A DNA stretch of 33,183 nt from an uncultured Craurococcus sp. (lineage in GTDB: Bacteria; Pseudomonadota; Alphaproteobacteria; Acetobacterales; Acetobacteraceae), in contig CADCTD010000180.1 of NCBI GenBank assembly GCA_902805545.1, forward strand, positions 1 to 33,183, in the 5' to 3' direction. The position numbers and the translations under genes are program-made. Positions within the stretch are counted from its first letter, which is position 1. Each line of letters starts with the position of its first letter. Below, piece after piece: positions 1 to 33,183 of the stretch. Under the pieces are notes generated by a model, which made no database searches, had not been told where the DNA came from, and saw nothing but the letters and a program-made list of their open reading frames with translations.

Positions 1-3
1 GCC

Positions 4-1053
4 ATGCCCGAGAAGGGCATCCTCGTCAGCACCCCGCCGGGCGCCGAGGCACCGCCGGCCGCCTTGCCGGACGAGGAGCCATCCGACCCGGCCGGCCTCG
101 CTGCGGCCTTTGCCACCCGGCTTGCCGCTGCTGCAAGGCCGGCGCCTGGCACGCCAGCTCCGGCGAGCCCCACCTCACCCCGCCCGGAGCCCGTGGCGGC
201 GCAGCCGGCCCTGGCCGAGCCCGGCTCGCAAGCCCCGGCCCCCACCTCGCCACCCGCCGTGCCGGCGACGCCGGCTCCTGTTCTCCCGCCGCCCCAGGCT
301 GCATCGCCCGGCGAGCCGCAGCCGCCGCCCATGCGCGACCGGCCGATGGCCGTCGCCGCCGCCCTCGGCCAGGCCATGGCCGCGGAGCAGGGGGCGAACG
401 TCGCCGCCACGTCGGCGCCGCCGCCGCCGCCCATGCAGGAGCGGAATGCCGCGGCGCCGGTCCTCGCGCCGCCCGCCCCGCACCGGCCCGTCGAGCGTGC
501 CGGGTCATCGCCCGAACCGCCCCAGCCGGTTCCGTCCGGGCCGGTGCTGTCCGGGCCGGTGCCGGCGCCCCTGGCACCCGCCGCAGCCGACAGCGCCGCC
601 CCGGTCGCCACGGCCGCCGCACCTCCGCCGCCGGCCCGCCAGGTGGCGCAGGTGACGATCGCCCTCGCCATGGGGCAGGGCCGGGCTCCGCGCCTCACCG
701 TGGCGCTGGAGCCGGAGGCCCTCGGCCGGGTCGAGATCCGCATCGAGCGCGGCGCGGAGGGCGAGGCGGCCTCGGTCCAGATCCTTGCAGAGCGGCCGGA
801 GACCCTCGCCCTGCTGCAGCGCGATGCGCGGGAGCTCGACCGCACCCTGGCCCAGGCCGGCGTCGTGCTCTCCAGCGGCGGGATGCAATTCGGCCTGTCG
901 GGCGGCCAGGGCGGCCAGCCGCAGGAGCAGCGCCCGCAGCAGCAGGGCGGTGGCGGGAAGGGCGGCGATCAGGCCGGGCGGGCGCCGCTCGCCGCGGCCG
1001 GTCCGGTCCAGGCCACGCTCAACACCCTATCCCTTCTCGATATCGCAGTCTGA
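4..1053 (+). CDS. fliK: Flagellar hook-length control protein FliK-like (5' end uncertain)
   Basis: FliK is exported by the flagellar secretion system, measures the hook, and switches export from hook to filament substrates. The first ~210 residues are low-complexity Pro/Ala, as expected of the extended ruler part. Residues about 220-300 form a compact Flg_hook-type domain (LTVALEPEALGRVEIRIE, then a helix around LLQRDARELDRTLAQAGV). A Gln/Gly-rich tail follows. The gene is 13 bases upstream of flgD on the same strand, a usual fliK-flgD arrangement. The first ATG is only 3 bases into the window, so the true start may lie upstream. The N-terminal half cannot be judged by homology; the call rests on the C-terminal domain and the neighbour. 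Confidence 0.8.
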   Translation: MPEKGILVSTPPGAEAPPAALPDEEPSDPAGLAAAFATRLAAAARPAPGTPAPASPTSPRPEPVAAQPALAEPGSQAPAPTSPPAVPATPAPVLPPPQAASPGEPQPPPMRDRPMAVAAALGQAMAAEQGANVAATSAPPPPPMQERNAAAPVLAPPAPHRPVERAGSSPEPPQPVPSGPVLSGPVPAPLAPAAADSAAPVATAAAPPPPARQVAQVTIALAMGQGRAPRLTVALEPEALGRVEIRIERGAEGEAASVQILAERPETLALLQRDARELDRTLAQAGVVLSSGGMQFGLSGGQGGQPQEQRPQQQGGGGKGGDQAGRAPLAAAGPVQATLNTLSLLDIAV

Positions 1054-1066
1054 CGGAGCAGAACCG

Positions 1067-1738
1067 ATGAGTGGCAGCATCCAGGGCACCACGGGCGCGG
1101 GCGGCAGCACCGGCGCCGCCGCGACCAGGGGCGCGACCGGCCTCGCCGGCGACTTCAACACCTTCCTCACCCTGCTGACCACGCAGCTGCAGAACCAGGA
1201 CCCGACCAAGGCGATGGACACCAACGAGATGACGAACCAGCTCGTCTCCTTCGCCGGCGTCGAGCAGCAGATCGCCATGAACACCAACCTCACCAAGCTG
1301 ATCGGCCTGCAGCAGGGCGCTCAGCTCACCGCCGCGGCGCCGCTGATCGGCGAGCGGGTGGAGGTGGAGAGCAACCGGCTCAGCCTGCAGAACGGCAGCG
1401 CCACGCTCCGCCTGCCGGCAGCCGGCACGGTGCAGCAGGCGGTGGTCCGCGTCCTCGATTCCGGCGGCCGCATCCTGCGGCAGGACACGGTGAAGCTCGG
1501 CAGCACGGGCCAGGACTGGCAATGGGACGGCAGGACCGCCACCGGCCAGCGCCTGCCGGACGGGGCCTATGGCTTCGCCGTTGCCGGGCTCGATGCGCAG
1601 GGCGGCGCGCAGACCGTCGCGGCCACGGTGATCGGCACGGCGACCGCGGCGAAGCGCCCCTCGGGCGGCGACCTCCAGCTCCAGCTCGGCGCGCTCTCGG
1701 TGGGCTTCGATGCCATGCGCGGCATCGCCGGCCGGTAG
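1067..1738 (+). CDS. flgD: Flagellar hook assembly (capping) protein FlgD
   Basis: FlgD forms the temporary cap under which FlgE hook subunits polymerise. This 223-residue protein has the conserved N-terminal block (FNTFLTLLTTQLQNQDPTKAM, then an NQLVSFAGVEQQ-type segment) at about residues 28-70. A C-terminal Ig-like FlgD domain follows, with the typical WDGRTATGQRLPDGAYGF segment. The ATG at 1067 was chosen because it immediately precedes the conserved N-terminus and has GGAG at 1055-1058, 8 bases upstream. The frame is open further upstream, but that stretch overlaps fliK. The gene probably shares a transcript with fliK. It ends 4 bases from the convergent lipoprotein gene. Confidence 0.95.
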   Translation: MSGSIQGTTGAGGSTGAAATRGATGLAGDFNTFLTLLTTQLQNQDPTKAMDTNEMTNQLVSFAGVEQQIAMNTNLTKLIGLQQGAQLTAAAPLIGERVEVESNRLSLQNGSATLRLPAAGTVQQAVVRVLDSGGRILRQDTVKLGSTGQDWQWDGRTATGQRLPDGAYGFAVAGLDAQGGAQTVAATVIGTATAAKRPSGGDLQLQLGALSVGFDAMRGIAGR

Positions 1739-1742
1739 CCGG

Positions 1743-2663
1743 TCAGCGAGCCGGCGGCTGGGCCGCGGCCGGCTCGGGCGAGGTCGTCGGCGGCGCGCTC
1801 AGCGTATTGGCGACGACGGTGCGCACGCCGGGCGCCGCCTCCTCCGCCGCGGCATAGGCGATGTCGCCCCAGAGCCCGCGCAGGCGTCCGTTCGGCACCT
1901 CGTTGATCTGCACGACGCGGCCGAGCTCCTCGCCATCGCGCCGGCTGACGATCCACTGGATCTCGACCCGCTGCTGCGCCGGGGAGGCGGCCGGAGCGAT
2001 GACCACATCGCCCTCCACCGCATAGCCCGCGCCATCCGCCACGTCCTGCACGACGAAGCCCTCATTGCCGAGGAACTCCCGCATCCGCCTGGCAAGCGCC
2101 TCGTTGCCGTCGCCCGTCGCGCCCTTCACGCCCGCGAGGCGGATGCGCGGCGGCCCGCCGGCGATGGATTGCGGGTCGGTCGACTTCCGCGCCGCCTCCA
2201 CCTGCAGCAGCAGGCGGCCGAGATTGGGCGCCGCCTGGGCGGCGACATCGGTGAAGAGCTCCGGCGTCGGCTCGGCCCAGCGGGCGAGCGGCACGGGGTT
2301 GCCCTGGCTCGCCGCCTGCACCTTGCCGTCCCCATCGACGAGGCGGAAGCGCGGCAGCACCGCCTGGCCCTGGCGCTCGGCGGCGATGTCGACGCGCCAG
2401 TCGAGCGGCAGCGGCGCCGGCGTGGCGACGGCCGGGATGTCCTCTGCCTGCAGCGCCTCGGCCATCTTCCCGGCGAAGCTGCGCGCCCCCTCGTCGTTCA
2501 GCAGCGCCTCGGTCGGCGGCGGCACGGCGAGGCGGATGGCGAGCGGCACGGCCAGCCGCCGCGCCTCCGCGCCAGGCCGGCCGCGGAAAGGCTGAGGCAG
2601 GTCGCCACAGGCGCCGAGCAGCAGGGGCAGGATGAGCAGCAGCCTAGAGACGTGCACAGGCAA
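1743..2663 (-). CDS. Predicted outer-envelope lipoprotein of unknown function
   Basis: About 306 residues with a lipoprotein signal: charged start, a leucine-rich core, then a lipobox (LLLGAC) with the cysteine near residue 19. The remainder is soluble and alternates short beta-like stretches; I recognise no named family. Two segments (WRVDIAAERQGQAVLPRFRL and YAVEGDVVIAP...RVEIQWIVSRRDGEELGRVVQ) look like two related alpha/beta units. The start is unclear: the frame opens with TTG at 2663, and GTG at 2657 is an alternative; neither has a clear ribosome-binding site. Translation may be coupled to the small reading frame at 2644-2712. It is the last gene of the hldD-lgt-midA-pgeF run. Lgt, which lipidates such proteins, is encoded three genes upstream. 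Confidence 0.75.
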   Translation of the reverse strand: MPVHVSRLLLILPLLLGACGDLPQPFRGRPGAEARRLAVPLAIRLAVPPPTEALLNDEGARSFAGKMAEALQAEDIPAVATPAPLPLDWRVDIAAERQGQAVLPRFRLVDGDGKVQAASQGNPVPLARWAEPTPELFTDVAAQAAPNLGRLLLQVEAARKSTDPQSIAGGPPRIRLAGVKGATGDGNEALARRMREFLGNEGFVVQDVADGAGYAVEGDVVIAPAASPAQQRVEIQWIVSRRDGEELGRVVQINEVPNGRLRGLWGDIAYAAAEEAAPGVRTVVANTLSAPPTTSPEPAAAQPPAR

Positions 2664-2712
2664 CCATGATGGTGGGAAGCGTGAGGAGGAGGAGCTGGAC
2701 CATGTAGGGCAT
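2644..2712 (-). CDS. Possible 22-codon leader peptide between pgeF and the lipoprotein gene
   Basis: A tiny frame starts 3 bases after the pgeF stop (ATG at 2712, second ATG at 2703) and would encode a 22-residue, mostly hydrophobic peptide. It is leucine-rich and ends in IMVACARL, which loosely resembles a lipobox. Its stop lies inside the start region of the following lipoprotein gene, which lacks a visible ribosome-binding site, so the frame could couple translation. No good Shine-Dalgarno sequence precedes it. It may be chance; confidence is low. Confidence 0.25.
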   Translation of the reverse strand: MPYMVQLLLLTLPTIMVACARL

Positions 2713-2715
2713 GGC

Positions 2716-3501
2716 TCAGACCGCGATGCTGATGGCGGAGAGCTGGTGCCCGATCGGCCCGCCCCCTGCCAGGGTGCGCCGGCGATGGCTGAAGAATCTC
2801 TGTTCGTTGGACAGCGTGTCGGTGCCGGCCGTCTCCACCGCCGTGACGCCCGCGGATGTCAGCCGGGCGGCGCAGTAGCCGGCGAGGTCGAATTGCCAGC
2901 GCTCCTCCCGCCGTCCGGGGGCGAAGTGCCGCGCATCTTCCGGGACGCGCGCCAGCACGGCCTCGCGCAGGTCGGGCCCGACCTCGTAGCTCGCCTGGCC
3001 GATGCAGGGGCCGACCGCGGCGAGCATCCGCGCCCGGCTTGCGCCGAGCCCTTCCATGGCACGGATCGTCGCCTCGATCACCCCATCCACCGCCCCGCGC
3101 CAGCCGGCATGGGCGGCGCCGATGACGCCCGCCTCCGGCTCGGCGAAGAGCACCGGCGCGCAATCCGCGGTAACGATGCCGAGCAGCACGCCTGGCCGCC
3201 GCGTCACCACGGCATCGGCGCGCGGCCCCTCGCCCTCGCGCCAGCCCTGCTCGCCGACCTCGGCGACGGCGATGCCATGCACCTGCGTCAATCCGTGCAG
3301 CGCGCTGGCCGGCAGGCCGAGCGCATCGGCGGCGCGGCGGCGGTTCTCCCGCACCCTCTCGCGGTCGTCCTGGCCGGAGAGCGAGCAGTTGAGCGCCGCC
3401 CAGGGCCCCTCCGACACCCCGCCCAGGCGGGTGAAGAAGCCATGCCGCAGGCCGGCGACCGCGGCGAGCGCGGGGATGGTGAGGAATTCGGCGGAACTCA
3501 T
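2716..3501 (-). CDS. pgeF: PgeF/YfiH (DUF152, laccase-domain) peptidoglycan editing factor
   Basis: 261 residues, the normal length. The family is named for multicopper-oxidase-like activity; E. coli PgeF removes wrongly incorporated L-Ser from UDP-MurNAc, keeping peptidoglycan precursors correct. Family motifs are present: GFFTRLGGVSEG near the start, the Cys in VTADCAPVLFA, the His in AAHAGWRG, AVGPCIGQASYEV, and RFFSHRR near the C-terminus. The ATG at 3499-3501 overlaps the midA stop in an ATGA arrangement, so translation is probably coupled. The frame continues upstream through midA as an accident of G+C content. It is the fourth gene of the operon beginning at hldD. Confidence 0.95.
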   Translation of the reverse strand: MSSAEFLTIPALAAVAGLRHGFFTRLGGVSEGPWAALNCSLSGQDDRERVRENRRRAADALGLPASALHGLTQVHGIAVAEVGEQGWREGEGPRADAVVTRRPGVLLGIVTADCAPVLFAEPEAGVIGAAHAGWRGAVDGVIEATIRAMEGLGASRARMLAAVGPCIGQASYEVGPDLREAVLARVPEDARHFAPGRREERWQFDLAGYCAARLTSAGVTAVETAGTDTLSNEQRFFSHRRRTLAGGGPIGHQLSAISIAV

Positions 3502-4496
3502 GCTGGCTCGAAGCCCGGAGGATTGGCGAGCCCCGGATGACACAGGCAAAGCGCCTTGAACAGCCGTCCCATCCCCTCCGGCGCCACCAGCCGCTCGGCG
3601 CCCGAGAGGATCAGCCCGGCGGAGCGGGGGTTGGAGCGGGCGAGGATGGCGGCCCGGCTCATCAACCCGAGCCGCTGGAGGAAGAGCCCCATCGGCAGCG
3701 GGCCATGCACGGCGCTTCCGGCCTGCCGCGCCGCCGCGGCGAGGGCAGGGAAGGGGACATGGGCGGTGATGTCGACGCTGCCAGGCTCGGCCAGCGGATC
3801 GGCCCGGCCATGGGCGGCCATGGCCTGGAGGCTGTCGCCGAAACCTGGCCCGGCCGGGCCGTAGTCGATGACGAGCGCCGCCCCGCCCTGCCGGCACAGC
3901 CGCTCGCCAAGCTGGCGGGCGACGGCGAGGCCGGGCTCGGAAACCTCATGGACGGCGCCCTCCGGCGCTGCCTCGGGCAGGAGAGGGGCTGCCTCGGCGG
4001 GCTGCTCGACGAAGCCGCCTGCGGCGACGAAACGCTCCTGCCAGGCCTCCCCCCGCCGGACGAACTGGCGGATCGGCAGCGCGTCGAAGAACTCGTTGGC
4101 GATGACGATGGCAGGGCCGGGCGGCACCGCTTCTGCCCGCTCATGCCAGGTCGCCCCCGGCAGCCGCGCCGCCTGGGCCGCCTGCAGCGCCGGCGAGGTC
4201 TCGACGAGATGGACCTCCGCCGCCGCGCGGAAGGCCGGCACCATCTCCGCCACAGCCCGCAGCGCATCCGCCATCAGCGTCCCGCGCCCGGGGCCGAGCT
4301 CCACCAGCCGCAGCGGCGCCGGCGCGCCCATCATCTGCCAGGTGACGGCCGCCCAGAGGCCGAGGCATTCGCCGAAGGCCTGCGAGATCTCGGGCGCCGT
4401 GGTGAAGTCACCGCCGCGGCCGAAGGGGTCGCGCCCGGCGTAATAGGCCGAGGCGGCCCGCGCCATGAACCGGTCGAGGCGTTCCGGCGCGCTCAG
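3498..4496 (-). CDS. midA: MidA/NDUFAF7-family SAM-dependent arginine methyltransferase, CTG start
   Basis: Class I methyltransferase of the DUF185 family. The mitochondrial relative NDUFAF7 methylates an arginine of a complex I subunit; the bacterial target is unknown. Seen: GDFTTAPEISQAFGE (the family signature), the SAM-binding LVELGPGRGTLM, VIANEFFDALPIRQF, and VIDYGP. The family normally includes the LDRFMAR helix, which lies upstream of the first in-frame ATG (4466). The CTG at 4496 overlaps the lgt stop as CTGA, exactly where ATGA would be expected, and has a perfect AGGAGG 7 bases upstream (4504-4509 on the forward strand). I therefore infer CTG as the start (332 aa). Alternatives are ATG 4466 (322 aa, truncated helix) and GTG 4538. 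Confidence 0.9.
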   Translation of the reverse strand: MSAPERLDRFMARAASAYYAGRDPFGRGGDFTTAPEISQAFGECLGLWAAVTWQMMGAPAPLRLVELGPGRGTLMADALRAVAEMVPAFRAAAEVHLVETSPALQAAQAARLPGATWHERAEAVPPGPAIVIANEFFDALPIRQFVRRGEAWQERFVAAGGFVEQPAEAAPLLPEAAPEGAVHEVSEPGLAVARQLGERLCRQGGAALVIDYGPAGPGFGDSLQAMAAHGRADPLAEPGSVDITAHVPFPALAAAARQAGSAVHGPLPMGLFLQRLGLMSRAAILARSNPRSAGLILSGAERLVAPEGMGRLFKALCLCHPGLANPPGFEPA

Positions 4497-5299
4497 GCCA
4501 CCGCCTCCTGCCGCGGCTTCGCCCGCAGCATCAGCCACGCGCCGGCCAGGATCATCGGCACCGACAGCAGCTGCCCCATCGTCGCGCCGGCGAAGAGGAA
4601 GCCGAGGAAGGCATCCGGCTGGCGGAAGAACTCGCCGATGAAGCGCGCCACGCCATAGCCGGCGAGGAAGGCGCCGGCGACGAAGCCCCGCCGCGCCCGG
4701 ATCGCCGGGTTGTGGACCAGCACCTGCAGCAGGATGAAGAGCAGCACGCCCTCCATTCCCGCCTGGTAGAGCTGGCTCGGGTGCCGCGGCTCCGGCCCGC
4801 CGGTCGGGAAGACCATGGCCCATGGCACGTCGCTCACCCGCCCCCAGAGCTCGCTGTTGATGAAATTGGCCAGCCGGCCGAGGCAGAGGCCGATCGGCAC
4901 CACCGCCGTCACCCGGTCGCCGAAGGCCAGCGCATCGAGCTTCTCCTGCCGGCAGAACAGGAAGATCGCCACGATCACCCCGAGCGCCCCGCCATGGAAG
5001 CTCATCCCCCCTTCCCAGACCTTGAGGATGTCGAGCGGGTTCGAGAGGTAGTGGCCGGGGCGGTAGAACAGCACATAGCCGAGCCGCCCGCCGATGATGA
5101 TGCCGAGCGTCGTCCAGGTGACGAAGTCGTCGATCTGCTGCCGCGTCGCCACCTCGGGCCGGAGCGCCACCAGCCGCCGCGCCAGCCACCAGCCGCCGAG
5201 GATGCCGGCAATGTAGGCCAGCGCATACCAGCGGATGGCGAGCGGCCCGATCTGGACCAGCACCGGGTCTATGATCGGAAAGGGGATGGCGAGGAGCAT
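4493..5299 (-). CDS. lgt: Prolipoprotein diacylglyceryl transferase Lgt
   Basis: Integral inner-membrane enzyme that transfers diacylglycerol from phosphatidylglycerol to the lipobox cysteine of prolipoproteins. 268 residues with several hydrophobic helices. Family signatures are clear: WYALAYIAGILGGWW near the N-terminus, GGMSFHGGALG, and the Lgt signature GLCLGRLANFINSELWGR, then HPSQLYQAGMEG. The start ATG at 5299 shares one base with the hldD stop (TGATG), and the stop overlaps the midA start, so the genes are probably translated as a coupled series. The lipoprotein genes at 1743 and 32388 (flgH) encode likely substrates. Confidence 0.97.
   Translation of the reverse strand: MLLAIPFPIIDPVLVQIGPLAIRWYALAYIAGILGGWWLARRLVALRPEVATRQQIDDFVTWTTLGIIIGGRLGYVLFYRPGHYLSNPLDILKVWEGGMSFHGGALGVIVAIFLFCRQEKLDALAFGDRVTAVVPIGLCLGRLANFINSELWGRVSDVPWAMVFPTGGPEPRHPSQLYQAGMEGVLLFILLQVLVHNPAIRARRGFVAGAFLAGYGVARFIGEFFRQPDAFLGFLFAGATMGQLLSVPMILAGAWLMLRAKPRQEAVA
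4504..4509 (-). promoter_or_regulatory. Ribosome-binding site that points to a CTG start for midA
   Basis: On the minus strand this reads AGGAGG, a perfect anti-Shine-Dalgarno match, inside the last codons of lgt. It is 7 bases upstream of CTG 4496. The next ATG (4466) would be 37 bases away, far too distant to use this site. Confidence 0.65.
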
Positions 5300-6279
5300 C
5301 AGCGGTACGGATCCGGCTGGGTGAGGAAATCCTGCACGGTGCGGCGAACCCCCTCCTCCAGCGATGTCATCTGCGCGTTGAAGCCTGCCGCGCGCAGCCG
5401 GTCCAGCGGCGCCTCGGTGAAATACTGGTACTTGCCGCGCAAATCCTCGGGCATGTCGATGTAGCGGATATCCGCCTCGCGCCCGAGCGCCGCGTACATG
5501 GCCTCCACCAGCGCCCGGAAGCTCCGCGCCCGGCCGGAGCCGAGGTTGAAGAGGCCCGAGGCCTGCGGGTTGTCCAGCAGCCAGAGCATCACCGCGACGC
5601 AGTCGTCGACATGGACGAAGTCGCGCTGCTGCTCGCCATCGGCGATGCCCGCGCGGTCGGAGCGGAAGAGCGTCGCCGCCTCGCCCCGCATCACTTGTTC
5701 GACCTTGTGGAAGAGCACGCTCGCCATCCGTCCCTTATGCGCCTCGTTCGGCCCGTAGGCGTTGAAGAAGCGCAGCCCCGCCCATTGCGGCGGCGCCGGC
5801 CGGCCGCGGCGCAGCAGGTCGGCCACGCGCCGGTCGAAGGCGAGCTTCGACCAGCCATAGAGGTTGAGCGGGCGGAGCCGCGCCAGGGCCTCGGGCGAGG
5901 CATCGTCCTCGAAGCCGAGCGAGCCGTCGCCATAGGTCGCCGCCGAAGACGCGTAGATGAAGGGGATGCCCCGCATGGCGCAGACCTCCCAGAGCCGGAG
6001 GGAGAGGGTGAGGTTGGTCGCCGCCACCAGGTCGCCATCCGTCGCGGTCGTGGCGCTGATCGCGCCGAGATGCAGCACCGCCGCGAGCGGCGGCGCCGAG
6101 GCCAGGAACCGTTCCATCTCCTCCGGCGGCAGGATTCCGGCGATTGGATGCTTCGCCAGGTTGCGCCATTTCCCGCCCCCGCGCAGCCGGTCGGCCACCA
6201 TCACCTCCGCCCCGCGGTCACAGAGCGCGGCGACGAGGTTGGAGCCGATGAAACCTGCCCCGCCGGTGACGAGATACAT
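5299..6279 (-). CDS. hldD: ADP-L-glycero-D-manno-heptose 6-epimerase
   Basis: NADP-dependent extended SDR that epimerises ADP-D-glycero-D-manno-heptose to the L-glycero form, the last step before heptose enters the lipopolysaccharide core. 326 residues. Seen: Rossmann motif TGGAGFIGSN at residues ~5-14, the SSAATYG serine segment, catalytic YGWSK, then GLRFFNAYGPNEAHKGRMASV and DFVHVDDCV, all characteristic of HldD/RfaD. The ATG at 6279 begins MYLVTGGAG, the expected N-terminus; the upstream open frame is an artefact. First gene of the envelope operon, divergent from ubiK, so the promoters of both should lie in 6280-6373. Confidence 0.95.
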   Translation of the reverse strand: MYLVTGGAGFIGSNLVAALCDRGAEVMVADRLRGGGKWRNLAKHPIAGILPPEEMERFLASAPPLAAVLHLGAISATTATDGDLVAATNLTLSLRLWEVCAMRGIPFIYASSAATYGDGSLGFEDDASPEALARLRPLNLYGWSKLAFDRRVADLLRRGRPAPPQWAGLRFFNAYGPNEAHKGRMASVLFHKVEQVMRGEAATLFRSDRAGIADGEQQRDFVHVDDCVAVMLWLLDNPQASGLFNLGSGRARSFRALVEAMYAALGREADIRYIDMPEDLRGKYQYFTEAPLDRLRAAGFNAQMTSLEEGVRRTVQDFLTQPDPYR

Positions 6280-6373
6280 CTCCGCGATCCCCAAAGCCGG
6301 CCCGCCGAATGGTGGCACCGGGCGGCGGGGGGTATAGGCCGCGGCGACGCAGGCTGTGAAGGGGAACGGGTCC

Positions 6374-6778
6374 ATGGACGATACGGGTAGCGGTGGCCGC
6401 AAGCGCGGCGGCTTGTTCGACGATCTCGCCGGGGTGGCGGGCGGCGCCTTCTCGGCGCTGGCCGGGGCGCGGACCGAGGTGGAGGCCGCGGTGCGCAGCC
6501 AGGTGGACCAGATGGTCCAGCGGTTGGAACTGGTGAAGCGGGAGGAGCTGGACGCGGCGATGGAGCTCGCCCGCCGCGCCCGCGAGGCGCAGGAGACGCT
6601 CGAGGCGCGCGTCGCCGCGCTGGAGGCTCGGCTGGGCGGGGGCGCCGGGGCCCCTGCCTCGACCGAGGCGACATCCAGTGAGACATTGCCCAATACCGAG
6701 ACCCCGCCCAGCGCCCCGGGCGAGCCGCCGCCGATCAGCGGCACGATGAAGAACCCGCCGCCCATCGGCGGCGGCTGA
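6374..6778 (+). CDS. ubiK: UbiK-family ubiquinone biosynthesis accessory factor (BMFP domain)
   Basis: Small coiled-coil protein of the UbiK/YqiC (membrane fusogenic) family; in gammaproteobacteria UbiK scaffolds late ubiquinone-biosynthesis enzymes under aerobic conditions. 134 residues. The N-terminal LFDDLAGVAGGAFSALAG segment is diagnostic, followed by a heptad-rich helix (EELDAAMELARRAREAQETL, then VAALEARL). The tail from ~90 is Pro/Gly-rich and probably disordered. ATG 6374 was preferred over GTG 6356 because AAGGGGA at 6359-6365 is well placed and known homologues start MDxx...LFDDLAG. Divergent from hldD. Confidence 0.85.
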   Translation: MDDTGSGGRKRGGLFDDLAGVAGGAFSALAGARTEVEAAVRSQVDQMVQRLELVKREELDAAMELARRAREAQETLEARVAALEARLGGGAGAPASTEATSSETLPNTETPPSAPGEPPPISGTMKNPPPIGGG

Positions 6779-6822
6779 GGGCGTTTCGAGCTGGTCTCGC
6801 AACGCTCGCGCAACCGTCGGGC

Positions 6823-6852
6823 TTGCAGGCGCGTTTGCCCCCTGGGTATCCT
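6823..6852 (+). promoter_or_regulatory. Candidate sigma-70-type promoter for the YbjN-family gene
   Basis: TTGCAG (6823-6828) and TATCCT (6847-6852) are separated by 18 bases, in the 154-base gap between ubiK and the gene at 6933. This is a reasonable -35/-10 pair in a G+C-rich genome, but weak evidence by itself. Confidence 0.35.
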
Positions 6853-6932
6853 AGCCCTGGTGGTCCCGCTCAGCCGATTCACCCAAGATGTCGGGTGAGC
6901 GGGGATGCCGCAGACCAGTGAGGAGGTGCGCG

Positions 6933-7436
6933 ATGTCAGGCTTGCTGGCCCTCGAGCGCGAGCATGCGACCAACCCCCTCGATGTCCTCGAACAGATCGT
7001 CGCCGCTAACGAATGGGCCTTCGAGCGCCGTTCGGATGGCGAGATGGCGGCCGAGGCACCGGGAAAGTGGTGCGATTACGGCCTCTACTTCTCCTGGTCG
7101 GCGGAGATCAGCGCCATGGGCTTCTCCTGCGCCTTCGACATGAAGGTGCCGCCCGAGGCCCGCGGCAAGCTCTTCGAGCTGCTGGCCCTGGCCAATGAGA
7201 AGCTCTGGATCGGGCATTTCGGCATCGAATCCGAGGAGGGGGTGCCGGTCTTCCGCCATTCCGTCCTGCTGCGCGGCGCCCCGGGGGCGAGCGCGGAGAG
7301 CCTGGAGGACATGGTCGACATCGCGCTCACCGAGTGCGAGCGCTTCTTCCCGGCCTTCCAATTCGTCCTCTGGGGCGGCAAGAGCCCGGCCGAGGCGCTC
7401 CAGGCCGCCATGCTGGACTGCGTCGGCGAGGCCTGA
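6933..7436 (+). CDS. YbjN-domain protein
   Basis: 167 residues resembling the YbjN/DUF1790 family, whose fold is related to type III secretion chaperones and whose function is poorly defined. Seen: NPLDVLEQIVAANEWAFERRSDGEM at the N-terminus, then a beta-rich stretch (WCDYGLYFSWSAEISAMGF), and a helical C-terminus (MVDIALTECERFFPAFQFVLWGGKSPAEALQAAML) typical of this family in Alphaproteobacteria. ATG 6933 is preceded by AGGAGG at 6921-6926. It lies just upstream of proC, a common alphaproteobacterial pairing. No catalytic motif is visible, so an adaptor or chaperone-like role is only inference. Confidence 0.85.
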   Translation: MSGLLALEREHATNPLDVLEQIVAANEWAFERRSDGEMAAEAPGKWCDYGLYFSWSAEISAMGFSCAFDMKVPPEARGKLFELLALANEKLWIGHFGIESEEGVPVFRHSVLLRGAPGASAESLEDMVDIALTECERFFPAFQFVLWGGKSPAEALQAAMLDCVGEA

Positions 7437-7476
7437 CAGCTTCTCTCCCCTCGGATTCGCCTGGGGAGGACTGTCG

Positions 7477-8292
7477 ATGAGCGCCGAAGCGCTGCCCCCG
7501 CTGCTGCTGGTCGGCTGCGGGAGGATGGGTGGAGCCATGCTGGCCGGTTGGCTGGAGAATGGCCTCACCGATGCCGTGGTGGTGGAGCCGCATGCCCAGG
7601 CCGCTGCGCCCTTCGCCGGCCGGGTGACCGTCGTGGGCAGCCCGGCCGCCATCCCGGCCGGCTTCCGCCCCGGCGCCGTGGTGCTCGCCATCAAGCCGCA
7701 GGAGGCGCCTGCCACCTTGCCGGCCTTCGCCCCGCTGGCCGGGCCGGGGACGCTCTTCATTTCCATCATGGCCGGGCGCAGCACCGGCGGCATGCGGGCC
7801 CTGCTCGGCGAGGCGGCGCGGATCGTCCGCGCGATGCCGAACACCCCCGCCGCCGTCCGCCAGGGCTTCACCGTCGCCTTCCCCGGTCCCGGGGTCGAGT
7901 CGGCGCAGCGCGCGCTGGCGGACCGGCTGCTCTCTGCCATCGGCGAAACAGCCTGGGTCGAGGAGGAGGGGCTGATCGACCCCGTCACCGCCGTCTCCGG
8001 CGGCGGCCCGGCCTATGTCTTCCTCCTCGCCGAACTGATGGAGGCGGCCGCCATCGAGCAGGGCCTGCCGCCTGAGTTGGCCCGGCGGATGGCCCGCGCC
8101 ACGGTCGCCGGCTCCGGCGCCCTGCTGGCGGCGAGCGCGGAGGACAGCGCCCAGCTCCGCCGCAACGTCACCAGCCCCAAGGGCACCACCGAGCGGGCGC
8201 TCGCCGTGCTGATGGCGAGCGAGGCCTGGCCGGCGCTGATGTCCCGCGCCATCGCCGCCGCCACCGAGCGTTCACGCGAACTGGCGGGCTGA
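7477..8292 (+). CDS. proC: Pyrroline-5-carboxylate reductase
   Basis: Last enzyme of proline synthesis: NAD(P)H-dependent reduction of 1-pyrroline-5-carboxylate to L-proline, in the cytoplasm. 271 residues, the usual size. Seen: N-terminal Rossmann motif LLVGCGRMGGAML, VLAIKPQ, RAMPNTPAAVRQG, and the C-terminal P5CR signature VTAVSGGGPAYVFLLAELM followed by RRNVTSPKGTTERAL. ATG 7477 is placed by the glycine motif directly after it and by GGGGAGGA at 7463-7470. It follows the YbjN-family gene by 40 bases and is probably cotranscribed with it. Confidence 0.97.
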   Translation: MSAEALPPLLLVGCGRMGGAMLAGWLENGLTDAVVVEPHAQAAAPFAGRVTVVGSPAAIPAGFRPGAVVLAIKPQEAPATLPAFAPLAGPGTLFISIMAGRSTGGMRALLGEAARIVRAMPNTPAAVRQGFTVAFPGPGVESAQRALADRLLSAIGETAWVEEEGLIDPVTAVSGGGPAYVFLLAELMEAAAIEQGLPPELARRMARATVAGSGALLAASAEDSAQLRRNVTSPKGTTERALAVLMASEAWPALMSRAIAAATERSRELAG

Positions 8293-8332
8293 CCCCTATC
8301 CTTCCGCCGCCGGCACCCCCACACTCAGCGCC

Positions 8333-8950
8333 ATGAGCGAGATGCAGGATATCGAGGCGCGGCTGGTCGCCGGCCTCTGGCAGGTGGTTGCCGTGCATGG
8401 CTGGGCGGGGCTGTCGATGCGGCGGGTCGCCGCCGCCTCGGGCGTCGCCCCGGCCGAGATCAGGCGGCGCTGCCCGACGCCGCACCATCTGCTGATGCTG
8501 CATGGCCGCCTGGTCGACCAGGCGGTGCTGGAGGGGGTGGTGCCCGATGCGCCCGACGACAACACCCCGCGCGACCGGGTCTTCGATGTCATCATGCGGC
8601 GGATCGACGCCCTGCAGCCGCACCGCGCCGGCATCCTCCGCCTTCTCGAGGACCTGAGGACCGACCCGCTGCTGGCGCTCGCGCTGCTCTCCGCCCTGCC
8701 GGGCTCCATGGCCTGGATGCTGGAGGCGGCGGGGCTCGGCTCGGGCGGGATCGCCGGCCTCGCCCGGGCCAAGGGCCTGACCGCGGTCTGGCTGGCGACC
8801 CTCCGTGCCTGGGCAAGGGACGACACGGCCGATCTCGGCGCGACCATGGCGGCACTCGATCGCGCTCTCGACCGTGCCGAACAGGTCGCCCGCGCGTTGC
8901 GGCTGCAGCCGGGTGACACAACCGGCGCCCCGGATGCCCCGATGCTTTGA
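8333..8950 (+). CDS. TetR-fold protein with a COQ9-like C-terminal half
   Basis: 205 residues. Residues ~5-55 look like a TetR helix-turn-helix (LSMRRVAAASGVAPAEIRRR). The rest (DRVFDVIMRRIDALQPHRAG, then MAWMLEAAG..., KGLTAVWLATLRAWARDD, and a terminal amphipathic helix TMAALDRALDRAEQVARAL) follows the plan of COQ9, a TetR-fold lipid-binding protein of ubiquinone synthesis. It may be a regulator or a lipid-binding relative; the sequence does not decide. ATGs at 8333 and 8342 are both possible and no strong ribosome-binding site is seen. It sits between proC and phasin, 1.6 kb from ubiK. Confidence 0.7.
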   Translation: MSEMQDIEARLVAGLWQVVAVHGWAGLSMRRVAAASGVAPAEIRRRCPTPHHLLMLHGRLVDQAVLEGVVPDAPDDNTPRDRVFDVIMRRIDALQPHRAGILRLLEDLRTDPLLALALLSALPGSMAWMLEAAGLGSGGIAGLARAKGLTAVWLATLRAWARDDTADLGATMAALDRALDRAEQVARALRLQPGDTTGAPDAPML

Positions 8951-9005
8951 CCGGCCATGAGCCGGGCCTTAGGCTCCGGGATCACGAAACAGAGCGGAGG
9001 ATACC

Positions 9006-9437
9006 ATGCCAGATCCGATGGGCTTCAAGCCGGACACTGACATCATGCGCATGCTGGCGGAGTTCCGCGTGCCCGGCATGCCAGACATGGAGGCGCTGGC
9101 CGCCGCGCAGCGCCGCAACCTGGAGGCGCTCTCCGCCGCCAACCGCGTCGCGCTCGAGGGTGCGCAGGCGGTCGCCCGGCGACACATGGAGATCCTCCAG
9201 TCCGCCATGTCGGAAATGACCGATGCGGTGAAGTCGCTCTCCGCCCAGGAGAGCCCGCAAGCCAAGGCGGCCCGGCAGACCGAGTTGCTGAAGAGCGCCT
9301 ATGAGAAGGCGGTCGGCAACATGCGGGAGGTCGCCGACCTCATCCAGAAGTCGAATACCGAGGCGCTCGCCCTGCTCAACACGCGCTTCACCGAAGCGAT
9401 GGACGAGGTGAAGACGCTCGTCGCCAAGCAGGGCTAG
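9006..9437 (+). CDS. Phasin-family protein
   Basis: 143-residue, almost wholly helical protein matching the alphaproteobacterial phasin type: MEALAAAQRRNLEALSAANR, VALEGAQAVARRHMEILQ, then a helix ending KSNTEALALLNTRFTEAMDEVKTL. Phasins coat polyhydroxyalkanoate granules and help control their size; some small members have other, less clear roles. ATG 9006 has GCGGAGG immediately upstream (8994-9000). No PHA synthase or depolymerase is in the window, so a link to storage granules rests on the family alone. Confidence 0.88.
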   Translation: MPDPMGFKPDTDIMRMLAEFRVPGMPDMEALAAAQRRNLEALSAANRVALEGAQAVARRHMEILQSAMSEMTDAVKSLSAQESPQAKAARQTELLKSAYEKAVGNMREVADLIQKSNTEALALLNTRFTEAMDEVKTLVAKQG

Positions 9438-9460
9438 GGCAAGCCCCCCGGTGGGTGCGG

Positions 9461-9498
9461 GCCCTCCGAAGGGGTGGCCTGCCCGCCGGATGGAGGGC
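9461..9498. terminator. Possible bidirectional hairpin between phasin and the flgN-like gene
   Basis: GCCCTCC (9461-9467) and GGAGGGC (9492-9498) can pair across a G+C-rich 24-base loop in the 65-base gap between convergent genes. There is no T-tract, so intrinsic termination is uncertain. Confidence 0.25.
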
Positions 9499-9502
9499 GG
9501 CC

Positions 9503-9904
9503 CTAGACCCTGGTCGCCATGGCGATGGCCGGCGCCTGCCGCGCCGTCGCCAGCCGCCCGGCCGCGCCATAGGCGCCGGAGCCGCTGCGCGGCAGCGCCG
9601 CCCCGGCGATGGTCTCGATCACCCTGGACTGGATGGCGATGGCACGTTCCAGCAGCCGCCGGTTCTCCTCGCCGAGTTGCTGCAGCCGGGCGGTGAGGTT
9701 GGAGGCGGCGGCGCGCTGCTCCCCCTCCGCCCGCGCGCCGAGCTTCCGCGTCGTGGCGAAGGCGGCGGCGAAGGCATCCGCCGCCTGCATCTTGGCGGTG
9801 GCGAGGCCGGCCGCGCGGGGCAGATCGAGCGCCGCGAGCGCCTCGTTCTCGGCGCGCAGGGCCTCGGCCAGGCGCTGGCCGGCGACGAGCAGGGCATCCA
9901 TCAT
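9503..9904 (-). CDS. FlgN-like flagellar protein (putative chaperone)
   Basis: 133 residues, helical, with no cysteine and few charged clusters. The N-terminal half (RLAEALRAENEALAALDL, then AAGLATAKMQAADAFAAAF) and the ARLQQLGEENRRLLERAI helix resemble FlgN-type flagellar chaperones, which hold hook-filament junction proteins (FlgK/FlgL) before export. The start ATG (9904) overlaps the flgJ stop as ATGA, so it belongs to the flgI-flgJ operon. That location is the main support for a flagellar role; the sequence match is modest. Confidence 0.6.
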   Translation of the reverse strand: MMDALLVAGQRLAEALRAENEALAALDLPRAAGLATAKMQAADAFAAAFATTRKLGARAEGEQRAAASNLTARLQQLGEENRRLLERAIAIQSRVIETIAGAALPRSGSGAYGAAGRLATARQAPAIAMATRV

Positions 9905-10176
9905 CGGGTCTGGTCCTCCCTTCGGGCGCCGGCGGCCTGCCAGCGCAACATCTCCCTGAGCACCGCATCGCCGAGGCCGAGCCCATGGCCGGAACGGCTG
10001 GCGGCCTTCGCCATCTCGTCGACCAGCATGGGCTGCCACTGCGCCTCGGCCGCGCCGCCGCCGAAGCGGCTTTGGGGCAGGGTGGCGAAGATCGGCTGCA
10101 GCAGCTGGCCGAGCGCCTGGGCCTCGAAGGCCTGGGCGGCGCGGCGCAGCGCGGGCGGCGCGGAGACGGGCGTCAT
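9901..10176 (-). CDS. flgJ: Short FlgJ-type rod-binding protein (no muramidase domain)
   Basis: 91 residues corresponding only to the N-terminal rod-binding domain of FlgJ: AAQAFEAQALGQLLQPIF, then MLVDEMAKAASRSGHGLGLGDAVLREMLRW. In enteric bacteria a C-terminal glucosaminidase follows; many Alphaproteobacteria, as here, encode the rod-binding part alone, which is thought to help rod assembly or recruit a separate lytic enzyme. The ATG at 10176 overlaps the flgI stop by one base (TGATG) and its stop overlaps the downstream flgN-like gene, so all three are probably translated in series. Confidence 0.88.
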   Translation of the reverse strand: MTPVSAPPALRRAAQAFEAQALGQLLQPIFATLPQSRFGGGAAEAQWQPMLVDEMAKAASRSGHGLGLGDAVLREMLRWQAAGARREDQTR

Positions 10177-11315
10177 CAGCGCAACTCCATCTCGGCCTGC
10201 AGCGCGCCGGCGGCCTTCACCGATTGCAGGATGGCGATGAGGTCGCGCGGCCCGACGCCGAGCGCGTTCAGCCCGCGCACCAGCTCCTGCAGCGAGACGC
10301 CGCCGGAGAGCAGCCCGACGCGGCGCTGCGCCTGGTCGTCCACCTCGATATTCGTGCGCGGCACCACCACCGTCTCTCCCTGGGCGAAGGGGTTGGGCTG
10401 CGCCACCTGCGGCGTCTCGGTGATGCGGATGGTGAGGTTCCCCTGGGCGATGGCGACCGTCGAGACCCGCACATTCGCCCCCATGACGATGGTGCCGGAT
10501 GCCTCCTCGATGACGACCTTCGCCACCTGGTCCGGCTCGACGCGGAGCTGCTCGATCTGGGCGAGGAAGCCGACCGGGTCCCGCCCGACCATCGCCACTG
10601 CCACGGTGCGCGGATCGGTGGCGACGGCCGAGGTGCTGCCGGTCGACTGGTTGATGGCGGCGGCGATGCGCCGTGCCGTCGTCATGTCCGGGTTGCGGAG
10701 GGAGAGGCGGATATTGGGCCGTCCGGCGAGGCTGTAGGGGATCTCCCGCTCGACGATCGCGCCGGAGGCGATGCGCGCGCTGGTCGGCACGCCGCGCTGG
10801 ATGCTGGTGGCCGCGCCGCGGGCCGCGACCGCACCGGTGGCGACCGCACCCTGCGCCACCGCATAGACCTCGCCATCGGCGCCGAGGAGCGGCGTCACCA
10901 CCAGCGTGCCGCCCTGGAGGTTGGTGGCGTCGCCGAGCGCCGAGACGGCGATGTCGATCCGGCTGCCGGGCCGGGCGAAGGCCGGCAGGTTCGCCGTCAC
11001 CATCACCGCCGCGACGTTGCGGGTGTCGAGCCGCGTCTCGTTGTCGCGGGTGTTGACGCCGAGCCGCTCCAGCATGCCGACCAGGGACTGCCGGGTGAAG
11101 ATCGCCGTCCGCAGCCGGTCGCCCGTGCCGGCGAGGCCGACGACGAGGCCGTAGCCGACGAGCTGGTTGTCCCGCACCCCCTCGACATCGGCGATGTCCT
11201 TGATGCGGACGGATTGCGCCGCGGCCGGCCCGGCCAGGAGACAGGCCCCGATGGAGGCTGCTGCCAGCACGGCAGCCCAGGCGATCTTCGCCCTTGCGAA
11301 AGCTTTCTTGGCCAA
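10176..11315 (-). CDS. flgI: Flagellar P-ring protein FlgI, probable TTG start
   Basis: FlgI forms the periplasmic P-ring bushing around the flagellar rod. The mature part is unmistakable: VRIKDIADVEGVRDNQLVGYGLVVGLAGTGD at the N-terminus, NVAAVMVTANLPAFARPGSRID, and the C-terminal VGLLSGGVSLQELVRGLNALGVGPRDLIAILQ. I chose TTG 11315 (379 aa): it gives a clean Sec signal (MAKKAFARAKIAWAAVLAAA...AAAQS) and has AAGGTG 4 bases upstream. It also leaves a ~23-base leader after the sigma-54 site at 11350-11364. ATG 11336 would be nearly leaderless and ATG 11360 lies inside the promoter; automatic annotation may prefer either. FlgI needs FlgH, encoded separately at 32388, and FlgA, partly present at the window end. 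Confidence 0.95.
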   Translation of the reverse strand: MAKKAFARAKIAWAAVLAAASIGACLLAGPAAAQSVRIKDIADVEGVRDNQLVGYGLVVGLAGTGDRLRTAIFTRQSLVGMLERLGVNTRDNETRLDTRNVAAVMVTANLPAFARPGSRIDIAVSALGDATNLQGGTLVVTPLLGADGEVYAVAQGAVATGAVAARGAATSIQRGVPTSARIASGAIVEREIPYSLAGRPNIRLSLRNPDMTTARRIAAAINQSTGSTSAVATDPRTVAVAMVGRDPVGFLAQIEQLRVEPDQVAKVVIEEASGTIVMGANVRVSTVAIAQGNLTIRITETPQVAQPNPFAQGETVVVPRTNIEVDDQAQRRVGLLSGGVSLQELVRGLNALGVGPRDLIAILQSVKAAGALQAEMELR

Positions 11316-11349
11316 GCTGCACCTTGTCGGACACATCGCCCCCGGCGTC

Positions 11350-11364
11350 GCAACCGCCATGCCA
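11350..11364 (-). promoter_or_regulatory. Sigma-54 (-24/-12) promoter for flgI
   Basis: On the minus strand this reads TGGCATG-GCGG-TTGC, matching the sigma-54 consensus TGGCACG-N4-TTGC at every position but one, with the invariant GG and GC exactly 10 bases apart. Transcription should begin near 11338. Sigma-54 control of rod, hook and ring genes is well established in alphaproteobacteria such as Caulobacter. Confidence 0.7.
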
Positions 11365-11383
11365 GGCGCGGCGGGGGGGTAGG

Positions 11384-11421
11384 CCGGCAAGGCTTGCCGG
11401 GCAGGGGCCTGGCCTTGCCGG
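11384..11421. promoter_or_regulatory. Inverted repeat plus third half-site between flgI and fliX
   Basis: CCGGCAAG-G-CTTGCCGG (11384-11400) is a perfect 8-base inverted repeat. A further CTTGCCGG occurs at 11414-11421, exactly 21 bases (two helical turns) after the second arm. It lies 20-57 bases upstream of the flgI sigma-54 element and just ahead of fliX, a plausible place for an activator such as FlbD or an NtrC-like protein. The identity of the binding protein is unknown. Confidence 0.4.
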
Positions 11422-11445
11422 TCGATGGGCAGAAGGAGGTTCGGG

Positions 11446-11868
11446 ATGCAGGGGATCGGCAGGCTGGGCGGCATCGGCGCCGCCACTCCGGCGCGCGGCA
11501 GGGCGCGTGCCGGGACGGACGGCTTCCGCATCGCGGCGGAGGAGGGCGGCGCGGCGCGAGAGGCGGCGGAAGCCGGCGGCATCGCCCCCGCGGGCCTTGG
11601 CCTCCTCGCCCTTCAGGAATACGGCTCGGGCGCCGAGCGGGATGCGGCGGCGCATCGCCGGGCCTCGGATATCCTGGCGGAACTGACGGCGCTGCAATGC
11701 GATATGCTGGGCGGGAGGCCTCCCGACGCCGCACGCTTGCGCCGCCTGGTGGAGTCGGGAGAGGCGGGGGCCGATCCTGCGTTGCGGGAGCTGGTCCAGG
11801 GTGTCGTTCTGCGCGCGCAGGTGGAATTGGTCCGCCGCAGCCCGGATGAACCTATGGCCTTTGCGTGA
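11446..11868 (+). CDS. fliX: Class II flagellar assembly regulator FliX
   Basis: FliX is an alphaproteobacterial membrane-associated protein that links early flagellar assembly to the activity of the sigma-54 activator FlbD. 140 residues. Seen: disordered Gly/Ala-rich N-terminus, then the conserved C-terminal helices LLALQEYGSG, RRASDILAELTALQCDML and LRELVQGVVLRAQVELVRR. ATG 11446 has AAGGAGG a few bases upstream (11433-11439), better than ATG 11425. It is divergent from flgI, as I recall for Caulobacter, which supports the call. Confidence 0.85.
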   Translation: MQGIGRLGGIGAATPARGRARAGTDGFRIAAEEGGAAREAAEAGGIAPAGLGLLALQEYGSGAERDAAAHRRASDILAELTALQCDMLGGRPPDAARLRRLVESGEAGADPALRELVQGVVLRAQVELVRRSPDEPMAFA

Positions 11869-12001
11869 AAACCGCTGCCTGCCAGCATTTTGCGGTATCG
11901 CAACCCCTTGGCTTCCGACCGGGCCCGCCTGTATGGTCCGGCCGCGATCCGGGGCCGGGCGGCGTGCCTGGGCCTCCAAGCGGAATGGGGCCGTCCAGAC
12001 A

Positions 12002-12418
12002 ATGCTGATCACCCTCCCGCCCGATTACCGTCCGACGGACGACGAAGAGTTCATGAATCCCCGCCAGCAGGAGTATTTCCGCCAGAAGCTGCGGCGCTGG
12101 CGGCTCGACCTGTTGCGCGAGGCGGGGGACACCCTGGCGAGCCTTTCCGCTGGCGGCATCTCGGAGGCCGACCTGACCGACCGGGCGAGCGTCGAGACCG
12201 ACCGCGCCCTCGAGCTCCGCACCCGCGACCGGGCGCGCAAGCTCATCTCCAAGATCGACCAGGCGCTGGAGCGGATCGAGAACGGCACCTACGGCTATTG
12301 CGAGGAGAGCGGGGAGCCGATCGGCCTCCGCCGCCTCGAGGCGCGGCCGATCGCCACCCTCTCGATCGAGGCGCAGGAGCGCCACGAGCGGATGGAGCGG
12401 GTCCACCGCGACGACTGA
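12002..12418 (+). CDS. dksA: DksA-type RNA polymerase-binding factor
   Basis: DksA enters the RNA polymerase secondary channel and, with ppGpp, adjusts rRNA and stress promoters. 138 residues. The long coiled coil carries the tip motif D-L-T-D-R-A (DxxDxA), required for function in E. coli. The C-terminal zinc-finger region (GTYGYCEESGEPIGLRRLEARPIA) keeps only one of four zinc cysteines, as is common in alphaproteobacterial DksA, so it probably folds without zinc. The ATG at 12002 begins MLITLPPDYRPTDDEEFMNPRQ, the normal N-terminus; no good ribosome-binding site precedes it. It follows fliX by 133 bases. Confidence 0.93.
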   Translation: MLITLPPDYRPTDDEEFMNPRQQEYFRQKLRRWRLDLLREAGDTLASLSAGGISEADLTDRASVETDRALELRTRDRARKLISKIDQALERIENGTYGYCEESGEPIGLRRLEARPIATLSIEAQERHERMERVHRDD

Positions 12419-12491
12419 GGCTTCGGGCGCCGACCGGCGCCGATTGACAGCCCCCGCCTTGCCGGGGAGGCTTGGGCCTGGGAGGAACCCC

Positions 12492-13475
12492 ATGCGCCCG
12501 ATCACCCGGCGTCCCCTGCTGGCCGCGCTGCTCGCGACCCCAGCCATCGCCCGCGCGCAGCCGGCCTGGCCGCACCGCCCGGTGCGGGTGGTGGTGCCCT
12601 TTCCGCCCGGCGGCTCCAACGATGTCGTCGCCCGGCCGCTGGCGGAGCGGCTGCAGGCCCGGCTCGGCCAGCCCTTCGTCGTCGAGAATCGCGGCGGCGC
12701 GGGCGGGGCGATCGGCGCCGGGCAGGTCGCGCAGGCCCCGGCGGATGGCTACACGCTGATGGTCACCTCCTCCTCCTTCGCGACCACGGCGATCCTGCAG
12801 AAACCGGGCTGGGACGCCGAGGCGAGCTTCGACGCGGTGGCGCTGCTGGCGCGCGCGCCCTTCTTCATCATGGTCAACCCGACCTTCCCGGCGCGCAGCG
12901 TCGCCGAGCTGGTGGCGCTGGCGAAGGCGAGGCCCGGCGGCATCGACTACGCCAGCTCCGGCGCGGGCGGGATCAACCACTTCATCTCCGAGTATTTCTG
13001 CCAGCGGGCGGGGATCCGCATGAACCACGTCCCCTATCGCGGCACGGCGCCGGCGGTGACGGATCTCGTGGCGGGGACCATCCCTGTGATGATCACGACC
13101 GTCGCCAGCGCCAATGCCGCCATCCGCGACGGGCGCGTGCGCGTCATCGCGGCGACCGCGCCCATGAGCGGAAGCGGGGGCGGCGGGCTGCCGCCGGAGG
13201 TGCCGCCGGTGCCCTTGGTGACGGAGGCGGGCATCGACTACGAGGCCGCCATCTGGTGGGGCCTGCTCGCCCCGCATGGCCTGCCGGCCGGGACGCGCGG
13301 CGCCATCCATGCCGCAGTGGGCGGCGCGCTTGGCGATGCCGCCCTGGCCCGCGTCTATGCCGCCGAAGGCGCGACGCCCTCCCCGGTCGGGCCGGAGGCG
13401 TTTCCCGCCATCCTGAAGGCCGATCTCGCGCGCTGGCGCGAGGTGGCGCGCATCGCGGATATCCGCGCCGAATGA
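12492..13475 (+). CDS. Bug-family (TctC-like) periplasmic solute-binding protein
   Basis: 327 residues. The N-terminus MRPITRRPLLAALLATPAIA is a signal peptide with a twin arginine, then the mature protein. Family hallmarks: VRVVVPFPPGGSNDVVAR (first ligand loop), GGAIGAGQVAQAPADGYTL and DYASSGAGGINHF...VPYRGTAPAVTDLVAG. Bug proteins bind carboxylates for tripartite tricarboxylate transporters, but many are orphans without TctA/B, as here. The ligand is unknown. ATG 12492 follows GGAGGA (12481-12486). It overlaps the next gene by 4 bases (ATGA), so a common substrate with the CoA transferase is likely. Confidence 0.92.
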   Translation: MRPITRRPLLAALLATPAIARAQPAWPHRPVRVVVPFPPGGSNDVVARPLAERLQARLGQPFVVENRGGAGGAIGAGQVAQAPADGYTLMVTSSSFATTAILQKPGWDAEASFDAVALLARAPFFIMVNPTFPARSVAELVALAKARPGGIDYASSGAGGINHFISEYFCQRAGIRMNHVPYRGTAPAVTDLVAGTIPVMITTVASANAAIRDGRVRVIAATAPMSGSGGGGLPPEVPPVPLVTEAGIDYEAAIWWGLLAPHGLPAGTRGAIHAAVGGALGDAALARVYAAEGATPSPVGPEAFPAILKADLARWREVARIADIRAE

Positions 13476-14695
13476 CCCCGCATCGCCGCGAGTTCGACCC
13501 GGCCGCGACCGGTGCGCTGCACGGGGTCCGGGTGCTCGACCTGTCGCGCCTGGTCGCCGGCAACATGCTGACCAAGGTGCTGGCCGACCATGGCGCCGAG
13601 GTGATCAAGCTCGAGCCGCCCGAGGGCGACACGCTGCGCGCCTGGCGCATCCGCGGCATCTCCACCACCTGGAAGACGCTGAGCCGCAACAAGCTCTCGG
13701 TCTGCCTTGCCTTGCGCGACCCGCGTGCGGTGGAGGTGGTGAAGCGCCTTGCGCGCGACGCGGCGATGCTGGTGGAAAGCTTCCGCCCCGGCGTGCTGGA
13801 GGCGATGGGCCTGGCGCCGGAGGTGTTGCTCGCGGTCAACCCGCGGCTCGTCATCGTGCGCATCAGCGGCTGGGGGCAGGATGGGCCCTACCGGCACAAG
13901 CCGGGCTTCGGCACGCTGGTCGAGGGCTATGCCGGCTTCGCCGCGGTCAACGGCTTCGCCGACCGCGAGCCGGTGCTGCCGCCGATGTACATGGCCGATG
14001 GCTATGCCGGGCTCTATGGCGCGGCGACCGCGATGATCGCGCTGCGCCACGCGGAGGCGACGGGGCAGGGGCAGGTGATCGACCAGACGCTCTTCGATCC
14101 CATCCATGTGATGATGGAGCCGCAGCATGCGAACTGGCAGATCACGCAGGAGCTGAAGCCGCGCACCGGCAGCCGCAGCACCAATGCGGTGCCGCGCAAC
14201 GCCTATCGCACCAGGGATGGCGGCTGGGTCTGCCTCTCCGCCTCGACCCAGGGAATGACGGAGAAGCTGCTGCGCAGCATCGGCCGGCCGGAGCTGATCG
14301 AGGATCCGCGCTTCCGCACCAATGCCGACCGGGTGAGGCATGGCGAGGCGCTCGATGCCATCATCGCGGCCTATATCGCCGAGCGGAGCCTGGCCGAGGC
14401 GCTGGCGCATTTCGACGCGGCGGGCGTCACCATCGGGCCGGTCATGGATGCGGCGATGCTGGCGGAGGACGCTTACGTGATCGAGCGCGAGGCGGTGATC
14501 GCCGTCCCCGACGAGGAGATGCCGGAGGGTTGGCTGCCGATGCATGGCCTGGTGCCGCGGCTCTCCGCGACGCCCGGCATCCTGGCGCGTCCGGCTCCCA
14601 GGCTCGGCGAACACAACGAGGCGGTGCTCGGGCCGCTCCTCGGCGCGGCGGAGCTTGCGCGGCTGCGGGACGAGGGCGTGCTGCGGGAGGGGTAG
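13472..14695 (+). CDS. CaiB/BaiF-family (class III) CoA transferase
   Basis: 407 residues. Class III CoA transferases move CoA between an acyl-CoA and a free acid through an aspartyl intermediate. Seen: GVRVLDLSRLVAGNMLTKVLADHGAEVIKLE at the N-terminus, RNKLSVCLALRDP, and the catalytic aspartate at about residue 176 in YMADGYAGLYGA. The C-terminal small domain contains the PVMDAAMLAEDAYV segment typical of the family. Translation is coupled to the Bug protein gene through ATGA. The pairing suggests import of an organic acid followed by activation to its CoA thioester; which acid cannot be told. Confidence 0.92.
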   Translation: MTPHRREFDPAATGALHGVRVLDLSRLVAGNMLTKVLADHGAEVIKLEPPEGDTLRAWRIRGISTTWKTLSRNKLSVCLALRDPRAVEVVKRLARDAAMLVESFRPGVLEAMGLAPEVLLAVNPRLVIVRISGWGQDGPYRHKPGFGTLVEGYAGFAAVNGFADREPVLPPMYMADGYAGLYGAATAMIALRHAEATGQGQVIDQTLFDPIHVMMEPQHANWQITQELKPRTGSRSTNAVPRNAYRTRDGGWVCLSASTQGMTEKLLRSIGRPELIEDPRFRTNADRVRHGEALDAIIAAYIAERSLAEALAHFDAAGVTIGPVMDAAMLAEDAYVIEREAVIAVPDEEMPEGWLPMHGLVPRLSATPGILARPAPRLGEHNEAVLGPLLGAAELARLRDEGVLREG

Positions 14696-14758
14696 GACCC
14701 GCCCCCGGAACCATCCTCCCGTCCGGCTGTTGTGCCGGCGAAGCGGGAGGCCCTGGCG

Positions 14759-15622
14759 ATGCGGCTCGGCGACGAGAGGGAAAGCGGCAACATCGAGGAC
14801 CGGCGCGGCAGCGGCGGCGGCAGGTTTCCGGTCGGCGTCGCGGGCGGCGGGCTCGGCACCATCGCGCTCGTGCTGGTGGCGCTGTTCTTCGGCGTCGATC
14901 CTTCGCTGATCCTGTCCGGCGGCGGGCAGCCGGACGCGCCGGTCGCGCGGCAGGAGGGCGGCAGGCCGCCGGATGCGGCGGATGACGGGCAGCGGCGCTT
15001 CGTCGCGCAGGTGCTGGCGACGACCGAGGATGTCTGGTCGGAGGCGTTCCGGCGCGGCGGCAACACCTACCAGCCGCCCAACCTGGTGCTGTTCAGCGGG
15101 ACGACGCAGAGCGGCTGCGGCACGGCGCAGACTGCGACGGGGCCCTTCTACTGCCCGCTCGATCAGAAGGTGTATCTCGACACCGCCTTCTTCCGCGAGA
15201 TGGAGCGGCGGCTCGGCGCGCCGGGGGATTTCGCCCGCGCCTATGTCATCGCGCATGAGGTCGGCCACCATGTCCAGCACCAGATCGGCGTGCTGCGCCG
15301 CGTCGAGGCCGAGCGGCGCGGAATGGGCGAGGCGGAGTCCAACGCGCTGCAGGTGCGGGTCGAGCTGCAGGCGGATTGCTTCGCCGGCGTCTGGGCCAAC
15401 CGCACGCAGCAGTCCCGCAGGGTGCTGGAACAGGGCGATATCGAGGAAGGGATGAACGCCGCTGCCGCCGTCGGCGATGACCGGCTGCAGCGGAGCTCGC
15501 GCGGCGTGGTGGTGCCGGAGAGCTTCACCCATGGCAGCTCGGCCCAGCGGGTGCAGTGGTTCCGCCGCGGGCTGGAGGCGGGTGATCCGCGGGCCTGCGA
15601 CACGTTTGCGGGACAGCCCTGA
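14759..15622 (+). CDS. ypfJ: YpfJ-type neutral zinc metallopeptidase
   Basis: 287 residues. One transmembrane helix near residues 25-50 (GGLGTIALVLVALFFGVDPSLIL) anchors a probably periplasmic domain. HEVGHH at residues 166-171 supplies the zinc-binding HExxH. Other family segments: YQPPNLVLFSG, GCGTAQTATGPFYCPLDQKVYLDTAFF, and a later QADCFAGVWA that should supply the third ligand region. Cellular role poorly known. ATG 14759 has GGGAGG 8 bases upstream; the frame opens with GTG 14732. It follows the CoA transferase at 63 bases. Confidence 0.93.
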   Translation: MRLGDERESGNIEDRRGSGGGRFPVGVAGGGLGTIALVLVALFFGVDPSLILSGGGQPDAPVARQEGGRPPDAADDGQRRFVAQVLATTEDVWSEAFRRGGNTYQPPNLVLFSGTTQSGCGTAQTATGPFYCPLDQKVYLDTAFFREMERRLGAPGDFARAYVIAHEVGHHVQHQIGVLRRVEAERRGMGEAESNALQVRVELQADCFAGVWANRTQQSRRVLEQGDIEEGMNAAAAVGDDRLQRSSRGVVVPESFTHGSSAQRVQWFRRGLEAGDPRACDTFAGQP

Positions 15623-15685
15623 TCCGCAGCGCTTGGGGCGGCGGGCGCAACGAACGCATCGGCCCGATGTCCGTTAGTGGACCAA

Positions 15686-15700
15686 TGGCACGCTGCAAGC
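15686..15700 (+). promoter_or_regulatory. Sigma-54-like element before the 160-residue secreted protein
   Basis: TGGCACG-CTGC-AAGC: the -24 half is a perfect consensus and GG/GC are 10 bases apart, but the -12 half reads AAGC instead of TTGC. It would start transcription near 15712, 19 bases before ATG 15731. One weak half makes it tentative. Confidence 0.35.
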
Positions 15701-15730
15701 GGGCCATGGCCACAACACGGGAACACAAAA

Positions 15731-16213
15731 ATGCGCAAGACGAGCTTCCGCCTGGCGCTGCTGGGCAGCCTTGCCGCCATGCCGGCCCTCGCCCAGACCG
15801 CGAATCAGGCAACTCCCGACCGCGGCGGCGCCACTGCACCGGGCGCGCGCCCTGAGAGCACGCCGCCTGCGGCCATTACGCCGCCTGCGGCCATCACGCC
15901 GCCGGCGGCTACCATGGACAGCGGCGCCCGCACCGCTCCCGACCGCAGCGGCGCCAATGCGCCGAGCGCGCGCACTGAGAGCACGCCGCCTGCGGTCACC
16001 ATGGACAGCGGCACCCGCACCGCGACCGACGCGGCTGCCGGTGCCAACAGCTTCACCGAAGGCCAGGCGCGTAGCCGCATCGAGGCTGCGGGCTTCAGCG
16101 GCGTGGACGACCTCAAGAAGGACGACCAGGGCATCTGGCGCGGCAGGGCGACGCGGAACGGCCAGCAGGTCTCCGTCTCGCTCGACTACCAGGGCAATGT
16201 GACGACGCGCTGA
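15731..16213 (+). CDS. Secreted repeat-containing protein with a PepSY-like C-terminus
   Basis: 160 residues. The first ~20 (MRKTSFRLALLGSLAAMPALA) form a Sec signal peptide. The middle (~22-105) is Ala/Pro/Thr-rich with an imperfect internal duplication: a unit of the form PDRxGAxAPxARxESTPPA...TMDSGxRTA occurs twice, and PPAAIT is repeated inside the first copy. The last ~55 residues (FTEGQARSRIEAAGF, then a short beta hairpin ending VSVSLDYQGNV) look like a PepSY-type or related small domain. Function unknown. It precedes the gene at 16243 by 29 bases and is probably cotranscribed. No strong ribosome-binding site is seen. Confidence 0.75.
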   Translation: MRKTSFRLALLGSLAAMPALAQTANQATPDRGGATAPGARPESTPPAAITPPAAITPPAATMDSGARTAPDRSGANAPSARTESTPPAVTMDSGTRTATDAAAGANSFTEGQARSRIEAAGFSGVDDLKKDDQGIWRGRATRNGQQVSVSLDYQGNVTTR

Positions 16214-16242
16214 ACCTTTCGAACAGCACAGGAGATCTCATC

Positions 16243-17226
16243 ATGGCGACACGCACCATTGCGCGTCTTTTCGACAACTATTCCGACGCGGCCGCGGCCG
16301 TGCGCGACCTCGAGGCCGCCGGCTTCCAGCATGACGACATCAGCCTCGTCGCGCGCGGTGCCGAGGGCGGCTCGACCACGACGCCGACCACCAGCACCAC
16401 CGATGTCGCCGACAACGGCCCGGGCCATACCGGCGCGGGGACCGGCGCGGGCACGGGTGCGACGCTCGGCACGCTGGTCGGCGGCGGCGCGGGCCTGCTC
16501 GCTGGCATCGGCGCGCTGGCGATCCCGGGCCTCGGCCCGATCGTCGCAGCAGGCTGGCTGGTCGCGGCGCTGACCGGTGCCGGCGTGGGTGCTGCGGCGG
16601 GCGGTCTGCTCGGTGCGCTGACCCAGGCGGGGCTCGGCGAGGAGCATGCGGCGGCTTATGCCGAGGGCGTCCGGCGCGGCAGCAACCTCGTCACCGTGCG
16701 GGCCGATGAGACCCGCGCGCATGAGATCGATGGCATCCTCGCCCGGCACAATGCGCAGGAGCTCGACGTTTCCAGCGGCCGCTGGGACGAGAGCGGCTGG
16801 GTGCGGAACGACGGAGAGCCGCGCGCGGCGACGACGCCTGGCATGGGCAATCTGGGGGGTGGCCTCGGCGCTGCGACTGGCATCGGCACCACCGCCGCGG
16901 CGGGCCAGATGGGCACGCGCACCGGCACCGGGACGCGCACGGATGCGGCGCTCGGCAGCAGCGACGGCATGCCGGGCAACCCGCCGGGCACGCAGGCCTC
17001 GCGCGGCCTCGACGATGCCGCCGGCACCAATGTCAGCGGCGCGCGGCCGGGCAATGAGGCCGGGCGGTCGACGGGCATGGGCAGCAGCCAGCCGGACGGC
17101 ACGCCAGGCAACCCGCCGGGTACGCAGGCCTCGCGTGGTTTCGACAAGGTAGCGGGCACCAATGTGAGCGGTGCCCATCCCGAGAACGAGACCAACCCGA
17201 ACCGGAATCCCGATCCGGCGATCTGA
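16243..17226 (+). CDS. YflT/GSP17M-type general stress protein with glycine-zipper membrane segment
   Basis: 327 residues. Residues 3-40 (TIARLFDNYSDAAAAVRDLEAAGFQHDDISLVA) match the heat-induced general stress 17M (YflT) domain. Residues ~65-130 are Gly/Ala-rich and hydrophobic with GxxxG spacing, including LGTLVGGGAGLLAGIGAL; this is probably a membrane-inserted glycine zipper. A short alpha/beta segment (NLVTVRADETRAHEIDGILARHNA) follows. The C-terminal third is disordered and carries two ~32-residue repeats. Function in this family is unknown; an envelope or stress role is inferred. ATG 16243 follows AGGAG (16230-16234). Confidence 0.8.
   Translation: MATRTIARLFDNYSDAAAAVRDLEAAGFQHDDISLVARGAEGGSTTTPTTSTTDVADNGPGHTGAGTGAGTGATLGTLVGGGAGLLAGIGALAIPGLGPIVAAGWLVAALTGAGVGAAAGGLLGALTQAGLGEEHAAAYAEGVRRGSNLVTVRADETRAHEIDGILARHNAQELDVSSGRWDESGWVRNDGEPRAATTPGMGNLGGGLGAATGIGTTAAAGQMGTRTGTGTRTDAALGSSDGMPGNPPGTQASRGLDDAAGTNVSGARPGNEAGRSTGMGSSQPDGTPGNPPGTQASRGFDKVAGTNVSGAHPENETNPNRNPDPAI
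16963..17190 (+). repeat. Two 96-bp in-frame repeats in the stress-protein gene
   Basis: Copies at 16963-17058 and 17095-17190, 132 bases apart start to start. Each encodes DGxPGNPPGTQASRGxD, then AGTNVSGAxPxNE. They differ by several substitutions, many at third codon positions, so the duplication is not recent and the peptide is under some selection. Confidence 0.8.
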
Positions 17227-17239
17227 GGCAGACCCCGAA

Positions 17240-17255
17240 CGGGTGGAAACACCCG
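17240..17255 (+). terminator. GAAA-tetraloop hairpin downstream of the stress-protein gene
   Basis: CGGGTG-GAAA-CACCCG, a perfect 6-base stem closed by a GNRA-type loop, 14 bases after the stop codon and before the convergent gene. No T-run follows, so it may be a transcript-stabilising end or a weak terminator. Confidence 0.4.
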
Positions 17256-17324
17256 GGAGGGATGCTGCGCTCGCCAGGCACAACGGAGGCCATCTTCCGT
17301 GAGCCCGGCCGGGCGAGAGATGGA

Positions 17325-18416
17325 TCAGGAAGGCTGGGCCCGTCGCGCGATGACCGCGACGGGCCCGCCGCCGTCCGGGCCCTGGTGCTCGGCGCCGCCG
17401 CTGACGAAGATGTCGGTGCGGCCAACGGCCCCGGCGATGACGCCGCCGACCAGCGCCCGCGCATGGCGGGTGGCATTGATGTCGCTGTCGTCCCACATGA
17501 TATGACGCCGTCCGCGGATGCGTCCGTTGGATGACGGCTCCGCCTTCGCCAGCACCGCGACCAGGCGATCGGCGTCCGCGGCAGCGAGCTGGCCGTCCTC
17601 CGTCGGCAGGCCCGCGAGGCGGAGGGCGCGATGCACGGCGGGCAGGTCGATCGCGTCCTGCATGACCGCATGGGCGATCGCAAGGTCACCGGACCAGGCG
17701 TTGCTGTTGCCGAGCACGACGATCTCGCAGCGCTCCAGCTCGACGCCGGCGGAGGCGCTGGCGACGCTGGAGTATTTTTGCCAGTTCCGGCCGATATCCT
17801 CGGGGGCGATGCCGTCGATCTCGCCGAGGGCGAGTGCTGCGCCAAGGGCGGAGGCGCCGCGGGAGAGGCCCATCGAGGCATAGGTGTCCTCCGTCGCCAC
17901 GGGGGCGCGGGCGGCGGCGATGCGCTCCGTCGTCAGCAGCGGGCATTTCACCTGGACGTAGCGCGGCTCGGTAATCCCGGCCTCCGCCATGGCCTGGCGC
18001 AGGGCGGCGGCGACGGCTTCGGCCTGGGCGACGCGGCCGATCTCCTCCGGCGCGAAGTCGCGGGTGAAGCCGGTGCCGATGGCGAGCGCGCCCTGCGGGT
18101 TGGCGACGTCGCCCTCCTCGACGGCGAGGACGAGGACATGCGGGGAGAGGCCGCCCTCGGTGCCGCCGGACATCACCAGGGCGACGCGGGCGGCGGCCTC
18201 GGCGCCGAGATGGCCCGCCAGCATCAGCGTCAGGGATTGTACCGCATAGGCGCGGGTGAAGTCGTTGACGCAGCCATTGCCCTCAGTCTTGCCAAGGATC
18301 GCCACGATGCCGGCCGGGTCGAGCCGGCCGTCGGCGATCAGGGCCTCGATCGCCGCGGTGTCGCCCGGGTGGCGCGTGGGGAGGCGGTGGAGGGCGGCGC
18401 GACGAGGCTTCGGCAT
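17325..18416 (-). CDS. Ring-opening amidohydrolase (cyanuric acid amidohydrolase/barbiturase family)
   Basis: 363 residues, the family length. These enzymes (AtzD, TrzD, barbiturase) open a cyclic imide ring using three pseudo-symmetric Ser-Lys pairs. All landmarks are visible, numbered from ATG 18416: Lys43 in ILGKTEGNG, Ser83 in MSGGTEGGLSPH, Lys157 in VQVKCPLL, a serine cluster in SSVASASAGVE, Lys291 in AKAEPSSNGRIRG, and Ser339 in VSGGAEHQGPDGGGPVAV. The spacing agrees with AtzD. Whether the substrate is cyanuric acid, barbituric acid or another ring is not settled. The next gene is divergent and may function with it. No allophanate or biuret hydrolase is present in the window. Confidence 0.9.
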   Translation of the reverse strand: MPKPRRAALHRLPTRHPGDTAAIEALIADGRLDPAGIVAILGKTEGNGCVNDFTRAYAVQSLTLMLAGHLGAEAAARVALVMSGGTEGGLSPHVLVLAVEEGDVANPQGALAIGTGFTRDFAPEEIGRVAQAEAVAAALRQAMAEAGITEPRYVQVKCPLLTTERIAAARAPVATEDTYASMGLSRGASALGAALALGEIDGIAPEDIGRNWQKYSSVASASAGVELERCEIVVLGNSNAWSGDLAIAHAVMQDAIDLPAVHRALRLAGLPTEDGQLAAADADRLVAVLAKAEPSSNGRIRGRRHIMWDDSDINATRHARALVGGVIAGAVGRTDIFVSGGAEHQGPDGGGPVAVIARRAQPS

Positions 18417-18425
18417 AGGAAGGGG

Positions 18426-18435
18426 CTTCCGGAAG
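18426..18435. promoter_or_regulatory. Ten-base palindrome between the divergent amidohydrolase and CnbZ-like genes
   Basis: CTTCCGGAAG, a perfect palindrome, in the 61-base divergent intergenic region. A shared operator is possible; palindromes this short also occur by chance. Confidence 0.25.
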
Positions 18436-18477
18436 GTCGGTTCGGTGGCACCATAGCGGGGAGCAGGAGGTCCTCGC

Positions 18478-19233
18478 ATGGTCAGCACCATCAGCCTCGA
18501 TGAACGTGGCTATCGCTTCATTCCCGCGGTCTTCCAGTATTCGGGCGGCGTCGCGGCGCTGCCCGGGTGGCGGCTGGAGCGGGTTCGCTTCGCCGAGCCG
18601 GTCCCGCTGCTGGCCGGGTTCGGGCGGATTGCGGATTTCCTGCAGGCGGCGGGGCTGCCGTTGACGGCCTTCTGCGCCTGCGAGCTTCGGTCGCCGGCGC
18701 CCTTCACCGAGGTGGGGTTCCGCCGCTTCAACGAGGGCTATGCCGGCGTGCTCGGCGAATGGGGCGTGCTGGTCGAGGGGCGGAACCCGGTGGCGCGGAG
18801 CAATGTCTGCCCGGAGATCGCACCGCCCGCCGAGCCTGGCTTCCATGCCTTCACCTATGCGCTGCGGGATGCGGCGGCAGGGCCGAGCTTCGTTGTCGCG
18901 GGGAGCGGGGAGAGCATGGAGGGCAAGGCGACCTATGCGGAGAGCACGGTCGCCTATCGGGACCTGTCGCCGGCGGGGATCCGGACCAAGGCGGAGTATG
19001 TGCTGGGCGAGATGGAGCGGCGGATGGCGGCGCTCGACGCCACCTGGCAGGTCACGACCGGCATGCAGGTCTACACGGTGCACGACATCCACCCCTTCCT
19101 CGGCGACGAGCTGGTGCGGCGCGGGGCCGCGCGCCATGGCGTGACCTGGCAGCATTGCCGGCCGCCGGTGGTCGACCTGGAATACGAGATGGATTGCCGC
19201 GGGCTGCCGCTCGAGCGTGTGCTGACCATTTGA
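18478..19233 (+). CDS. Uncharacterised protein resembling CnbZ-type 2-aminomuconate deaminases
   Basis: 251 residues, no signal peptide. I recall similar sequences annotated as 2-amino-5-chloromuconate deaminase CnbZ (start STISLDERGYRFIPAVFQYSGGVAALPG, then PLTAFCACELRSPAPFTEVGF, RSNVCPEI, and the C-terminal VYTVHDIHPFL...CRPPVVDLEYEMDCRG). The second half (SFVVAGSGES..., TKAEYVLGEMERRM, TTGMQVYTVHDIHPF) has the layout of a RidA-like domain. The match is from memory only. ATG 18478 follows AGGAGG (18466-18471). Divergence from a ring-opening amidohydrolase suggests joint breakdown of a nitrogen-containing ring compound. Confidence 0.55.
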   Translation: MVSTISLDERGYRFIPAVFQYSGGVAALPGWRLERVRFAEPVPLLAGFGRIADFLQAAGLPLTAFCACELRSPAPFTEVGFRRFNEGYAGVLGEWGVLVEGRNPVARSNVCPEIAPPAEPGFHAFTYALRDAAAGPSFVVAGSGESMEGKATYAESTVAYRDLSPAGIRTKAEYVLGEMERRMAALDATWQVTTGMQVYTVHDIHPFLGDELVRRGAARHGVTWQHCRPPVVDLEYEMDCRGLPLERVLTI

Positions 19234-19526
19234 TCCGGGCCGCTCCTCCCGCCGGCGCCACTTGGCGTCGCCTCGAGATCATCAAGCTGGAGATGGCTGA
19301 CACCCTGCAGGGCGCCCGGGCGGCCGGTCGCGCCTGACATGCTCTCCGTCAGGCCGCTGACCTCGGTTCCATTCCGGCGGCGCATGAGGGCCGCTGGAAT
19401 GGAACCCGCATGCGAGCCTTTGAGTTCGGGTCAGCCGGCACCTTCAGCGGGCGCCGCCATGCATCCCCTGCTGAGGGACCGCCCGATGCCGCGAGGCTGG
19501 ATGCGCGGCTGGCAAGAAGGCGCACC
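19234..19526. other. Non-coding gap of 293 bases before the DUF421 gene
   Basis: No convincing gene; the frames here are arginine/proline-rich without a recognisable domain. The main structure is the long hairpin at 19365-19406. The DUF421 promoter must lie in this gap, but no clear -35/-10 pair is seen. Confidence 0.5.
19365..19406. promoter_or_regulatory. Long 17-base-pair hairpin upstream of the DUF421 gene
   Basis: GGTTCCATTCCGGCGGC (19365-19381) pairs with GCCGCTGGAATGGAACC (19390-19406) across an 8-base loop; the one mismatch is a G-T wobble. No T-tract follows. As RNA it would be very stable and could end the preceding transcript or act in the leader of the next gene. Confidence 0.55.
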
Positions 19527-20048
19527 ATGTTCTTCGACACCTGGTTTGGTCTGCTGCGGGTCGTCGTCGTTGGCACGCTTGCCTATGCAAGCCTCGTTCT
19601 GCTGCTGCGCGTCTCCGGCAAGCGCACCCTCTCCAAGCTCAATGCTTTCGACCTGATCGTCACCGTCGCGCTCGGTTCGACGCTGGCCACGGTCCTGCTC
19701 AGCAAATCGGTCGCCCTTGTCGAAGGGTTGGCCGCCTTCGTCCTGCTGGCCGGCCTTCAGTATCTGGTGGCTTGGCTGTCGGTCCGCTCCGCGCGCTTCG
19801 GCGATCTGGTGAAATCGGAGCCTAGCCTGCTCCTGCACCAGGGGCGTTTCCTCGACACTGCGATGGCCGCTGAGCGCGTGACCCGGGCCGAGATCCTGGC
19901 GGCGCTGCGCGGGTCGGGCGTGGCCGATCCCCGGCAGGCAGCCGCCGTGGTGCTCGAAACCGACGGAAGCCTGAGCGTCATCCAAGGCAAGCCCATGGAT
20001 GGAGGCGATGGCAGTCTCGCAGGGGTCGATGGAACCCGGGATGGCTAG
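19527..20048 (+). CDS. DUF421/YetF-family membrane protein
   Basis: 173 residues. N-terminal half has two to three transmembrane helices (LLRVVVVGTLAYASLVLLL, LIVTVALGSTLATVLL, LVEGLAAFVLLAGLQYLVAWL) with the family signature RVSGKRTLSKLNAFDLIVTVALGS between them. The C-terminal half is the cytoplasmic DUF421 domain (EPSLLLHQGRFLDTAMAAERVTRAEILAALRGSGV, then VVLETDGSLSVI). Function unknown; some Bacillus members act in spores. ATG 19527 is preceded by AGAAGG. It stands alone between a divergent pair and convergent cysG. Confidence 0.85.
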   Translation: MFFDTWFGLLRVVVVGTLAYASLVLLLRVSGKRTLSKLNAFDLIVTVALGSTLATVLLSKSVALVEGLAAFVLLAGLQYLVAWLSVRSARFGDLVKSEPSLLLHQGRFLDTAMAAERVTRAEILAALRGSGVADPRQAAAVVLETDGSLSVIQGKPMDGGDGSLAGVDGTRDG

Positions 20049-20180
20049 GCGGCCGGTGGCATCCTCGGCGTCGGCGGAGCGAGCGCAGGCCATCTGGCCC
20101 CGGATCTACGATCGCTGGATCGCGGGTCGCGGCTCAGCCTGCTGGTGTTCCGGACGACCCACGCCCTCGGCGGTCATGCT

Positions 20181-21491
20181 CTAGGCCGCCACCAGCCAGC
20201 CCCGGGCGCCGCGTCCCACCGCGTCGCCCACAAGCAGCAGCGCCGGCCCGCCCATGAGCCAGCCGGGTGCGTCCCTGGCGATGCTCTCCAGCGTGCCGCG
20301 CAGCACGCGCTGCTGCGGCGTGCCACCGCGTTCGATGACGGCGGCGGGCATGGTGGGCGCCATGCCCTCGGCGACGAGGCCGTCGCGCAGCGGCACCAGG
20401 GTGCTGGTGCCCATGTAGATCGCCAGGGTCTGACCGGGCTGGACCAGGCCGCGGACATCGACCCCGCCGTCGCGCCGGTGGCCGGTGACGAAGGTGACGG
20501 CTCGGGCGGCGTCGCGGTGGGTGAGCGGGATGCCCGCGCCGGCGGCGCAGGCAAGCGCGGCGGTGACGCCGGGGACGACCTCGCAGGGGATGCCGGCCTC
20601 CGCCAGCGCCTCCGCCTCCTCGCCGCCGCGGCCGAAGATCAGCGGGTCACCGCCCTTCAGGCGCACCACGCGCTTGCCCTCGCGGGCGAGGCGCACCAGC
20701 AGCGTGTTGATGTCCTCCTGCTTCATGCAGTGATTGGCCCGCGCCTTGCCGACGAAGATGCGCTCGGCGTCGCGGCGGGCCATCTCCAGCACGGCCTCGG
20801 TGCCGAGGCGGTCGTGGACGATGACATCGGCCTCGCCGAGGAGGCGAAGGGCACGCAGGGTCAGCAGGTCGGCGGCGCCGGGGCCGGCCCCGACCAGGTG
20901 GACGATGCCCGAGGGGCGCGAATCGGCGGCATCGAGGGCGGTGGCGAAGGCGGCATCGGCCTCGGCGTCGCGGCCGGCCAGCGCCAGCTCGGCCGGGGGG
21001 CCGGCCAGCGCCGCCTCGAGAAAACGGCGGCGGGCTCCGAGTTCGGGCAGGCGGGCGCGGACGGCCGACTTGAAGCGCTCGGCCAGTGCGGCGATGCGGC
21101 CGAGGGTCGGGGGCAGGACGGCCTCGATCTTCTGCCGGACCATGCGGGCGAGGACAGGGGCGGCGCCTCCGGTCGAGACGGCGATGGTGACCGGGGCGCG
21201 GTCGATGATCGCCGGCATCAGCGCGGTGCAGAGGGCGGGGCGGTCGACGACGTTCACCGGGATGCCGCGGGCGCGGCAGGCTGCGGCGAGGGCCTGCAGC
21301 TCGGCTTCCGGCGCGTCGGCGCCGATTGCGAGGGGGCAGCCGTCGAGCAGGGATTCATCGAATTGCGTGGCGAAGCGGATCTCGGCGCCGGCGGCGCGGA
21401 GGGGCTCCGCCTTGCGCTCCGCCACCTCGCCGCTGCCGAGGACCAGCACCGGCCGGGCCTGGAGGTCGAGGAAGACGGGGAAATGCTGCAT
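20181..21491 (-). CDS. cysG: Siroheme synthase CysG (methyltransferase, dehydrogenase and ferrochelatase)
   Basis: 436 residues, full length. Makes siroheme from uroporphyrinogen III for sulfite and nitrite reductases. N-terminal half: NAD-binding dehydrogenase/chelatase domain (VLVLGSGEVAERKAEPLRAAGA, then VTIAVSTGGAAPVLARMVRQKIE). C-terminal half: uroporphyrinogen methyltransferase (VHLVGAGPGAADLLTLRALRLLGEADVIVHDRL, RVVRLKGGDPLIFGRGGEE). The start overlaps the stop of the nitrate-reductase remnant by one base (TGATG), a sign of an old nas-cysG operon. With nitrite reductase absent from the locus, it probably now serves sulfite reduction. No decay is visible. Confidence 0.97.
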   Translation of the reverse strand: MQHFPVFLDLQARPVLVLGSGEVAERKAEPLRAAGAEIRFATQFDESLLDGCPLAIGADAPEAELQALAAACRARGIPVNVVDRPALCTALMPAIIDRAPVTIAVSTGGAAPVLARMVRQKIEAVLPPTLGRIAALAERFKSAVRARLPELGARRRFLEAALAGPPAELALAGRDAEADAAFATALDAADSRPSGIVHLVGAGPGAADLLTLRALRLLGEADVIVHDRLGTEAVLEMARRDAERIFVGKARANHCMKQEDINTLLVRLAREGKRVVRLKGGDPLIFGRGGEEAEALAEAGIPCEVVPGVTAALACAAGAGIPLTHRDAARAVTFVTGHRRDGGVDVRGLVQPGQTLAIYMGTSTLVPLRDGLVAEGMAPTMPAAVIERGGTPQQRVLRGTLESIARDAPGWLMGGPALLLVGDAVGRGARGWLVAA

Positions 21492-21982
21492 CAGACGGGT
21501 TCCGGCACCAGGGTCTTCGCTGGGAGGGCGGCGATTTCCGGGCGGCGGGAGCCGCAGCCCGTGCCGGCCCGCGTCGCCTCGCCGACCAGGGCAGGGGTGT
21601 TAGCATCATGGGCGATGCTTGCGCAGATCACGGATGCGGCGACGCCCTGGCAGACGCAGCTGGTGGGCGAGGGGGCGTCGGCCGGAAGGGCGCGACGGGC
21701 GGCGCTGCCGATGGCTGGCTCGGTGAAGAGCGAGCGGAGCCAGCCGCGGCGGGCAGGAGGGCGGAGCCGGCGGGCAAGGATGAGGCAGGCAAGGGGGCGG
21801 CCCTCGCGCAGCCGGGCCGCGCTCGCCGCCAAGGACGAGGTTGTCCCGGGTCGCGCCCCAACTCGCCTGCTTCGAAACCTCGACCTCCGGCATGCCGTAT
21901 CTGGCGGAGCGGCCGCGCTTCTGGCGGTGATGAGCGGGGCGGCGTCGGTCAGCGCGATGGAGCCGGGCAGCGCCTTCCTCAC
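21491..21982 (-). pseudogene. nasA: C-terminal remnant of assimilatory nitrate reductase (BFD-like iron-sulfur domain)
   Basis: The homologous part is about 21491-21811: an REGRPLACLILAR...GWLRSLFTEPAIGSAARRAL segment, then a BFD-like [2Fe-2S] domain with C-V-C and G-C-G-S-R-R-P-E. In working enzymes the second pair is CxxC; here the last Cys is Arg (codon at 21545-21547). The whole molybdopterin-binding body (over 2 kb) is missing. Between nasS and this fragment (about 21812-22039) I recognise nothing, and the upstream frame looks scrambled. The stop still overlaps cysG. I infer a deletion relic of a nas operon. It has no sensible start codon and is unlikely to give a working protein, though readthrough might still couple cysG translation. 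Confidence 0.7.
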
Positions 21983-22039
21983 CTCCGGTGCCGTCGAGCC
22001 CTGGGCGAAGGCGTGGCGGCACGGGCGGTGGGGCTCACT

Positions 22040-23146
22040 TCAGGCGTGGTCCAGGTTGCCGCCCGGCGGTGGGGAATGGGAGGGGGAAGGGGGTGGCGCG
22101 GGCGCGGGCGGCTCGGCCTCGCGCAGGCGTGCGGCGGCGGCGCGCCAGATGTCCGGGCGCCACGAGGCGAGGGCCGTGCTGTCGCTGACCGCCCGCGGGA
22201 TCTGGCCCCAGCGGCGCATCTGGCGGAGGAACCAGGCGGCCTGCTCGCGGCGCGGGAAGGTGGCGTTGTGGAAGCGCAGCGGCGCGGCGAGCGGCAGGCC
22301 TTCGGCCGTGCCTTCGAAGCCAGCCATGATCTCGGCGCGATCGAGGCGGGGGAAGGCGCGGCGGCGGAGGATGCTGACGGCCTCGGCCTGGTTCTCCGGC
22401 TCGTCGAGCCAGCGCGCGGCGGCGATGACGGCGGCGGTGCAGGCGGTCGCACTCTCCGGGTCGCGCGTCGCGTAGCCGGCGGCGAAGGCGAGGGCCGTCT
22501 CCGGGTGGTTCGGCCAGATGTCGCCGGAGGAGAGGGCGATGCGTCCGGCGCCGAGGGTGGCGGCATGGCTGCCCCAGGGCTCGCCGGCGCAGAAGCCGTC
22601 GATCTCGCCCTCGGCCAGGCGCTGCGCGACCATGGGCGGCGGGACGACGGTGAGGCGGAGGTCGCGGTCGGGGTCGAGTCCGGCCTCGGCCAGCCAGAAG
22701 CGCAGCAGGTAGTTGTGCGAAGAGAAGGGAAAGGCGACGGCCAGCGTCAGCGGCGGCCGGCCCTGCCCGACGCGGCGGCGGACCAGGGCGCCGAAGCTGG
22801 CGGCGGGGAGCGGGCGAGGGAAGCGGCCGAGCTCCTGCGCAAGCGCGTTGGCGAGGGTGACGGTACTGCCATTGGCCCCGAGCCCGGCGGTAACCGTGAC
22901 CTGGGCACGGACGCCGGAGAGGCCGGCTGCCAGCGCGATGGGCATGGGGCCGAGGAGATGGGCGGCATCAAGGGCGCCGAAGGCGATCTTGTCGCGCAGC
23001 GCGGCCCAGGAGGGCTCGGCTGAGAGGGTGACGCGGAGCCCGACGGCATCGAACAGGCCGAGCTCCTGCGCTGCGAGCAGCGGCGCGGCATCGGTCAGCG
23101 GGACGAAGCCGATGCGGAGGGTGCGCAGGACCGGGTGGTGGCGCAT
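22040..23146 (-). CDS. nasS: NasS/NrtA-family nitrate-sensing protein
   Basis: Nitrate/bicarbonate-binding NrtA/CmpA fold. Without a signal peptide and next to nasT, it is NasS, the cytoplasmic sensor that holds NasT until nitrate or nitrite binds. Seen: LRIGFVPLTDAAPLLAAQELGLFDAVGL at the N-terminus, EPSWAALRDKIAFGALDAAHLLGPMPIALA, and FCAGEPWGSHAA. 368 residues from ATG 23146, which precedes the conserved LRIGF start; the frame opens further upstream (23302) but that part is unlike the family. The Pro-rich C-terminal tail is unusual. Its usual downstream targets (transporter, nitrite and nitrate reductases) are missing here. Confidence 0.85.
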   Translation of the reverse strand: MRHHPVLRTLRIGFVPLTDAAPLLAAQELGLFDAVGLRVTLSAEPSWAALRDKIAFGALDAAHLLGPMPIALAAGLSGVRAQVTVTAGLGANGSTVTLANALAQELGRFPRPLPAASFGALVRRRVGQGRPPLTLAVAFPFSSHNYLLRFWLAEAGLDPDRDLRLTVVPPPMVAQRLAEGEIDGFCAGEPWGSHAATLGAGRIALSSGDIWPNHPETALAFAAGYATRDPESATACTAAVIAAARWLDEPENQAEAVSILRRRAFPRLDRAEIMAGFEGTAEGLPLAAPLRFHNATFPRREQAAWFLRQMRRWGQIPRAVSDSTALASWRPDIWRAAAARLREAEPPAPAPPPSPSHSPPPGGNLDHA

Positions 23147-23245
23147 TGGGCGGGGGGCGTCGTCGGCATCGGGCGGCAAGGGCGGTCCTCCGGCCCGGAT
23201 GAGCCAGATGCGGGCCGCCATTGGACCGCGGTTGGATCGGACGAT

Positions 23246-23264
23246 CGGCCCCGCTTGGGGGCCG
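23246..23264. other. Stable hairpin between nasT and nasS
   Basis: On the forward strand CGGCCCC-GCTTG-GGGGCCG, a perfect 7-base stem, about 100 bases upstream of the nasS start. ANTAR proteins such as NasT act on leader-RNA hairpins, but the classical target has two hairpins with six-base loops; this one has a five-base loop, so it does not fit that model well. Confidence 0.35.
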
Positions 23265-23343
23265 TGGGATGCACGCCGTTGCGCACCGCCTCGCCTGCCC
23301 AAGGCATCAGAAGCGGAGGCGGCCGGTCAAGGAAGCATTGCGT

Positions 23344-23373
23344 GCATAACGGGCAAACAAAATAACTGGACAA
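23344..23373 (-). promoter_or_regulatory. Candidate sigma-70-type promoter for nasS in an A+T-rich patch
   Basis: On the minus strand TTGTCC (23368-23373) and TTATGC (23344-23349) are 18 bases apart. The ~60-base stretch 23341-23402 is strikingly A+T-rich for this genome, which is typical of promoter DNA. Confidence 0.35.
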
Positions 23374-23387
23374 GAAGGATCACAAAT

Positions 23388-23402
23388 TAGGCGAATTGCC
23401 TA
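23388..23402 (-). terminator. Short dyad at the nasT stop codon
   Basis: TAGGC-GAATT-GCCTA, a 5-base stem including the nasT stop codon. On the minus strand it is followed by ATTT, so it could be a weak intrinsic terminator after nasT. Confidence 0.3.
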
Positions 23403-23999
23403 GTTTGAGTCCAAAAGGCGAGCGGCGAGGGCCGCAATTTTCAGGCCGCGATCCATCGCCATGCGGCGGAGGCGGCGATAGGCCTCCGGCTCGGTGAGGC
23501 GGTGGCGCTCCATGAGCAGGGCCTTGGCGCGGTCGACCAGCTTGCGCTCCTCGAGGTCGCGGCGGGCGGTGGCAAGCTCCGCCCGCAGCGCCTGGTGCGC
23601 GCGGAAGCGGCGGATGGCGACCTCGATCACCGGGCGGAGGCGGGCGGGGGCCATGCCCTCCACCACATAGGCCGAGACGCCGGCGGCCAATGCTTCCTCA
23701 ATCTGCTCGGGCTCGGCCTTCTCGGCGAAGAGGATGACCGGGCGGGGCTCGTCGCGGTGGAGGGCGCGCATGCCTTCGAGCTCGTCGCGCGAGGGGTCGT
23801 CGAGGCCGCAGACAATCACCTCGGCGCCGGTGTCGCGGACATGACGCGTCAGGGTCCGCGTGCCGGAGGCAATGGCGACGACGGTGCAGCCGACGGCGGA
23901 GAGGCCGGCCTCGACGGCGGCCGCGCGCTCCGGGTCACTGTCGACAAGCAAGACGCGCAGCACGCGGGCTCCCGGTTCGATCCGGTCGGTGAGAAGCAT
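23400..23999 (-). CDS. nasT: NasT-type ANTAR antitermination regulator
   Basis: 199 residues: receiver-like domain (LRVLLVDSDPERAAAVEAGL at ~15-34) and C-terminal ANTAR RNA-binding domain (LEERKLVDRAKALLMERHRLTEPEAYRRLRRMAMDRGLKIAALAARLL). NasT binds leader-RNA hairpins of nitrate-assimilation operons and prevents early termination once NasS lets it go. The receiver seems degenerate: where the phosphorylated Asp is expected the sequence reads VCGLDDPSRDE, with the usual first Asp apparently Gly. NasT works without phosphorylation, so this need not inactivate it. It is upstream of nasS and divergent from the gene at 24083. Confidence 0.88.
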   Translation of the reverse strand: MLLTDRIEPGARVLRVLLVDSDPERAAAVEAGLSAVGCTVVAIASGTRTLTRHVRDTGAEVIVCGLDDPSRDELEGMRALHRDEPRPVILFAEKAEPEQIEEALAAGVSAYVVEGMAPARLRPVIEVAIRRFRAHQALRAELATARRDLEERKLVDRAKALLMERHRLTEPEAYRRLRRMAMDRGLKIAALAARLLDSN

Positions 24000-24082
24000 G
24001 GATCGTGCCGCGTGACGAAGGCGGCGGCGCTTGACCTCGGAGGCGGGGGGGCCAGTATCGGAATGGCGGAGGGAGAGGCGCC

Positions 24083-25336
24083 ATGGTGGACGACATCCTT
24101 GTCATCGGCGGGGGTATCGGCGGGCTGACGCTCGCCCTCTGCCTGCACCGCAACGGCATCTCCTGCCGCGTCGTCGAGGCGGTGGCGGAGGTGAAGCCGC
24201 TCGGCGTCGGGGTGAACATCCTGCCGCATGCCGCGGCCGAGCTGGCGCGGCTCGGCCTGCAGGACGAGCTGCTCAGGCATTGCGTGCAGACGGATGAGGC
24301 GAATTTCTTCAACCGCTTCGGGCAGCTGATCCACCGCGAGCCGCTCGGGCGGGCGGCGGGCTATGCGCATCCGCAGATGTCGATCCATCGGGCGGACCTG
24401 CATGGGGTGCTGCTGGCGGCCGTGCGGGCGCGGCTGGGGGAAGGGGCGGTGCTGTTCGACCGGCGGGTTGCGCGGGTGGAGCAGGACGAGGATGGCGTCA
24501 CCCTCTCCTTCACCCCGGGACGGGGCGGGGGGACGCCGGAGCCGCTGCGGGGGAGCGCCGCGGTCGGGGCGGATGGCATCCACTCCGTGCTGCGGCGGCA
24601 GTTCTACCCGAATGAGGGCGAGCCGAAATACACCGGCTACAACATGTGGCGCGGCGTCACGCGCTGGCCGCCGGTCCTCACCGGCGCGAGCATGACGCGG
24701 GCGGGTTGGCTGAAGACGGGCAAGATGGTGATCTACCCGATCCGCCATGACGTGGATGGCGAAGGGCGGCAGCTCATCAACTGGGTCTTCGAGGTGGAGA
24801 CGGAAACGCATCGTTCCCGGCGGGACTGGAACCGGCCGGGGGATGTGGAGGATGTCATCCCCTATGTGCGGGACTGGGTCTTCGACTGGCTCGATTTGCC
24901 GGCGATGCTGCGGGCCTCCGACGTGGTGCTGGAATTCCCGATGGTGGACCAGGACCCGCTGCCGCGCTGGAGCTTCGGGCGGCTGACGCTGCTCGGCGAT
25001 GCGGCGCATCCGATGGTGCCGCGCGGCTCGAACGGGGCGGGGCAGTCCATCCTCGATGCGCGCTGCCTGGCGGATCGGCTGGCGCAGCATGCGGACGACC
25101 CGGAGACGGCGCTGAAGGCCTACGAGGCGGAGCGGCTGCCGGCGACCACGCAGGTGGTGCTGACCAACCGCAAGACGCCGCCGGATGCGATCCTCGGCGA
25201 GGTCTATGCGCGGACGGGCGACCGGCCCTTCGCGCGGATCGAGGATGTGATGACGCGCGAGGAGATGCTGGCCATCACGGGTGGCTACAAGCGCATCGCC
25301 GGCTATGATCTCGAGACACTCAAGGCACGGGCCTGA
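24083..25336 (+). CDS. PhzS-like FAD-dependent aromatic monooxygenase
   Basis: 417 residues, group A flavoprotein monooxygenase. Seen: FAD-binding GGGIGGLTLAL at ~9-19, the ADGIHS (DG) motif, and LLGDAAHPMVPRGSNGA (GD motif). It strongly resembles PhzS, which hydroxylates and decarboxylates a phenazine carboxylate: shared stretches include PLGVGVNILPHA, MSIHRADL, MWRGVTRWP, EFPMVDQDPLPRWSFGR. The substrate here is probably an aromatic or N-heteroaromatic compound, but no phenazine genes are present. ATG 24083 follows GGAGGGAGAGG. It leads a tight three-gene operon (5- and 2-base gaps) and is divergent from nasT. Confidence 0.9.
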   Translation: MVDDILVIGGGIGGLTLALCLHRNGISCRVVEAVAEVKPLGVGVNILPHAAAELARLGLQDELLRHCVQTDEANFFNRFGQLIHREPLGRAAGYAHPQMSIHRADLHGVLLAAVRARLGEGAVLFDRRVARVEQDEDGVTLSFTPGRGGGTPEPLRGSAAVGADGIHSVLRRQFYPNEGEPKYTGYNMWRGVTRWPPVLTGASMTRAGWLKTGKMVIYPIRHDVDGEGRQLINWVFEVETETHRSRRDWNRPGDVEDVIPYVRDWVFDWLDLPAMLRASDVVLEFPMVDQDPLPRWSFGRLTLLGDAAHPMVPRGSNGAGQSILDARCLADRLAQHADDPETALKAYEAERLPATTQVVLTNRKTPPDAILGEVYARTGDRPFARIEDVMTREEMLAITGGYKRIAGYDLETLKARA

Positions 25337-25341
25337 CGATC

Positions 25342-26769
25342 ATGGACAACAGCGAAGAGATCTGGCGGCTGGTGGATGCCAAGCGGGGCGGCTTCGAGGC
25401 GCTCTCCGACCGCGTCTGGGGCATGCCGGAGCTGGCCTATACCGAGACGCGCTCCTGCGCCGAGCATGCGGCGATGCTGCGCGAGCAGGGCTTCCGGGTA
25501 ACGGAGAAGGTGGCCGGCATTCCGACCGCGGTGATGGGCGAGGCGGGGGAGGGCGGTCCGGTCATCGCCATCCTCGGCGAGTATGACGCGCTGCCGGGGC
25601 TCAGCCAGGAGGCGGGCGTCGCGGAGCCGCGGCCGCTGCCGGGGCCGGGCTTCGGGCATGGCTGCGGGCACAACCTGCTGGGCTCCGCCTCGCTGCTGGC
25701 GGCGACGGCGGTGAAGGACTGGCTGGCGGCGAACAACCTGCCGGGGCGGGTGCGGTACTACGGCTGTCCTGCCGAGGAAGGCGGGGCGGCGAAGGGCTTC
25801 ATGGTCCGCGACGGCGCCTTCAAAGATGTCGATGTCGCCATTTCCTGGCATCCGGCGGCCTTCGCGGCGGTGCAGGAGGCCGTCTCCCTCGCCAATACGC
25901 GGATCGACTTCTCCTTCGTCGGGCGGGCGAGCCATGCGGCGGCGGCGCCGCATCTCGGGCGGAGCGCGCTCGATGCCGTCGAGCTGATGAATGTCGGCGT
26001 CAACTACCTGCGCGAGCACATGCCGAGCGATGCGCGCGTCCACTACGCCTATCTCGATGCGGGCGGCGTCGCGCCCAATGTCGTGCAGCCGACGGCCAAG
26101 GTGCGCTACCTGATCCGGGCGCGGGACCTCGTCGAGCTGCGCCGGCTGATCGAGCGGGTGCGGAAGGTCGCCGATGGGGCGGCGCTGATGACGGAGACCA
26201 GGGTCTCGTCGAGGGTCGTCTCCGGCGTCTCCAACCTGCTCGGCAACGGGCCGCTGGAACGCGCGATGCAGAACAACCTCGACCGGCTGGGGCCGCCGCC
26301 CTTCGACGATCTCGACCGGGCGCGGGCCGCCGAGTTCCAGGCGACGCTGACCGAGGAGGACATCGCGGCCTCCTGGCGGCGGATCGGGCTGCCGATGCGC
26401 AAGGGCGTCGCGCTCTGCGACGTTGTCGTGCCGCTCGAGGTGCGTGGTGCCCCGATGATGGGCTCGACCGATGTGGGCGACGTCTCCTGGGTGGTGCCGA
26501 CGGTGCAGGCGCGGGGCTCGACCTATGCGATCGGCACGCCGGGGCATTCCTGGCAGCTCACGGCGCAGGGCAAGCTGCCGGCGGCGCACAAGGGCATGGT
26601 GCATGTGGCGAAGGTGATGGCGGGCACGGCGGTCGACTGCCTGCGCGACCCGGCGCTCATCGAGGCGGCGAAGGCGGACCTGGCGGCGCGGACGGCCGAC
26701 AACCCCTATGAGCCGGTGCTCTCGCCCGATGTGCAGCCGCCTTTCGACATGTCCGTGACGGCAGCCTGA
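25342..26769 (+). CDS. AbgB-like M20 family amidohydrolase
   Basis: 475 residues. M20 zinc amidohydrolases split amide bonds of small acylated amino compounds; AbgB is part of the p-aminobenzoyl-glutamate hydrolase. Seen: VWGMPELAYTETRS, ILGEYDALPGLSQ, the metal-binding GHGCGHNLLG, YGCPAEEGGAAKGFM (catalytic/metal Glu pair), and the lid-domain RASHAAAAPHLGRSALDAVELMNVG. The C-terminal GSTDVGDVSWVVPT...GTPGHSWQ segment is AbgB-type. It is normally a heterodimer partner of AbgA, which is absent here, so the substrate probably differs. It begins 5 bases after the monooxygenase stop. Confidence 0.92.
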   Translation: MDNSEEIWRLVDAKRGGFEALSDRVWGMPELAYTETRSCAEHAAMLREQGFRVTEKVAGIPTAVMGEAGEGGPVIAILGEYDALPGLSQEAGVAEPRPLPGPGFGHGCGHNLLGSASLLAATAVKDWLAANNLPGRVRYYGCPAEEGGAAKGFMVRDGAFKDVDVAISWHPAAFAAVQEAVSLANTRIDFSFVGRASHAAAAPHLGRSALDAVELMNVGVNYLREHMPSDARVHYAYLDAGGVAPNVVQPTAKVRYLIRARDLVELRRLIERVRKVADGAALMTETRVSSRVVSGVSNLLGNGPLERAMQNNLDRLGPPPFDDLDRARAAEFQATLTEEDIAASWRRIGLPMRKGVALCDVVVPLEVRGAPMMGSTDVGDVSWVVPTVQARGSTYAIGTPGHSWQLTAQGKLPAAHKGMVHVAKVMAGTAVDCLRDPALIEAAKADLAARTADNPYEPVLSPDVQPPFDMSVTAA

Positions 26770-26771
26770 CC

Positions 26772-27698
26772 ATGCAGCTTGGAGTGGGGGCGAAGGGCGT
26801 CTTCGTCATCGCGCCGACGCCGTTTACGGCGGATGGCGCGCTCGATCTCGGCAGCACGGACCGGATGGTGGAGGCCTATCTCGCCGCGGGGGCGAGCGGG
26901 CTCACCATCCTCGGCATCATGGGGGAGGCGCCGAAGCTGGATGCGGCCGAGGCGGTGGAGTTCACCGCCCGCGTGCTGCGGCGGGTGGACGGGCGGGTGC
27001 CGGTGGTGGTCGGCGTGTCCTCGCCCGGCTTCGCCAGCATGGGCGCGCTGGCGCGGAGCGCGATGGATGCGGGGGCGGCAGGCGTGATGATCGCGCCGAC
27101 GCCGGGCCTCCGGGGCGACGAGGCGGTGGTGTCCTACATCGCCCAGGCCACCGAGACGGTCGGGGACGTGCCCTTCGTGCTGCAGGACTATCCGCAGGCG
27201 AACGGCATCTTCATGTCCGCCGAGATGATCCGGCGGATGGCCGAGAATCCGGGCCTCGTCATGCTGAAGGCGGAGGACTGGCCGGGGCTCGACAAGATCA
27301 CCACGCTCCGCCGCTTCATGGCGGAGGGGCGGATGCGGCGGATCAGCATCCTCGGCGGGCTCGGTGGCCAATTCCTGCCGGAGGAGCTGGCGCGCGGGGC
27401 AGATGGGATCATGACCGGCTATGCGGTGCCGGAGATGCTGGTCCGGGTCTGCGGGCTGATGGCGAAGGGCGAGCGAGATGCGGCGCAGGATCTGTTCGAC
27501 CTGCACCTGCCGCTGATCCGGACGGAGCTGCAGCCAGGGCTCGGCCTCGCCGTCCGCAAATACGTGCTGATGCGGCGGGGGGTCATCGGCTGCGATGCGC
27601 TCCGGGCGCCGGGGCCGAAGCTCTCTGCCGAGACGCGGGCGGAGGTCGACTACCTGCTCGGGCGGCTGGCGGCGCGGGACCCGGTGGTCACTCTCTGA
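26772..27698 (+). CDS. DapA/N-acetylneuraminate lyase superfamily enzyme
   Basis: 308 residues, TIM-barrel class I aldolase/lyase. Seen: GVFVIAPTPFTADGALD at the N-terminus, ILGIMGEAPKLDAAEA (pyruvate carboxylate-binding position, where true DapA has GTTGE), the Tyr in VLQDYPQANG, and Schiff-base Lys166 in MLKAEDWPG. Changes around these motifs argue against lysine biosynthesis and for a catabolic aldolase, hydratase or lyase. It starts 2 bases after the M20 gene and is surely cotranscribed. Its end overlaps the convergent SRAP gene by 11 bases. Confidence 0.9.
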   Translation: MQLGVGAKGVFVIAPTPFTADGALDLGSTDRMVEAYLAAGASGLTILGIMGEAPKLDAAEAVEFTARVLRRVDGRVPVVVGVSSPGFASMGALARSAMDAGAAGVMIAPTPGLRGDEAVVSYIAQATETVGDVPFVLQDYPQANGIFMSAEMIRRMAENPGLVMLKAEDWPGLDKITTLRRFMAEGRMRRISILGGLGGQFLPEELARGADGIMTGYAVPEMLVRVCGLMAKGERDAAQDLFDLHLPLIRTELQPGLGLAVRKYVLMRRGVIGCDALRAPGPKLSAETRAEVDYLLGRLAARDPVVTL

Positions 27699-28413
27699 AC
27701 TCGGGCGGCGCGTCGTCCAGGCCGGGCGGGGGCATCGCCAGCGGGTCGCGGGCGAGGAGGCCGAGGTCGTTCTCGGCCACCTTGTTGACGCGGCTGGTGA
27801 CGGGCCAGGCGAGGGTCAGCTCCGGCGGGCAGGGCTTCAGCAGGGCGAGGAGGTCCTCCGGCTCGGCCGGCTCCTCGCCGAGCCAGGCGGACCAGGCCTC
27901 GCGGGGCAGGATCATCGGCATGCGGTGGTGCATGGCGGCGAGCTTCTCGTTCGCATCGCCGGTGACGATGGTGCAGGTGCGGAGGATGCTGCCGTCCGGG
28001 GCGCGCCAGCCTTCCCAGAGGCCGGCGAGGGCCATCGGCTCGCCGCCGGCGAGTGCGATGGCGAAGGCCTGCTTCGCCTTGCCCTCGGTGCGCCATTCGT
28101 AGAAGCCGTCGGCGGTGACGAGGCAGCGGCGCTTGCGGAATGCCTCGCGGAAGGACGGTTTCTCCGTGATGCCCTCGGAGCGGGCGTTGATCATCTTGCT
28201 GCCGACCGAGGGGTCGCTCGCCCAGCGGGGGACGAGGCCCCAGCGCAGCGGGTCCAGGTGGCGGGCGCCGGTCTCGGGGTGGCGGCGGACGACCAGCGCG
28301 TCCTGGGTCGGGGCGCGGTTCCAGCTCGGGGGCGTGTTGGGGACGGCGTTCACCGTCTCGAAATAGCGGGCGACGTAGCCGGCGCCGCGCTGCTGGAAGT
28401 ATCGTCCGCACAT
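27688..28413 (-). CDS. SRAP (HMCES/YedK) abasic-site DNA-protein crosslink protein
   Basis: 241 residues. SRAP proteins shield abasic sites in single-stranded DNA by a thiazolidine link through Cys2. All active residues are present: Cys2 (MCGRYF), Asn76 in INARSE, Glu106 in GFYEWR, His163 in HHRMP. Other family segments are WGLVPRWA and FREAFRKRRCLVTADGF. Usual length. No LexA-type box was identified upstream. It is flanked by a convergent lyase gene and a divergent glutathione transferase gene 33 bases away. Confidence 0.95.
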   Translation of the reverse strand: MCGRYFQQRGAGYVARYFETVNAVPNTPPSWNRAPTQDALVVRRHPETGARHLDPLRWGLVPRWASDPSVGSKMINARSEGITEKPSFREAFRKRRCLVTADGFYEWRTEGKAKQAFAIALAGGEPMALAGLWEGWRAPDGSILRTCTIVTGDANEKLAAMHHRMPMILPREAWSAWLGEEPAEPEDLLALLKPCPPELTLAWPVTSRVNKVAENDLGLLARDPLAMPPPGLDDAPPEFRE

Positions 28414-28446
28414 GCGGTCAGTCTACATCAGGGCTGGGGGAAGGCG

Positions 28447-29082
28447 ATGGCGGAGCTCGAGATCATCGGCGTGGCGCGGAGCACCTATGTGTGGACCTGC
28501 CGGATGGTCTGCGCGGAGAAGGGCGTCGCCTACACCCATACCCGCGGCTGGCCTGGGACGCCGGAGATGCGGGCGCTGCACCCCTTCGGCAAGATCCCGG
28601 CGATGCGGCACGGCGCGCTCGTGCTCTATGAGTCGAAGGCGATCTGCACCTATGTCGACCGGGTCTTCCCCGGGCCGAGGCTGATTCCGGAGGAGCCGGT
28701 GGCGCAGGCGCTGGTCGAGCAGTGGGTCTCGGTGGTGAACACCGTGATCGATCCGCACTGCATCCGGCGGTACCTTTACGCGCATGTCTTCCCCGGCACG
28801 GAGGATGGCGCGCCGGACCTGGCGGCGGCGGAGGCGGCGGTGCCGGGGCTGCAGGAGCAGCTCCGCTTCCTGGATCGTAGCGTGGCGCCGACCGGCCATC
28901 TCGTGGGGGACGGGTTCACGCTGGCGGATGCGAACCTGCTGCCAATCCTCTACTACCTGGCGCGGCTGCCGGAGGCGGGGACGATCATGGCAGGGCTGCC
29001 GGCGCTGACGGCGTATCTGGCGGGGCATCTGGCGCGGCCGAGCGTGGCGGCGACGGAACCGTCGCCGCCAAAGCCGAAATGA
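28447..29082 (+). CDS. Glutathione S-transferase family protein
   Basis: 211 residues. N-terminal thioredoxin-like domain: STYVWTCRMVCAEKGVAYTH, then LHPFGKIPAMRHGALVLYESKAICTYVDRVF, with the GKIPA cis-proline and the ES glutathione-binding pair. C-terminal helical domain: LVGDGFTLADANLLPILYYLARL, with the conserved N-capping Asp region. The catalytic residue is probably a Ser near position 12. Substrate unknown. ATG 28447 follows GGGGAAGG (28437-28444). Two hairpins follow the stop. Confidence 0.93.
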   Translation: MAELEIIGVARSTYVWTCRMVCAEKGVAYTHTRGWPGTPEMRALHPFGKIPAMRHGALVLYESKAICTYVDRVFPGPRLIPEEPVAQALVEQWVSVVNTVIDPHCIRRYLYAHVFPGTEDGAPDLAAAEAAVPGLQEQLRFLDRSVAPTGHLVGDGFTLADANLLPILYYLARLPEAGTIMAGLPALTAYLAGHLARPSVAATEPSPPKPK

Positions 29083-29088
29083 CGGGAG

Positions 29089-29112
29089 GCCAAGGGCTCT
29101 TCGGCCCTTGGC
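29089..29112. terminator. Hairpin after the glutathione transferase gene
   Basis: GCCAAGGGC-TCTTCG-GCCCTTGGC, a perfect 9-base stem with a 6-base loop, 7 bases after the stop codon and between convergent genes. No T-tract follows; probably acts in both directions. Confidence 0.55.
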
Positions 29113-29126
29113 AGGGGGAGTAGGAA

Positions 29127-29143
29127 GGGGGACGGCGTCCCCC
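29127..29143. terminator. Second hairpin between glutathione transferase and DUF1127 genes
   Basis: GGGGGAC-GGC-GTCCCCC, a perfect 7-base stem, 8 bases before the DUF1127 stop (minus strand). Likely the terminator of the DUF1127 gene, paired with the one at 29089. Confidence 0.45.
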
Positions 29144-29151
29144 CTCGTGCC

Positions 29152-29367
29152 TCAGGCCTCCCACCAGTATTTCCGCATCTCCTTCAGCGCATCATGAGGC
29201 CCGATGCCGATGTCGCGGAGCATGCGCGGCTCCATCCCCTGCAGGTATTGCCGCTCGCGGCGCCGGGCCAGGCCGAGCCGCAGCCAGGCCGTGACGCGGA
29301 CGCGCAGCGGGCGCCGGGTGAGGCTGGCGGGAAGGGCGAAGGCGGGCGTGCGGAGGGCGGTCTGCAT
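29152..29367 (-). CDS. DUF1127 small basic protein
   Basis: 71 residues, basic. The C-terminus has the DUF1127 motif: RRRERQYLQGMEPRMLRDIGIGPHDALKEMRKYWWE. DUF1127 proteins are common in Alphaproteobacteria; some bind RNA or affect phosphate and carbon metabolism (shown in Agrobacterium and Rhodobacter for related proteins). ATG 29367 is preceded by GGGAG and GGAG. It is divergent from a MocR-type regulator, with a 173-base gap between them. Confidence 0.88.
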   Translation of the reverse strand: MQTALRTPAFALPASLTRRPLRVRVTAWLRLGLARRRERQYLQGMEPRMLRDIGIGPHDALKEMRKYWWEA

Positions 29368-29423
29368 GGCTCCAATCTCCCGGGTTGGGGTGATGGAGGA
29401 TGGGGCGGGCCGATCTTGCGGTC

Positions 29424-29461
29424 CCGGTACGGGCGGGCGGAGGCGGGGTGAACTGTACCGG
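29424..29461. promoter_or_regulatory. Inverted repeat, possible MocR operator
   Basis: CCGGTAC (29424-29430) and GTACCGG (29455-29461), separated by 24 bases, in the gap between the divergent DUF1127 and MocR-type genes. Centre-to-centre spacing is 31 bases, about three helical turns. MocR proteins often bind paired sites by their own gene; this is a candidate only. Confidence 0.35.
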
Positions 29462-29540
29462 TCGGCGGGCGGCACAGTGTAGCCGGCGTTCAGGACGGTG
29501 ATGCTTGCGAAGGCGGGCCGAGGGGCGGCAGGCTGGGGGC

Positions 29541-30968
29541 ATGTCGGACACGCTGCCGCTGGCCCATTCCATCGCTCATCCCCTGGCTGCGCTGCGGCTG
29601 GAACGCGACGGGCCGGTGGTTGAGCAGATCGTCGACAAGCTTGGCGGGATGATCCGGGGCGGAAGCCTCGCCGCCGGCGTGCGGCTGCCTTCGGTGCGGG
29701 CGATGGCGGGGCGGCTCGGGTGCAGCGTGCACTCGGTCGTCGAGGCCTATGACCGGCTGGGGGCGATGGGGCTGGTGGCGCCGCGGCCGGGGGCGGGGAC
29801 CTTCGTCGCCACCGTCGGGCCGCAGCCGGCGGGGCGGGGGGCGGACCCGGATGTGGGGGATGAGGCCGTCAGCCTCCGCAGCTACGGGCCGCCGGCCATG
29901 TGGAAGCCGGGGAATGGCTACCTGCCGGAGGGGTGGCTGCGGGAGGCCTGGCCGGCGGCGGTGCTGCACCGGGTGCAGCGGCGGATGCCGGAGTTGCTGG
30001 CCTGCGACGGGACGGCGCGGGGGGAGGTGGCGCTGCGCGAGCAGATTGCGGTGCGGCTGGCGGGGATGGCCATGCCGGTCTCGCCGGACTGCATCCTGAC
30101 GACCCTCGGGGGGACGCAGGCGCTCGACCTCATCATCCGCACCCAGCTGCAGCCGGGCGACACGGTCCTGGCGGAGGATCCGGGCTACTTCAAATTCTAC
30201 ACCATGCTGGAGCGGGCGGGGGTGCGGCTGCATCCCATCCCCTGGAATCCGGACGGGCCGGATCTCGAGGCGGTGGAGCAGGCCTGCCGGACGGTGCGGC
30301 CGAAGCTCTTCCTGGTGCAGAGCGTGCTGCACAACCCGACCGGGTGGACGGCCTCCGCCGCGACGCTGCACCGGCTGCTGCTGATCGCCGAGCGGCATGG
30401 GATGCTGCTGGTGGAGGACGACACCTATGCCGACCTGCATCCCGGGCATCCGGTGCGGCTGCTCCAGCTGGCGGGCGGGCGGGGGCTGATCTACCTCTCC
30501 TCCTTCACCAAGATGGTGGGGCCGGCGACGCGGCTCGGCTTCATCGCGGCCGAGCGGCCGGTGATCGAGGCGCTGCTGCAGGCAAAGCTGCTCTCGGCGC
30601 CGGCGCTGCCGCCGCTGATGGAGGTGCTGCTGGCGGAGCTGCTGGCCTCCGGCCAGTACCGGCGCTGGCTCGATCGGTTGCGCCCGAAACTGGCATCGAC
30701 GCGGGCGCAGGCTGTCGCGCGGCTGCAGGCGCTCGGCTTCGGGCTGGCGGCGGAGGGGGAGCCGGGGCTCTTCCTCTGGGCGGGGCTGCCGCCGGGCTGC
30801 GAGGCGGAGGCGGTCTACCAGGCGGCGCTCGACCGCGGGCTGCTGCTGGCGCGCGGCTCGCTGTTCCGGCCCGATCGTGGGGAGAGCCGGCACCTGCGCT
30901 TCAACGCGGCGCGGTCCTCGGAGCCGCGGATGTTCGAGGCGCTGGAGGCGGCGCTAACCGGCCGGTGA
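29541..30968 (+). CDS. MocR/GabR-type PLP-dependent transcriptional regulator
   Basis: 475 residues: an N-terminal GntR-type winged helix (~20-85; SLAAGVRLPSVRAMAGRLGCSVHSVVEAYDRLGAMGLV) fused to a fold-type I aminotransferase domain. PLP-binding Lys324 is in SSFTKMVGPATRLGF; the LVEDDTYADL and VLHNPTGWT segments fit. Members sense amino-group compounds and usually control a neighbouring operon; the target here is unknown. ATG 29541 begins MSDTLPLAHS; an upstream ATG at 29505 is in frame. It lies 23 bases before the redoxin-oxygenase gene, which may share its transcript. Confidence 0.93.
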   Translation: MSDTLPLAHSIAHPLAALRLERDGPVVEQIVDKLGGMIRGGSLAAGVRLPSVRAMAGRLGCSVHSVVEAYDRLGAMGLVAPRPGAGTFVATVGPQPAGRGADPDVGDEAVSLRSYGPPAMWKPGNGYLPEGWLREAWPAAVLHRVQRRMPELLACDGTARGEVALREQIAVRLAGMAMPVSPDCILTTLGGTQALDLIIRTQLQPGDTVLAEDPGYFKFYTMLERAGVRLHPIPWNPDGPDLEAVEQACRTVRPKLFLVQSVLHNPTGWTASAATLHRLLLIAERHGMLLVEDDTYADLHPGHPVRLLQLAGGRGLIYLSSFTKMVGPATRLGFIAAERPVIEALLQAKLLSAPALPPLMEVLLAELLASGQYRRWLDRLRPKLASTRAQAVARLQALGFGLAAEGEPGLFLWAGLPPGCEAEAVYQAALDRGLLLARGSLFRPDRGESRHLRFNAARSSEPRMFEALEAALTGR

Positions 30969-30991
30969 CCTTTGGCGGCGAGGATGCCGCG

Positions 30992-32114
30992 ATGGACATC
31001 AAGGCCCGGACATCGCCGCTCGCCATCGGGGAGGCGGCACCCTTCATCCCGCTGCGGACGAATGTCGAGGCGCGGGCTGAGTTTGGCAATCTCGCGGAGC
31101 GGCATGTGCTGGTCTGCGCCTTCGGCAGCACGGCGGCGCCCGTGGCTGCGGGGGCGCTGGCGGCGCTCGAGGCCAGTGCGGGGCTGCATGACTGGGGAGA
31201 GCGGGTGATGCTCGCGGTCAGCTCGTCGCCCGGCGATGCGGAGGATGCGCGGCTCGCCCGGCTGCAGCAACGGATCCTCTTCGCCGAGGATTGGGATGCG
31301 GCGGCGCTGCGGGCCTGGGGGTTGCCGCGCGAGACGCCCGAGGGGCGGAGCATGGTGCCGGCCTGGTTGCTGCTCGACCCGATGCGGCGCGTGCTGGCGC
31401 TCTGGCCGCTGCAGGAGGCGGAGGCGGCGCTGGCGGCCTTCGCGGCGCTGCCCAGGGTGGAGGATCATGCGGGGGCGCCGCTCTTCGCGCCGGTGCTGCT
31501 GGTGCCGCGCATCTTCGAGCCGGATTTCTGCCGCCGGCTGATCGAGCATCATGGGAGGGAGGGGCGCTTCCCCTCGGGCGTCACGCGGCAGATCGGCGGG
31601 CGGGCGGACGGTGGTGGTGCCGGTGCCGGGGATGAAGCGGCGCCGCGATTGCCTGGTGGCGGAGGGCGGCCTGATGGCGGCCATCCGCACGCGGCTGGCG
31701 CTGCGGCTGCTGCCGGAGATCAAGCGCGCCTTCCAGTTCGATGCGACGCGGATCGAGCGCTACCTCATCGGCTGCTACGACGCGGCGCAAGGCGGCGGCT
31801 TCCAGTCGCATCGGGACGACACCGTGCCCGGGACGGCGCATCGGCGCTTCGCCGTCAGCATCAACCTGAATGCCGAGGAGCATGAGGGTGGGGAGCTGCG
31901 CTTCCCGGAATATGGCGGCGGGCGGTACCGGCCGCCGACCGGGGCGGCCGTCGTCTTCTCCTGCGCGCTGCTGCATGAGGCACTGCCGGTGACGGCGGGG
32001 CGGCGCTATGCCTTCCTGCCCTTCCTCTACGACGAGGCGGCGGCGGCCATCAGGCTGGCGCAGGATGGGCAGCTCGGCGCGGGTGTCGCACGCTACGCGG
32101 CAAGCGGCGGGTAG
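30992..32114 (+). pseudogene. Redoxin-2OG-Fe(II) dioxygenase fusion, frameshifted at a GCGG repeat
   Basis: Reading frame A (30992 to ~31600) gives a redoxin-like domain lacking the peroxidatic Cys (LVCAFGSTAAPVAAGAL), then FAPVLLVPRIFEPDFCRRLIEHH. The rest of the domain is in frame B (~31600-32114): TVVVPVPGMKRRRDCL, RIERYLIGCYDAAQGG, and the iron ligands H-R-D in QSHRDDTVPGTAHRRF, LHEALP, and GRRYAFLPFLYDE. Frame A itself ends at 31885. Removing one of three GCGG units (31596-31607) restores QIGGRTVVVPVPG, exactly the expected sequence. All catalytic residues remain, so the lesion is recent, reversible or a sequencing error. Restored product: about 372 residues. Substrate unknown; related proteins are alphaproteobacterial and uncharacterised. 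Confidence 0.8.
31596..31607 (+). repeat. (GCGG)3 tetranucleotide repeat at the frameshift
   Basis: Three perfect GCGG units followed by ACGG. Two units would keep the gene in frame; three shift it by one base. This short tract is prone to slipped-strand change. Confidence 0.75.
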
Positions 32115-32387
32115 CGCCGCAGCCGTCCGGGCCAGGGGCCGATCATCCGTCGGTGGTCGACGGCACGAGCGGGGTGCAGGTCTGGCGCTCGGCATGCCGT
32201 TGCGGCTGTCGGAATGCTGGATCCTCCCCATCACGCCCGCGCCCCGGCAAGTGATCGACGCGCATTGCCTGCCGGGGCCGGGCGCAGTTGCAGCCGGTCC
32301 GGGCAAGGGCCCGGTGTCCACCCATGGCGGCCAGGGCTGCGATGCCCGCCATGAGCGGCTGGAGACGGGGTTTCGGCTCCAGCTCGG
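32115..32387. other. Non-coding gap of 273 bases between the convergent oxygenase and flgH genes
   Basis: No gene could be supported. Frames on both strands are open but unlike any family I know. It contains the hairpin at 32241-32278. Confidence 0.5.
32241..32278. terminator. Possible hairpin between the oxygenase and flgH genes
   Basis: GCCCCGGCA (32241-32249) and TGCCGGGGC (32270-32278) form a 9-base perfect stem with a 20-base loop, between convergent genes. No T-tract. Confidence 0.35.
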
Positions 32388-33110
32388 CTAGAAAGGCAGG
32401 ATCGCGTCCAGCAGCTGCTGGCCGTAGCGCGGTTGCTGCAGGTCGGAGAGAGTGCCGCGGCCGCCATAGGCGATGCGGGCCTCGGCCAGGCGGTCATGAC
32501 GGATGGTGTTGTCGCTGGCGATGTCCTCCGGGCGGATGACGCCCTGGACGGAGAGCTCGCGCAACTCGGCGCTGACCCGCACCTCCTGCCGGCCGGCGAC
32601 GACCAGGTTGCCGTTGGACAGCACCTGCGTGACGGTCGCGGCGAGGCGGAGGTTGATCGTCTCGCCGCGCTTCACCGTGCCGTCGCCGTCGCTGGTCTGG
32701 GCGCCGCTCGAGTCGAGCAGGCTCGAGGGGTTGGCGGCGCGCGGCAGCCAGCGCGTCTGCATGCCGAAGACCTGCGGGATGCCGAGGCTGTCCGTGCCGG
32801 CGCGGCTGCGCTGGGTGCGGTTCTGCAGCTGGGCATTGTCGGCGACGGTGACGAGCACGGTGACGAGGTCGCCGACCTGGGCGGCGCGCTGGTCACGCAG
32901 GAAGGTGCGGCTGCCCGGGCGCCACAGGCTGTTCGCGGCGAGCGGCGCTTCCTGCGCGCCGGGCATCGGCATGGAGACCGGGCGCCAGGCCGGGTCGGCG
33001 GTGGGGTTGCGGAGCTCCGAGAGCTCGGGCGCGCGGCCGACGCGCGAGAGGCGCTCGAGCGAGCCGCAGCCGGCGACCGCGAGCGGCAGGAGGAGGAGGG
33101 CGGCGCGCAT
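32388..33110 (-). CDS. flgH: Flagellar L-ring lipoprotein FlgH
   Basis: FlgH forms the outer-membrane L-ring around the flagellar rod. 240 residues. Lipoprotein signal with lipobox LAVAGC near residue 15, then SLWRPGSRTFLRDQRAAQVGDLVTVLVTV and the C-terminal NGNLVVAGRQEVRVSAELRELSVQGVIRPEDIASDNTIRHDRLAEARIAYGGRG, typical of the family. ATG 33110 has GGAGG 8 bases upstream; the overlapping GTG 33116 is too close to it. It follows flgA directly. FlgI, its ring partner, is encoded 21 kb away at 10176. Lgt (4493) would lipidate it. Confidence 0.96.
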   Translation of the reverse strand: MRAALLLLPLAVAGCGSLERLSRVGRAPELSELRNPTADPAWRPVSMPMPGAQEAPLAANSLWRPGSRTFLRDQRAAQVGDLVTVLVTVADNAQLQNRTQRSRAGTDSLGIPQVFGMQTRWLPRAANPSSLLDSSGAQTSDGDGTVKRGETINLRLAATVTQVLSNGNLVVAGRQEVRVSAELRELSVQGVIRPEDIASDNTIRHDRLAEARIAYGGRGTLSDLQQPRYGQQLLDAILPF

Positions 33111-33112
33111 CG

Positions 33113-33183
33113 TCACGGCCTCCGCAGCGGGGTGGCGCCGGGGGCGACGCGGACCCGGCCGGGGCCGATCACCTCAGCCTCGA
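33113..33183 (-). CDS. flgA: FlgA C-terminal end (P-ring chaperone; runs off the window)
   Basis: Only the last 22 codons plus a stop are present, reading EAEVIGPGRVRVAPGATPLRRP. This resembles a FlgA C-terminus, and flgA-flgH order is common in Alphaproteobacteria. FlgA is the periplasmic chaperone for FlgI. The stop is 2 bases before the flgH ATG. The assignment relies chiefly on position. Confidence 0.6.
   Translation of the reverse strand, partial: EAEVIGPGRVRVAPGATPLRRP

Follow-up and report, generated by a model that had tools for sequence, protein, structure and literature searches.

A single deletion of about 9.4 kb has joined nrtA to the 3′ end of nasA at a short overlap in a Belnapia-type soil bacterium, leaving the regulatory genes nasT and nasS, an ANTAR-type leader RNA and the siroheme-synthase gene cysG without the nitrate-assimilation enzymes. 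The window (the whole stretch of DNA analysed, 33,183 nucleotides) comes from a draft genome of 192 contigs that is 97% complete. On its minus strand the surviving order is nasT, leader, nasS, nrtA/nasA remnant and cysG, and the frames of nasT, nasS and cysG are open. Comparison with relatives demonstrates the deletion; as to its regulatory consequence, we infer that NasT is kept as the driver of the only complete cysG while NasS loses nitrate sensing, which is the best explanation of the whole, with the chances for and against it evenly balanced. The features of the locus are as follows.

23400–23999, minus strand: nasT, 199 aa, intact; receiver-like domain and ANTAR RNA-binding domain (Pfam)
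23388–23402, minus strand: weak terminator-like hairpin directly after nasT (consensus scan)
23208–23290, minus strand: ANTAR-type twin-hairpin leader RNA ahead of nasS (hairpin scan, covariation, RNA model match)
22040–23179, minus strand: nasS, NrtA-like sensor, 379 aa from TTG, frame open; ligand positions S105 and T228 changed
21816–22038, minus strand: nrtA remnant (profile search and alignment to relatives)
21816–21822, minus strand: deletion junction GCGCGGC (overlap of the nrtA-side and nasA-side alignments)
21491–21822, minus strand: nasA 3′-end remnant with a BFD-like [2Fe-2S] domain (profile search and alignment)
21491–21982, minus strand: chimeric open frame of 163 codons spanning the nrtA and nasA remnants (ORF analysis)
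20181–21491, minus strand: cysG, siroheme synthase, 436 aa (NF007922 match)

Belnapia moabensis, B. arida, B. rosea and Belnapia sp. F-4-1 resemble the window in the gene order at the ends of the operon, the leader and the cysG overlap, but retain the transporter and enzyme genes (~9.4 kb) that the window has lost; the complete order is nasT-nasS-nrtABC-FAD reductase-nirA-flavoprotein-nasA-cysG. The two halves of the remnant lie apart in all seven Belnapia genomes, on one strand and 9.34–9.48 kb from each other in five (G001, G002, G003, G005 and G006), 6.1 kb apart in G004, and on two short contigs in G007. Relative to G005, the window lacks 9,431 bp between colinear flanks. The deletion removed nrtBC, most of nrtA, a NirB-like FAD reductase, nirA, a flavoprotein gene and most of nasA. 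Searches of the 97% complete draft found no copies of these genes elsewhere, no other nrt, nirA or nasA copy, and no cognate nitrate-assimilation genes in cis or in trans; what is left of nrtA and nasA are fragments with frame-breaking indels, which do not make up a functional nitrate-assimilation operon. The preliminary description had proposed a collapsed operon, with regulators and cysG kept and enzymes lost through one internal deletion, and had suggested comparison with the syntenic locus and a search for other nasA copies; the complete operons of the relatives, their colinear outer flanks and the missing second copy bear this out. Its list of lost genes was right for the transporter and nasA but not for nirBD, in place of which stood the NirB-like FAD reductase, NirA and a CysJ-like flavoprotein.

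The remnant is 549 nt long in total, and its halves match the relatives far beyond chance (for G005, E 2e-92 and 6e-53). The part following nasS (22038–21816), described earlier as ~230 unrecognisable bases, is in fact decayed nrtA: it matches NMT1_2 with E 5e-5 and 23.6 bits, slightly below the cut-off of 24.7, and aligns in two pieces, 65% and 76% identical to a Belnapia NrtA. Its signal-peptide region is mostly gone, its start has changed from ATG to GTG, and it carries deletions of 42, 10 and 1 nt. The part preceding cysG (21822–21491) had been recognised correctly as a C-terminal nitrate-reductase fragment overlapping the cysG start by one base: it matches Fer2_BFD (28.8 bits, cut-off 26), and the last base of its TGA stop (21493–21491) is also the first of the cysG ATG. 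Here a Cys of GCGSC is replaced by Arg, and there are indels of +1, −1 and −18. A frame of 19 codons starts 1 nt past the nasS stop, and its own stop overlaps the GTG with which the chimeric frame begins; the stop of the chimeric frame in turn overlaps the cysG start. Because 20% of simulated sequences had such a frame open by chance, no weight is placed on it.

The junction lies near 21816–21822, where GCGCGGC falls within both the nrtA-side and the nasA-side alignments in four of seven genomes. The overlap is 7 nt with loci L022, L023, L027 and the L030/L031 pair, 5 nt with L024 and L025, and absent with L026; in four aligned relatives the nrtA side reads GCGCGGC, and the nasA side differs from it at one or two bases. 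Such a short overlap in a draft of 192 contigs could also arise if the assembly had joined two distant loci and omitted the 9.4 kb between them, but this alternative is very unlikely, given the colinear outer flanks, the six indels that the remnant carries besides the main deletion and on both sides of the junction, the Cys-to-Arg change, and the failure to find nrt, nirA or nasA elsewhere.

The leader between nasT and nasS contains two stem-loops with six-base loops that have A at position 1 and G at position 4: P1 (arms 23289–23281/23274–23266) closes the loop AACGGC (23280–23275), and P2 (arms 23229–23223/23216–23210) closes AATGGC (23222–23217). Dual stem-loops with hexanucleotide loops and the same two bases are described for the EutV, AmiR and NasR leaders in excerpts of PMC3369931. 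A leader precedes nasS in all 36 other loci examined. Among the 37 leaders scanned (these 36 and the window), 21 had both hairpins and were aligned, 7 had an upstream hairpin that was left unused and 9 showed P2 only. In the 21 chosen leaders, two-sided changes occur at seven of nine P1 pairs, and four of five covariation measures were reached by none of 500 shuffles (further pair types by 110), statistics that are tilted toward pairing because the rows were chosen for both hairpins. One row, L092, was later dropped as misaligned. The resulting RNA model scores the window leader, which is one of its 20 sequences, at 80.3 bits (E 8e-12). P1 of the window is slightly weaker than that of close relatives: one pair, A-U or G-C in most leaders, is G-U here, and another is a C-C mismatch, at a place where 9 of 20 rows, the window included, are unpaired. 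Folding of four single leaders gave z values of −0.6 to −1.3 with P2 absent from the best structure, the stretches cutting into P1, and no Rfam match was found in the window at gathering thresholds; the case for the leader therefore rests on loops, position, covariation and off-locus matches.

These matches come from five control genomes with expected off-locus targets, of which the RNA model recovered three (G060, G062 and G063) and missed two; the recovered sites precede transporter-like/nirB-like/nasA clusters. In the window's own genome the leader is the only significant site, the next match having E 3.5, in a first search that scored 150 of 15,933 candidates, so that a weak site could escape. 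The only significant target thus sits between nasT and nasS, and the surviving unit is therefore leader-nasS-remnant-cysG. The targets of the pair had been thought gone, a view that does not hold, since the twin hairpin upstream of nasS still leads into cysG; regulation of something elsewhere, also suggested, found no further site under a model that could miss a weak one.

Terminator, pairing and promoter scans bear on how the leader might act. A consensus terminator scan of 21400–24100 gave four sites against 0.7 expected from shuffles, and none from 23388 to the nasS start; P2 therefore does not overlap an intrinsic terminator, a feature that marks antiterminator leaders and not every ANTAR site, and none was found after it, unlike in the EutV, AmiR and NasR leaders as excerpted (PMC3369931). 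A terminator/antiterminator switch was accordingly rejected. Some ANTAR-type sites lie near ribosome-binding sites (same source), and a translational switch through pairing of P2 with the nasS start region is a guess: such helices are 7–9 nt long in the window and seven same-genus loci, as long in 10–99 of 200 shuffles and hence not beyond chance in Belnapia, and only L060 (1), L076 (10) and L080 (12) among the 37 leaders had counts of 12 of 200 or fewer. A scan for sigma-70 promoters gave no match at all, not even in the nasT–nasS gap, and is therefore uninformative.

NasT has an ANTAR domain after its receiver-like domain (PF03861, 69.7 bits; PF00072, 32 bits; both above cut-off), is the only ANTAR match in its genome, and departs at none of 45 columns invariant across 28 other loci. 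NasS (NMT1_2, 252 bits) begins with TTG where relatives have ATG, GTG or TTG, and is an NrtA-type binding protein: the NrtA structure 2g29 ranks first in sequence comparison (E 1e-52) and in fold comparison (TM 0.81), being the solved structure closest to an AlphaFold model with pLDDT 91. An initial model from 9 sequences was poor (pLDDT 45.6) and was set aside.

The nitrate ligands of NrtA are given as Trp102, Gln155, His196, Gly240 and Lys269 in the excerpted PMC13204499. At these positions NasS has W, S, H, G and T. The Lys269 position is Thr (T228, codon 22498–22496) against Lys in all 80 other loci, and the Gln155 position is Ser (S105, codon 22867–22865) against Asn in 77 of 80; the kept positions are W in 80 of 80, H in 79 of 80 and G in all rows. 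The sensor pair, earlier called intact, is so in NasT and in the NasS frame but not in the nitrate pocket of NasS. Altered affinity or ligand might nevertheless leave NasST a sensor of nitrate or another anion, acting on cysG or on an unseen distant target. The kept frame and fold of NasS, the kept W102, H196 and Gly240 positions, and the targets beyond nas genes described for Bradyrhizobium NasT in part of PMC6759348 speak for this reading; we nonetheless consider it improbable, because the lysine is otherwise universal in the loci compared and the model, with two of five expected targets missed, found no second leader in the genome.

Branch omega is 0.15–0.19 for nasT and 0.09–0.14 for cysG; for nasS it is 0.33–0.40 (95% 0.19–0.69) versus 0.14–0.22 on four other branches, with overlapping intervals. 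Judged from its sequence, nasT is unrelaxed. nasT and nasS could also be a recent orphan pair in decay, functionless and simply unbroken as yet, with the NasS pocket changes as first lesions. The raised nasS omega, the two changed ligand positions, the weaker P1 and the presence of both full-operon ends in all seven same-genus genomes searched agree with this; the unrelaxed nasT and its unbroken record at the invariant columns do not, and neither does the distribution of frame-breaking indels, of which there are four in the 549-nt remnant and none in the 1,740 nt of nasT and nasS, where 12.7 would be expected at the remnant rate (P 3e-6). Decay is thus possible but doubtful.

CysG has both the methyltransferase and the precorrin-2 dehydrogenase/ferrochelatase parts (NF007922, 526.7 bits, cut-off 400). 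Its N-terminal domain, short compared with Pfam, was considered as a lesion and rejected, as relatives have the same short domain. No second complete copy was found in the genome, where the methyltransferase half alone has one further match (33%, contig C17).

In the explanation that keeps NasT as the driver of cysG, transcription would still begin in the nasT–nasS gap and run through leader, nasS, remnant and cysG, and NasT would bind the twin hairpins and promote expression of this unit. CysG would still be required by a remaining siroheme reductase, probably sulfite reductase; as it is apparently the only complete siroheme synthase, NasT would stay under selection as a positive factor. NasS would be free to lose nitrate binding, through the changes to Thr and Ser, because nitrate responsiveness is no longer useful. 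It would then either no longer free NasT upon nitrate or no longer restrain it; weak restraint, that is, near-constitutive NasT activity, is expected because cysG must be expressed. Irreversible binding of NasT by NasS would leave cysG repressed and would count against this explanation, and a cysG promoter may lie within nasS or the remnant. The overlapping omega intervals of nasS, the slightly weaker P1 and the draft state of the genome also speak against it. In Paracoccus denitrificans, loss of nasT abolishes and loss of nasS de-represses nas activity, according to excerpts of PMC3795266; these effects fit retention of nasT while NasS drifts. A further step, that a nitrate-assimilation regulator has turned into an activator of siroheme synthesis that is driven by NasT and blind to nitrate, with the ANTAR leader now controlling nasS-cysG alone and the sensor lysine lost because cysG must stay on without nitrate, is put forward tentatively, as rather less likely.

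Known systems and other loci place the window in context. NasS-NasT of P. denitrificans likewise pairs a tandem-encoded ANTAR protein and NrtA-like sensor with leader hairpins as target; its leader follows nasS, precedes nasA and serves the enzymes of the nas pathway, whereas in the window the leader precedes nasS, a departure from that studied layout, and the enzymes are gone. Its NasS is said to retain all nitrate ligands, unlike the window's at K269 and Q155 (PMC3795266 and PMC5424462, in excerpts). In Roseicella sp. DB1501, R. frigidaeris and Siccirubricoccus soli, as in the window, cysG follows nasS directly and the leader is kept; a NasS ligand position is changed in two of the three. 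They differ from the window in that inspection by eye showed no remnant of nrtA or nasA in the nasS–cysG gap, and in that whole-genome searches revealed another nirB-like/nasA cluster in each genome; in two of the genomes the RNA model detected a NasT-type leader at this cluster. Because of the cluster their NasT is not an orphan, and their listing as orphan NasST was withdrawn. Acetobacteraceae seem to have arrived at the nasT-nasS-cysG end state on at least three occasions (window, S. soli and Roseicella). NasS ligand positions are changed in three of four such loci against 2 of the remaining 77, a difference with a post hoc Fisher p of 0.0005 (0.006 when the window is left out).

Judging from titles and abstract openings, no account was recognised of a NasST pair without nitrate enzymes or of NasST controlling cysG alone. 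In this natural case a single identifiable event took away the genes under a sensor and its RNA-binding partner but spared the pair, its RNA target and a housekeeping gene, which makes it testable whether regulators may survive the loss of their pathway because a passenger gene that the cell cannot do without lies behind the switch. From the Lys-to-Thr change and the contrast between nasT and nasS follow clear predictions on how cysG is expressed, whether nitrate is bound and how the bacterium grows on sulfate.

The nitrate-assimilation locus retains its regulators and cysG on either side of a 549-nt remnant:

23999-23400, minus strand, nasT (ANTAR-domain regulator)
23208-23290, minus strand, twin stem-loops with the six-base loops AACGGC and AATGGC, in the nasT–nasS gap
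23179-22040, minus strand, nasS (NrtA-like nitrate sensor)
22038-21816, minus strand, nrtA part of the remnant
21816-21822, minus strand, junction GCGCGGC, where the nrtA-side and nasA-side alignments overlap
21822-21491, minus strand, nasA part of the remnant (NasA C-terminus including the BFD-like [2Fe-2S] domain)
21491-20181, minus strand, cysG

The stretch behind nasS, described preliminarily as about 230 unrecognisable bases, matches NrtA. When the remnant was used as query against 60 relatives, its ends matched at separate places in all seven same-genus genomes (first part up to query position 224; last part from 218–230). The halves lie on one strand, 9.34–9.48 kb apart, in five of these genomes, 6.1 kb apart in B. 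mucosa, and on two contigs in the Belnapia MAG G007; relative to Belnapia sp. F-4-1, 9,431 bp are missing, which bears out the single internal deletion proposed earlier. The two alignments share 7 nt in four genomes and 5 nt in two; in the remaining one they do not overlap. All four relatives aligned have GCGCGGC on the nrtA side and differ from it at 1 or 2 bases on the nasA side, and the junction therefore lies at a short stretch of partial homology. Elsewhere the region is colinear with same-genus relatives over the stretches compared, except for one flanking gene absent in some. A FAD monooxygenase-like gene (FAD_binding_3; 24083-25336), flanked by nasT and an M20 peptidase gene, is missing at this place in B. 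moabensis, B. mucosa and G007. An AtzD/TrzD-type ring-opening amidohydrolase gene near cysG (17325-18491) is possibly another nitrogen-scavenging gene.

In Belnapia sp. F-4-1 the missing stretch holds the rest of nrtA, most of nasA and the genes between:

nrtB, TIGR01183, over cut-off
nrtC, TIGR01184, over cut-off
NirB-like FAD reductase, TIGR02374, partial, under cut-off
NirA, NF007126 at 788 bits, over cut-off
CysJ-like flavoprotein, NF004859, over cut-off
nasA (most of), below every NCBIfam cut-off, named by Pfam domains (molybdopterin oxidoreductase and C-terminal Fer2_BFD) and neighbours

Gene order is identical in B. moabensis, B. arida and B. rosea (tblastn). In B. mucosa (L024, L059), nirA and the flavoprotein gene are absent between the FAD reductase gene and nasA, and a NirB-like frame of 907 aa occupies another locus (G066:C140).

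The suggested search for further nasA or nirB copies in the window's own genome yields no second nasA, only the remnant (61% identity) and six matches at 29–33%; no nirB over cut-off; and no nrtA besides two remnant pieces and NasS itself. The 9,431-bp stretch gives 44 short matches there, the top one being NasS (68%). One other NIR_SIR protein (contig C178, 32%) lies below every curated cut-off. It is probably the sulfite reductase, given that a 30–32% homologue also occurs in two genomes with NirA still present (G065, G067). An overlooked copy is possible but unlikely, since the assembly is 97% complete. Six congeners measure 6.0–6.9 Mb and a seventh 3.8 Mb at 75% completeness; the 4.5 Mb of this genome, at its 97%, may reflect wider genome reduction. 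Another of its frames, formate-dehydrogenase-alpha-like, contains a single in-frame TGA that may encode selenocysteine (L040, G000:C190:21238-23313); TGA-containing frames also occur among the molybdoenzyme matches of G060, G061, G063, G064 and G066.

The main rival reading of what survives is a plain orphan pair in early decay. Decay is plain in the remnant. Besides the large deletion, its nrtA side has lost 42, 10 and 1 nt in three deletions and its nasA side shows indels of +1, −1 and −18 nt (four of the six small indels frame-breaking); the start ATG has become GTG, and in the BFD motif GCGSC the Cys, presumably an Fe-S ligand, is replaced by Arg. In nasT and nasS (1,740 nt) there are no frame-breaking indels vs. 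about 12.7 expected at the remnant rate (simple Poisson, equal time and rate assumed). Three-taxon dN/dS estimates on the window's branch are 0.15–0.19 for nasT, 0.33–0.40 for nasS (95% limits 0.19–0.69) and 0.09–0.14 for cysG; four other branches give 0.12–0.35 for nasT and 0.14–0.22 for nasS. NasT thus shows the same degree of constraint as on the other branches, and NasS looks somewhat relaxed, with intervals overlapping those of other branches. CysG of Belnapia and relatives, including the window's (20181-21491), seems to be about 20 residues shorter than E. coli CysG in the N-terminal dehydrogenase domain, where the window's protein gives a partial Pfam match; being common to relatives, this is a clade trait.

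The preliminary description also held that the targets of the sensor pair are gone, but the twin-hairpin leader is kept ahead of nasS, with cysG as the first complete gene after nasS. ANTAR proteins require A and G at loop positions 1 and 4, respectively (PMC3369931). The second hairpin (P2) is present in all 37 leaders (36 loci and the window). Among 21 aligned leaders, chosen for showing both hairpins and hence favouring pairing, two-sided changes occur at 8 of 15 pairs; the observed pairing, two-sided changes and covariation score are reached by 0/500 shuffles, the number of further pair types by 110/500, and the signal is lost when the partner is shifted by 1–3 columns.

A covariance model from 20 leaders, run on 10 genomes (150 first-look candidates scored in each), recovers the nasS leader in all ten (E 2e-6 or better), several of these leaders being part of the model. 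Of the five genomes whose nirB-like/nasA cluster lies off-locus, three (G060, G062, G063) have a second site (E 0.002–0.012) directly upstream of a frame that looks like a narK-type transporter, followed by nirB-like and nasA frames. No off-locus site is found in G061 and G064 despite their clusters, and model sensitivity is therefore incomplete. In the window's own genome, for which a twin-hairpin search had been suggested, and in four Belnapia genomes, only the nasS leader is found (next matches E > 1); it is thus the only predicted NasT target found in the former. Unlike the classical antiterminator leader with its terminator, this one has no terminator-like site between it and nasS in a consensus scan. 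A CTTGAC block (23326-23331), which may be a promoter −35 element, precedes the nasS leader in eight of the nine sequences aligned, the remaining one having CTTGAT.

The sensor pair had been thought intact, a view that the NasS nitrate site contradicts. NrtA 2g29 is the closest solved structure of NasS by sequence (E 1e-52) and by fold (model pLDDT 91, TM 0.81). Nitrate is held in NrtA by Trp102, Gln155, His196, Gly240 and Lys269 (PMC13204499). Among the best 80 of 248 confirmed NasS-like loci, the Trp102 position is W in 80 (W58 in the window), the Gln155 position N in 77, H in 1 and K in 2 (S105), the His196 position H in 79 and D in 1 (H155), and the Lys269 position K in 80 (T228); the glycine at the Gly240 position is retained in the window. 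Of 73 columns that do not vary among the 29 closest loci, the window NasS departs at 2 (K228T, H326Q); six other taxa in the identical test depart at 0 or 1. Whereas P. denitrificans NasS is said (PMC3795266) to retain all nitrate ligands, the window NasS has Ser and Thr at the Gln155 and Lys269 positions. Judged from these residues, nitrate binding is doubtful because the charged lysine is lost.

Three further loci of the best 80 have nasS directly followed by cysG: Roseicella sp. DB1501 (L063), R. frigidaeris (L065) and Siccirubricoccus soli (L066). These collapses look independent of the window's because the full cluster is retained in S. phaeus (L060), which shares 89% NasS identity with S. 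soli, and nrtABC is retained in R. aerolata. Unlike the window's genome, all three have another nirB-like/nasA cluster, adjoined in S. soli by a second NasS-like frame (41%), and their NasT therefore still has work. A ligand position is altered in two of the three (His for Asn in L063, Asp for His in L066), so that altered ligands occur in 3/4 nasS–cysG loci vs. 2/77 others (Fisher 0.0005; 0.006 without the window; post hoc, loci non-independent).

NasST, the ANTAR leader and cysG are of known kinds; the arrangement after the collapse, with the nitrate-site changes, forms a variant of which no earlier report was found in the open-licence literature. In P. denitrificans, nas activity disappears when nasT is lost and becomes constitutive when nasS is lost (PMC3795266). 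By analogy, if NasT binds the leader and a single transcript extends through nasS into cysG, full expression of cysG, the only complete siroheme synthase gene found in this genome, would depend on NasT. In a bacterium that has ceased to use nitrate, making cysG depend on it would be only a hindrance, and the expected outcome would be that NasT is kept and NasS is free to lose nitrate binding. This expected pattern matches what is seen.
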